Source: Streptomyces afghaniensis 772 (GTDB lineage Bacteria; Actinomycetota; Actinomycetes; Streptomycetales; Streptomycetaceae). Taken from it: DNA of 47,294 nucleotides. The position numbers were made by a program, and so were the translations under genes. Every line of letters starts with the position of its first letter. The first letter of the stretch is position 1. The notes beneath the pieces were generated by a model. That model was not told the DNA's origin and did not search any database. It worked only from the letters and a program-made list of their open reading frames with translations. Below, piece by piece: positions 1-47,294 of the stretch. Location: the NCBI GenBank assembly GCA_000415505.1, contig KE354397.1, positions 1 through 47,294 on the forward strand. Direction: 5' to 3'.

Positions 1-21
1 CCGGGGCCGTACGGCGAACGC

Positions 22-40
22 CCGGGGCCCCGACCCCGGG
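22..40. repeat. GC-rich inverted repeat
   Basis: Arms CCCGGGG and CCCCGGG (about 21-27 and 34-40) flank a 6-nt loop just before an in-frame TAA at 41. This could be the terminator of a gene left of the window, but there is no U-tract, so the role is uncertain. Confidence 0.3.
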
Positions 41-61
41 TAACGTTAGCCGGGCCGACCA

Positions 62-528
62 CTCGGCCACGTCCGAGCGTGGACTCGACGGCGAGTCTGT
101 GCCCGTCGCGGCTCGCACGGCTGCGTGGAGCGCATCGCGAGCGGCCCCAACATCGCCGGCGCGCCTCGGAGACGGCTGGCGCCGGCCCCGACGGCGACAC
201 CTCCGCCGCCGCGGTGGCCGCCGCGGCCCGGGCCGGCGACCCGGTCGCCGTCGCCTCCTTCGAGCGGGCCGCCCAGGCCCTGGCCGCCGGGATCGCCGCG
301 ACCGCGACCCTCGTGGAGATCGACATCGCCGTGATCGGCGGGGGCGTGGGCAAGGCCGGCGACGTCCTGTTCGCTCCACTGCGCAAGGCGCTGAGCACCT
401 ACGCGACGCTGTCCTTCGTCCGGCACCTGACCGTGGCCCCGGCCCAGATGGGCACCGACGCCGGGCTGGTGGGCGCGGCGGCGGCAGCGCTGGAGCGGCG
501 GACCGACGCCGCCGCGGCGGGGGTGTGA
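62..528 (+). pseudogene. ROK-family kinase/regulator remnant, frameshifted and 5'-truncated
   Basis: The C-terminal third of a ROK (repressor/ORF/kinase) protein is readable from about 190 to the TGA at 526-528, including VIGGGVGKAGD and PLRKALSTYA followed by the usual C-terminal block. Upstream, recognisable ROK motifs lie in other frames. A degenerate zinc motif (the CxCGxxGCxE region, seen as GSHGCVERIASGPNI) lies in frame 2 at about 98-160. A short LGDGW piece lies in frame 3 at about 168-186. The rest is in frame 1. A stop at 41 closes frame 2, and the N-terminal ATP-binding half is absent. Intact ROK proteins are about 300-400 aa, so this is a broken remnant or poor-quality sequence. 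No function is expected. Confidence 0.7.
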
Positions 529-623
529 GACCGGGCAGGAACGTTCAGGCGGGTATCTCCGGGTCCCCGGCGCGTTGCTGATGCGGAGGGAACCGCTCCG
601 ACGCGGGCGGCATCTGGCCCGGC

Positions 624-1091
624 ATGGGCATCGGGATGTTGTTCTTCGGGCTGGCGTTCATGGGCGGATGGGCGGCGGCGGCCGGAGCGCTGGTGTACGC
701 CGTCGTCACGCTCGTCCGTGGCCGGGCGGAGGACTGGATGCGGCGCGACGGACACCCCGCGGCACGGCTGCTGCTGCCTGCGCCCGTGTACCTGCGCTTC
801 GACGTGGCACTCGCCGTGACGGCCTTTCTGGCAGATCTGTGGCTCGTGTCGGCGGCCATCGTGTTCGGGGCGGACGGCGTCTTCGCCGAGGACTGGATGG
901 GCTATCCCGGCATGATGGACCCCACCGGGCAGGGGTATCAGGCCGGAGTCGTGAGCGCGTTGCACACGACGGCGTGGTGGACCTTCGGGATCGCGGTCCT
1001 CGGCCGGTGCTGGATCACGGCCGGGGTACAGGTGTGCCTCCTGCCGTTCGCCGCCTGGTGGATCGGGACGTTCGACACGTACTACACCTGA
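624..1091 (+). CDS. small integral membrane protein, unknown function
   Basis: A 155-aa protein with about four hydrophobic segments (roughly residues 3-30, 55-80, 108-130 and 132-150). The first begins almost at the start (MGIGMLFFGLAFMGGWAAAA). The loops carry WMRRDGHPAARLL and EDWMGYPGMMDPT. I recognise no family. Codon positions show normal Streptomyces bias and no other frame is convincing. The ATG at 624 is the first plausible start, but no strong Shine-Dalgarno sequence precedes it, so the start is uncertain. It stands alone between the ROK remnant and the AraC regulator. Confidence 0.6.
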   Translation: MGIGMLFFGLAFMGGWAAAAGALVYAVVTLVRGRAEDWMRRDGHPAARLLLPAPVYLRFDVALAVTAFLADLWLVSAAIVFGADGVFAEDWMGYPGMMDPTGQGYQAGVVSALHTTAWWTFGIAVLGRCWITAGVQVCLLPFAAWWIGTFDTYYT

Positions 1092-1201
1092 CGGGCTGCT
1101 GTGCTTGACGGGTTGCTGAACCTGACGGACGCCGGTCCGGAATACCGGGCCTTCCCGCGGAAAACGCCCGAATGTCAGTGCTATGTGGCACGATCGCGCT
1201 T

Positions 1202-1645
1202 GTGAGCAGCAGACCCGCCCCGGCGCAGCGCCTGCGCGACCTCGCCCTCCTGCGCCGGGTCAAGGACCGGATCGACCGGGAGTACGCACGGCCGCTGGAC
1301 GTCGAGGCGCTGGCCCGGGGGGTGCACATGTCGGCCGGGCATCTCAGCCGCGAGTTCAAGCGCGCCTATGGCGAGTCGCCGTACAGCTACCTCATGACGC
1401 GCCGCATCGAGCGCGCCATGGCGTTGCTGCGCCGTGGGGACCTCAGCGTCACCGAGGTGTGTTTCGAGGTCGGCTGCTCGTCTCTGGGCACCTTCAGTAC
1501 CCGTTTCACGGAACTGGTCGGCATGCCGCCAAGCGCCTTCCGGCGCCAGGCGGTCCTCGCCACCGCGGGCATTCCGTCGTGCGTGGCGAAGCAGGTGACC
1601 AGACCGATCAGGAATCGAGAAGCGCCCGCCCCGGGCCGAAACTAG
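1202..1645 (+). CDS. AraC-family transcriptional regulator (HTH domain only)
   Basis: A DNA-binding protein of about 147 aa made almost entirely of the AraC/XylS double helix-turn-helix. The first HTH is near residues 28-60 (YARPLDVEALARGVHMSAGHLSREF). The second is near 80-115 (LSVTEVCFEVGCSSLGTFSTRF), with the family signature GMPPSAFRR after it. No sensor domain is present. The GTG at 1202 is preferred over the ATG at 1172 because homologous proteins begin close to the RLRDLALLRR block. The gene ends one base before the VOC gene, so the two are very likely one operon. AraC-VOC pairs of this type recur in Streptomyces. Confidence 0.88.
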   Translation: MSSRPAPAQRLRDLALLRRVKDRIDREYARPLDVEALARGVHMSAGHLSREFKRAYGESPYSYLMTRRIERAMALLRRGDLSVTEVCFEVGCSSLGTFSTRFTELVGMPPSAFRRQAVLATAGIPSCVAKQVTRPIRNREAPAPGRN

Positions 1646-1646
1646 C

Positions 1647-2069
1647 GTGATGGCCATGGACCTCACCATTCACGCCAGCTTCCTTCCGCACGACGACCCG
1701 GACGCCGCCCTGGCGTTCTATCGCGACACCCTCGGCTTCGAAGTCCGCAAGGACGTCGGATACCAGGGCATGCGCTGGATCACGGTCGGCCCCGTCGGCC
1801 AGCCCGGCACGAACATCGTGCTGCATCCGCCGGCCGCCGACCCCGGGATCACCGAGGACGAGCGCAAGACCATCGCCGAGATGATGGCCAAGGGGACCTA
1901 CGCCAGCATCGTCCTGGCCACCCCCGACGTCGACGCCGTCTTCGAACGGGTGCAGGCGGGCGACGCCGAGGTGGTCCAGGAGCCCGTGGACCAGCCGTAC
2001 GGCGTTCGCGACTGCGCCTTCCGCGACCCTGCGGGCAACATGGTCCGCATCCAGCAGCTCGAGCCGTGA
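1647..2069 (+). CDS. VOC-superfamily (glyoxalase/dioxygenase fold) protein
   Basis: A 140-aa single-domain vicinal-oxygen-chelate protein with two beta-alpha-beta-beta-beta modules. The first contains FLPHDDPDAALAFYRDTLGFEVRKD. The second contains ASIVLATPDVDAVFERVQ and ends in the typical AFRDPAGNMVRIQQ, whose Glu/Gln region contributes a metal ligand in this fold. The substrate is unknown; relatives include glyoxalases, antibiotic-binding proteins and extradiol dioxygenases. Possible starts are GTG 1647, ATG 1650 and ATG 1656. Translation follows the AraC gene with a 1-nt gap, so coupling is likely. Confidence 0.87.
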   Translation: MMAMDLTIHASFLPHDDPDAALAFYRDTLGFEVRKDVGYQGMRWITVGPVGQPGTNIVLHPPAADPGITEDERKTIAEMMAKGTYASIVLATPDVDAVFERVQAGDAEVVQEPVDQPYGVRDCAFRDPAGNMVRIQQLEP

Positions 2070-2109
2070 CGGCCCGGTAGCAGCCGGCCCACGGATCCAC
2101 ACGAAACAC

Positions 2110-2140
2110 CCCCGCGCCGCGCCTCAGGGCCGGCGCGGGG
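2110..2140 (+). terminator. GC-rich hairpin after the AraC-VOC operon
   Basis: Perfect 10-bp arms CCCCGCGCCG (2110-2119) and CGGCGCGGGG (2131-2140) flank an 11-nt loop, 41 nt after the VOC stop. There is no U-tract, which is common for Streptomyces terminators. It separates this operon from the UvrA-like gene. Confidence 0.6.
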
Positions 2141-2187
2141 ACACAGATCGTCCGACCGCGGCAGCCCCGCCCGACAGATGGAGACCG

Positions 2188-4581
<2,394 letters not shown>

Positions 4582-4592
4582 CGGCGTTCTGC

Positions 4593-4644
4593 GGGGCCGT
4601 GAGGCGAGTACTCCGAGACTCCTCTCACGGCCCCGATTTTTTTT
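4593..4644 (+). terminator. strong rho-independent terminator
   Basis: A perfect 11-bp stem, GGGGCCGTGAG (4593-4603) with CTCACGGCCCC (4624-4634), is followed by GA and eight T residues (4637-4644). It lies 12 nt after the UvrA-like stop. A canonical U-tract terminator is notable in such GC-rich DNA. Confidence 0.95.
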
Positions 4645-4726
4645 GGACATAAGGGGCGAAAGTGTGAATATCAGTGCGCCTTCGAGGGCACTCCATCCCC
4701 TGACCCTCCACAGAACGGAGCCGCTG

Positions 4727-5002
4727 ATGATCATCAAGAAGATGCACGAGATGGGCGTCCGCAGCGAGCACGCCTACATCGCCGCCATGGCATCCATCGG
4801 CCTCAGTGTCGTCGCCTGGGCGGGCTCCCTGAAGGTGGAACCCGGCGTCAACGTCGCCCGCGCCGACCGCTGGGGCATCTTCGTCGGCGAATGGGCGCCC
4901 ACCTTCTTCGGTCTCGGACTCGCCCTGTCCCACTACGAACAGCAGGACGGCACGCTCACCGCCGACGTCCACGAGTTCCGCCAGGCGCAGAAGGCGGGCT
5001 GA
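4727..5002 (+). CDS. small membrane protein, conserved hypothetical
   Basis: A 91-aa protein. After a short basic start (MIIKKMHEMGVRSEHAY) there is one hydrophobic segment at about residues 18-36 and a second, weaker one at about 50-66 (WGIFVGEWAPTFFGLGLAL). A charged tail follows (SHYEQQDGTLTADVHEFRQ). I recall similar small proteins in many streptomycetes but no assigned function. ACGGAG at about 4715-4720, 6 nt before ATG 4727, fixes the start. The terminator at 4593-4644 lies just upstream, so it needs its own promoter. Confidence 0.72.
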   Translation: MIIKKMHEMGVRSEHAYIAAMASIGLSVVAWAGSLKVEPGVNVARADRWGIFVGEWAPTFFGLGLALSHYEQQDGTLTADVHEFRQAQKAG

Positions 5003-5052
5003 ACGGCCCACTCCGGCGAGCGCCCGGCGCCGTTCCCGCGCACCCTGGTGCC

Positions 5053-5277
5053 ATGGCGTCCGTGAAACCCGTCGTGGTCTACCCGCCCGCCACGGACGGT
5101 GGCCGGCGGGTCCGCGTGGACGACCAGTTCCTCGGGATCGCGTACGGGCTGCTGGACGTCGCCGAGTTCCTGCGGCGGGCGGGGATCGAGGATGCGGACG
5201 AGGCGTACGTGGCGGCGACGGGCCTGATCGAGTGGCGCGGCGGCGGCCCCGGCACCTGGGGTACGGGGCCCGGGTGA
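5053..5277 (+). CDS. small hypothetical protein
   Basis: A 74-aa soluble protein beginning MASVKPVVVYPPATDGGRRV. It has an amphipathic central part (DDQFLGIAYGLLDVAEFLRRAGI) and a Gly/Pro-rich tail. There is no signal peptide or membrane segment. I do not recognise a family, although the composition and codon usage look genuinely coding. It lies 50 nt after the small membrane protein on the same strand. Confidence 0.6.
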   Translation: MASVKPVVVYPPATDGGRRVRVDDQFLGIAYGLLDVAEFLRRAGIEDADEAYVAATGLIEWRGGGPGTWGTGPG

Positions 5278-5343
5278 AGCCGGCGCTTCCCCCGAACGGC
5301 CCAGCGGCGTGACCCCGGAGCGGGTCCGGCAGTTGAGTCGGGC

Positions 5344-5574
5344 ATGAAGAAGCGCAGCATGCTCGCCATCGCCTCCCTGGCCACCGGCTTCGTCGTCGCC
5401 GCGGTCACTCCGTCGCACGCTGTCGGAGAGAAGCTCCCCGCCATCAACGTGGACGAGACTCTCAAGACGCTCGACCAGGCCGTCGGCAAGGACGGCCTGT
5501 CCGTTGCCGGGAAGGATGGCGTTCAGAAGAACAAGGGTGCCCAGAAGAAGGGCGCTCCGAAGAAGAAGGGCTGA
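5344..5574 (+). CDS. small secreted, lysine-rich protein
   Basis: A 76-aa protein with a clear Sec signal peptide: MKKRSM, a hydrophobic core LAIASLATGFVVAAVTP, and probable cleavage near SHA-VG at residues 25-27. The mature part is about 50 aa. It starts acidic (EKLPAINVDETLKTLDQAV) and ends in a strongly basic Gly/Lys tail (KNKGAQKKGAPKKKG). There are no cysteines, so it is not a chaplin or rodlin. The function is unknown; a cell-wall or polyanion-binding role for the tail is only a guess. A large hairpin follows the stop. Confidence 0.68.
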   Translation: MKKRSMLAIASLATGFVVAAVTPSHAVGEKLPAINVDETLKTLDQAVGKDGLSVAGKDGVQKNKGAQKKGAPKKKG

Positions 5575-5596
5575 CGAGCCGCTCAGGCCCGGGCCC

Positions 5597-5638
5597 ACGG
5601 CGCCGGCGCTCCCCGCGTGCGGGGGGCGCCGGCGCCGT
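5597..5638 (+). terminator. large GC hairpin after the secreted-protein gene
   Basis: The outer arms ACGGCGCCGGCGC and GCGCCGGCGCCGT are perfectly complementary, with an inner CCCC/GGGG extension and a loop of about 6 nt. It starts 22 nt after the stop at 5574. There is no U-tract. It probably terminates transcription or protects the 3' end. Confidence 0.75.
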
Positions 5639-5721
5639 CGTCATGCGCCCTCAACTGCGGCTGGTTTCCGTGGCAGGGTGGAGCGGGCAAGCCTCAGGGG
5701 GCCAACAGAAGAGGGGGACCT

Positions 5722-6765
5722 GTGACCGTCGTCTGGATCAACGGCGCGTTCGGTGCGGGGAAGACCACCACCGCACAGGAACTGATCGAACTGATCCCGA
5801 ACAGCACGCTCTTCGACCCCGAGGTCATCGGCGGAGCGCTCCGGTACCTGCTACCGCCCAAACACCTCGCCGAGGTCGGCGACTTCCAGGACCTGCCGAT
5901 CTGGCGACGGCTCGTGATCGACACGGCGGCCGCGATGCTCGCCGAGCTCGGCGGGACCCTGGTGGTCCCCATGACCCTGCTGCGCCAGGAGTACCGCGAC
6001 GAGATCTTCGGCGGCCTGGCCGCCCGCAGGATTCCGGTCAGCCACATCCTGCTCGCTCCGGCCGAAACGATACTGCGGGAGCGGATAGCGGGCCGCGAGG
6101 TTCCGCCGGACCTGCCCGACGGCGAGATGCGAATACGCCAGTGGTCCTTCGACCACATCGAGCCGTACCGCGCCGCCCTCGCCTCCTGGCTCACCGCCGA
6201 CGCCCACCCGGTCGACACCAGCGACCTCACGCCCCACGAGACCGCCGCCCGGATCGCCGAGGCCGTCAACAGCGGCTCCGTGCCCGCCTGCGACATCGTG
6301 CAGACACCCGAGCCCACCGCCGAGACACTCGCCGCCGGAGTGCTGCTCTTCGACGAACAGGACCGGGTGCTGCTCGTCGACCCCACCTACAAGGCCGGCT
6401 GGGAGTTCCCCGGCGGGGTCGTCGAACCCGGTGAGGCGCCCGCGCGCGCCGGTGTGCGGGAGGTCGCCGAGGAGACCGGCATCCACCTCGACGAGGTACC
6501 GAGCCTCCTCGTCGTCGACTGGGAGCGCCCCTCGCCCCCCGGGTTCGGCGGACTGCGGCTCCTCTTCGACGGCGGCCTCCTCGACTCCACGGAGGCCCGA
6601 CGGCTGCTGCTGCCCGGGCCGGAGCTGCGCGACTGGCGGTTCGTCACCGAGGAGGAGGCCGCCGACCTGCTGCCGCCGGTGCGCTACGAGCGGCTGCGCT
6701 GGGCTCTGAGGGCGCGCGAACGCGGAGCGGCGTTCTATCTGGAAGCCGGAGTGCCGGTCGGCTGA
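5722..6765 (+). CDS. fusion protein: TmrB-like P-loop kinase + NUDIX hydrolase
   Basis: A 347-aa protein of two enzymes. Residues about 1-185 are a P-loop kinase/ATPase with Walker A GAFGAGKTTT near the N-terminus and the layout of TmrB-like or AAA_33 kinases (PEVIGGALRYLLP, PMTLLRQEY, ILLAPAETILRERI). Residues about 205-335 are a NUDIX domain with a complete Nudix box (GX5EX7REUXEEXGU) near residues 231-254: GVVEPGE, then REVAEETGI. The substrate is unknown; a nucleotide- or antibiotic-phosphorylating module joined to a phosphohydrolase suggests metabolite handling or resistance. The GTG at 5722 is chosen because AGAGGGGG lies just upstream and it places the P-loop at residue 8, as in relatives. 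Longer upstream starts would add a non-conserved leader. Confidence 0.85.
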   Translation: MTVVWINGAFGAGKTTTAQELIELIPNSTLFDPEVIGGALRYLLPPKHLAEVGDFQDLPIWRRLVIDTAAAMLAELGGTLVVPMTLLRQEYRDEIFGGLAARRIPVSHILLAPAETILRERIAGREVPPDLPDGEMRIRQWSFDHIEPYRAALASWLTADAHPVDTSDLTPHETAARIAEAVNSGSVPACDIVQTPEPTAETLAAGVLLFDEQDRVLLVDPTYKAGWEFPGGVVEPGEAPARAGVREVAEETGIHLDEVPSLLVVDWERPSPPGFGGLRLLFDGGLLDSTEARRLLLPGPELRDWRFVTEEEAADLLPPVRYERLRWALRARERGAAFYLEAGVPVG

Positions 6766-7071
6766 CGCCGAGCTCTCCGTCAGTGCCCTTTACCCGGCGC
6801 GGGGGATTCCGAGGGAAAAGCAAAAGGAAACGTCCACGCAGCCACTGCCAATCGCTGCCCAAGGAATCTCCCGCACTCCCTCACGCGGCGGGTAATCACA
6901 TTCCCCGTGCTCGTCAACACTTTTCCATGACCGCAAACAATCCCTTTTCCGGCCCCTGCTCGGCTTGACCGGACTCGCACGTCGTTGCGAAAGTCCGCAG
7001 AGTCTCACGGCGGCACTTTCGACCGCCACTCAATTTCCTTGCCTCAGGGGCAGATCCGGGATGTCCGTACG
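6766..7071. promoter_or_regulatory. intergenic region upstream of the peptide-transporter operon
   Basis: About 300 nt without a convincing gene, noticeably richer in A/T between about 6830 and 6970 than its surroundings. It is the only plausible promoter region for the dpp-like operon. A TTGACC hexamer at 6965-6970 is a possible -35 element, but no good -10 follows. A weak 6-bp stem surrounds the kinase/NUDIX stop codon. Confidence 0.35.
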
Positions 7072-8103
7072 ATGACCACGCAACACCAGCCGGCCGACGC
7101 CGGCGGCGGCACCGCGCTGCTGACCGAGCCGTCGACGCAGGACCCCCGACCCGCCGACACCGTCGTCGCCGGCCGCTCACCGGCCCGCATGGCCTGGAAG
7201 CGGATCAGGGGGGACAAGGTCACCATGGCCGCCCTGGTGGCCACCCTCCTGTTCATCGCGATCGCACTGCTCGCGCCGGTCCTCACCGCGCTGACCAGCT
7301 GGGGACCGATCACCCCCGACAACAAGGCGATCAACCCCGACACGGGCAACTTCCCCTACGGATCCCTGGGCGGCATCAGCGCCCAGCACCTCCTCGGAGT
7401 CGAACCGGGCACCGGCTACGACCTGTTCGCCCGTATCGTCTACGGTCTGCGCACCTCCCTCTACGTGGGTTTCGCCTCGGCCGCGCTGTCCACCGCGGTC
7501 GGTGTCGTGGCAGGGCTCGCGGCCGGCTACTTCGGCGGCTGGGTCGACTCCCTGCTGTCCCGGGTCATGGACGTGATGCTGGCGTTCCCACAGCTGCTGT
7601 TCATCATCGCGCTCACCCCGGTGATCCAGAACGCCCTGCAGACCAACAGCCACGGCGGCACCGACGAGAACCTCCGGCTGCTCGTCCTCGTCCTCAACAT
7701 CGCCGTCTTCGCCTGGGCCTACACCGCCCGTCTGGTGCGCGGCCAGGTGCTGTCCCTGCGCGAGCGCGAGTTCGTCGACGCCGCGCGGCTGATGAGCGCC
7801 GGCCGGCGGCACATCCTCTTCCGGCAGCTGCTGCCCAACCTGTGGGCGCCGATCCTGATCTCCTTCGCCCTCGCCGTCCCGCAGAACATCACCACCGAGG
7901 CGGCCCTGTCGTACCTGGGCGTCGGCGTCATCCCGCCCAACCCGGACTGGGGAGCGCTGCTGTCGGACGCCTCCCAGTTCTTCCTCCAGGACCCGATGTA
8001 CCTCTTCGTGCCCGGCGTCCTGCTCTTCCTCCTGGTCCTGGCGCTCAATCTCCTCGGGGACGGCGTCCGGGACGCCCTGGATCCCCGCGCCCGGCGCGGC
8101 TGA
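7072..8103 (+). CDS. dppC: dipeptide/oligopeptide ABC transporter permease (DppC/OppC type)
   Basis: A 343-aa inner-membrane permease. A roughly 45-residue cytoplasmic N-terminus is followed by TM1 (TMAALVATLLFIAIALLAPVL), a large external loop (QHLLGVEPGTGYDLFARIVYG) and five more TM segments. The cytoplasmic EAA loop, which docks the ATPases, reads EFVDAARLMSAGRRHILFRQLLPN. The C-terminus LNLLGDGVRDALDPRAR is diagnostic of DppC/OppC. The ATG at 7072 is the best start; upstream in-frame codons are possible. It is first in an operon with the binding protein, the second permease and two ATPases. C-before-A order is unusual for this transporter class. Confidence 0.92.
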   Translation: MTTQHQPADAGGGTALLTEPSTQDPRPADTVVAGRSPARMAWKRIRGDKVTMAALVATLLFIAIALLAPVLTALTSWGPITPDNKAINPDTGNFPYGSLGGISAQHLLGVEPGTGYDLFARIVYGLRTSLYVGFASAALSTAVGVVAGLAAGYFGGWVDSLLSRVMDVMLAFPQLLFIIALTPVIQNALQTNSHGGTDENLRLLVLVLNIAVFAWAYTARLVRGQVLSLREREFVDAARLMSAGRRHILFRQLLPNLWAPILISFALAVPQNITTEAALSYLGVGVIPPNPDWGALLSDASQFFLQDPMYLFVPGVLLFLLVLALNLLGDGVRDALDPRARRG

Positions 8104-8127
8104 CAAGCCACCCCCCGAGTGTCGGCC

Positions 8128-8151
8128 CGGCGGCCCCACGAACGGCCGCCG
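8128..8151 (+). repeat. inverted repeat between dppC and dppA
   Basis: Arms CGGCGGCC (8128-8135) and GGCCGCCG (8144-8151) flank an 8-nt loop in the 77-nt gap between the permease and the binding-protein gene. It may stabilise or attenuate the transcript. Confidence 0.45.
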
Positions 8152-8180
8152 AGCCCGTAGCAAGAAACGGAGTTTCCTCA

Positions 8181-9857
8181 ATGACGCGCAGCACGCGCAG
8201 ATCGCGCACGGTCGCTCTCACGGCCTCCGCCGTGATGATCGCCCTGGGGGCCACCGCATGCGGAGGGTCCTCCGGCAACAGCGCCAGCGGCTCCCCGTCG
8301 AAGGGCGGCACGCTGACGATCCTCGACGATGCCGACTTCAACCACATCGACCCCCAGCGGACGTACACCACCGAGGGTTCGAGCATGGACTACGAGCTCG
8401 TCCGCACCCTCACCGGCTGGGACGAGACGGCGTCCGAGCCCAAGCTGGTCGGCGACCTGGCCACCGACACCGGAACGCCCAGCAAGGGCGCCACGGTGTG
8501 GACGTTCCACCTGCGCCACGGTGTCAAGTGGCAGGACGGCAGCGAAGTCACCGCGCAGGACGTCAAGTACGGCGTCGAGCGGGCGTTCTCCCCGGACATC
8601 AACGGCGGCCCGCCGTACGCCAGTCAGTGGCTGGTCGGCGGTGATTCCTACAAGGGTCCGTACAAGGGCAAGCAGCTGGCCTCGATCCAGACGCCGGACA
8701 AGTACACCCTCGTCTTCCATCTCAACCAGCCCGTCGCCGACTTCAACGAGACGACGGCCATGACCGGGTGGTCGGCCGTGCCCAAGGCCCACGACACCGG
8801 CGCCACGTACGACACGCACGTCTGGTCCGACGGGCCCTACATGATCAAGTCGTACGCCAAGAACAAGGAAATGGTCCTCGTCCGGAACAAGAACTGGAGC
8901 CAGTCGACCGACCCGATCCGTCAGCAGAACCTCGACGAGATCGACGCGAAGTTCGGCCAGGACCAGGCCGCCATCGACCAGCAGATCAAGTCCGACGGCG
9001 GCTCCGCCCAGACCGCGATCACGCAGACGCCGATCGCCGGCTCCGACCTGACGACGATGGCGGGCGATCCCTCGCTCAAGTCGCGCTACTACAAGATCCC
9101 GGCCCCGGGCATCAACTACATGGCGATCAACCTGAACCGGGTCAAGGACATCAAGGTCCGTCAGGCGATCGAGTACGCCGTCGACAAGACCACCGTACGC
9201 GGCGCCTTCGGCGGTTCGGCCTACGGCAACTACGCCACCACGATGCTCGCCCCCGGTATCGACGGCCACAAGGACTTCAACCTCTACAGCAGCAACCCCG
9301 CCGGTGACCTCACCAAGGCCAAGGCCCTGATGAAGCAGGCCGGCAACCCCAAGCCGACGATGTCGCTCGCGGTGGAGAACATCCCCACGCACGAGCACTT
9401 CGCCGACGCCGTGAAGACCGCGCTGGCGAAGATCGGCATCACGGTGAACATCACCCCGATCGACAAGAACAACTACTTCAGCACCGTGGACAACGTGAAG
9501 AACCAGTACGACCTGACGTGGGGCGACTGGATCGCGGACTGGCCGAACGCCTCCACCGTGCTGCCCACCCTCTTCGACGGGCGCCAGATCAAGAAGCTCC
9601 CGCAGTCCAACAACGACCTCTCGTACCTGAACGACCCGAAGGTCAACGCGCAGATCGACAAGATCGGCAAGATGACCGACATCAAGCAGCGCAACGCCGC
9701 CTACGGAGAGCTGGACGAGCAGATCCTGAAGGACGCCGCCGTGGTCCCGCTGATGTACATGAACTTCAGCGAGGTGAGCGGCTCGAAGGTGGGCGGTGTC
9801 ATCGACGACTCGATCATGGCCGAACCCAGCCTGGTGCACGCCTACATCAAGCAGTGA
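8181..9857 (+). CDS. dppA: ABC transporter peptide-binding lipoprotein (SBP family 5)
   Basis: A 558-aa extracellular binding protein. The signal peptide (MTRSTRRSRT then VALTASAVMIALGATAC) ends in a lipobox-like ATAC-GG, so Cys27 or close to it is probably lipid-modified. The mature protein has SBP_bac_5 features: GGTLTILDDADFNHIDPQ, the VWTFHLRHGVKWQDGSEVTAQDV block, KDIKVRQAIEYAVDK, and a C-terminal WIADWPNASTVLPTLFDG segment typical of peptide binders. AACGGAG about 8 nt upstream supports ATG 8181. A perfect 13-bp hairpin follows the gene, consistent with binding-protein mRNA accumulating above the permease and ATPase messages. Confidence 0.93.
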   Translation: MTRSTRRSRTVALTASAVMIALGATACGGSSGNSASGSPSKGGTLTILDDADFNHIDPQRTYTTEGSSMDYELVRTLTGWDETASEPKLVGDLATDTGTPSKGATVWTFHLRHGVKWQDGSEVTAQDVKYGVERAFSPDINGGPPYASQWLVGGDSYKGPYKGKQLASIQTPDKYTLVFHLNQPVADFNETTAMTGWSAVPKAHDTGATYDTHVWSDGPYMIKSYAKNKEMVLVRNKNWSQSTDPIRQQNLDEIDAKFGQDQAAIDQQIKSDGGSAQTAITQTPIAGSDLTTMAGDPSLKSRYYKIPAPGINYMAINLNRVKDIKVRQAIEYAVDKTTVRGAFGGSAYGNYATTMLAPGIDGHKDFNLYSSNPAGDLTKAKALMKQAGNPKPTMSLAVENIPTHEHFADAVKTALAKIGITVNITPIDKNNYFSTVDNVKNQYDLTWGDWIADWPNASTVLPTLFDGRQIKKLPQSNNDLSYLNDPKVNAQIDKIGKMTDIKQRNAAYGELDEQILKDAAVVPLMYMNFSEVSGSKVGGVIDDSIMAEPSLVHAYIKQ

Positions 9858-9873
9858 CGCACCCCCTCTGAAC

Positions 9874-9901
9874 CCCGCCGGCGGCCCAGGCCGCCGGCGG
9901 G
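9874..9901 (+). terminator. 13-bp perfect hairpin between dppA and dppB (partial terminator/attenuator)
   Basis: CCCGCCGGCGGCC (9874-9886) pairs exactly with GGCCGCCGGCGGG (9889-9901) with almost no loop. It lies 17 nt after the binding-protein stop and 31 nt before the next permease start. Such elements commonly set a high binding-protein to permease ratio. Confidence 0.7.
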
Positions 9902-9931
9902 CACCCCACTCACGTCAGGTCCCGGCACCCC

Positions 9932-10924
9932 ATGTTTCGTTACCTCATCAGACGGCTGCTGGCAGCGGCCGTGATCATGCTGGTGATCACCACGATCACG
10001 TTCTTCATCTTCTTCGCGCTGCCGTCCAATCCCGCGCTCCTGGCCTGCGGAAAGACCTGCTCGCCCTCCCGTCTCGCGGAGATCAAGCACTCGCTGGGCC
10101 TGGACCAGAGCTACCTGACGCAGTACTGGGAGTTCATCAAGGGACTCGTCGCGGGCCGCGACTACGGCGACCAGAGCGTCCGCATCCACTGCGCGGCGCC
10201 CTGCCTCGGCATCTCCTTCCAGACCGACACCCCCGTGCTGACCACGCTCCTGCAGGACTTCCCGGCTGACCTCTCACTCGGTCTCGGTGCCGCGGTGGCC
10301 TTCCTGATCCTGGGCGTCGGCCTCGGCACCCTCGCCGCGGTCCGCAGGGGCAGGGCCGCCGACAAGGCGGCGGTCGGACTGGCCCTGTTCGGCGTGTCGG
10401 TGCAGATCTACTTCATCGGCCTGCTCCTGCTGTACCTCTTCGTCGACAAGTTCCAGATCCTGCCGACCTCCGGCTACACCTCGATCACCGAGGACCCGGC
10501 GGGCTGGTTCAAGGGCCTGATCCTGCCGTGGGCCACCCTGGTCATCGTCTACCTCGCGATGTACACCCGGCTCACCCGCTCCTCCATGCTGGAGGTCTTC
10601 GCCGAGGACTACATGCGCACCGCCCGCGCCAAGGGCCTGCCGGCCGTCACCGTCGTCCTCAAGCACGGACTGCGGGCCGCCATCACCCCGATCATCACCA
10701 TCTTCGGCATGGACGTCGGCTCCCTGATCGGCGGCTCCGCGGTCATCACCGAGTCCGTGTTCGGCATCAACGGCATCGGCAAGCTCGCGGTCGACTCCGT
10801 CCAGAACTCCGACCTGCCCGTCATCCTCGGCACCACGCTCTTCGCCGCGACGTTCGTCGTCCTGGCCAACGTGGTCGTCGACCTGGTGTACGGCCTCGTC
10901 GACCCGCGCGTGCGCCTCGCCTGA
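9932..10924 (+). CDS. dppB: dipeptide/oligopeptide ABC transporter permease (DppB/OppB type)
   Basis: A 330-aa six-TM permease. It opens with the canonical DppB N-terminus [21 protein letters not shown] long periplasmic-type loop after TM1 contains four cysteines (ACGKTC and CAAPC), which could form disulfides and are not typical of the family. The EAA loop reads [26 protein letters not shown] near residues 225-250. The C-terminus [16 protein letters not shown] is diagnostic. It partners the DppC-type permease at 7072 to form the membrane channel. The downstream ATPase gene begins 27 nt later. Confidence 0.93.
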
Positions 10925-10951
10925 GCCCCCCTTTCGTCCTTAGGAACACCC

Positions 10952-12052
10952 GTGTCCGTTCAGACCTCACCGCAGCCCGCGGACGTCACGCCCGCGCCCG
11001 CATCCTTCCTCGACGTACGCGACCTGAGGGTGCACTTCCCGACCGAGGACGGCCTCGTCAAGTCCGTCGACGGCGTCTCCTTCACCCTGGAGAAGGGCAG
11101 GACCCTCGGCATCGTCGGCGAGTCCGGCTCCGGCAAGTCGGTGACCTCGCTGGCCCTGCTCGGACTGCACAAGGGCACCCGCGCCCGGGTCTCCGGCGAG
11201 ATCTGGCTGGAGGGCAGGGAACTCGTCGCCCTGCCCGAGGCCGAGATGCGCGCACTGCGCGGCCGCACGGTCTCCATGATCTTCCAGGACCCGCTCTCCG
11301 CGCTGCACCCCTTCTTCACCGTCGGCTCCCAGATCGCCGAGGCCTACCGCGTCCACCACAAGGTCTCCAAGAAGGAGGCCAAGGACCGCGCGGTGGAGAT
11401 GCTCAAGCGGGTCGGCATCCCGCAGCCCGAACGCCGGGTCAGGGACTACCCGCACCAGTTCTCCGGCGGCATGCGCCAACGCGCCATGATCGCCATGTCC
11501 CTGGTCTGCGACCCCGCCCTGCTCATCGCCGACGAGCCCACCACCGCCCTGGACGTCACCGTCCAGGCACAGATCCTGGACCTGATCCGCGATCTCCAGG
11601 AGGAGTTCGGCTCCGCCGTCGTCATCATCACCCACGACCTCGGCGTGGTCTCCGACATCGCCGACGACATCCTGGTGATGTACGGCGGCCGCCGGATCGA
11701 GTACGGCACCACCCGCGAGGTCCTCAAACAGCCCCAGCACCCCTACACCTGGGGCCTGTTGCAGTCCATGCCGCACCTCACCGGCGACGTCGGCGAACGG
11801 CTGAACCCGATCCCCGGCACCCCGCCGAGCCTGATCAACCTGCCGGACGGCTGCTCCTTCCACCCGCGCTGCGCCTACAAGGGCTGGGCACCGGAGGGGC
11901 GTTGCACCGTGGAACGGCCCGAGCTGCGCCTCGTCTCCGGCACCGGAGGGCACCTCGCCGCGTGCCATCTCACCGACGAGGCCAAGCAGGAGATCCGCGG
12001 CGGGACCGGCCCGGACGACCGCGGCACCGACGCCGTACGGGCCGCGCAGTGA
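10952..12052 (+). CDS. dppD: peptide ABC transporter ATP-binding protein (DppD/OppD type)
   Basis: A 366-aa ABC ATPase with Walker [10 protein letters not shown] near residue 54, Q-loop [10 protein letters not shown], signature [15 protein letters not shown] and Walker [14 protein letters not shown]. The C-terminal oligopeptide-transporter extension has the [11 protein letters not shown] and CTVERPEL cysteines that bind an Fe-S cluster in some OppD/DppD proteins. It should heterodimerise with the product of the next gene. The GTG start at 10952 follows CCTTAGGAAC, a usable Shine-Dalgarno sequence. Confidence 0.94.
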
Positions 12053-12078
12053 CGGCGGCGGACGAAAAGGAGCAAGCC

Positions 12079-13164
12079 GTGAGCACCACCCAGCCCCTCA
12101 CCGGGCCGACCACCGACCGCCCCACCGGCGAGAACCTCCTCGAAGTGCGCGGTCTGCAGAAGCACTTCCCCCTCCGGCAGGGCATCATCTTCCAGCGGCA
12201 GATCGGGGCCGTGCGAGCCGTCGACGGCATCGACTTCTCGGTCGGGCCCGCCGAGTCGCTGGGCCTGGTCGGCGAGTCCGGCTGCGGCAAGTCGACCACC
12301 GGCCGCCTGATCACCCGGCTGCTCGAACCCACCGGCGGGTCCGTCGTGTTCGACGGCGAGGACATCACCCACCGACCTCCCGGACGGATGGAGGAGGCCC
12401 GCCGCAACCTCCAGATGATCTTCCAGGACCCGTACTCCTCGCTGAACCCCCGGCACACCGTCGGCACCATCGTCGAGACGCCGATGCGGCTCAACGGCAT
12501 CAACCCGCCCCAGGGCCACAAGCGGCGCGCCCAGGAACTCCTGGAGACGGTGGGCCTCAACCCCGAGCACTACAACCGCTACCCGAACGAGTTCTCCGGC
12601 GGCCAGCGCCAGCGCATCGGCATCGCCCGCGCCCTCGCCCTGCGGCCCAAGCTGATCGTCGCCGACGAACCCGTCTCCGCACTGGACGTGTCCATCCAGG
12701 CGCAGGTCGTCAACCTGCTCCAGGACCTCCAGCGGGAGTTCGGCATCGCCTTCGTCTTCATCGCCCACGACCTCGCCGTCGTACGGCACTTCTCCGAACG
12801 CGTCGCCGTGATGTACCTCGGCAAGATCGTCGAGGTGGCCGACCGGGAGTCGCTCTACACCCGGCCACGGCACCCCTACACGCACGCGCTGCTGTCCGCC
12901 GTGCCCGAGGCCGACCCGGACGCCACGCAGCGCCGCGAGCGCATCCGGCTGGCCGGCGACGTGCCCTCACCGATCGACCCGCCCTCCGGCTGCCGCTTCC
13001 GCACCCGCTGCTGGAAGGCCCAGGACAAGTGCGCCACCGAGGAACCGCGGCTGGTACGGGCCGAGGGCAGCCCTGCGGGCCACCTCACCGCCTGCCACTT
13101 CCCCGAGGAGCCGACGGTCGCGGCGCGCGAGGAGGACATCGTCCTCGATCCGGCGCTCGGCTAA
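12079..13164 (+). CDS. dppF: peptide ABC transporter ATP-binding protein (DppF/OppF type)
   Basis: A 361-aa ABC ATPase with the DppF-type N-terminus ([19 protein letters not shown]), Walker [11 protein letters not shown]-loop [14 protein letters not shown], signature [15 protein letters not shown], Walker [15 protein letters not shown] and a Cys-containing C-terminal extension ([14 protein letters not shown]). Two starts are possible. GTG 12049 overlaps the dppD stop. GTG 12079 is preferred because AAGGAG at 12067-12072 is well spaced for it. Its TAA stop overlaps the reverse-strand TAG of the next, convergent gene. It completes the C-A-B-D-F operon. Confidence 0.94.
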
Positions 13165-13858
13165 GCGCGCGCCGCGTTCCTCAGCGACCGGGCCGCCTGC
13201 CTCAGCGCCGGATCCCCGTGACCGAAGCAGGCCACGTCCGCGTCCAGCTCGGCCAGGCGGAGACAGGCCGCGAGCACCTGGGCGCGGTCGAGGTTGAACA
13301 CCCCCGGCATCACCGTGCCGTCGACAGGCGACGCGGCGACCGTGTCACCGGTGAACAGCGCGCCGTGCTCCGGGAGATGCAGCGCGATGCTGCCGTGCGT
13401 GTGTCCTGGCACGTGCACGATGTGCGCCCCGCCGCCGATGTCCAGCACCTCGCCGCCGGACAGTTCGGTGACCTCCCGGGCCGGGCGTAGTCACCCCGGG
13501 GCAGCAGCTTCAGCGCCTGTTCGTGCAGCGGCCGCTCCCAGTCCTCGAACACCGGCTCCGGGCCCGGGATCTCGCCCCGTACGGCGGGCGCGTCCAGCCG
13601 GTGGGCCAGCACCTCGGCGCCGCTGAGCGCGGCGAACTCGGCCGCCCCGCCCGCGTGGTCCTCGTGGAAGTGGGTGAGCACGATCCGCCGCACGTCCCGG
13701 GGATGCCGGCCGAGGGCGGTCACCGCCTCGGCGATGGGGGCCCGGAGCCGGCCGGGCCGGCGTCGACCAGCGTCAGTTCACCGCCGTCGTGCCAGAGGTA
13801 GGCCTGGCCCACCGGGAAGCGCAGCAGGTGCAGGCGGGGAGAGCCCGATGACGTCCAT
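13161..13858 (-). pseudogene. metallo-beta-lactamase-fold hydrolase, interrupted by three frameshifts
   Basis: Three consecutive reverse-strand frames together give one full-length MBL-fold hydrolase of about 230 aa, starting at ATG 13858 (MDVIGLSP). Motifs are complete and in order: LRFPVGQAYLWHDGGELTLVDAG; the zinc motif HFHEDHAGG; GHTHGS; GDTVAAS; and GHGDPALR. Frame changes fall near 13840, 13740 and 13488. Each looks like loss of one or two bases in a G/C run. Every catalytic residue is preserved, so either the gene broke very recently or the sequence has homopolymer errors here. Its TAG (13163-13161) overlaps the dppF stop. Confidence 0.8.
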
Positions 13859-13873
13859 CGGACGACCGTAGGC

Positions 13874-13901
13874 AAGGCCCTCGTCCGCGGACGAGGGCCT
13901 T
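13874..13901 (-). terminator. 28-bp perfect palindrome (bidirectional-type terminator)
   Basis: A perfect palindrome with half AAGGCCCTCGTCCG and its exact complement lies between the M20 peptidase stop and the MBL start, both on the reverse strand. It most likely terminates the peptidase transcript. The symmetric AA/TT ends give only a minimal U-tract. Confidence 0.75.
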
Positions 13902-13919
13902 CTGCCGAGGGCAGAGCGG

Positions 13920-15281
13920 TCAGCTCGCCGCGTAGTTGCGCAGGAACAGCGCCTCCGCCACCGACAGCCGCTCCAGCTCCTCGGGGGAGACGCTCTCGTT
14001 CACCGCGTGGATCTGGGCCTCCGGCTCGCTCAGCCCGATGAGCAGGATCTCCGCGTGCGGATAGAGCGCGGCGAGCGTGTTGCACAGCGGGATGGAGCCG
14101 CCCTGGCCCGCGTACTGCATCTCCTGCCCCGGGTACGCCACCGCCATCGCGTCGGCCATGGCCTGGTACGCCGGGCTGGTGGTGTCGGCGCGGAAGGCCT
14201 GGCCCTGGCCGATCTGCTCGGTGCTCACCCGCGCACCCCACGGCGTGTGCGCCTCCAGGTGCGCCTGGAGCAGCTTGGTCGCCTCGGCCGCGTCCACGCC
14301 CGGCGGCACGCGCAGGCTGATCAACGCCCGGGCGCTCGCCTGCACGGAGGGGGTGGCGCCGACGACGGGCGGGCAGTCGATGCCGAGGACCGTCACGGCC
14401 GGGCGCGCCCAGATGCGGTCGGCGACCGTCCCGGAGCCGATCAGATCGACGCCGTCCAGCACCTTGGCGTCCTGCCGGAACCGCTCCTCGTCGTACTGGA
14501 GCCCCTCCCAGGCCGAGTCGCCGGTGAGTCCGTCGACGGTCGTCGAACCGTCCTCGGCGCGCAGCGAGTCCAGGACCCGGATCAGGGCGGCCAGCGCGTC
14601 CGGCGCGGCACCGCCGAACTGGCCCGAGTGCAGATTTCCGGCGAGCGTGTCGATCCGCACGCGGACGAGAGTCATACCGCGCAGGGTGGACGTGACGGTC
14701 GGCAGCCCGACACGGAAGTTGCCCGCGTCGCCGATGACGATCGTGTCGGCCTCCAGCAGGTCCGGGTGCGCCTCCGCGTACCGCTCCAGGCCGCCCGTGC
14801 CCTGCTCCTCCGAGCCCTCGGCGATCACCTTCACATGGACCGGGACGCCGCCGTTCGCCTTCAGCGCGCGCAGCGCCAGCAGGTGCATGACGACACCGCC
14901 CTTGCAGTCGGCGGCCCCGCGCCCGTACCAGCGCCCGTCCCGCTCGGTCAGTTCGAACGGCGGGGTCGTCCAGCCGGCCTCGTCCAGCGGCGGCTGCACG
15001 TCGTAGTGGGCGTACAGCAGGACGGTCTTCGCGCCCTCGGGGCCCGGCAGGCAGCCGTAGACCGACTGCGTGCCGTCGGGGGTGTCGAGCAGGGCCACGT
15101 CCTGGAACCCCTCGGCGGCGAGCGCGTCCGCGACCCAGCGGGCGGCGGCCTCGCTCTCGCTCCTCGGGAACTGGTCGAAGTCCGCCACCGACCGGAAGGC
15201 CACCAGTTCGGCGAGCTCTTCCTTCGCCCTGGGCATCAGCGAGGCGACGGTCTCGGCGACCGGATTCGACGGCATGGGCAC
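13920..15281 (-). CDS. M20-family dipeptidase/zinc metallopeptidase
   Basis: A 453-aa cytoplasmic di-zinc peptidase of the M20 (carnosinase/PepV-like) family. Metal and catalytic residues are visible: H92 and D94 in AHYDVQP, bridging D125 in GRGAADCKGG, the catalytic/metal glutamates E158-E159 in AEGSEEQG, and D184 in VIGDAGNF. A dimerisation (lid) domain with HSGQFGGAAPDAL lies near 218-230. The C-terminal GGSIPLCNTLAALYP carries late conserved residues. It probably cleaves short peptides, which fits a nearby peptide importer, although it is not in that operon. ATG 15281 or ATG 15275 are equally plausible starts. Confidence 0.93.
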   Translation of the reverse strand: MPMPSNPVAETVASLMPRAKEELAELVAFRSVADFDQFPRSESEAAARWVADALAAEGFQDVALLDTPDGTQSVYGCLPGPEGAKTVLLYAHYDVQPPLDEAGWTTPPFELTERDGRWYGRGAADCKGGVVMHLLALRALKANGGVPVHVKVIAEGSEEQGTGGLERYAEAHPDLLEADTIVIGDAGNFRVGLPTVTSTLRGMTLVRVRIDTLAGNLHSGQFGGAAPDALAALIRVLDSLRAEDGSTTVDGLTGDSAWEGLQYDEERFRQDAKVLDGVDLIGSGTVADRIWARPAVTVLGIDCPPVVGATPSVQASARALISLRVPPGVDAAEATKLLQAHLEAHTPWGARVSTEQIGQGQAFRADTTSPAYQAMADAMAVAYPGQEMQYAGQGGSIPLCNTLAALYPHAEILLIGLSEPEAQIHAVNESVSPEELERLSVAEALFLRNYAAS

Positions 15282-15409
15282 GCTCCTCGTGGGTGCGACG
15301 TTGTAGCAGTGAGTGCCGTAGATCCTCCCACAGCGGCCTGTGGCCAGGTCCGCCGTAGGATGCGGGAGACAGCAGGGGCAGGCGGCTTGATCGGGAGCAG
15401 TAGACCATC

Positions 15410-16654
15410 GTGAGCAGCGAGAACTCTTCGGCGGACGACGTGCGACAGGTGTGGGACGTCGTCGTGGTGGGCGCGGGACCCGCGGGCGCTTCGGCCGCGT
15501 ACGCGGCGGCGGTCGCCGGCAGACGCGTGCTGTTGCTGGAGAAGGCGGAGCTGCCGCGGTACAAGACGTGCGGCGGCGGCATCATCGGCCCCTCGCGCGA
15601 CGCCCTCCCGCCCGGCTTCGAGCTGCCGCTCAGGGACCGGGTGCACGCGGTGACGTTCTCGAACAACGGCCGCTTCACGCGCACCCGCCGGTCCAAGCAG
15701 ATGCTGTTCGGGCTGATCAACCGGCCCGAGTTCGACCAGCAGCTGGTCGAGCACGCGCAGAAGGCCGGCGCCGAGCTGCGTACGGGTGTCACGGTCCAGC
15801 GGGTCGAGCAGCACGGCTCGGCGGTGCCCGACCGGCGCACGGTCGCCGTGCTCCTGCAGGGCGGCGAGGTCCTGCTCGCGCGGGCCGTGGTCGGTGCGGA
15901 CGGCAGCGCCAGCCGTATAGGGGCGCACGTCGGGGTCAAGGTCGACCAGGTGGACCTCGGCCTGGAGGTGGAGATCCCGGTGCCGGAGACCGTCGCCGAG
16001 GACTGGCAGGGGCGGGTGCTCCTCGACTGGGGCCCGATGCCCGGCAGTTACGGCTGGGTCTTCCCCAAGGGCGACACCCTGACGGTCGGGGTGATCTCGG
16101 CGCGGGGCGAAGGAGCCGCGACGAAGCGGTACTTGGAGGAGTTCGTCGGGCGGCTGGGTCTCGCCGGCTTCGAACCGAGCATCTCTTCCGGGCACCTGAC
16201 CCGCTGCCGGGCCGACGACTCGCCGCTTTCACGCGGGCGGGTGCTGGTGTGCGGCGACGCGGCGGGGCTGCTGGAGCCGTGGACCCGCGAGGGCATCTCC
16301 TTCGCGCTGCGGTCCGGGCGGCTCGCGGGGGAGTGGGCGGTGCGGATCGCCGAGGCCCACGACGCCGTGGACACGCGCCGGCAGGCCCTCAACTACGCCT
16401 TCGCGGTCAAGGCCGGGCTCGGTGTGGAGATGAGCGTCGGCAAGCGGCTGCTGACCGTGTTCGAGCGCCGCCCCGGGCTGTTTCACGCGGCGCTGACGAG
16501 CTTCCGCCCGGCCTGGAGGGCGTTCAAGGAGATCACGCAGGGCTCGACGTCGCTGGGCGAGATCGTCCGCACGTATCCGGTGGCCCAGCGGGCCCTGACC
16601 GCGCTGGACCGCCGTCCCGCCGCGACGGGCGAGGAGATCAGCCCTTCAGAGTGA
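15410..16654 (+). CDS. geranylgeranyl reductase-family FAD-dependent oxidoreductase
   Basis: A 414-aa flavoprotein. The Rossmann FAD motif VVVGAGPAGASAAYAAA is near residues 18-35. PRYKTCGGGI follows and matches the geranylgeranyl-reductase/digeranylgeranylglycerophospholipid-reductase group. VVGADGSASRIG is the middle motif. VLVCGDAAGLLEPWTREGISFALRSG is the late FAD motif. Members reduce isoprenoid double bonds or act in menaquinone or secondary metabolism; the substrate here is unknown. The GTG start at 15410 sits just after AGGAGC-like purines. The gene overlaps the convergent nitroreductase gene by 17 nt at their 3' ends. Confidence 0.9.
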   Translation: MSSENSSADDVRQVWDVVVVGAGPAGASAAYAAAVAGRRVLLLEKAELPRYKTCGGGIIGPSRDALPPGFELPLRDRVHAVTFSNNGRFTRTRRSKQMLFGLINRPEFDQQLVEHAQKAGAELRTGVTVQRVEQHGSAVPDRRTVAVLLQGGEVLLARAVVGADGSASRIGAHVGVKVDQVDLGLEVEIPVPETVAEDWQGRVLLDWGPMPGSYGWVFPKGDTLTVGVISARGEGAATKRYLEEFVGRLGLAGFEPSISSGHLTRCRADDSPLSRGRVLVCGDAAGLLEPWTREGISFALRSGRLAGEWAVRIAEAHDAVDTRRQALNYAFAVKAGLGVEMSVGKRLLTVFERRPGLFHAALTSFRPAWRAFKEITQGSTSLGEIVRTYPVAQRALTALDRRPAATGEEISPSE

Positions 16655-17087
16655 TCTCGAAGACCGGGTGGTCGGGGGCGATCCGACGCAGCTGGTCGTC
16701 CGGGGAGTCGGGGCCGACGCCGTTGAAGAAGACCCCGACCTCCGCCTTCCAGCGCTTGAGGTAGGCGCGCAGGATCGGGGTCTTGTCGTCGTCGGCCACC
16801 TCGGTCGCGGTGAAGGTGTCCACGTGCTTGCCGAGGTGCAGTTCGCCGCCGCCCGCCGCGCGCATGTTGTGCGTCCACTGGACGTGGCCGCGGGGTGCGA
16901 CCAGGTACTGCCGGCCGTCCAGCGTCAGCAGGTTGACCGGGGTGGTGCGCCACTGGCCGCTCTTGCGGCCGCGGACGGCGAGGACGCGGGAGCCCCAGAC
17001 GCTGATGCCGCGGCGGGTCAGCCAGGCGACGAGCCGGTTGAAGACGTTGATCGTGAACCAGCCGGGCTTGCGGACGTGCGTGGACAT
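16638..17087 (-). CDS. nitroreductase/deazaflavin (F420)-dependent oxidoreductase, Ddn family
   Basis: A 149-aa split-beta-barrel protein of the Ddn-like F420H2-dependent reductase family. It has a WFTINVFNRLVAWLTRRG opening, the RKSGQWRTTPVNLL segment that contacts the deazaflavin phosphate region in this fold, YLVAPRGHVQWTHNMRAAG, and a C-terminal HPVFEITLKG typical of the group. The ATG at 17087 has AGGGGGAC upstream. A longer in-frame extension to 17282 reads through the repeat array and is rejected. It is divergent from a TetR regulator, so it is the probable target of that repressor. Confidence 0.88.
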   Translation of the reverse strand: MSTHVRKPGWFTINVFNRLVAWLTRRGISVWGSRVLAVRGRKSGQWRTTPVNLLTLDGRQYLVAPRGHVQWTHNMRAAGGGELHLGKHVDTFTATEVADDDKTPILRAYLKRWKAEVGVFFNGVGPDSPDDQLRRIAPDHPVFEITLKG

Positions 17088-17126
17088 GGGGTCCCCCTGG
17101 TCGATGTGGAGCGGTGGTGTGGAGCG

Positions 17127-17258
17127 GTGCTCTCTTTTGTGAGCACTGCTCTCGCTCTCTGGTGCCAGTCTGCACGAGGTCGGTGCTCCAAAGCAAGAGC
17201 ACTGCTCTCGTTTATGATTGCTGCTCTCGTTTGTGTGCACTGCTCTGCTTCCGTGGCA
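17127..17258. promoter_or_regulatory. 19-bp-periodic TGCTCTC/GAGCA operator array between nitroreductase and tetR
   Basis: Six recognisable copies of a 19-bp unit (consensus near CTGCTCTCGTTTGTGAGCA) start at 17127, 17146, 17183, 17202, 17221 and 17240. One 18-bp degenerate unit fills 17165-17182. At unit junctions the end GAGCA and the next start CTGCTC form palindromes, perfect at 17141-17151 and 17196-17208 (AGAGCA-C-TGCTCT). The array covers the whole divergent promoter region up to the tetR start. It is most simply a multi-site operator for the adjacent TetR protein. Confidence 0.8.
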
Positions 17259-17269
17259 CGATGACACGC

Positions 17270-18004
17270 ATGAGCACTGCACACGGCGCCCGTGCCCGGG
17301 CCAGGATCGAAGTCACCGCGGCCATCAAGGACGAGGCCCGCAGACAGCTCGCGGCCGACGGCGCCGCCCGGCTCTCGCTGCGGGCCGTCGCCCGCGAGCT
17401 CGGCATGGTCTCCTCCGCGCTGTACCGCTACTTCCCCAGTCGTGACGACCTGCTGACCGCCCTCATCATCGACGCCTACGACTCCCTCGGCGAGGCCGCC
17501 GAGGCCGCACACGACGCGGCCGCCGGCTCCGGCCCCCTGCAACGCTGGATCGCGGTGTGCGAGGCGGTGCGGCGCTGGGCGCTCGGCCATCCGCACGAGT
17601 ACGCCCTCATCTACGGATCGCCCGTCCCGGGCTACACCGCCCCCGACACCACCGTCCCGGCCGCCGCCCGCGTCGGTCTCCTGCTCATCGGCGTCGTGCG
17701 CGACGCGTACCGCGGCCTCGGCCTGGCCCGGCCCTCGCTCCCGGCGGACCTGCGCCCGGAGGCCGAGCGGATGGCCGCCGACCTCGCGCCGGACCTCCCG
17801 CCGGAGGTGGTGACGGTGCTCGTCGCCGCCTGGGCCCAGCTGTACGGGCTGGTCGGGTTCGAGCTGTTCGGGCAGTTCAACCGGGTGGTGGAGGACCGGG
17901 AGGTGTTCTTCCGGTATGCGGTGGGGCAACTCGCCCACGGGGTGGGGCTGGTGTATCCGCAGCGGGGGCCTGCCGCGAAGAGCCCCGGACCTCACAACGA
18001 CTGA
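17270..18004 (+). CDS. TetR-family transcriptional repressor
   Basis: A 244-aa regulator (247 aa if started at ATG 17261). The N-terminal TetR HTH spans about residues 15-60, with ARLSLRAVARELGMVSSALYRYFPSRDDLL as the recognition region. The C-terminal ligand-binding domain contains WALGHPHEYALIYGSPVPGY and resembles the TetR_C_33/WHG-type domain found in many Streptomyces regulators. The inducer is unknown. It is divergent from the F420-type nitroreductase, with a dense operator array in between, so autoregulation plus control of the nitroreductase is the likely scheme. Confidence 0.92.
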   Translation: MSTAHGARARARIEVTAAIKDEARRQLAADGAARLSLRAVARELGMVSSALYRYFPSRDDLLTALIIDAYDSLGEAAEAAHDAAAGSGPLQRWIAVCEAVRRWALGHPHEYALIYGSPVPGYTAPDTTVPAAARVGLLLIGVVRDAYRGLGLARPSLPADLRPEAERMAADLAPDLPPEVVTVLVAAWAQLYGLVGFELFGQFNRVVEDREVFFRYAVGQLAHGVGLVYPQRGPAAKSPGPHND

Positions 18005-18040
18005 GCCGGCGGCGGCCCCGCAGTCCTCGGGCGCGCAGCA

Positions 18041-19249
18041 CTATGCACTGCCGGAAGGCCGGCGGGGCTCGGGGGCCCACCATCCGTGGGGGCCGGGGCC
18101 TCCGATCACCGGGCCGTCGGGCCACAGATCAGCGAGGTCGGCCGGATGGAGGGGCCGGTGGTAAGCAGCTCGCAGAACGTCGGCAGCCGTCGCGGGAGGA
18201 GCCTCGGCCAGGGCCATGAACCAGTCGAAGCCGGCCGGATATGCCCACAGGTACGTCCGCAGCAGCGGATCCGCGCCCCGGTCGGAGAGCATGTCCGCGA
18301 TCTGGGTGTCGTCCCAGAAGGGCACCCGTGACACAGCGTGGGCCGCGCAGGCATCGGCACTCACGCCGGAATGGATGGCCACGTGCAACTCTGCGCACAC
18401 CAGTTGCAGATAGTGCTCCAGGCGCACGCGTGTCATCAGCTGGTGGTCGTCGGGGGCGACGAACAGAGGCAGCGACTGTGCCAGCCCCTCGAGAACCACC
18501 TGACAGGGCGAGTGCACCGTGAGCAGCGGCAGCCACTCCTGCTTGCCCCTCGCGAAGGCCGCGTGGAACCCCGCGCTCTGCAACCCGTGGCCGAGAACCT
18601 CATGGAGCGCGAACAGCCTGGCCTGAACGACGGTGAGGGCCGCCCGTTCGAGATTGATGCGCAGTCGTACGGTCCGCCCGGCTCCATCCAGCCAGTATGA
18701 CCAGTAGGCATCGACCCGAACCGCTTCGATCGTCAAGTCATACGGCGCCGTCGCACCAACCGTAGTACGTACGCGCGGCTCGAACGAGGCCGCCTCACGG
18801 CTGACCGCTTCGGCCGCCGCTTCAGGGGTGATGATGCCCTCGGCGCGATTCAGGTCGTGGGCGGTATTCGGTCCCCAGGCGATCCCGGCGTCGGCCAGAA
18901 GGCGGCGAACCTCATCACCGTGCTCCGTGACGTAGCCGGCCGGCCAGCCTCGTGTGCCGCAGCCCTGGGTCCGGCGCACGTAGGTGTCAAAGGCAAGGTG
19001 CTCGCCGAGCAGTGTGGAGAGGTAGGCGAGCTGAGCCTGGATCTCCCGCACAAGACGGCCGTCGGCCACCTCCCGAGCGCGGTCGAGGAGCGAACGCAGA
19101 CGCCGCAGTGCTTCGAGCCTGCCCAGCGCCGCCGGGGCCGGCGCGGGCGCGCAGTCGAAGTCGATGACCGGCGCGTTTCCCCGCTCCGTCTCGAATCGGT
19201 GCCAACCGCGAAGAACTTGTTCCAGCGCCTCGTACAGAGTCTCGCTCAT
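18041..19249 (-). CDS. putative zinc metallopeptidase with HExxxH motif, unassigned family
   Basis: A 402-aa protein that I cannot place in a named family. The key feature is ALHEVLGHGLQSAGF, giving an HExxxH motif at H216, E217 and H221. A glutamate follows 37 residues after E217 in VVLEGLAQSLPLFV (E254). This is the ligand layout of gluzincin-like peptidases and recalls DUF885 (HExxPGH) and the HExxxH tyrosine carboxypeptidases. The N-terminal about 100 residues are helical with Arg/Leu repeats. There is no signal peptide. ATG 19249 is chosen; the upstream in-frame extension is low-complexity. It is divergent from the peptide genes at 19364, so a role in maturing or degrading those peptides is an inference. 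Base and codon use is less biased than in flanking genes. Confidence 0.7.
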   Translation of the reverse strand: MSETLYEALEQVLRGWHRFETERGNAPVIDFDCAPAPAPAALGRLEALRRLRSLLDRAREVADGRLVREIQAQLAYLSTLLGEHLAFDTYVRRTQGCGTRGWPAGYVTEHGDEVRRLLADAGIAWGPNTAHDLNRAEGIITPEAAAEAVSREAASFEPRVRTTVGATAPYDLTIEAVRVDAYWSYWLDGAGRTVRLRINLERAALTVVQARLFALHEVLGHGLQSAGFHAAFARGKQEWLPLLTVHSPCQVVLEGLAQSLPLFVAPDDHQLMTRVRLEHYLQLVCAELHVAIHSGVSADACAAHAVSRVPFWDDTQIADMLSDRGADPLLRTYLWAYPAGFDWFMALAEAPPATAADVLRAAYHRPLHPADLADLWPDGPVIGGPGPHGWWAPEPRRPSGSA

Positions 19250-19363
19250 GGGAGTGCGGCTCCGATGTGTGGCCGACGACAGGGCTTCCGGGCTTTCGTG
19301 GGTGGAGTCATACTCGGATGATGAGCGACCTCGTACCGCTCGCCCAGAAGGACGGAGAATCCT

Positions 19364-19534
19364 TTGGAAACTCAACTGCCCGATCTGAGCGGTGTGATGA
19401 TGACCGATCTTGCCCATGCGAGCGATGAACAAACGATGGCCGCCCTCAACTGGGTGATCGGGCAGTGCGATCGTACGCCGTCCGTCTGTGCCGGTGGCGG
19501 TGAACCGGGCGGGGGAGCAGAGCGCATCGGCTGA
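19364..19534 (+). CDS. putative RiPP precursor peptide 1 (TTG start)
   Basis: A 56-aa peptide. The TTG at 19364 is supported by GGAGA at 19354-19358, 6 nt upstream. The leader-like N-terminus LETQLPDLSGVMMTDL and the helical DEQTMAALNWVIGQC resemble FxsA-type leaders (DLSGVxLxDL...DD...). The C-terminus is Gly-rich and ends GGGAERIG-COOH, the same ending as the next two ORFs. It has two cysteines (residues 35 and 42) absent from its paralogues. Codon use (CAA, ACT, GAA, CAT, CTT) is atypical for Streptomyces. The alignment with its two neighbours over both ends is strong evidence that it is real. Confidence 0.72.
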   Translation: METQLPDLSGVMMTDLAHASDEQTMAALNWVIGQCDRTPSVCAGGGEPGGGAERIG

Positions 19535-19556
19535 CCGTCCATCACCGCCTCACCGC
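19520..19556 (+). repeat. direct repeat A1 at the end of peptide gene 1
   Basis: A 37-nt block covering the codons for ERIG, the TGA stop and the following spacer. It recurs at 19749-19785 with two mismatches and marks tandem duplication of the precursor genes. Confidence 0.85.
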
Positions 19557-19586
19557 CTCACCGCCATTACGCGTAGGGGAGCTGTC

Positions 19587-19763
19587 GTGATCGAATCGCA
19601 GGTGCCGGATCTCACGGTTGTTCGACTCCGAGAAGTCCTCGGCATTGACGATATCGCGGTGCGTCGTGGGCTTGTGTGGGTCGGTATGCAGGTTGACGAG
19701 GTGCCGGCGGTCGCCGTGTCCAACGACGGCACGGGCGGTGGCGGCGCGGAGCGCATCGGCTGA
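19587..19763 (+). CDS. putative RiPP precursor peptide 2
   Basis: A 58-aa peptide. GTG 19587 is placed by AGGGGAG at 19575-19581, 5 nt upstream. The sequence begins VIESQVPDLTVVRLREVLG, continues with IDDIAVRRG and WVGMQV, and ends in a Gly-rich tail TGGGGAERIG-COOH. About two thirds of its residues match peptide 3. The conserved leader (PDLTxVRLRxVLG), variable middle and invariant C-terminus are the layout expected of a modified-peptide precursor with a C-terminal core. It has no cysteine and no membrane segment. Confidence 0.75.
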   Translation: MIESQVPDLTVVRLREVLGIDDIAVRRGLVWVGMQVDEVPAVAVSNDGTGGGGAERIG

Positions 19764-19785
19764 CTGTCCATGACCGCCTCACCGC
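19749..19785 (+). repeat. direct repeat A2 at the end of peptide gene 2
   Basis: Second copy of the 37-nt block at 19520-19556, again spanning the ERIG codons, TGA and spacer. Both are followed by a TAGGGGAGCTG ribosome-binding segment before the next GTG. Confidence 0.85.
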
Positions 19786-19806
19786 ATTCCTGGTAGGGGA
19801 GCTGAC

Positions 19807-19983
19807 GTGATCGAATCGCAGATGCCGGATCTCACGGCTGTTCGACTTCGCGATGTCCTCGGCACTGACGACACCGCTGTGCGTCGCGGGGCTGAATGGG
19901 TCGGGATGCAGGTTGAGGGGGTGCAGGCGATCGCCGCGTCCGGCGAGGGGGGACCCGGCGGTGGGGCGGAGCGTATCGGTTGA
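19807..19983 (+). CDS. putative RiPP precursor peptide 3
   Basis: A 58-aa peptide starting at GTG 19807 with the same AGGGGAG ribosome-binding segment as peptide 2. It begins VIESQMPDLTAVRLRDVLG, has TDDTAVRRG and EWVGMQV in the middle, and ends GGPGGGAERIG-COOH. Its stop overlaps the TTG start of the HExxH enzyme gene in a TTGA arrangement, so translation of the enzyme is probably coupled to that of this peptide. This direct coupling is the best evidence that the peptides are the enzyme's substrates. Confidence 0.76.
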   Translation: MIESQMPDLTAVRLRDVLGTDDTAVRRGAEWVGMQVEGVQAIAASGEGGPGGGAERIG

Positions 19984-21830
19984 CGGGCACAGGGATTTCC
20001 CGTCATCGCATCTCCCTGAGCACCCTCGACGCCATCGCCCGCGGAGCCGCGGGTCCCGACGTCGTCCGCGAGGTCAGGAAGGCCGAGCGCAGCCGTACGC
20101 TGCTGTTGTTGCGTGCCATTCGGGACGAAGCCGCCTCATCTTCGAAGGCCCGAGGTCCTCTCCCGCCGACCGAGTCGGCCTGGCAGGTGCTGGATCGCGT
20201 CCAGCAGAGCGCACCAGCGGCGCTGGAGACCGTCTTGTCGTACCCGTATGTCGCCGGGTGGGCCGGCTTCACGTTGCGCCATCTGCGTCGCGGGCACCCG
20301 ACGGATCCCACCCCGGCGTGGGTCCACCTCGGTCAACTGCACAGCATCGCCGCCGCGGCCGCCGTGCACGCAGGGATCGATGTGGACGTACGAGTGCCGG
20401 CCAGGAGCGGGACTGTCTCGCTGCCCACCCTGGGCGCGGCCTTCTCGCCGGCCGACCGCGTCGATCAGTGGTCCGTGGCCCGAATCCGGTCCCGCGATCG
20501 GGATCGCCGTATCGACATCGGCGACAACACGGTACGGCTGCCGCCTGACCTCTCGCAGGACGCCACCGGGTGGTGGGCACTGCGACGCCTCACGTGCCGG
20601 GAGGGCTCACACGTTCTGTCCTTGCGGCTGGACGACCTGGATCCGTACCGCGGACTCTACGAGACGCTCGATCCACATCGCCTCGACGATGCCGAGGTCA
20701 CCAGGTGGCAGGGCATGCTCGACGAGGCCTGGCACCTGGTGTGCCGTCACATTCCCGACAAGGCGGATGCGATGAGCGCCGGTCTGGACGTCGTAGTCCC
20801 ACGTCCTTCCACCAGCCGCTTTCCGCTGATCTCCGCCTCCAGTGGCGAGGCCTTCGCGGGTATCAACGTTGCCCGGCCCCACGCGGCCGAGGATCTCGCG
20901 GAGATCCTCGTTCACGAGTATCAACACGTCTTGCTGGGTGGCCTCCTCCACTTGGTCCCCTTGACGCGGCAGGACGAGGGGCGACTCTTCTACGCCCCTT
21001 GGCGTGACGACCCGCGCCCTGCCGCAGGGTTGCTGCAGGGCGTCTACGCCTTTTTCGGAGTGACGGAGTTCTGGCGGGCCGCGGCCAGGTCCGGAGACGA
21101 CGCGATCGCCGACTTCGCCGCGTTCACCTGCGCGCGGTGGCTGGAGCCGACGTTGGAGGCCGCTCGTGCCCTGCTGGCCGAACGGACTGTGACCGAAGCC
21201 GGCCGTCGCTTTCTCGATGGGATCGCGGAACAGCTCGTCACCTGGGGAGACGTCTCTCCGCAGCATCGTGTGGCGGAGGTCGTGACCGCCGATCACCGGG
21301 CCGGATGGCGCCTGCGCCATCTGCGACCCGATCCTGGCGTCGTGGCCGGTCTGGCCCGCGCGTGGCGGGAGCCGGATGAGGATGGCGCACCAGGCCGAGG
21401 CACGGAATCACTCGTATCGCAGCCCGACGGCCCGTGGTCCCTCGCTCGTGTCGATCTCCTGCGGTGCGCGGTCCGGGAGGGCTCGTCCTCCGTGAACCCG
21501 ATTCTGGCCGAGTCGACCGGAGCGACAGTCGCCGACCTCGCGCTCGCCGACGGCCGTTACGCCGACGCCCTGGACAGCTACCGCGCGGAGATCGCAGGTG
21601 ACCCGGACCACCCCCCGTCCTGGATCGGCTTCGCGTTGGCCTGGTCCTGCCTCGCGTCCGGGCCCGGGCCCACGCTGTTGCTGCAACGACCCCAACTCGT
21701 ACGAGCGGTCCACCGGTTGTTGCGGGCTGGGACGGAAGCGCCGCAACCAGACACGCTCGCCACCTGGCTCGCGGACCGTCTCTCCACGGGCGACGACGGC
21801 TATGAGCGTCCGCGTACGGGAATGGCGTAG
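19980..21830 (+). CDS. HExxH-motif peptide-modifying enzyme (aKG-HExxH beta-hydroxylase-like)
   Basis: A 616-aa stand-alone enzyme. The N-terminus HRISLSTLDAIARG followed by RSRTLLLLRAI matches the start of the HExxH putative peptide-modification domain found fused to or beside FxsB. The metal motif is HEYQH at H312-H316 in EILVHEYQHVLLGGLLHL. FYAPWRDDPRPAAGLLQGVYAFF follows as the conserved second block. Family members have been described as 2-oxoglutarate/Fe-dependent peptide beta-hydroxylases; this assignment is from recall. The TTG at 19980 overlaps the preceding stop, and GGAG at 19968-19971 gives correct spacing. The 3' end overlaps the convergent membrane-protein gene by 31 nt. No radical SAM partner is present. 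Confidence 0.82.
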   Translation: MTGTGISRHRISLSTLDAIARGAAGPDVVREVRKAERSRTLLLLRAIRDEAASSSKARGPLPPTESAWQVLDRVQQSAPAALETVLSYPYVAGWAGFTLRHLRRGHPTDPTPAWVHLGQLHSIAAAAAVHAGIDVDVRVPARSGTVSLPTLGAAFSPADRVDQWSVARIRSRDRDRRIDIGDNTVRLPPDLSQDATGWWALRRLTCREGSHVLSLRLDDLDPYRGLYETLDPHRLDDAEVTRWQGMLDEAWHLVCRHIPDKADAMSAGLDVVVPRPSTSRFPLISASSGEAFAGINVARPHAAEDLAEILVHEYQHVLLGGLLHLVPLTRQDEGRLFYAPWRDDPRPAAGLLQGVYAFFGVTEFWRAAARSGDDAIADFAAFTCARWLEPTLEAARALLAERTVTEAGRRFLDGIAEQLVTWGDVSPQHRVAEVVTADHRAGWRLRHLRPDPGVVAGLARAWREPDEDGAPGRGTESLVSQPDGPWSLARVDLLRCAVREGSSSVNPILAESTGATVADLALADGRYADALDSYRAEIAGDPDHPPSWIGFALAWSCLASGPGPTLLLQRPQLVRAVHRLLRAGTEAPQPDTLATWLADRLSTGDDGYERPRTGMA

Positions 21831-22711
21831 CGGTATCCGAGTTTGGCCTGCGCCGTCTTCCACCGCACGCCGTCAGCGGTCCGGCAGAACCGGGACTGCA
21901 ACTGCGACTCGGGGGCGTCGGGCATTTCCATGCCCAACTGCTGCGCTTCCACACGGTTCTGCGCCCACGGCGAAGAGGAAATGGTAAGGCCGTCGCGGCC
22001 GGTGATCGTGACTTCGAGGCTCTCGGTGACGTATGAGACGTCGGTGTAGCACTTTTCCTCACGCTCGACAAAACCGAAAGCACCGCAGAGTTCCAGCTCG
22101 ACCGTGAAGGAGCAACGAGTGCGGCCCGGATCCAGAGAAACAGGTACGCGAACGGCGCCCGACTCGACCAGCCGTCCGTCGAGGGCTGTCGGGTCGGCCG
22201 GTATCTTGCGCTCCCTTCGTACGAAGGCGATGGACGGATCGGACTCCACACCGTCCACGCTGACGCGAAGCACTGAAACGCTTGTCCATGCCGGATTCTC
22301 CGGAGGTACCTCCGCGATCATCGGGAAGGAGATCCACGGCACCACCGCGGCATTCGGCGATTCGACATCGCACGAAATCCTCAACGTCGCATTCCCGTCG
22401 CCCGAGATGACGAAGGTGTCGTGTCGATGGCGGAAGCGGATGAGCTGGGGCACGTACGCTTCCAGGTCTCGCAGATGTGCCAGGTCGCGCACTCCTTTGC
22501 GGATGCGGTCGGCCAACAGCCAAACGGCGACCAGGCCGGTTGCGATGGAGGCGGTGATCAGTAACCACGTGAGCACGAGGAAGAGCGCGGTTTGAGAGGC
22601 GCTGGACCTCAGACTCACCAGCGTTCCCGCGATCGTGAGCACAGTCGATACCACCGCAGAAACGAACGCCGCGAGGGTCGCGCTGACCCCGTCGTCCCGT
22701 GGCTGCCCCAC
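21800..22711 (-). CDS. two-TM membrane protein with C-terminal soluble domain, unknown function
   Basis: A 303-aa protein. Two hydrophobic segments lie near the N-terminus: VSATLAAFVSAVVSTVLTI at about residues 8-28 and a second in SQTALFLVLTWLLITASIATGLVAVWLL at about 40-68. A basic patch RIRKGVRDL and a beta-rich domain of about 220 residues follow, with no motif I know. The C-terminus is rich in charged residues and contains a lone Cys pair region (CGAFGFVEREEKCYTD). GTG 22711 is chosen because GGGGAGAAC lies just upstream. It converges on the HExxH enzyme gene with a 31-nt overlap. Whether it belongs to the peptide locus is unknown. Confidence 0.6.
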   Translation of the reverse strand: MGQPRDDGVSATLAAFVSAVVSTVLTIAGTLVSLRSSASQTALFLVLTWLLITASIATGLVAVWLLADRIRKGVRDLAHLRDLEAYVPQLIRFRHRHDTFVISGDGNATLRISCDVESPNAAVVPWISFPMIAEVPPENPAWTSVSVLRVSVDGVESDPSIAFVRRERKIPADPTALDGRLVESGAVRVPVSLDPGRTRCSFTVELELCGAFGFVEREEKCYTDVSYVTESLEVTITGRDGLTISSSPWAQNRVEAQQLGMEMPDAPESQLQSRFCRTADGVRWKTAQAKLGYRYAIPVRGRS

Positions 22712-22936
22712 ACCGTTCTCCCCCCGGTACGTGCCGTGCCCGCCATTGTCGCTTCGGCAGCAGTCTCGTGACCAGCCGAGCACACAAAGTCATGCAACGC
22801 CTCCTCCTGCCGACGCGCGGTCGGCGAGGGCATCCGGGCGAGGCCGCCCCGGCGGACGACGTACTTCCCCGGGAGTACGTGTGATCACCACGCCGGGGTG
22901 ACGCCGCCCCGGACCGGCGGCGTCTAGCGTGGCGGT

Positions 22937-24160
22937 ATGGACGAGCAGCGGGTGCGGGGCGGTCCGCCTCAGTGGTGGCGGCACGGTCCTCCCTGGTGGG
23001 ACCGGTGGGGAGAGGGGGAGCGTGCGCCCCACTGGCCCTGGCGGTCCACCGTCGTCGTCACGGTCTTCGTGCTGGCCGGCTCGAACTTCGCCGCTCACGG
23101 CCAGGAGGGCGAGCGGGCGGCCCTGGACCCCTTCGCGCGGGTCCTGCTGCTGGTGGCCGGGGCGCTGCTGCTGTGGCGCAAGCGGTATCCGGTCGCCGTG
23201 GTCTTCGGCACCGCGGGTGCCGTCATGGTCTACCTGGGGGCCGGGTATCCGTACGGGCCGGTGCTCTTCACCGTCGCGCTGGCGTGCTTCAGCGCGATCG
23301 TCGCCGGGCACCGCCGGGCGGCGTGGGCGGCGATGGGAACGCTCTGGGTTGGGCACGTCCTGGTGGCGCACTGGCTCTACCAGTGGCTGCCGCCGTCGGG
23401 GGACTCCGCCGCCTCCTGGGGCGAGGAGCTGGTGGTCGCCACCTGGGTGGTGGCGATCGCGGCGGTCTCGGAGCTGTTCCGGGTCCGGCGCGAGCAGTGG
23501 GCCCGGGAGCGGGCCGAGCGTGCCGAGGCCGCACGGCGGCGGGCCGACGAGGAGCGGCTGCGGATCGCGCAGGAGCTGCACGACGTGCTCGCCCACAGCA
23601 TCTCCGTGATCAACGTCCAGGCGGGGGTCGGCCTCGCGCTCCTCGACTCCGATCCCGAACAGGCCCGTACGGCGCTCACCACGATCAAGGCCCAGAGCAA
23701 GGAGGCGCTCGGCGAGGTCCGCCAGGTGCTCGACACGCTGCGCGCGCCCGGTGACGCGCCGCGCGCCCCCGCGCCCGGGCTGGACCGGCTGCCCGAGCTG
23801 GTGGAGCAGGCGGCGAGCGCGGGCCTCACGGTGGACGTCGAGGGGGAGCCGCCCCGGCTCGCTCCCGGCACGGACCTCGCCGCCTTCCGGATCGTCCAGG
23901 AGGCCCTGACCAACGTCGTACGGCACTCGGGCTCGCGGCACGCCCGCGTGCACTTCGCGTACGACGCGGGCGTGCTGCGGCTGCGCGTCGACGACGACGG
24001 GCCGGCGACCGGGGCCGATGCGGGCGGCAGCGGCAACGGGCTGGCCGGTATGCGGGAGCGGGCCGCCGCGCTGGGTGGCACCATCGAGGCGGGACCCCGC
24101 CCGGACGGCGGTTTCCGGGTGCTCGCCGTACTTCCGTTGAGTGCTTCCGCCGGCCGTTGA
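22937..24160 (+). CDS. sensor histidine kinase, NarL/DesK type (HisKA_3)
   Basis: A 407-aa membrane kinase. A Trp/Pro-rich cytoplasmic start (QWWRHGPPWWDRW) precedes about five TM segments between residues 35 and 185. A basic coiled-coil region (REQWARERAERAEAARRRADEE) leads to the HisKA_3 box RIAQELHDVLAHSISVINVQAG, with the phospho-accepting His near residue 215. The HATPase domain has FRIVQEALTNVVRHS (N box) and GNGLAGMRERAAALGG (G box). It is the cognate kinase of the regulator 33 nt downstream. The stimulus is not evident. Confidence 0.94.
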   Translation: MDEQRVRGGPPQWWRHGPPWWDRWGEGERAPHWPWRSTVVVTVFVLAGSNFAAHGQEGERAALDPFARVLLLVAGALLLWRKRYPVAVVFGTAGAVMVYLGAGYPYGPVLFTVALACFSAIVAGHRRAAWAAMGTLWVGHVLVAHWLYQWLPPSGDSAASWGEELVVATWVVAIAAVSELFRVRREQWARERAERAEAARRRADEERLRIAQELHDVLAHSISVINVQAGVGLALLDSDPEQARTALTTIKAQSKEALGEVRQVLDTLRAPGDAPRAPAPGLDRLPELVEQAASAGLTVDVEGEPPRLAPGTDLAAFRIVQEALTNVVRHSGSRHARVHFAYDAGVLRLRVDDDGPATGADAGGSGNGLAGMRERAAALGGTIEAGPRPDGGFRVLAVLPLSASAGR

Positions 24161-24193
24161 GCCGTACCCCAGAACCACGTCAGGAGGACGACG

Positions 24194-24859
24194 GTGATCC
24201 GCGTACTGCTCGCCGACGACCAGTCACTGGTCCGGGCCGGGTTCCGGGCGCTGCTCGACGCGCAGCCCGACATCGAGGTGGCGGGCGAGGCCCCGGACGG
24301 AGAGGAGGCGGTGCGCCGGATCCGCGAACTGCGGCCCGACGTCGTCCTGATGGACATCCGCATGCCCGCGCTCGACGGCCTGGCCGCGACCCGCCGGGTC
24401 ACCGAGGACCCGGACCTGAAGGACGTCAAGGTGGTCATGCTCACCACCTTCGAACTCGACGAGTACGTCTTCGAGGCCATCCGCTCGGGGGCCTCCGGCT
24501 TCCTGGTCAAGGACACCGAGCCGGACGAACTCCTGCGCGCCGTACGGGCGGTGGTCGCGGGCGACGCGCTGCTCTCGCCGGGGGTGACGCGCCGCCTGAT
24601 CGCCGAGTTCGCGGCCCGCTCCAAGGAGCCCGCGGCGGCCGACGTGCTGGCCGGGCTCACCGAGCGGGAGCGGGAGGTGATGGCCCTGGTCGGCATCGGC
24701 CTGTCCAACGAGGAGATCGCCCGCCGCCTGGTCGTCAGCCCGCTCACCGCGAAGACCCACGTCAGCCGCACGATGGTGAAGTTGCACGCCCGCGACCGGG
24801 CCCAACTGGTCGTGCTCGCCTACGAGTCCGGGCTGGTGCGGCCGGGCTGGCTGGGCTGA
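24194..24859 (+). CDS. response regulator, NarL/LuxR family
   Basis: A 221-aa two-domain regulator. The receiver domain (residues 1-120) has acidic D8-D9, phospho-acceptor D54 in VLMDIRMPALDG, T82 region in VVMLTTFELDEYV, and K104 or nearby in GFLVKDT. The LuxR-type HTH at about 152-215 includes LTEREREVMALVGIGLSNEEIARRLVVS and KTHVSRTMVKLHARDRAQ. The GTG 24194 start has AGGAGG at 24182-24187. It is an operon partner of the upstream histidine kinase. Its 3' end overlaps the convergent small gene by 40 nt. Confidence 0.95.
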   Translation: MIRVLLADDQSLVRAGFRALLDAQPDIEVAGEAPDGEEAVRRIRELRPDVVLMDIRMPALDGLAATRRVTEDPDLKDVKVVMLTTFELDEYVFEAIRSGASGFLVKDTEPDELLRAVRAVVAGDALLSPGVTRRLIAEFAARSKEPAAADVLAGLTEREREVMALVGIGLSNEEIARRLVVSPLTAKTHVSRTMVKLHARDRAQLVVLAYESGLVRPGWLG

Positions 24860-25104
24860 TCCGCCGAGCGGAACCGGACCAGCACACTGACGACCCGGGC
24901 GGCGAAGAGGACGGGCGCGAGCACCAGCCCGGCGCGCAGCAGCAGACGCTCCGGCGTGTCCGGGAGGTCGAAGAGCAGCGCGGGACCGGCCACGGCCCCG
25001 AAGACGACCGCCGCCGCGAACGCCGCGCTGCACAGCGCGTACCCGATCTCGACGGTGACGGCATCCCGTTCGGCCTGCGTGCGGCGTCCCCCGTGACTGG
25101 TCAT
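24820..25104 (-). CDS. small membrane protein (DUF6332-like)
   Basis: A 94-aa protein with a conserved opening GRRTQAERDAVTVEIGYALCSAAF, a TM segment at about residues 19-45 and a second at about 57-80 (LVLAPVLFAARVVSVLVRF). The tail is short and polar (QPSQPGRTSPDS). I recall this as the streptomycete DUF6332 family, of unknown function. The tail is encoded opposite the last codons of the response regulator gene, a 40-nt convergent overlap. ATG 25104 is preferred; ATG 25116 adds four residues. Confidence 0.72.
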   Translation of the reverse strand: MTSHGGRRTQAERDAVTVEIGYALCSAAFAAAVVFGAVAGPALLFDLPDTPERLLLRAGLVLAPVLFAARVVSVLVRFRSADQPSQPGRTSPDS

Positions 25105-25143
25105 ACGGCGAGTCAAACAGGAAGGCCTCCGGTGGGCAAGCGA

Positions 25144-26064
25144 CTACGGGGCGACGTCGGCGACGCCGTCCGCGGGTTTGTCGAGGACGTACGCCGTGTA
25201 GCGAGTGACGCGTCCGATGGCCCGGTGAGCCCGGACGACGGAGATGACCTCGTCCCAGTCCTGTGCGTCGAGTGTCCTGAGGCCGGGCCACCGCACGCAC
25301 AGGGCCTGTCGGCCGGCCCGGGTGGAGGCGGCACCGGCGAACAGGGCACAGAGCTGGGCTGCCCGGTGGAGTACGGGAGTGGTCCAGTCGAGGATCCGGC
25401 GCGTGGTGAAGCCGGCGGCGGACGCCAGCAGCGGGTACCGCTCGTACGGTTCGATGTCGTCGAAGCGCCAGGTCCCGCGTACGAGGCCGGTCGCGTCGAG
25501 AGTCCCGATCGGCTGGTCCGTACGGGACGTGACGTCCACGATGACGAGCCGGCCTCCTGGGCGGAGCAGCCGGAAGCTTTCGCTCAGGAATGACCTGCGG
25601 CCCTCATGGCCGAAGTGGAAGGCGGCCTCCAGGCAGTGCACCCGGTGGAAGGAACCGCCCGCCAGCGGGATCCGCGCTGCCTGCCGGGGCAGAGCCGTGG
25701 CGTCGGCGACGGCGAAACGCACGCCGGAAAGGCCACCGAAGCGGCGACGTGCCTGGTCGATCTGCTCGGGCTGGATGTCCACCCCCAGCGCCCGGCATCC
25801 CGCGGCGCCCAACCGCGCCGTGGTGTCACCGCGACCGCATGCGGCGTCCAGGACGAGCTGCCCGGGCCGGGCGTCCAGCAGCGCCAGCGACCGGCGAGCC
25901 AGCCGGCGCTGAAAGGGCGCCGGACCGGCCAGGACCACGAGCGGCAGGGTGGGCAGCGTGAAGTAGCCGATGTCGACCAGGCTGTCCCAGCCGAGGTGCC
26001 GCAGCACCCGGAAGAGCACGCTGTCGTCGTTGTACGCACTCGCGAGGTCCCCGCTGTCACCCAT
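25144..26064 (-). CDS. class I SAM-dependent methyltransferase
   Basis: A 306-aa methyltransferase. Motif I is VLDAACGRGDTTARLG near residues 69-84, the acidic post-I motif is ALGVDIQPEQID, motif II lies in VRFAVADATALP, and the late strand is LRPGGRLVIVDVTSR. The N-terminus (DLASAYNDDSVLFRVLRHLGWDSLVDIGYFTL) and the C-terminal cap resemble small-molecule methyltransferases of natural-product pathways (sterol or quinone C-methyltransferase-like). The substrate is unknown. GGGGAGG about 7 nt before ATG 26064 supports the start. No biosynthetic genes adjoin it. Confidence 0.85.
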   Translation of the reverse strand: MGDSGDLASAYNDDSVLFRVLRHLGWDSLVDIGYFTLPTLPLVVLAGPAPFQRRLARRSLALLDARPGQLVLDAACGRGDTTARLGAAGCRALGVDIQPEQIDQARRRFGGLSGVRFAVADATALPRQAARIPLAGGSFHRVHCLEAAFHFGHEGRRSFLSESFRLLRPGGRLVIVDVTSRTDQPIGTLDATGLVRGTWRFDDIEPYERYPLLASAAGFTTRRILDWTTPVLHRAAQLCALFAGAASTRAGRQALCVRWPGLRTLDAQDWDEVISVVRAHRAIGRVTRYTAYVLDKPADGVADVAP

Positions 26065-26178
26065 CCCGCATCCTCCCCTTTCCGAGGGCACGCACACCGG
26101 GCCCACTGTCCGTGTCACCGCCTCGACCTGCGCTTACACTGAGCTCATAAGGGACGTTCGTGACGTACCGGAATCGCC

Positions 26179-27174
26179 GTGCGCTCTCAGCGGATGCTCG
26201 TACCGGCCCTCGCCCTGGTCCTCTTGACGGTGCCCGCGATCTCAGCCCGGGCACAGGGTGAGGAAGTTCCGCGCGGCCCCACCTTCGCCGCACGCGCTCT
26301 GCAGGCGCTGATCGACGGTATCCAGTTCGGGGTGATCATCGCGATCACCTCGGTCGGACTCTCGCTGATCTTCGGCACCATCCACCTGATCAACTTCGCG
26401 CACGGTGAGTTCGTGACGATCGGCGCCACCTTCGCGTTCTTCCTCAACGTCTCCGCGGCCGGTCCGGGCTGGCACCTGATTCCCGCCGCCCTCGCCGCGG
26501 TGGTCTTCGGCGCCCTGCTGGGCGGGGCCGTCGATCGCGGCATCTGGCGCCCGCTGCGCGCTCGGGGCACCGGGCTGATCAACATGTTCATCGTCACCAT
26601 CGGGCTCTCGCTGGTGCTGCGCCACGTCGTCCTCGTGCTGTACGGAACCCGGCCCGCCTCCTACGCGCAGTACGACATCCAGAGCACGATCGACCTGGGG
26701 CCGGCCGGCATCACCCCGCGGGACCTCACCGTCACCCTGCTCGCCGTACTGGTGCTGCTCGGCATCGCAGCGCTCCTGCAGAAGACGCGGATCGGCACGG
26801 CCGTACGGGCCGTCTCCGCCAACCGCGACCTCGCGGAGGCGTCGGGCATCGACGTGCAGCGGGTGGTGCTGTTCGTGTGGATGCTCGGCGGCGCTCTGGC
26901 CGCGCTCGGCGGGGTCTTCTTCGGCCTGGTGGAGATCGTCACCTGGGACATGGGCTTCAAGCTCCTGCTGCTCATGTTCGCGGGGATCATCCTGGGCGGC
27001 CTCGGCTCCGCCTACGGTGCGATGGTCGGCAGCCTCGTCATCGGCGTCGTCGCCCAGATGTCCACCCTGTGGTTCCCGGTGGACCTGCAGTACGCGTGGG
27101 CGCTGCTCGTCCTCATCGTCGTCCTGCTCGTCCGGCCGCAGGGCATCCTCGGCCGGGCCGAACGCGTCGGGTGA
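26179..27174 (+). CDS. livH: branched-chain amino acid-type ABC transporter permease (LivH type)
   Basis: A 331-aa permease. An N-terminal signal-like segment (MRSQRMLVPALALVLLTVPAISARAQ) precedes the LivH core starting LQALIDGIQFGVIIAITSVGLSLIFGTIHLINFAHGEF, the diagnostic block of the family. The later EAA-type region is TAVRAVSANRDLAEASGIDVQRV. The C-terminus GSLVIGVVAQMSTLWFP and LLVRPQGILG is typical. The substrate could be branched-chain amino acids, amides or urea, since these systems share permeases. The GTG 26179 start lacks a good Shine-Dalgarno sequence. It is first in a tightly packed H-M-G-F operon. Confidence 0.92.
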   Translation: MRSQRMLVPALALVLLTVPAISARAQGEEVPRGPTFAARALQALIDGIQFGVIIAITSVGLSLIFGTIHLINFAHGEFVTIGATFAFFLNVSAAGPGWHLIPAALAAVVFGALLGGAVDRGIWRPLRARGTGLINMFIVTIGLSLVLRHVVLVLYGTRPASYAQYDIQSTIDLGPAGITPRDLTVTLLAVLVLLGIAALLQKTRIGTAVRAVSANRDLAEASGIDVQRVVLFVWMLGGALAALGGVFFGLVEIVTWDMGFKLLLLMFAGIILGGLGSAYGAMVGSLVIGVVAQMSTLWFPVDLQYAWALLVLIVVLLVRPQGILGRAERVG

Positions 27175-27185
27175 GGGGGCGCGCC

Positions 27186-28178
27186 ATGGACTTCTCGGCC
27201 ATCCTCTCCGACGCCCTGCGCTCGGGAATCGGCCCCATCGCCGCCGTCTACGCGCTCGCCGCGATGGGCCTGAACCTGCACTTCGGCTACACGGGGCTGC
27301 TGAACTTCGGCCAGGTCGGGTTCATGCTGGTCGGCGGCTACGGGCTCGCCATCACGGTGTCGACGTACGACGGCCCGATGTGGCTCGGCGTCCTCGGCGG
27401 CATCGCCTGCGCGATCGTGCTGGCGCTGCTGCTCGGCCTGCCCACCCTGCGGCTGCGGGCCGACTACCTCGCGATCACCACGATCGCGGCGGGGGAGACG
27501 CTACGGCTGTTCTACCGGTCCAGCTGGGCCGAGCCGGTCACCGGTGGCGTGTTCGGGCTGCAGAGGTTCGCGAACGACTTCTACGAGCTCAGCCCCATCG
27601 ATCCCGGCACCTACGGCGTGTGGCTCGTGCGGTTCAGCTCCCGCGACCTCTGGGTGATGATCGTCGGATGGGCGCTGGTGCTCGTGGTCGGAGGACTGAT
27701 GGCCCTGCTGATCCACAGCCCGTGGGGCCGTGTCATCCGGTCGGTCCGTGAGGACGAGGTCGCCGCGCGCAGCCTCGGCAAGAACGTCTACGCGTACAAG
27801 ATGCAGAGCCTCGTGCTCGGCGGCGTCATCGGGGCGGTCGCGGGCATGATGCAGGCGATCCAGGTGCAGTCCGTGAACCCGGACAACTACGATCCGGGTG
27901 TCACGTTCTTCCTGTACACGCTGCTCGTCCTCGGAGGTGCCGGGCGGATCCTCGGGCCGGTCGTCGGCTCGATCCTGTTCTGGTTCGTCCTCAGCTTCCT
28001 TGACAGCGCGCTCCGCCAGGCCATCGACGCCGAGTACATCTCGCCGGACCTCATCAGCACGTCGGAGGTCGGCGCGGTGCGCTTCGCCCTGGTCGGGGTG
28101 GCCCTGATCCTGCTGGTCGCGTTCCGGCCGCAGGGCATCCTCGGCAGCCGGAAGGAGATGCTGCTCAGTGGCCGCTGA
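27186..28178 (+). CDS. livM: branched-chain amino acid-type ABC transporter permease (LivM type)
   Basis: A 330-aa permease with the LivM signature YALAAMGLNLHFGYTGLLNFGQVGFM near residues 22-48 and the conserved TLRLRADYLAITTIAAGETLRL. An EAA-like loop reads WGRVIRSVREDEVAARSLGKNVYAYK, and the C-terminus is VAFRPQGILGSRKE. It begins 11 nt after livH and overlaps the livG start by 11 nt (GTG 28168 inside its end), so the operon is translationally compact. It forms the channel heterodimer with the LivH-type subunit. Confidence 0.92.
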   Translation: MDFSAILSDALRSGIGPIAAVYALAAMGLNLHFGYTGLLNFGQVGFMLVGGYGLAITVSTYDGPMWLGVLGGIACAIVLALLLGLPTLRLRADYLAITTIAAGETLRLFYRSSWAEPVTGGVFGLQRFANDFYELSPIDPGTYGVWLVRFSSRDLWVMIVGWALVLVVGGLMALLIHSPWGRVIRSVREDEVAARSLGKNVYAYKMQSLVLGGVIGAVAGMMQAIQVQSVNPDNYDPGVTFFLYTLLVLGGAGRILGPVVGSILFWFVLSFLDSALRQAIDAEYISPDLISTSEVGAVRFALVGVALILLVAFRPQGILGSRKEMLLSGR

Positions 28179-29040
28179 TCCTGTCGTGTCCCGTACGGGC
28201 CGGCTCTCCGCGATCGATCCGGAGCCGGGGGTGCGCAAGCCCGACCCTCTGCTCGTCCTGGACGAGGTGACCCGTACCTTCGGCGGTCTCGTCGCCGTGC
28301 GGGTCGAGCACCTGGAGGTGCAGCGCGGGGCCATCACGGCGCTCATCGGGCCCAACGGCGCGGGCAAGACCACCCTGTTCAACGTGGTGAGCGGGTTCGA
28401 CCGGGCCGACGGCGGCCGGTGGTCGTTCGACGGACAGTCGCTCACCGGCGCCCCGGCGCACCGGGTGGCGCGGCGGGGAATGGTCCGTACGTTCCAGCTC
28501 ACGAGGACGCTCGCCCGGCTCACCGTGCTGGAGAACATGCTGCTCGCCGCGCCCGGGCAACGGGGCGAGCGGGTGCTGCCCGCGCTGCTGCGACCACTGT
28601 GGCGCGGGCAGGAGCGGGAGCTGGAGCGCCGGGCCGGCGAACTGCTGGACCGGTTCCGGCTCGGACCGCTGCGCGACGACCACGCCGGCACGCTCTCCGG
28701 GGGGCAGCGCAAGCTGCTGGAACTGGCCCGCGCGCTGATGGCCCGGCCGGTCATGCTCCTGCTCGACGAGCCGATGGCCGGGGTGAACCCCGCGCTGACT
28801 CAGTCGCTGCTCGGACACATCACGCAGTTGCGGGACGAAGGGCTGACGGTGTGCTTCGTCGAGCACGACATGGACGTGGTGATGGGCATCAGCGACTGGG
28901 TGGCCGTCATGGCCGACGGCCATCTGGTGGCCGAGGGCCCACCGCACACGATCGGCCGGAACGCCGCCGTCGTCGACGCCTACCTGGGCAAACGGCACGA
29001 CGAGCCGGAGGCGAGCGAGGAGAAGGGCGAGGAGGACTAG
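28168..29040 (+). CDS. livG: branched-chain amino acid-type ABC transporter ATPase (LivG type)
   Basis: A 290-aa ABC ATPase. After a roughly 25-residue extra N-terminus come Walker A IGPNGAGKTTLFNVVSGF, the LivG-specific RRGMVRTFQLTRTLARLTVLENML, signature TLSGGQRKLLELARAL and Walker B VMLLLDEPMAGVNPAL. HDMDVVMGISDWVAVMADG holds the switch His. The acidic tail (EPEASEEKGEED) is unusual. The start overlaps livM by 11 nt, and it ends 2 nt before livF. Confidence 0.93.
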   Translation: MAADPVVSRTGRLSAIDPEPGVRKPDPLLVLDEVTRTFGGLVAVRVEHLEVQRGAITALIGPNGAGKTTLFNVVSGFDRADGGRWSFDGQSLTGAPAHRVARRGMVRTFQLTRTLARLTVLENMLLAAPGQRGERVLPALLRPLWRGQERELERRAGELLDRFRLGPLRDDHAGTLSGGQRKLLELARALMARPVMLLLDEPMAGVNPALTQSLLGHITQLRDEGLTVCFVEHDMDVVMGISDWVAVMADGHLVAEGPPHTIGRNAAVVDAYLGKRHDEPEASEEKGEED

Positions 29041-29042
29041 CG

Positions 29043-29783
29043 ATGTCCGCAGAGGAGCAGGCACCGGTGCTGGCGGCCGACGACATCGTCGCCGGTTACG
29101 TCCCGGGTGTGGATGTGCTGCGCGGATGCAGCGTCGAGGTGCGGCCGGGCGAGGTGGTCGGGGTGATCGGCCCCAACGGTGCCGGCAAGTCGACGCTGGT
29201 CAAGGCCGTCTTCGGGCTGCTGCGGGTGCGCGGCGGGACCGTGCGGCTGCGCGGTGAGGACGTGACCGGCCGGCCCGCGCACGAACTGGTCCGGCGGGGC
29301 GTGGGCTACGTACCGCAGCTGCAGAACGTGTTTCCCACGCTGACCGTCGAGGAGAACCTGCGCATGGGGGTCTACCTGCGGCCCAAGGACCACGCGCGGC
29401 GGGTCGCGGCGGTCGAGGAGCTCTTCCCCGTGCTGGCCGACCGCCGCAGGCAGAAGGCCGGCGCGATGTCCGGCGGCGAACGCCAGATGCTCGCGATGGC
29501 CCGCGCCCTGATGATGGAACCGCAACTGCTGCTGCTCGACGAACCGTCGGCCGGCCTGTCACCGCTCCACCAGGACCACGTCTTCGACCGGTGCAGAATG
29601 ATCAACAACGCGGGCGTCGCCGTGCTCATGGTCGAGCAGAACGCCCGCAGATGCCTCCAGTTCTGCGACCGCGGCTACGTCCTCGACCAGGGCCGCAACG
29701 CGTACACCGGCACGGGTACGGCCCTGCTGCACGACGAGAAGGTGATCGAGCTCTACCTCGGCACACTCGCCCGCGTCCGTTGA
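29043..29783 (+). CDS. livF: branched-chain amino acid-type ABC transporter ATPase (LivF type)
   Basis: A 246-aa ABC ATPase. Walker A is IGPNGAGKSTLVKAVFGLL. The LivF-type VPQLQNVFPTLTVEENLRMG is present. The signature is MSGGERQMLAMARALM and Walker B LLLLDEPSAGLSP. VEQNARRCLQFCDRGYVLDQGR is the late LivF segment. ATG 29043 follows the livG stop by 2 nt. It pairs with the LivG-type subunit. It is the last gene of the operon and faces the binding-protein gene, which lies convergently 22 nt away. Confidence 0.93.
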   Translation: MSAEEQAPVLAADDIVAGYVPGVDVLRGCSVEVRPGEVVGVIGPNGAGKSTLVKAVFGLLRVRGGTVRLRGEDVTGRPAHELVRRGVGYVPQLQNVFPTLTVEENLRMGVYLRPKDHARRVAAVEELFPVLADRRRQKAGAMSGGERQMLAMARALMMEPQLLLLDEPSAGLSPLHQDHVFDRCRMINNAGVAVLMVEQNARRCLQFCDRGYVLDQGRNAYTGTGTALLHDEKVIELYLGTLARVR

Positions 29784-29805
29784 CTCCCGCTGTCGGTCCT
29801 CCCTG

Positions 29806-31053
29806 TCACTCCTCGGCCCTGCTGGTCTCGGTACGCAGGGTCTGCAACCGTCCCTCGTCGTCGTAGCCGTACACCTCGATCGTCGCCTGGCCGGGTTCGC
29901 CCTTGTCGGTGAAGTTCAGCGGACCGCTGACACCCTCGTAGTCGATGTCCCTGCCGTCGGCGAGCAGTTCCTTGCAGGCGGCGAACGAGTTGCACTTCTC
30001 GCCGTCCTTGGTGATCCCGTTCATCTCCTTCGCGTACTCGCCCGGGTCGTCGGACTCCGCCTTCTCGGCGGCGAGGGCGATCGTCGTCGCGCAGTCGAAC
30101 GCCTGCGGTGCGAACTGCAGCTCCTTCAGATCCGGCGCGAATTTCTTGAGGTCCTTCACGTACTGCGCGTTCCCCGCCGACGCCGGGGCGGTCCCCTTCA
30201 TCCCGGAGAGCCTCTCGGGCTGGCCGGGGGCGACCAGCGAGGCCAGTTCCTCACTGCGCAGTCCGTCGGCGCCGTAGACGCCGATCCGGTCGGGTCCGAG
30301 TCCGGACTCGATCATGCCCTGCAGGATCTGGGTGCCTTCCTCGAAGGCGATCACCACGGCGGCGTCCGGCCTGGCGTTCTCGATCTGCTGGGCGACCTGG
30401 TCGAAGTTGGTCGCCTTCGGGTCGTAGGTCTCGGCGAGTGTCACCGTCGCGCCACGTTCCTCCAGCGACTTGCGGGTGGCCTCCATCAGGCCGCGCCCGT
30501 AGTCGTCCGCCCGTGCGACCAGGGCCACCCGGTCGTGGCCGTCGTCGCGGACGACGTCCGCCAGGATGGGCCCCTGCAGCACGTCGCTCGGGACGGTGCG
30601 GAAGTAGTAGCCGTCGTCCTCGTAGTCGGTGAAGGTGGGAGCGGTGTTCGACGCCGAACACTGCACGACGCCCGCTCCGGTCACCCGGTCGATGAACGCC
30701 AGCGACATGCCGGAAGCCGCGGCGCCGACGATCGCGTCCACGCCTGCGGCGAGGACCCGGTCCGCCGACTGTGCGGCAACGGCCTCCTGGCCCGCCTCGT
30801 CGCTGGAGACCACGCTCGGCACCGGCTTGCCGAGGACTCCGCCGGCGTCGTTGATCTTCTGTATCGCGAACTTCAGCGACTCGATCTGGGGTGGGCCGAG
30901 GTAGGCCAGCTGTCCCGTTTCCGGCAGGACGTAGCCGAACTGGAGCTCACCATCGCCCGGCTCGGCCCGGGCTGTGCCCGTCGAACCGCAGACGGCAATC
31001 ACAAGAGCAGCCGCGCTTGCGAAGATCGCGGACCGCCGTATCGACGCTTTCAT
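29806..31053 (-). CDS. branched-chain amino acid-type ABC transporter substrate-binding protein
   Basis: A 415-aa exported periplasmic-binding-fold type I (Peripla_BP_6) protein. The signal peptide is MKASIRRSAIFASAAALVIAVCGSTGTARA. A Cys sits in it (IAVC), but the residue before it is Val, so lipidation is uncertain and cleavage after ARA is possible. The mature protein begins LQFGYVLPETGQLAYLGPPQ and contains INDAGGVLGKPVPSVVSSDEAG and GAAASGMSLAFIDRV, typical of LivJ/LivK. The last about 60 residues have a Cys pair region (KCNSFAACKELL). It is the likely receptor of the livHMGF transporter, but it is transcribed separately and convergently, from a promoter region with LacI-type operator-like repeats. 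Confidence 0.9.
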   Translation of the reverse strand: MKASIRRSAIFASAAALVIAVCGSTGTARAEPGDGELQFGYVLPETGQLAYLGPPQIESLKFAIQKINDAGGVLGKPVPSVVSSDEAGQEAVAAQSADRVLAAGVDAIVGAAASGMSLAFIDRVTGAGVVQCSASNTAPTFTDYEDDGYYFRTVPSDVLQGPILADVVRDDGHDRVALVARADDYGRGLMEATRKSLEERGATVTLAETYDPKATNFDQVAQQIENARPDAAVVIAFEEGTQILQGMIESGLGPDRIGVYGADGLRSEELASLVAPGQPERLSGMKGTAPASAGNAQYVKDLKKFAPDLKELQFAPQAFDCATTIALAAEKAESDDPGEYAKEMNGITKDGEKCNSFAACKELLADGRDIDYEGVSGPLNFTDKGEPGQATIEVYGYDDEGRLQTLRTETSRAEE

Positions 31054-31124
31054 CTCCGCCTCCGCTCGTTACAGGCGGCGGTGGACGACTGGCCGGCCCT
31101 CCGCCTGCCATTGACATGAGCGTA

Positions 31125-31205
31125 GAACGCTTTCGGAGTCCGGAAAAGTATGAAACGTTCACTTTTGCGATTGAGTCGGAAACGCTTCTGAGTCGGAAAC
31201 GCTTC
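31125..31205. promoter_or_regulatory. LacI-type operator-like repeats, with a 17-bp tandem duplication
   Basis: Four related near-palindromes with a central CG lie upstream of the binding-protein gene: GAACGCTTTC (31125), GAAACGTTC (31152), GAAACGCTTC (31179) and GAAACGCTTC (31196). The last two sit in an exact 17-bp tandem repeat, TGAGTCGGAAACGCTTC, at 31172-31188 and 31189-31205. The shape recalls operators of LacI/GalR-family repressors. No such regulator is adjacent. Confidence 0.55.
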
Positions 31206-32687
31206 CTAGTCGCGCACGGCGACGTGCTCCGCTTCCTTCGGGGTGGACCTGGCGACCACGACGGACGGCTGGTCCCGGCGGGTCCGCAGGCCCGTGAGGG
31301 TGATCAGCAGGCCGGCGAGGGCGACGAGCGTCACGACCAGCAGGCCGGGCCGGTAGCTGTCGAGGACGGCCTGCGGGGAGGCGTCGCCCCGCTCGGGGGC
31401 GTTCGCGGTCACCACCGCCGTCACCACGGCGAGGAAGATCGCGCCGCCCACCTGGACCGAGGTGTTGAGCAGCCCGGAGACCATGCCCTGCTCATGCTCG
31501 TCGACGCCGTTGGTGGCCTGGACGTTGAGGGACGGGAAGGTCAGCGCGAAGCCCGAGCCGACCAGCAGCATCGTGGGGAGGATGACCGCCGCGTAGACCG
31601 GGTCGAGGTCGATGCGCAGGAACAGCACGTAGCCGGTCACCATCAGGGCGAAGCCCAGCACCATCAGCCGGGCCGTGCCGAACCGGTCGATGACGGCCCC
31701 CACCTTCGTCGCGGACAGCGCCACCAGCGCGCCCGCCGGCAGGAAGGCCAGGGCCGTGTGCAGCGCCGACCAGCCGAGCAGTTGCTGCATGTAGAGGGTC
31801 ACCAGGAACTGGAAGCCGATGTAACTGCCGACGAACGTCAACGCGCCCAGCTGAGCCCGCACTTGCGGCCCCGAACGCAGCACACCGAGCCGGATCAGCG
31901 GACTCGGGCTGCGCCGCTCGACGGCGACGAAGGCCGCCAGCAGGACGGCGACGGCGGCGAAGGACAGGACGGTCCGGGCGGCCCCCCAGCCCGCCTCGGG
32001 CGCCTCGACGACGGTGAAGACGAGCAGCAGCATCGAGGCGGTGCCGAGGACGGCGCCGGGGACGTCGTAGCCGCCCCGGCCGCGCTCGCGCTCCGTGCGC
32101 GGCAGCAGCTTCAGGCCCACGAGCAGGGCGATCAGTGCGATGGGGGCGGGCAGGAGCATCGTGAGCCGCCAGCTGGCCTGAGTGAGCAGGCCGGAGAAGA
32201 CCAGTCCCATCGAGTAGCCGGTGGCGCCGCAGGTGGTGTAGATGGCCAGGGCGCGGTTGCGCAACGGGCCTTCGGGGAACGTCGTGGTGATGATCGACAG
32301 GCCGGCTGGGGCGGTGAAGGCCGCGCTCAGGCCCTTGACGAAGCGGCTGGCGATGAGCAGCGGACCCGAGTCGACGAGGCCGCCGAGCAGCGAGGCCAGC
32401 GCGAAGACGCCCAGCGCCACCAGGAAGACCTGGCGCCGGCCCAGCAGGTCGGCGGCGCGTCCGCCGAGGAGCAGCAGGCCGCCGTAGCCCAGGATGTAGC
32501 CGCTGACGATCCATTGCAGCGCCGAGGTCGACAGGCCGAGGTCGGCACCGATGGAGGGCAGCGCGACGCCGACCATGGACACGTCCAGGGCGTCCAGGAA
32601 CATCGCGGCGCAGAGCACCAGCAGGGTGCCCCAGAGCCGGGGAGTCCAACGCCCGTCGGGCGTGGGGGAGGTGAGCGGAGAGGTCAT
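31206..32687 (-). CDS. MFS drug-efflux transporter (DHA2/EmrB-QacA type)
   Basis: A 493-aa multidrug-type exporter with about 14 hydrophobic segments. It begins WGTLLVLCAAMFLDALDVSMVGVALPSI, where the acidic DALD is characteristic of TM1 in this group. LGLSTSALQWIVSGYILGYGGLLLLGGRAADLLGRR carries motif A, and GSGFALTFPSLNVQATNGVDEHEQGMVSGLLNTSVQVGGA is the late DHA2 block. ATG 32687. It is divergent from a MarR regulator across an 86-nt region containing palindromes, so it is probably repressed by that protein and induced by its own substrate. Confidence 0.92.
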   Translation of the reverse strand: MTSPLTSPTPDGRWTPRLWGTLLVLCAAMFLDALDVSMVGVALPSIGADLGLSTSALQWIVSGYILGYGGLLLLGGRAADLLGRRQVFLVALGVFALASLLGGLVDSGPLLIASRFVKGLSAAFTAPAGLSIITTTFPEGPLRNRALAIYTTCGATGYSMGLVFSGLLTQASWRLTMLLPAPIALIALLVGLKLLPRTERERGRGGYDVPGAVLGTASMLLLVFTVVEAPEAGWGAARTVLSFAAVAVLLAAFVAVERRSPSPLIRLGVLRSGPQVRAQLGALTFVGSYIGFQFLVTLYMQQLLGWSALHTALAFLPAGALVALSATKVGAVIDRFGTARLMVLGFALMVTGYVLFLRIDLDPVYAAVILPTMLLVGSGFALTFPSLNVQATNGVDEHEQGMVSGLLNTSVQVGGAIFLAVVTAVVTANAPERGDASPQAVLDSYRPGLLVVTLVALAGLLITLTGLRTRRDQPSVVVARSTPKEAEHVAVRD

Positions 32688-32701
32688 GCCCGAGAGATTA
32701 C

Positions 32702-32721
32702 ATGCGCATGCATGTGATGCA
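32702..32721. promoter_or_regulatory. palindromes in the MFS/MarR divergent region (candidate MarR operator)
   Basis: ATGCGCAT (32702-32709) directly abuts the perfect palindrome TGCAT-GTG-ATGCA (32709-32721). A related AAGCGCAT follows at about 32721-32728. The site lies between the efflux gene start (32687) and the regulator start (32774), as expected for a MarR operator. Confidence 0.6.
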
Positions 32722-32773
32722 AGCGCATTTGATTCAGGTGCAACAATCCCGGTTCTCTGTTACGGTGCGGCGC

Positions 32774-33169
32774 ATGGCGGCGAAGCAGGCCGAGCAGGCG
32801 CTCGTGGAACAGTGGCGCGACATTCTGGCGCTGCATGCGCGAACACAGTGTGAACTCGACCGGGTTCTGCACGAACACGGCCTGTGCGCCAGCGACTTCG
32901 AGGTGCTCGACGTCCTCGCCGGGTGCCGGGCGGCTAAGGGCACACCCTCTTACCGCGTCCAGGAGATCTCCGAGCGGGTCCATCTGAGCCAGAGCGCGCT
33001 GTCGCGGCTGATCGCGCGGCTGGAGAAGGAAGGGCTTGTCGAGCGCTGCATGTGTCCGGAGGACCGGCGGGGTGTGCGCGTCGCGCTCACGGCGAAGGGG
33101 CGCACGCTGCACGGTGAGGTGCTGCCCGTGCAGCGTGCGGTGCTGGCACGGATGCTGGCGGAGGACTGA
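32774..33169 (+). CDS. MarR-family transcriptional regulator
   Basis: A 131-aa winged-helix regulator with long dimerisation helices at the N-terminus (EQALVEQWRDILALHARTQCELDRVL). The HTH and wing lie at about residues 60-115, with VHLSQSALSRLIARLEKEGLVERCMCPEDRRGVRVALTAKG as the classic MarR recognition helix and wing. Two cysteines in the wing (ERCMCPEDRR) are unusual and might sense oxidants. ATG 32774 is chosen because it gives the usual short N-terminus; the upstream in-frame ATG would run through the operator. It is divergent from the MFS exporter it probably controls. Confidence 0.9.
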   Translation: MAAKQAEQALVEQWRDILALHARTQCELDRVLHEHGLCASDFEVLDVLAGCRAAKGTPSYRVQEISERVHLSQSALSRLIARLEKEGLVERCMCPEDRRGVRVALTAKGRTLHGEVLPVQRAVLARMLAED

Positions 33170-33194
33170 GTCCGGTCGGGTGCCTCGAGTCGGG

Positions 33195-33923
33195 TCAGAT
33201 TCCCGAGGTTTCACGCCACAGCTCGGCGAGCGCCCGGTCGCCCGTGACCGACGGCAGGGGAGCCCGGTTCCACAGCGCCAGGTACAACTGCCCGGCCGGG
33301 CCGGACAGTTCGCACTCGGCGTTCCCCGACGCGCCCGGCGTGGACACGGGCGGCTCGGACGACAGCCGTACGGTCCACACCGCGCCGGTGTCGTCCGTGC
33401 GCACGCGCAGGACACGCGGCTCGGGGGTCCGGACCCGGCTCCTGGAGCGGGCGTGGAAGCCGCGCAGCAGCTCGTCGATGCCGTCGGTCGCGAAGTCCGG
33501 GGTGACGGCGGTGATACCGGCGCCGCGCGCGGACTCCGCGTCGACCCGGTGCACCGCTGTCTCGTGTGCCTGCCGCCGGGTCCAGAAGGCCAGCGGGGAC
33601 GGCGCGGGCAGGAAGAACCAGCACTCCACGTCGGGTGACGCGCCGGCCAGCGTGTCGACGAGGTGGCGGTGACTGTCGCGGTACCAGGCCACGAGCCGGG
33701 CACCGTCGAGGTCCGGGGCGTCACCCAGCGGACGGCGCTCGGTGTACCCCCCGGTGATGTACGACGCGGCCCAGCGGTGCACCGCGCCCGTGTGCCGCAG
33801 CAGATCGCGCACGTGCCACTCCGGGCACGTCGGCACCTTGGCGTCGGTCCCGGCCTCCTCGGCGGCCGCGGCCAGCAACCGGCCCTCTGTCTCCAGCGCT
33901 TGAAGGAACTCGGCGGTCTCCAT
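33195..33923 (-). CDS. maleylpyruvate isomerase-family / DinB-like mycothiol-dependent protein
   Basis: A 242-aa protein with the actinobacterial TIGR03083 layout. The N-terminal DinB-like four-helix bundle has CPEWHVRDLLRHTGAVHRWA, whose His is a likely metal ligand, and ARLVAWYRDSHRHLVDTL. FWTRRQAHETAVHRVDAE supplies the second and third metal histidines. A C-terminal SCP2-like/MDMPI_C domain ends LAELWRETSGI. Relatives use mycothiol in isomerisation or transfer reactions; the substrate here is unknown. ATG 33923 is preferred. The in-frame upstream start near 33980 would overlap the SDR end. Confidence 0.85.
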   Translation of the reverse strand: METAEFLQALETEGRLLAAAAEEAGTDAKVPTCPEWHVRDLLRHTGAVHRWAASYITGGYTERRPLGDAPDLDGARLVAWYRDSHRHLVDTLAGASPDVECWFFLPAPSPLAFWTRRQAHETAVHRVDAESARGAGITAVTPDFATDGIDELLRGFHARSRSRVRTPEPRVLRVRTDDTGAVWTVRLSSEPPVSTPGASGNAECELSGPAGQLYLALWNRAPLPSVTGDRALAELWRETSGI

Positions 33924-33979
33924 GCCGCGAGTCTGCCGTACGGGGCGCGCTCGAAGCGCCGGAATTTCCGCGAGGGACA

Positions 33980-34858
33980 TCACGGCAGCGGTGTGCCGCC
34001 CGTGGCGTTGACGATCTCGGCGGTGATGTACGACGCCTCCTGGGAGGCGAGGAAGACGTAGGCCGGTGCCATCTCGGCCGGCTGCGCGGGCCGCCCGATG
34101 GGCGCCTGCTTGCCGAACTTCTGGGTGTCCGGCATCGTCGCCGGGATCAGCGGCGTCCACACCGGGCCGGGCGCCACGGCGTTGACGCGGACGCCCTTGT
34201 CGATCACCATCTGCGCCAGTCCCTGCGTGAAGGTGACGATCGCGCCCTTGGTCGTCGCGTAGTCCAGCAGATGCGGACTGGGCTTGTAGGCCTGCACCGA
34301 CGTGGAGTTGATGATGCTGCCGCCCTCCGGGATGTGCGGCAGGGCCATCTTGCACAGCCAGAACATGCCGTACAGGTTGGTGCGCAGCACCCGGTCGAAC
34401 TGCTCGGTGGAGATCGCCTCGATGCCGTCGGGCTGCGACATCTGGTACGCCGCGTTGTTCACCAGGACATCGATCCGGCGGAACTCCGCGACGGCACGGT
34501 CGATCAGCGCGCGGCAGTTCTCCTCCTCCCGTACGTCGCACGAGACGGGCACGGCACGCCGCCCGGCCTCCTCGACCAGGCGGGCGGTCTCGGCGGCGTC
34601 GTCCTTCTCGTCGTCCAGGTGGGTGAAGAGCACGTCGGCCCCCTCCCGGGCGAACGCCAGGGCGACCGCGCGGCCGATCCCGGAGTCCCCACCGGTGATC
34701 ACGGCCTTGCGGCCGTCCAGCCGTCCGCTGCCCCGGTAGGACTCCTCACCGTGGTCCGGGGGCGGGTCCATGGGGCCGGTCCAGCCCGGGTGCGGCTGGT
34801 CCTGGGAGGGAAACTCCGGCGTGGGGTGCTGGTCGCCGGGGTGCTGTTGCTCGGTCAC
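33980..34858 (-). CDS. SDR-family oxidoreductase (YdaD/YghA-like, long N-terminus)
   Basis: A 292-aa short-chain dehydrogenase. A roughly 45-residue Pro/His/Gln-rich N-terminal extension (HPGDQHPTPEFPSQDQPHPG) precedes the cofactor motif AVITGGDSGIGRAVALAFAREGADV. VLVNNAAYQM, the catalytic Ser in INSTSVQAY, and the Tyr-Lys pair in YATTKGAIV complete the active site. This extension and sequence are typical of the general-stress SDR group that includes YhdF/YghA. The start is GTG 34858 with AAGGAGG upstream (reverse strand). Confidence 0.92.
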   Translation of the reverse strand: MTEQQHPGDQHPTPEFPSQDQPHPGWTGPMDPPPDHGEESYRGSGRLDGRKAVITGGDSGIGRAVALAFAREGADVLFTHLDDEKDDAAETARLVEEAGRRAVPVSCDVREEENCRALIDRAVAEFRRIDVLVNNAAYQMSQPDGIEAISTEQFDRVLRTNLYGMFWLCKMALPHIPEGGSIINSTSVQAYKPSPHLLDYATTKGAIVTFTQGLAQMVIDKGVRVNAVAPGPVWTPLIPATMPDTQKFGKQAPIGRPAQPAEMAPAYVFLASQEASYITAEIVNATGGTPLP

Positions 34859-34997
34859 GGGTCTGCCTCCTTGTCCATGGCGTACGGCCCGGTGATCACA
34901 GCCGGTGATCACAACGGGCGGAGCCCCGGGTACCCCGATGCCGGGGTGCCGATCACCTCCTTGTTCGTCCGGATGTCCGGCAGGCCGGTCCGCCGGG

Positions 34998-36203
34998 TCA
35001 GCCCGCCGCGGCGCGTCGCGTCGCGAAACCGATGAGCGCGGCCACGGCGGCCAGGATCGCCACGCTGGTGAGCGCGGCCGGGAGGGAGAACCAGTCCGCC
35101 ATGAACCCGATGGCGGGCGGCCCCAGCAGCATGCCGCCGTAGCCCAGCGTGGAGGCCGTGGCGACTCCGCTGGGACCGGCGAGCGCGCCCGCGCGTTCCA
35201 CGGCCACGGGGAAGAGGTTCGCGAGGCCGATGCCCGTGACCGCGTACCCGAGCAGGGCCGCCCACAGGGCGGGGGCGAGCGAGCCGAGCAGCATCCCGGC
35301 CGCCGCCGTGGCGCCGCCCGCCACGACGGTCCGGGTCCGCCCCAGGCGCTCCAGGAGTGTGGTGCCGGTCAGGCGGCCCACCGTCATGGCGAGCGCGAAG
35401 CAGGAGTAGCCGATGGCCGCGGCACCCGGCGAGGCGGCCAGGTCCTCTTCCAGGTGCAGGGCGCCCCAGTCGGCCAGCGCCCCCTCGCCGTAGGCGGTGC
35501 ACCCCGCGATCAGGCCGAAGACGAGCACGAGTCCCCGGGTACGGCCGTCCAGGCGGCGCGGGGCGTCCTCGGCGGGACGCTCCCGTTCCGGCGGTGCCGG
35601 CGGCTCGTGCCGGAGCAGAACGGGCCCCGCCACGGCGGTCACGAGCAGTCCGACGCCGGTGAGCAGCAGCAGGTGCCGGGTGGGGGAGAGGGACCCCGCG
35701 ACCAGGGCGCCCAGCCCGGCGCCGACCATGCCGCCCAGGCTGAACGCGGCGTGGAAGCTCGGCATGATCGGCCGCCGCATCGCGGCCACGAGGTCCACGG
35801 CGGCGCTGTTGAAGGCGACGTTGATCCCGCCGTACGCGGCACCGAAGACCAGCAGGACGAGGCCGAGCGCGAGGGCCGAGTGGGTCAGCGGGGGCAGGGC
35901 CACGCTGAGGGAGAGCAGGACGGCGCAGACGACGGTGACCCGGTGGTTGCCGAAGCGGCGGCACAGGCGGCCGGTGAGGATCATCGTGACGACGGCTCCG
36001 GCGGAGACGCCCAGGAGGGCGAGGCCCAGGGTGCTGGCGGAGGCGTCGGTCTGTTCCTTGATGGCGGGGATGCGGACGACCCAGCCGGCGAAGACGAAGC
36101 CGTCGAGGGCGAAGAAGACGGTGATCGCTGTACGGAGTGTGGTGAGGGAGTTGCCGTCGCCCGGCACGGCACTGTGCGTTCTGGGTTTGTTTATTTGCGG
36201 CAC
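34998..36203 (-). CDS. MFS transporter, sugar/drug type, 12 TM
   Basis: A 401-aa permease with about 12 TM segments. The first half contains FFALDGFVFAGWVVRIPAIKEQ and the motif-A-like LTGRLCRRFGNHRV. AYGGINVAFNSAAVDLVAAMRRPIMPSFHAAFSLGGM is a block I associate with the YbjJ/fucose-permease-like MFS group. Both halves end in GFxAxRR-type tails. The substrate cannot be read from the sequence. The GTG start at 36203 lies inside a GTTTG/CAAAC inverted repeat. It is divergent from the ligase gene across about 106 nt. Confidence 0.85.
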   Translation of the reverse strand: MPQINKPRTHSAVPGDGNSLTTLRTAITVFFALDGFVFAGWVVRIPAIKEQTDASASTLGLALLGVSAGAVVTMILTGRLCRRFGNHRVTVVCAVLLSLSVALPPLTHSALALGLVLLVFGAAYGGINVAFNSAAVDLVAAMRRPIMPSFHAAFSLGGMVGAGLGALVAGSLSPTRHLLLLTGVGLLVTAVAGPVLLRHEPPAPPERERPAEDAPRRLDGRTRGLVLVFGLIAGCTAYGEGALADWGALHLEEDLAASPGAAAIGYSCFALAMTVGRLTGTTLLERLGRTRTVVAGGATAAAGMLLGSLAPALWAALLGYAVTGIGLANLFPVAVERAGALAGPSGVATASTLGYGGMLLGPPAIGFMADWFSLPAALTSVAILAAVAALIGFATRRAAAG

Positions 36204-36236
36204 AAACTCAGGCTAGGTGGGTGCGGGTGCCGCGAC

Positions 36237-36278
36237 AAGGTGCGACGCCGGGACGAGAAGGTGCGACTCTGGGACGAG
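36237..36278 (+). repeat. 21-bp tandem direct repeat upstream of the ligase gene
   Basis: Two adjacent 21-bp units at 36237-36257 and 36258-36278 differ at only two positions and share AAGGTGCGAC and GGGACGAG. They lie 31 nt upstream of the ATG at 36310, in the divergent promoter region, so they could be activator or repressor sites. Confidence 0.7.
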
Positions 36279-36309
36279 AACCATCCGCCGAGGGAACCCG
36301 GGAGCGTAC

Positions 36310-37788
<1,479 letters not shown>

Positions 37789-37807
37789 CCGCCCCGACAT
37801 CGCCGTC

Positions 37808-38929
37808 TCACGCCGGGCTGGGGGCGGCCTGGCCTCCCCATTCCTCGGCGGTCGTCAGCGGGACGGGGGCGGGCGGCTGCGCCGACGTCGTCAGCTCGAT
37901 GCGCCGTCCCTCGGCCGACGAGCGCAGGAGCGCGGTCATCGTCTCCAGCACGTGCAGGGCGAGTTCGCCGTTCGCACGCGGTGCGCGCCGCGCGTCGGCG
38001 GCGACGAAGTCCAGCAGCCCGACGCCCCGCGCGCCCTCGACGTAGCCCGCCGACGGCGGGAGCGTGCGCCACTGCGTGTCGCCCAGTCCGAAGAGCCGTA
38101 CGTCGCCGTCGAAGCGGTTCGGGTCCGGGACGGCGAGGGTGCCCGCCTCGCCGTGGACCTCGATCGGCGACGCCGTGGTGGCCACCCCGTCGAAGCTCGT
38201 CGTGATCGTCGTCAGCGTCCCGTCCACGTGCTCCAGCACACCGGAGACGTGGCTGTCCACCTCCACCGGTATCCGCTCGCCCGCACGCGGACCCGAACCG
38301 ATGACCCGCTCGGCGCGCAGCCGGCTGGACGCCCCCGTCACGGCCCGCACCGGGCCCAGCAGGTGGATCAGGGACGCCAGGTAGTACGGCCCCATGTCCA
38401 GCAGGGGGCCGCCGCCCTCGGTGTAGTAGAAGTCGGGGTGCGGATGCCAGCGTTCGTGGCCCGCGGTGACCATCACGGCCGAGGCGAACAGGGGGCGCCC
38501 GATGCGCCCCGCCGCCACGGCCGCCCGGGCCGTCTGGACCCCGGTGCCCAGCACGGTGTCCGGCGCGCACCCCACACCGACGCCCGCCCGCGCGGCGGCC
38601 GCCATGACGGCGTGGGCGTCGGCGAGCGTGGCGGCGAGCGGCTTCTCCCCGTAGACGTTCTTGCCGTGGCCGATGGCCCCGAGGGCGATCGCGGCGTGCG
38701 CCCCGGGCGTGGTGAGGTTCAGCACCGTGTCCACGTCCGGGCTGCTCAGCAGCTCCTCGACGGTGAGCGCCCGGACTCCGGGCAGCTCGGCGGCGACCGC
38801 GGCCGACCGGGAGGCGTCCAGGTCGGCGACCGCCGTCACCCGCACGGCGGAACGGCCGGCGAGAGTTTCCAGGTACGCGCGGGAGATGACGCCGAGCCCT
38901 ACGACGCCGACGCGGTGCGCGTCGCCCAC
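37808..38929 (-). CDS. Gfo/Idh/MocA-family oxidoreductase
   Basis: A 373-aa NAD(P)-dependent sugar- or inositol-type dehydrogenase. The Rossmann motif VGVVGLGVISRAYLETLAG begins near residue 7. NLTTPGAHAAIALGAIGHGKNVYGEKPLA contains the catalytic-region EKP motif. HPDFYYTEGGGPLLDMGPYYLASLIHLLGP is the conserved substrate-domain block with the D-x-G-x-Y/H motif. GTG 38929 has AGAGGGG upstream and gives a 31-nt overlap with the preceding thuA-like gene, so the two are co-translated. ThuA and MocA-type enzymes often act together on sugars. Confidence 0.9.
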   Translation of the reverse strand: MGDAHRVGVVGLGVISRAYLETLAGRSAVRVTAVADLDASRSAAVAAELPGVRALTVEELLSSPDVDTVLNLTTPGAHAAIALGAIGHGKNVYGEKPLAATLADAHAVMAAAARAGVGVGCAPDTVLGTGVQTARAAVAAGRIGRPLFASAVMVTAGHERWHPHPDFYYTEGGGPLLDMGPYYLASLIHLLGPVRAVTGASSRLRAERVIGSGPRAGERIPVEVDSHVSGVLEHVDGTLTTITTSFDGVATTASPIEVHGEAGTLAVPDPNRFDGDVRLFGLGDTQWRTLPPSAGYVEGARGVGLLDFVAADARRAPRANGELALHVLETMTALLRSSAEGRRIELTTSAQPPAPVPLTTAEEWGGQAAPSPA

Positions 38930-39609
38930 AGCATGCCCCTCTCGATGATGGCGCGGACGTTCGGGTTTTCGAGCACGTCGACACTGTGTCCCGGTGTCGT
39001 CACCACGATCCGGCCGGCCCCCCACCGGCGGGTCCAGACCGCCGGAGAGGTGACCGGCCGGTGCCAGGGCTCCCACGGCCGGGTGGGGTGCGTGGTGGTG
39101 GCCAGTACGTCGATGAGGTCGTCGTGGAGCACCCAGTACTGCTCGGTGTGCAGTTCGAAGTCCTCGATGCCCGCGGTGACGGGGTGCTCGCGGCCGGCCT
39201 CGGTGAGGGTCATGGTGTGCGGCAGGAAGTTGTCCTCCGGCCCGCCCAGGCGCTCGCACGGCTCCTTGCCCGGGTGCGTGGCGAACTGCCCTCCCACCAG
39301 GTGGAGATAGTCGGAGGAGGCGCGGAACGAGTCGGCGATGCCGCCGTGCCAGCCGGTGAACCCGGTGCCGGCCACGACCGCCGAGCTCAGTCCCGCGAGC
39401 TGCTCGCGCGTGATCTCCGACATCGTGACGCACTGCACGATCAGGTCGGTGCCGGCCAACTCGGCGGCGTCGGCGTAGACGTCGGTCGACTCCTCGACCC
39501 GGACGGCGTATCCGTTGCTCCGCAGGAAGGGCAGGAACAGTTCCGTCGCCTCGACCGGCTGGTGCCCCTCCCAGCCGCCGCGGACCACCAGTGCTCTCTT
39601 CTGCGTCAT
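38899..39609 (-). CDS. ThuA-domain protein (glutamine amidotransferase-like fold)
   Basis: A 236-aa protein matching the ThuA family named for trehalose utilisation. It begins KRALVVRGGWEGHQPVEATELFLPFL, with a Rossmann-like class I amidotransferase fold. GTGFTGWHGGIADSFRASSDYLHLVGGQFATHPG is the family signature and HTEQYWVLHDD follows. A catalytic Cys triad is not evident, as is usual for ThuA. It is the first gene of a two-gene unit with the overlapping Gfo/Idh/MocA oxidoreductase. Its role is probably in sugar or ketosugar metabolism, by association. Confidence 0.9.
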   Translation of the reverse strand: MTQKRALVVRGGWEGHQPVEATELFLPFLRSNGYAVRVEESTDVYADAAELAGTDLIVQCVTMSEITREQLAGLSSAVVAGTGFTGWHGGIADSFRASSDYLHLVGGQFATHPGKEPCERLGGPEDNFLPHTMTLTEAGREHPVTAGIEDFELHTEQYWVLHDDLIDVLATTTHPTRPWEPWHRPVTSPAVWTRRWGAGRIVVTTPGHSVDVLENPNVRAIIERGMLWATRTASAS

Positions 39610-39660
39610 CGTGATCTCACTATGCGGCGGGCGTCCGCGCTCACGAAAGAGGGCAGGGCC

Positions 39661-40521
39661 TCACGAAAATTTCGCTGTCGAGGCCCGGGCGCCGACCGTC
39701 CAACAGGCCGCGGTGAAACGGACTTCCGAGCCGTGCACGAAGGGGTCGAAGGCGGCCCGGACCGTCTCGACGACCCGGTCGCGGGTCTGCTCGTCCACCT
39801 CGGGCAGGTGCATGCCGACCGCACCGAGCCGGGTGAAGTAGTGGACCAGTTCCTTCTCGGGCAGGGTGCAGACGACGTCGACCGGCCGGATGTCGATCCC
39901 GGCCCAGCCGCTCTCGGCCAGGATCCGCCGGACCTTGTCCGGGTCCGCGAAGGCGAACTGTCCCGGCTCGTCCGGCCTGCGGACGGGCAGGTCCGGGAGC
40001 AGCGGGGCGGCGGCGCGCTGGGCCGTCGTCATGAACGGGTTCTCGGCCGGATCGCGCCAGACGACGAACCGCAGGGCGGCCTCGTCCCGGGCCGCGCGCC
40101 GGAGGTTGGCGAAGGCCCGGACGGAATCGCGGAAGAACATGACGCCGAACCGCGAGATGACGGCGTCGAAGGTGCCCGGCTCGAAGGGGTGGTCCTGGGC
40201 GTCGGCGCAGAGGAAGGACGCCGGTACGTCCTCCTGTCCGGCGTACTCCCGGGCGGTGGTGATCATCGCCTCGGAGATGTCGACGCCGACACAGCGACCG
40301 GCCGGGCCGAGCCGTCGCGCGACGGCCAGCGTGATGCCGCCCGTACCGCAGCCGACCTCGAGCACGTGCCGCGCCTGTTCGGCGGCGACGGCTTCGACGA
40401 GGAGCTCCTCGAAGGGCCTGAACATCTCGTCCAGCACGCCCTTCAGATCGCCCCAGGCGTGACCGGCGCGCCCCTTCCAGCGGGCTGCCTGCTCGTCGGC
40501 GGCCCTGCGTTCAGCGTCCAT
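39661..40521 (-). CDS. class I SAM-dependent methyltransferase (UbiE-like)
   Basis: A 286-aa methyltransferase. An N-terminal WKGRAGHAWGDLKGVLDEMFRPFEE precedes motif I VLEVGCGTGGITLAVARRLG near residues 53-72. CVGVDISEAMITTAREYA holds the acidic post-I residue. FDAVISRFGVMFFRDSVRAFANLRRAARD is the motif II-III region. It is divergent from a MerR regulator across a perfect palindrome, so it is likely controlled by that protein. The substrate is unknown; drug or quinone methylation are possibilities. Confidence 0.88.
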   Translation of the reverse strand: MDAERRAADEQAARWKGRAGHAWGDLKGVLDEMFRPFEELLVEAVAAEQARHVLEVGCGTGGITLAVARRLGPAGRCVGVDISEAMITTAREYAGQEDVPASFLCADAQDHPFEPGTFDAVISRFGVMFFRDSVRAFANLRRAARDEAALRFVVWRDPAENPFMTTAQRAAAPLLPDLPVRRPDEPGQFAFADPDKVRRILAESGWAGIDIRPVDVVCTLPEKELVHYFTRLGAVGMHLPEVDEQTRDRVVETVRAAFDPFVHGSEVRFTAACWTVGARASTAKFS

Positions 40522-40571
40522 GGCTTTCTCTCCTTCTGGTTGCCCTCGGCGTACCGGGATGACAGCGTTCT

Positions 40572-40591
40572 ACTTCAAGTCGACTTGAAGT
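40572..40591. promoter_or_regulatory. 20-bp perfect palindrome, candidate MerR operator
   Basis: ACTTCAAGTC followed by its exact reverse complement, in the 77-nt gap between the methyltransferase start (40521) and the MerR start (40599). On the reverse strand a TTGACT hexamer overlaps its upstream edge, so the palindrome would lie in the spacer of a methyltransferase promoter, as is classic for MerR control. Confidence 0.8.
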
Positions 40592-40598
40592 CAAGACA

Positions 40599-41072
40599 AT
40601 GACGGACATGACAGAAACGACAGAAACATCAGATGCGACAGAAACGACACAGCTGGACATCGCCGAAGTGTCGCACCGCGCCGGGGTTCCGGCATCGACC
40701 CTGCGCTACTACGAGGAGAAAGGGCTGATCTCCTCGACGGGCCGGCGCGGCCTGCGCCGGCAGTACGACCCGGGCGTACTGGAGCGGCTGGCGCTGATCG
40801 CGCTGGGGCGGACGGCCGGGTTCTCGCTCGACGAGATCGCGGACATGTTCGCGCCGGACGGGCGGCCGCGGATCGACCGGGGGATGCTGGCCGCCAAGGC
40901 GGACGAACTCGACCACAGGATCCGCGAACTGGGCGTACTGCGCGACTCCCTGCGGCATGCCGCCGCGTGCCCCGCGCCCAGCCACCTGGAGTGCCCCACC
41001 TTCCGCCGCCTCCTCGACGCGGCGGCCTCCGGCGGTGTGGCGGCGCCGGGAAGGCGGATTCCGGGTCGCTAG
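40599..41072 (+). CDS. MerR-family transcriptional regulator
   Basis: A 157-aa regulator. An N-terminal run of acidic/Thr residues (TETTETSDATETTQ) is encoded by a repetitive ACAGAAAC stretch. The MerR winged helix follows: DIAEVSHRAGVPASTLRYYEEKGLIS near residues 20-45, then a basic RRGLRRQYDP wing. A long dimerisation helix (MLAAKADELDHRIRELGVLRDSL) and a Cys-containing effector region (HAAACPAPSHLECPTFRRLL) complete it. The cysteines could bind a metal or sense a drug or oxidant. No Shine-Dalgarno sequence precedes ATG 40599, so a leaderless transcript or use of ATG 40608 is possible. Confidence 0.9.
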   Translation: MTDMTETTETSDATETTQLDIAEVSHRAGVPASTLRYYEEKGLISSTGRRGLRRQYDPGVLERLALIALGRTAGFSLDEIADMFAPDGRPRIDRGMLAAKADELDHRIRELGVLRDSLRHAAACPAPSHLECPTFRRLLDAAASGGVAAPGRRIPGR

Positions 41073-41168
41073 CGGGCGGTCGGTGCTCTTGGCCCAATCG
41101 TGGTTCGTGCTTTGCCCGATTCCCGGTGCTCCGTGCCTAGCCTCGGCTGCGAACTTCTGGAGGCCGCA

Positions 41169-42437
41169 GTGCTGAACACCGTGAAAGCGCAGGCAGCGGG
41201 GCTGACGAAAGACCAGCGCAACGCCTTCGTGGCCGCCTATCTCGGCTGGGCGATGGACGCGTTCGACTATTTCCTGGTCGTGCTCGTCTACAGCGAGATA
41301 GCCGACGATTTCCATGTCTCCCTGACCGACATGGCCTTCCTCACCACCGCGACGCTGGTGATGCGGCCCATCGGCGCGCTGCTGTTCGGCATGTGGGCCG
41401 ACCGCCGCGGCCGTCGCGTCCCGCTCATGGTGGACGTCGTCTTCTACTCGATCGTCGGGTTCGCCTGCGCCTTCGCGCCCAACTACACCGTGCTGCTGGT
41501 ACTGCGCCTGCTCTACGGCATCGGCATGGGCGGCGAGTGGGGTCTGGGAGCGGCCCTGGCCATGGAGAAGATCCCGGCCTCGAGGCGCGGCTTCTGGTCG
41601 GGGCTGCTGCAGAGCGGCTATTCGCTGGGGTACCTGCTGGCCGCCGTGGCGTTCTTCGTCATCGAGCCGGTCTTCGGCTGGCGGGGACTGTTCGCCTTCA
41701 GCCTGCTGCCCGCGCTGGTCGCGCTGTGGGTGCGCAGCCGGGTGGAGGAGAGCGAGGTGTGGGAGAAGACCGTCCGGCTCAACCGCACCCCCGCGCACCA
41801 GGTGTTCAAGAACCCGGCGGTGCTGCGGCGCTTCGTCTACCTGGTCGCGCTGATGACCGCCTTCAACTGGATGTCGCACGGCACGCAGGACATCTACCCG
41901 ACCTTCGTGAAGAAGGGCCTGGAGCTGTCCGCGAACACCTCGATCGCGATCGCCGTCGTGTACAACATCGGGGCCATGATCGGCGGTGTGCTGCTCGGTG
42001 CGTACTCCGAGCGGCTGGGCCGCCGCCGGACGATCATGATCGCGGCGGCCGGGGGCCTGGTCGTGGTGCCGTTCTTCGTGCTGTCCACGACCGTCGGCTG
42101 GCTGATGCTGTCGTCCTTCCTGATGCAGGTGTGCGTACAGGGGGCCTGGGGTGTCATCCCGGCCCATCTGACCGAGATGAGCCCGGACGCCGTCCGGGGC
42201 TTCTACCCGGGCGTCACCTACCAGCTCGGCAATCTGATCGCCGCGTTGAACCTGCCGATCCAGGAGGCCATCGCCGAGCGCCACGGATATCCGTCGGCGA
42301 TGGCGTGGACCGTCGTGCCCACCCTGGCCGTGGTGATCCTGCTGAGCGCGATCGGCAAGGAGGCCAAGGGCATCCACTTCGGAACCAGCGGCCCACAGGC
42401 CCCGAGCACGGCGGCAACGGGCACGGTCCAGCCCTGA
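41169..42437 (+). CDS. MFS transporter, sialate/lactate (NanT/SHS) type
   Basis: A 422-aa, 12-TM symporter. TM1 carries the family motif AYLGWAMDAFDYFLVVLVY with two acidic residues. Motif A is GMWADRRGRRVPL and LRLLYGIGMGGEWGLGAALAMEKIP is the SHS/sialate-transporter block. The second-half motif is GAYSERLGRRRTIM. GTG 41169 follows CTGGAGG. The family transports carboxylates such as lactate/pyruvate (Jen1 type) or sialic acid (NanT). The sialidase relic just downstream favours a sialate or related role, as an inference. Confidence 0.87.
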   Translation: MLNTVKAQAAGLTKDQRNAFVAAYLGWAMDAFDYFLVVLVYSEIADDFHVSLTDMAFLTTATLVMRPIGALLFGMWADRRGRRVPLMVDVVFYSIVGFACAFAPNYTVLLVLRLLYGIGMGGEWGLGAALAMEKIPASRRGFWSGLLQSGYSLGYLLAAVAFFVIEPVFGWRGLFAFSLLPALVALWVRSRVEESEVWEKTVRLNRTPAHQVFKNPAVLRRFVYLVALMTAFNWMSHGTQDIYPTFVKKGLELSANTSIAIAVVYNIGAMIGGVLLGAYSERLGRRRTIMIAAAGGLVVVPFFVLSTTVGWLMLSSFLMQVCVQGAWGVIPAHLTEMSPDAVRGFYPGVTYQLGNLIAALNLPIQEAIAERHGYPSAMAWTVVPTLAVVILLSAIGKEAKGIHFGTSGPQAPSTAATGTVQP

Positions 42438-42687
42438 CGGGCAGCGTGCGGCTCACGCCGGGCGATCCCTGGGCGCCGGCGAGCTCCCGGCGAGCGAGAC
42501 CCGCCGCCCGGCGTGAGCACCCTGCGCGGCGCAGGACCTCGGCGCTGGGCAGGCCTCCGGCGCCGCGCAAGTCCCCGCCGCCGGGTGAACCCCGGGTACT
42601 GCGTGAGCCTTCGGTGCAAGATCGACGACGGGGGAGTGGCAGGGACGCCCACGGCGAACGCCCCCACGGGCGACGCGTTCCGGGGCG
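42438..42687. other. intergenic stretch without a supportable gene
   Basis: About 250 nt of Gly/Pro/Ala/Arg-coding GC-rich sequence. ORFs exist in all frames but show no consistent codon bias or recognisable motif. It may be decayed coding DNA belonging to the sialidase relic that follows. Confidence 0.4.
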
Positions 42688-42939
42688 CGCCGCGCCCCGC
42701 TCTCCCTGGCCCTCTCCGCGGACGGCGGACGCACCTGGCCGCTCCGCCACGACCTCGAAACCGGCGACGGCCACTGCCTGACCAACAACTCCCGCGACGG
42801 CCTCAACCGCGAGCTGTCCTACCCCTCCCTCGCCCAGACACCGGACGGCACGCTCCACGTCGCCTACACCCACCACCGCCGCACCATCAAGCACCTCCGC
42901 CTGGACGGCGACTGGCTGAAGAGAGAGGTCCCCGCCTGA
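42688..42939 (+). pseudogene. C-terminal relic of a sialidase/neuraminidase (BNR-repeat) gene
   Basis: About 80 in-frame codons ending at TGA 42937-42939 match the end of a bacterial BNR_2 sialidase-like protein: LSLALSADGGRTWPLRHDLE, with an Asp-box-like SADGGRTW, then LNRELSYPSLAQTPDGTLHV and YTHHRRTIKHLRL. No start codon or N-terminal catalytic part precedes it; upstream sequence in this frame is unrelated Arg-rich reading. Intact relatives are about 350-400 aa, so roughly the last fifth survives. It sits behind a sialate-type MFS transporter, hinting at a former sialic-acid locus. Confidence 0.7.
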
Positions 42940-43148
42940 CCCGGCCCGCGCTCCTGGAGTGACCCGTCGTCCGACCGTCGATCCACCTCTGACGGAGGAT
43001 CACACAGCGTCCGAAACCCTCACCCTGCGCGTTTTGGAACAGCACTTCTCCTGCGCTGCATCAGCGCTGTACGAGCGCTAACCGGCCTCCCACGACAGTT
43101 GGATCACCGCTCCCGCCCGGGAGAACGGAGACCGAAAGGGACGGCCAC
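42940..43148. promoter_or_regulatory. upstream region of the carbonic anhydrase gene
   Basis: A 209-nt gap. It contains a purine stretch GGAGACCGAAAGGGA before ATG 43149 that serves as ribosome-binding site. No clear promoter hexamers or hairpins were found. Confidence 0.35.
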
Positions 43149-43925
43149 ATGGGTACCGCCAGGACACCGCAGCGCAGGGCCATACTCACCGGCGGGCTGG
43201 CTGCCACCGCAGCGATGCTCACCGCCTGCTCGTCGAACCCGGACACCTCGAACGCGGGGAAGACATCGGCCGTGGGCGCGGCGAAATCCCCCTCGCCCTC
43301 GCCCGCGGCGGGCCCGCGACCGGACTCGCCCTGGGGGGCGTTCGCGCGGCTGATGGACGGCAACAAGCGCTGGGTGGACGGAAAGCTCCAGCACCCCGAC
43401 CGCGACCCGAAGCGGCGCGAGTTCGTCGCCGAGGCGCAGGACCCCTACGGCGTCATCCTCTCCTGCATCGACTCCCGCGTCCCGCCGGAGCTCGTCTTCG
43501 ACACGGGCCTCGGCGACCTGTTCGTGATGCGCACCGGCGGACAGGTCGTGGGGCCGGTGGTCGTCGGTTCAGTGGAGTACGGTCCGATGACCTCCGGCAC
43601 TCCGCTCATCGTGGTCCTCGGACACCAGCGCTGCGGTGCGATCAAGGCGGCCTACGAGGCGATGCGCGACGGCAAGAAGCTCCCCGGCAACCTCCAGGCG
43701 ATCTCCGACGCCCTGCGGCCGGCCTACCGGGAGACCGCCAGGCAGCAGCACACCGACCCGGTCGACGCCATGGTGCGGATCCACATCAAGCAGACCGCCG
43801 CCGAGCTGCGGACCAACCGGGACCTCGCCCCGCTCGTGAAGAAGGGCGACCTGGCAGTCGTCAGCGCCTACTACTCGCTCGACACCGGCCGCGTGGAGGT
43901 CCTCACCGGCGCGCCCTCCGCCTGA
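43149..43925 (+). CDS. exported beta-class carbonic anhydrase (Tat/lipoprotein signal)
   Basis: A 258-aa protein. The N-terminus TPQRRAILTGGLAATAAMLTAC combines a twin-arginine-like RR motif with a lipobox (LTAC, Cys27), followed by a Ser/Pro/Ala linker to about residue 58. The beta-carbonic anhydrase domain has Zn ligands C106 (with D108 and R110 in SCIDSRVPPE), H159 and C162 in VLGHQRCGAIKAA. It hydrates CO2 to bicarbonate. Its likely place is outside the membrane, lipid-anchored, which is uncommon since most beta enzymes are cytoplasmic. ATG 43149 has a good purine-rich Shine-Dalgarno region. Confidence 0.9.
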   Translation: MGTARTPQRRAILTGGLAATAAMLTACSSNPDTSNAGKTSAVGAAKSPSPSPAAGPRPDSPWGAFARLMDGNKRWVDGKLQHPDRDPKRREFVAEAQDPYGVILSCIDSRVPPELVFDTGLGDLFVMRTGGQVVGPVVVGSVEYGPMTSGTPLIVVLGHQRCGAIKAAYEAMRDGKKLPGNLQAISDALRPAYRETARQQHTDPVDAMVRIHIKQTAAELRTNRDLAPLVKKGDLAVVSAYYSLDTGRVEVLTGAPSA

Positions 43926-43940
43926 CCCGGAAACCACGAC

Positions 43941-43972
43941 GACCGGGCGGGAAAAACGTTCCACGCCCGGTC
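43941..43972 (+). terminator. hairpin after the carbonic anhydrase gene
   Basis: Arms GACCGGGCG (43941-43949) and CGCCCGGTC (43964-43972) form a 9-bp stem with a 14-nt loop, 15 nt after the stop. The loop contains GGAAAAACGTTCC, a LacI-operator-like near-palindrome that could serve the lacI-type gene downstream. Confidence 0.6.
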
Positions 43973-44039
43973 ACGTTATACTTGCGGCGCCCATGAAGGC
44001 CACCGTCGTGCCTGGTCGCACGGCTGCAACAGCGAGGGG

Positions 44040-45059
44040 GTGGACGCCGTTCCGGCACGCCCCGCCCGCATCCAGGACGTCGCGGCCGCCGCCGGCGTCT
44101 CGGTGTCCACCGTGTCGAACGTGCTCAACCGGCCCGAGCGCGTCACCGCACAGACCGCCGAGCGCGTCCGCATCGCCGTCGCCGCGCTCGACTACGTCCC
44201 CCACCCCGGAGCCGCCGGACTGCGCACCGGGCGCGCCTCGGCCATCGGCCTGGTGCTGCCCGACGTGACCAACTCCTTCTACGCGCGCATCGCCCGGGGC
44301 GCCGCGGACGCGGCCTACGACCACGGCTACTCCCTCGTCCTCTGCCACAGCGGAGACGACCCGGAACGGGAGCAGGGCTACTTCAGCATGCTCGTCGAGC
44401 AGCGGGCCGTCGGCGTCGTCGTCGTGCCGCTCGGCGCCGACCCGGGCCGGCTCGCCCGGCTGCGCGAGCGGGGCATCCCGCTCGTCCTGGCCGATCGCGC
44501 GATGCCCGACCGGGAGGGCTGCTCGGCCTCCGTCGACGACATCGCCGGCGGCCGGATCGCCGTGCAGCACCTCCTCGACCGCGGGGCGCGCGACATCCTC
44601 GTCGTCAACGGCGAGCGCGGCATACGCCAGTGCGCCGACCGCTACCAGGGCGCCCGGCAGGCCGTGCGCAGCCGGCGCGAGGCACGGCTGGACCAGGTCG
44701 GCGCCGAGCGGATGACCGTCGCGTACGGCACACGGATCGCGCACGACCTCGGGGACCTGCCCGACGGGGTCTTCTGCACCAACGACTTCCTCGCGGCGGG
44801 CCTGTGCCGCGGGCTGACCGACCGGGGCGTGCGCGTCCCCGAGGAGGTCCAGGTGGTCGGCTACGGCGATCTCGACATCGCGACCTTCGGCGCCACCACC
44901 CTCACGACGGTCCGGCAGCCGGTCGAGGACCTCGGCCGGGCAGCGGTGGAGATGCTCCTCGACGAGATCGAGGCCCGCGCGGACCACGTCCACGAGACCC
45001 GCGTCTTCGCCCCCGGCCTCGTCGTGCGCGACTCCACCCGACCGCCCGCCGACGACTAG
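44040..45059 (+). CDS. LacI-family transcriptional regulator
   Basis: A 339-aa regulator. The N-terminal HTH is RIQDVAAAAGVSVSTVSNVLNRPERV (about residues 10-35) with the hinge region LDYVPHPGAAGLRTGRASAIGLVLPD. The periplasmic-binding-like effector domain includes NSFYARIARGAADAAYDHGYSLVLCHSGDD, FCTNDFLAAGLCRGL and a C-terminal TTLTTVRQPVEDLGRAAVEMLL. The effector is probably a sugar. GTG 44040 follows GAGGGG directly. Its stop overlaps the convergent glycoside-hydrolase-like gene by 4 nt, so regulation of that gene is plausible but not shown. Confidence 0.92.
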   Translation: MDAVPARPARIQDVAAAAGVSVSTVSNVLNRPERVTAQTAERVRIAVAALDYVPHPGAAGLRTGRASAIGLVLPDVTNSFYARIARGAADAAYDHGYSLVLCHSGDDPEREQGYFSMLVEQRAVGVVVVPLGADPGRLARLRERGIPLVLADRAMPDREGCSASVDDIAGGRIAVQHLLDRGARDILVVNGERGIRQCADRYQGARQAVRSRREARLDQVGAERMTVAYGTRIAHDLGDLPDGVFCTNDFLAAGLCRGLTDRGVRVPEEVQVVGYGDLDIATFGATTLTTVRQPVEDLGRAAVEMLLDEIEARADHVHETRVFAPGLVVRDSTRPPADD

Positions 45060-47294
45060 GGCCCGTCCTCCGGGCCGGACGGGATCCGCAGCGTCACCGG
45101 CCCCAGCAGCCCCGACGACAGCTGGGAGTCGAACGCCCAGGCCGTCGGCGTGGCCTCCGCGAGATACGGCGCCAGGGTGCCCCGGACGGTCACCTCCAGC
45201 CGCACGGTACGCCCGGCGGCACCGCGCAACGGGAAACGGTACGGCGCGCAGAACGCCTCACCGGCCGGCTCCCCGTCGACCGACACCTCCACACTGCCCC
45301 GCACCCGTCCGAGATCCAGTACGGGATCGGGCCCCGACGGCACATCCAGGACCCGCGCGTACGTCACGCCTCCGCTCCAACTGCCCAGCCCCAGCTCCCG
45401 CCAGTCCCCCAGGGGCAGCGGCGCCGGCACGGCACGCACCCGCACCGGCCCCCGCCAGGCGGAGCCGCCCCGCAGGACCGCCGTGGGTTCCGTGACCACC
45501 TCGACAGGCGTCGGCTCCTGGAGCGGCTGACCGAGTTTCAGCCGATCGCCGTCCAGGGGCAGTTCCGGCCCGTCTCCGACGCGCGCACTCGCGCGAAGCA
45601 GCAACGGCAGGGCGAGCGACACCGTTCCCGCCGGCACGGTGAACCGGAAGCGCTGCGGCATCGCGTGGACATCGTCGGTGGACCGCGACGGCCATACGGT
45701 GCCGCCGAGCACCGGCCGGCCGGTGAGCCACCCGGTGTCCGGCAGCGGGTGCGGCCGTACCACGGCGTGGCAGTGCTGCACCTCGCCCCGCCTGCGCTCG
45801 TCCTCGACGGTCCGCCCCCGCCAGTCACCCGACCCGGCCTCCCAGCCGGCGCCGCTGACCAGGGCCGTCACCCCGGCCCCGGACCGCACCACCAGGTCGA
45901 CGAACACCGCGTCCCGGGCGTCGGCACCGTCGGCCACGACCTCCAGGGTGTGCTCGCCCGCCCCGAGCTCCGGTTCGTGGCGGAAGAACATCGGCACGGC
46001 GCCCCAGTCCGCCTCGTAGTACTCCACCTTCTCCTGCCGCGCCACGACCTCCCCGTCGAGCAGCACGGTGACCGCCGAGGCGGCACCCACGACGAGTACC
46101 GCCCGGGCGTCGCCGCCCGGCACCCGGAGCCGCGCCCGGTAGGCGACGCGGCCGTCCGGCCGCACCCCGTCCGGGGGCCGCATGAACCGCGGACGCGGCC
46201 CGAGCCCGCCCGGCTCCGACAGACAGAAGAAGCTGCCCAAGGGAGTGCCCTCGGCGGCCGAGATCGTCGAGGGGCGGCTCTGGGCGCCGGACAGTTCGTA
46301 CTCGAGCACGTTGCGGTCCCGGGCCACCGTGACCCGGGCGGAGGCCAGATAGCCGCCGCCGTCCGGCTCCAGCGGCTCGCCGTTCCACCACACCCGCTTG
46401 ACGCACTCCGCGCCGACGTGCAGTTCGGCCGGCCCCCGGTGGCCGGTCTCCACGATCGCCCGGACCCGCGCGGCCGTTGCGCCGCCCGGCACCGGGACAC
46501 GGACGAACTCCTCGTTCACCAGCCCCTTGAGACCCAGCAGCCCGCCCGGGTCCGGGATGCCCCGGCTCGACGAGTACACGGCGACGCCCCAGCCCGCGTC
46601 GGGTGGTACCAGGGGCAGTTCACCGGCCAGGATCCGCTCCACGGCCGTGGCGTCCAGCGGCTCGGGCACCTCATCGAACGGCACCGGCGGCAGGACACGG
46701 ACCCGGTTGCCGTACGTGACCCGGGTCCGTTCCCAAGCCCCGCCCTCGGTCCACTCCATGGTCCAGATCTGCGGCTCGTCCACCGGCGAACCCGGGGGCA
46801 GCGCCAGATCGCCCCAGGTGTTGTCCATGGTGGGGACCAGACGGCCGTGCCAGCCGGTCGAGACGTCGAGCACCTGGGCGGGCGCCTCCAGTTGAGGGCC
46901 CGTGGGCGTCGGCCGGCCCTCGCGCCACACGACCAGGACCGCGGGGGCGCCGTCCAGCGGCACGTCGATGGTCGAGACGTTGCCGTCGCCGGAGACGGTG
47001 ACGTGCGCGGGGGTGCGGGAACCGGTCGCCGGGTTCCAGACCGCGGCCTCGGCGACGGCGGCCCGCACGGTGACGGACGAGGTGCCGGCGTCACCCGAGG
47101 GGGACGACCCCGGCCGCAGCGGATGCGCGCCGATCTCGGGGAAGGCCGCCGTGACCAGAGCCACCGCCTCGTTCCCCGTCCGCCGGACGAGCAGCGGCAC
47201 GTCGCCCGTGGCGTGACCGGCGACGTCGGTCACGGCCGCCGCGCCGGCCTCCGGGTCGCGCACCCGCTCCAGGCCGGGATGCGCCGGCAGGGCC
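45056..47294 (-). CDS. large glycoside-hydrolase-like protein, N-terminus outside the window (partial)
   Basis: At least 745 residues in frame to the right edge. The open frame continues past 47263, so the true start lies beyond the window. The sequence is beta-rich and made of carbohydrate-binding-like sandwiches: LRVPGGDARAVLVVGAASAVTVLLDGEVV and a final GSVEVSVDGEPAGEAFCAPYRFPL resemble the galactose-binding-like domains that close alpha-L-rhamnosidases (GH78/GH106) and GH2-type enzymes. The catalytic domain is not in view, so enzyme class is unresolved. The C-terminal DLGRVRGSVEV block recalls GH106. It is convergent with the LacI regulator. Confidence 0.65.
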   Translation of the reverse strand, partial: ALPAHPGLERVRDPEAGAAAVTDVAGHATGDVPLLVRRTGNEAVALVTAAFPEIGAHPLRPGSSPSGDAGTSSVTVRAAVAEAAVWNPATGSRTPAHVTVSGDGNVSTIDVPLDGAPAVLVVWREGRPTPTGPQLEAPAQVLDVSTGWHGRLVPTMDNTWGDLALPPGSPVDEPQIWTMEWTEGGAWERTRVTYGNRVRVLPPVPFDEVPEPLDATAVERILAGELPLVPPDAGWGVAVYSSSRGIPDPGGLLGLKGLVNEEFVRVPVPGGATAARVRAIVETGHRGPAELHVGAECVKRVWWNGEPLEPDGGGYLASARVTVARDRNVLEYELSGAQSRPSTISAAEGTPLGSFFCLSEPGGLGPRPRFMRPPDGVRPDGRVAYRARLRVPGGDARAVLVVGAASAVTVLLDGEVVARQEKVEYYEADWGAVPMFFRHEPELGAGEHTLEVVADGADARDAVFVDLVVRSGAGVTALVSGAGWEAGSGDWRGRTVEDERRRGEVQHCHAVVRPHPLPDTGWLTGRPVLGGTVWPSRSTDDVHAMPQRFRFTVPAGTVSLALPLLLRASARVGDGPELPLDGDRLKLGQPLQEPTPVEVVTEPTAVLRGGSAWRGPVRVRAVPAPLPLGDWRELGLGSWSGGVTYARVLDVPSGPDPVLDLGRVRGSVEVSVDGEPAGEAFCAPYRFPLRGAAGRTVRLEVTVRGTLAPYLAEATPTAWAFDSQLSSGLLGPVTLRIPSGPEDGP

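Follow-up and report, generated by a model that had tools for sequence, protein, structure and literature searches.

We describe a locus of Streptomyces afghaniensis 772 which is best explained, with a probability that we put at roughly 0.6, as a small horizontally inserted cassette of the RiPP type: its precursor peptides would dock through their leaders on a lone enzyme predicted to oxidise their tails, and the product would work through, or be tolerated thanks to, a protein with two predicted TM helices. The window, that is, the whole stretch of DNA analysed, comprises positions 1 to 47,294 of the forward strand of contig KE354397.1 (assembly GCA_000415505.1).

Precursor peptides and their conserved tail

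The original prediction had placed three small ORFs sharing a GGGAERIG end at this locus, and their coordinates and tails were confirmed. All are on the forward strand: ORF1 (19364..19534; 56 aa, TTG start) is the most divergent copy, while ORF2 (19587..19763) and ORF3 (19807..19983) encode 58 aa each from GTG starts. The stop of ORF3 overlaps the start of the enzyme gene in a TTGA joint, as had been proposed. A purine-rich sequence resembling a ribosome site lies 5' of each of ORF1-3 and of the enzyme start. Mechanical ORF calling extended ORF2 upstream to 91 aa; GTG 19587 was preferred as its start, on account of the ribosome-site-like stretch before it and its resemblance to ORF3. A tandem duplication (19565..19984, forward strand) of two 200-nt copies, at a spacing of 220 and 81% identical, takes in peptides 2 and 3 together with their 5' regions. 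Peptide 1 (E 5e-16), peptide 2 and peptide 3 were all matched by the precursor HMM described below. Promoter and terminator scans of the locus were uninformative.

A degenerate GGGAERIG-stop pattern had three matches in the 9.85-Mb genome, all at this locus, and the reversed-pattern control had none. Pairs of the three window copies differ in the 8-codon tail by 4-5 synonymous and no non-synonymous codons, whereas peptides 2 and 3 compared over all 58 codons show 12 synonymous and 16 non-synonymous differences; the tail is therefore the constrained part. Within each genome, the window's and that of the sister locus introduced below, tail codon changes are exclusively synonymous, and the tail Ala is kept in 5 of 5 AERI peptides. 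The view of the conserved AERIG tail as a plausible target of the enzyme was upheld.

For the leader, the proposed likeness to FxsA was weakly supported by TIGR04268 (FxSxx-COOH precursor), which matched residues 7-27 of peptide 3 with a sub-threshold 12.2 bits (cut-off 28) and did not match peptides 1 and 2. No window peptide has an FxSxx end, all of them finishing in AERIG, in agreement with the original statement on the core. Nor did any match NF038399 (nitrile-hydratase-like leader), and they carry a Gly-rich instead of a Gln run. The radical SAM family PF04055 was matched 23 times in the genome, 22 of these over the cut-off, and never on the window's contig, as had been noted for the window. 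An FxSxx/radical SAM system was rejected on the sub-threshold TIGR04268 score, the missing FxSxx core and the lack of a PF04055 match on the contig.

The stand-alone aKG-HExxH enzyme

The gene joined to ORF3 (19980..21830, forward strand, TTG start) encodes a stand-alone enzyme of the aKG-HExxH peptide hydroxylase type, 616 aa long, with HEYQH at residues 312-316. The class named in the original prediction proved right: the protein scored 167 bits against TIGR04267 (aKG-HExxH-type peptide beta-hydroxylase; cut-off 40). A TPR_19-like match at residues 521-552 was weak (14 bits) and below the cut-off. Relatives in the PDB were 22nu (166 bits, enzyme residues 16-422), whose deposited name is radical SAM core domain-containing protein, and ChlH, 8s5f (49 bits, residues 303-422); a PWRxDxRP block following HExxH is common to all three. 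The HExxH motif is intact, and W341, R342, P345 and R346 are invariant, in 92 of 92 homologues. The family is present in 146 of 392 genomes of the genus; the branch of the window enzyme is long and its placement in the tree weakly supported. The structure model (mean pLDDT 43) was too poor to use.

Sister locus and wider homologues

The only close relative found was in Streptomyces sp. B93, where two tandem peptides end in AERID and the same TTGA joint is present. The window tail is accordingly RIG, not RxD, and the sister tail RID. A precursor HMM, replacing earlier regexes of which the stricter had matched 42 of 92 loci, found a precursor peptide with an FxsA-like leader upstream of 86 of the 92 homologous enzymes and gave 0 matches in equal-sized stretches inside enzyme genes. 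At the remaining six loci no precursor was found upstream by the HMM, and four of these form one clade. Precursors are in tandem in the window (three) and sister (two) and single at the other precursor-bearing loci. With the same HMM, a six-frame search of 13 larger loci returned precursors in 12, plus one extra borderline match (E 0.0094), apparently a chance hit. Ten homologous precursors were compared with NCBIfam models, and not one exceeded a cut-off; one homologous precursor scored 14.5 bits against NF038399 (cut-off 40).

An exact C-terminal R-x-D occurs in 22 of the 86 precursors (shuffle mean 0.68, maximum 5) and other tails in the rest; 54 have no R-x-[D/E/G] at the terminus or close to it. 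The pairing of a RiPP-like precursor with the enzyme is supported, and the proposed check on homologues gave a divided answer: peptides upstream are the rule, whereas, of the loci examined, the sister alone showed AERI-type endings again.

VMAP-C is a marker of vWA-MoxR conflict systems. It lay within 15 kb of the enzyme at 37 of 42 loci tested (25 genomes), while it had no match on the window's 47-kb contig or on the 294-kb contig of the sister, and a Pfam scan of 18 window proteins found no AP-ATPase (NB-ARC). The VMAP-C-linked homologous loci correspond to the "RxD-type peptide-processing systems" of eLife 2020 (PMC7159879), which described a metalloenzyme and a small, diverging protein whose C-terminus is of the RxD type in VMAP-ternary conflict systems. 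The locus in the window belongs to a small branch whose contigs have no VMAP-C match. The claim of a distinct peptide class did not stand, since this pairing had already been described there and 86 of 92 homologues have a related peptide.

The convergent predicted two-TM partner

The locus comprises more than peptides and enzyme: a conserved predicted membrane protein, which the original prediction did not mention, travels with the cassette. Its gene (21800..22783, reverse strand; 327 aa, the true start may be further in) converges on the enzyme gene and overlaps the 3' end of the latter by 31 bp. The protein has two predicted TM helices, taken from a low-confidence model (mean pLDDT 47) unusable as a structure, and a beta-rich remainder. 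In the sister locus it is 79% identical, with the same 31-bp overlap. We found it in 2 of 392 genomes of the genus, both times adjoining AERI peptides and the enzyme, and in 2 of 394 genomes of the family. The class-wide profile search (394 genomes) returned its own locus and one marginal 20-bit match only, the viral contig search gave no relatives, and family searches had no convincing match. A match to a defence system, the Pycsar-like two-TM effectors, was rejected, as PycTM scored at chance level with the window protein (10.1 bits, E 0.13) and had no match to the sister protein. The fold search, whose best match had E 1.9e-3 and whose top rows included beta-rich carbohydrate-binding modules, was given no weight because the underlying model is poor. 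The two-TM escort protein in the available part of PMC13252029 is a different protein.

The insertion

Peptides, enzyme and partner lie in an inserted segment of 4,864 bp (17981..22844), which none of the 8 relatives compared has at this site; in the empty site of the nearest relative the flanks are joined with about 5 bp between them. The cassette is known only from the window and from B93, and the empty-site comparisons indicate that it was inserted separately at two unrelated sites. No convincing repeats were seen at the insertion borders. A recognisable plasmid source was rejected: neither the two-TM protein nor the 403-aa gene matched a plasmid, and the enzyme did so with at most 36.6% identity (4 records). 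The 403-aa gene (18041..19252, reverse strand), which shares the insertion, carries a HEVLGH motif and is of unassigned function; it has no counterpart in the sister locus and no family match. The sister insert holds only peptides, enzyme and two-TM gene; no leader peptidase was recognised in it, and no transporter in either insert.

Discussion

With the RxD-type systems the cassette shares a homologous HExxH enzyme (best about 40% identity), a rapidly diverging small protein upstream and, in the sister locus, an Arg-x-Asp tail; it differs in the lack of VMAP-C on the window's contig, the tandem precursors, the AERI[G/D] tail, the two-TM partner and the insertion as a cassette. The closest chemical parallel considered is that of PosC and PflC, which cleave oxidatively before a C-terminal ARMD, the Ala being required (PMC12636437). 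Enzyme class and a short C-terminal A-(x)-R-x-[D/G] tail are alike, as is the lack of a protease gene, which for the PflC/PosC cluster is the statement of that paper; PosC was compared by its published description. Their leader is nitrile-hydratase-like and not FxsA-like, a Gln run precedes the tail in place of the Gly-rich run, and their MNIO-nitroreductase, GNAT and transporters were not recognised in the sister insert. The fused radical SAM/aKG-HExxH cyclophane systems (8s5f ChlH; 22nu) resemble the window enzyme in the HExxH domain, and there is a weak leader resemblance to FxSxx-COOH precursors; the window enzyme, in contrast, stands alone, with no radical SAM match on the contig and no FxSxx core. 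In the available part of PMC13060819, the nitrilobacillin enzyme PesO, also of the aKG-HExxH type, hydroxylates Pro just before a C-terminal R(V/T)DN motif, within a Peribacillus multi-enzyme cluster with MNIO and nitrile synthetase. Our literature searches recognised no paper on AERIG/AERID peptides and none chemically characterising an RxD-type peptide of conflict systems; the "RxD motif" in the available part of PMC8195603 has an unrelated meaning.

In the explanation that we favour, the tandem precursors would be made together with the enzyme, and each would be docked on it by its FxsA-like leader. The Gly-rich AERI[G/D] tail would then be oxidised near Ala-Glu-Arg, either by oxidative cleavage before these residues, leaving a C-terminal amide by analogy with PosC at ARMD, or through beta-hydroxylation of one of its residues. 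Once modified, the peptide may work through the convergent beta-rich two-TM protein, presumably in the membrane, or may be tolerated thanks to it. The enzyme/precursor pair is related to the actinobacterial RxD-type systems, but the VMAP conflict machinery would have disappeared from this branch or would never have been part of it.

Other readings were weighed against this one. Beta-hydroxylation alone, with any tail removal left to a host protease or to the HEVLGH gene of the same insertion, overlaps our explanation, from which it departs only in what the oxidation yields; the available parts of PMC13060819 and PMC12707348 describe several aKG-HExxH enzymes that hydroxylate side chains without cleavage, while the HEVLGH gene lacks a match in the sister locus and a family match, and we regard this outcome as less likely than not. 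If the enzyme were instead a zincin peptidase, the C-terminal peptide would be released by hydrolysis, as eLife 2020 (PMC7159879) assumed for the family in naming it a zincin-like metallopeptidase that cleaves the precursor; PflC is indeed proteolytic when the leader is absent, according to the available part of PMC12636437. The aKG-HEXXH enzymes characterised in the latter need aKG, however, and both the NCBIfam name of the family and the PWRxDxRP block shared with ChlH and 22nu speak against a zincin, which makes this quite unlikely.

It is doubtful that the modified peptides are exported antimicrobials acting against neighbours, with the two-TM protein as producer immunity: an inserted cassette, tandem precursors with variable middles and a co-inherited predicted membrane protein would suit such a role, yet neither insert has a recognised transporter, the sister insert shows nothing beyond peptides, enzyme and two-TM gene, and the two-TM protein is without a convincing family match. 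A decayed remnant of a VMAP-associated system without present function would account for the missing VMAP-C, the window tails ending in G where the sister ends in D and the divergence of ORF1, but it is very improbable given the intact HExxH and invariant family residues, tail codons varying only synonymously and a partner 79% identical between two unrelated sites.

Returning to the favoured cassette, a comparison of AERI[G/D] with ARMD and R(V/T)DN, the tails handled by studied aKG-HExxH enzymes, suggests a shared rule in which the oxidation site adjoins a C-terminal Arg. A bolder version, which we hold to be rather doubtful, is a mobile conflict or signalling module whose oxygenase would trim AERI[G/D] tails to Gly-amide peptides gating a two-TM effector that replaces the VMAP/AP-ATPase machinery; if it were true, R-x-D tails across the family would be tags for oxidative cleavage and not peptidase sites. 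For bacterial conflict systems, RxD-type peptides have been a prediction since 2020. This cassette, the smallest version found, has besides its peptides just one enzyme and one predicted membrane protein, and could reveal both the reaction at the tail and the purpose of the peptide.

Organisation of the peptide cassette

Three small ORFs (19364-19534, 19587-19763 and 19807-19983), each ending in GGGAERIG and each preceded by a purine-rich, ribosome-site-like stretch, lead into the gene of a 616-aa aKG-HExxH enzyme (19980-21830), whose TTG start overlaps the stop of the last peptide as TTGA; the sequence thereby bears out the arrangement put forward in the original prediction. Peptides 2 and 3 lie within a 200-nt tandem duplication (81% identical) and show 12 synonymous and 16 non-synonymous differences over all 58 codons. 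The eight-codon tails of the three peptides carry four to five synonymous codon changes per pair and no amino-acid changes, and a tail pattern search of the whole genome returned three matches only, all at these peptides.

The enzyme matched TIGR04267 with 167 bits (cut-off 40) and the FxsBH model NF040587 with 117 bits, under the cut-off of 225. Sequence relatives with solved structures were 22nu (166 bits, residues 16-422) and ChlH, 8s5f (49 bits, residues 303-422), which have in common with the window enzyme a PWRxDxRP block after HExxH. The HExxH letters and W341, R342, P345 and R346 were invariant in 92 homologous loci.

The closest enzyme homologue (65-66%) was found in Streptomyces sp. 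B93, where two tandem peptides ending in GGGAERID are followed by the enzyme, joined by TTGA as in the window. In both loci a convergent gene overlaps the enzyme 3' end by 31 bp and encodes a product of ~327 aa, predicted from hydrophobic stretches and a low-confidence model to comprise two TM helices and a beta-rich remainder. This two-TM protein is 79% identical between both loci and is therefore more conserved than the enzyme. It gave no match above cut-off in Pfam and NCBIfam and a chance-level match only in PADLOC. Furthermore, it was detected in 2/392 genus and 2/394 family genomes (the draws overlap, and the pair of genomes is the same in both), always within the cassette, and a class-wide profile search of 394 genomes returned its own copy and one marginal 20-bit match; the known cassette instances are thus two. 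Structure models of the enzyme and the two-TM protein were too poor for use.

Precursors and tails at homologous loci

In a genome sample with one representative per species, an enzyme homologue was present in 146 of 392 genus genomes (E <= 1e-30). The 92 loci analysed were the window, 89 further matches taken top-down from the genus ranking and two Frankia loci; one match at a contig edge (G325:C265) and L034, the same B93 locus as L005, were left out. A precursor HMM seeded with 57 candidates was run on a stretch that began 900 bp upstream of each projected enzyme start and extended 120 bp beyond it. It recovered a related precursor at 86 of the 92 loci, and equal-sized stretches within enzyme genes gave no matches. 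None was found in the scanned stretch at L070, L081, L087, L094, L095 and L096, four of which form one clade in the enzyme tree. The expectation that small ORFs recur upstream of enzyme homologues thus held, but AERI-type endings recurred only in B93 among the loci analysed. Tails differ from clade to clade.

An exact C-terminal R-x-D was present in 22/86 precursors (a mean of 0.68 and a maximum of 5 over 2,000 shuffles) and R-x-[D/E/G], at the end or one residue off, in 32/86 (shuffle mean 4.67, maximum 13); since the precursor sequences are related and not independent, the shuffles show only that the tail motif is not compositional. The remaining 54 had other tails. A FastTree built from 90 of the 92 enzymes, after removal of two short rows, places the window and B93 on a long separate branch of weakly supported position, and we therefore keep side by side two origins for the AERI[D/G] tails, which may descend from RxD tails or have arisen in parallel.

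Seven loci (L098 in G301, and loci in G196, G370, G159, G382, G316 and G101) contain a pair of divergent HExxH enzymes, both of which have a precursor of their own, and tails there include QRFD and NPQRDE. Cys-ending precursors adjoin homologous enzymes at L048, L054, L040 and L061 (SGGC, GAGC, SGSC and SANC, respectively). The genome of the window carries another enzyme homologue (contig C567, L115, about 1931), whose precursor ends in GGARAE and whose context is hidden by the contig edge.

Link to conflict systems

Parts of an eLife 2020 survey (PMC7159879) describe peptide-processing systems among the actinobacterial VMAP-ternary conflict systems, which pair a zincin-like enzyme with a rapidly diverging small protein of FxSxx, RxD, acidic or FtsH-associated C-terminus, and mention standalone versions with AP-ATPase. 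The 40% homologues of the window enzyme fit these systems. Among 25 chosen genomes, all with enzyme matches, VMAP-C (PF20028) was present in every one and lay within 15 kb of the enzyme at 37 of the 42 listed loci, at a distance of 4.3-10.1 kb. At L098, two enzymes are surrounded by VMAP, NB-ARC/TPR, trypsin-EAD2 and Trypco2 genes.

VMAP-C was not found within 15 kb at the window and B93 loci, nor anywhere on their contigs (47 and 294 kb), nor within 15 kb at G382:C12. Two further loci of the window's genome also had none there, but lie too near contig ends for linkage to be judged: C567 starts 2.3 kb ahead of the match, and C729 is only 14.6 kb long. No NB-ARC protein was present among 18 window proteins scanned with Pfam. 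In a clade of five loci (L076, L077, L082, L086 and L088), precursors run as far as the projected start of the enzyme and bear a mostly basic tail (e.g. RGRRPDQWRQ), which differs from the four C-terminal types named in those parts of the survey.

Insertion sites

In G009, the nearest relative compared (93% identical), window position 17980 runs on to 22845 with about 5 bp between. Both flanks align in all eight relatives' regions (L119-L126) and the cassette is absent from this site in each; the gap is <125 bp in four relatives and holds 0.4-1.9 kb not aligning to the window in the other four (L121, L123, L124 and L126). This other sequence may point to an integration hot spot at the site, whose neighbours are a TetR regulator and a histidine kinase. 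The insert, 4,864 bp long, includes, apart from the peptides, enzyme and two-TM gene, a 403-aa gene with an HEVLGH motif and no family match (18041-19252, minus strand), which was found in no other genome when 199 from the genus and 61 from relatives were screened; its product is possibly a peptidase for the cassette peptides.

In B93 the cassette occupies a different place, next to genes that look, from their translations, like dTDP-rhamnose biosynthesis genes. This site measures 3.4 kb, versus about 80 bp in G007 and about 770 bp in G009, and nothing beyond two peptides, the enzyme and the two-TM gene was recognised within it. The simplest reading is that the cassette was gained at two separate sites; that the compared relatives have lost it is less likely. 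Neither insert contained a recognised recombinase, and the insertion borders showed no convincing terminal repeats.

Proposed chemistry and role

The closest chemical precedents, likened by description, are PosC/PflC. As presented in parts of PMC12636437, these aKG-dependent enzymes beta-hydroxylate a Gln run and cleave oxidatively before a C-terminal ARMD, of which Ala is essential and R, M and D are each dispensable singly, with an outcome influenced by the leader. In the PesO substrate, according to a portion of PMC13060819, a Pro adjoining R(V/T)DN is hydroxylated. Because of these precedents, and because the Ala after the Gly run is kept in all five AERI peptides, we favour, by analogy, a modification in which the enzyme would oxidise the tail at or beside this Ala. 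Oxidative cleavage would entail a loss of 527.3 Da (AERIG) or 585.3 Da (AERID); alternatively, the tail would be hydroxylated without cleavage. Possible roles for the co-inherited two-TM protein are those of an effector or receptor, or of an immunity protein.
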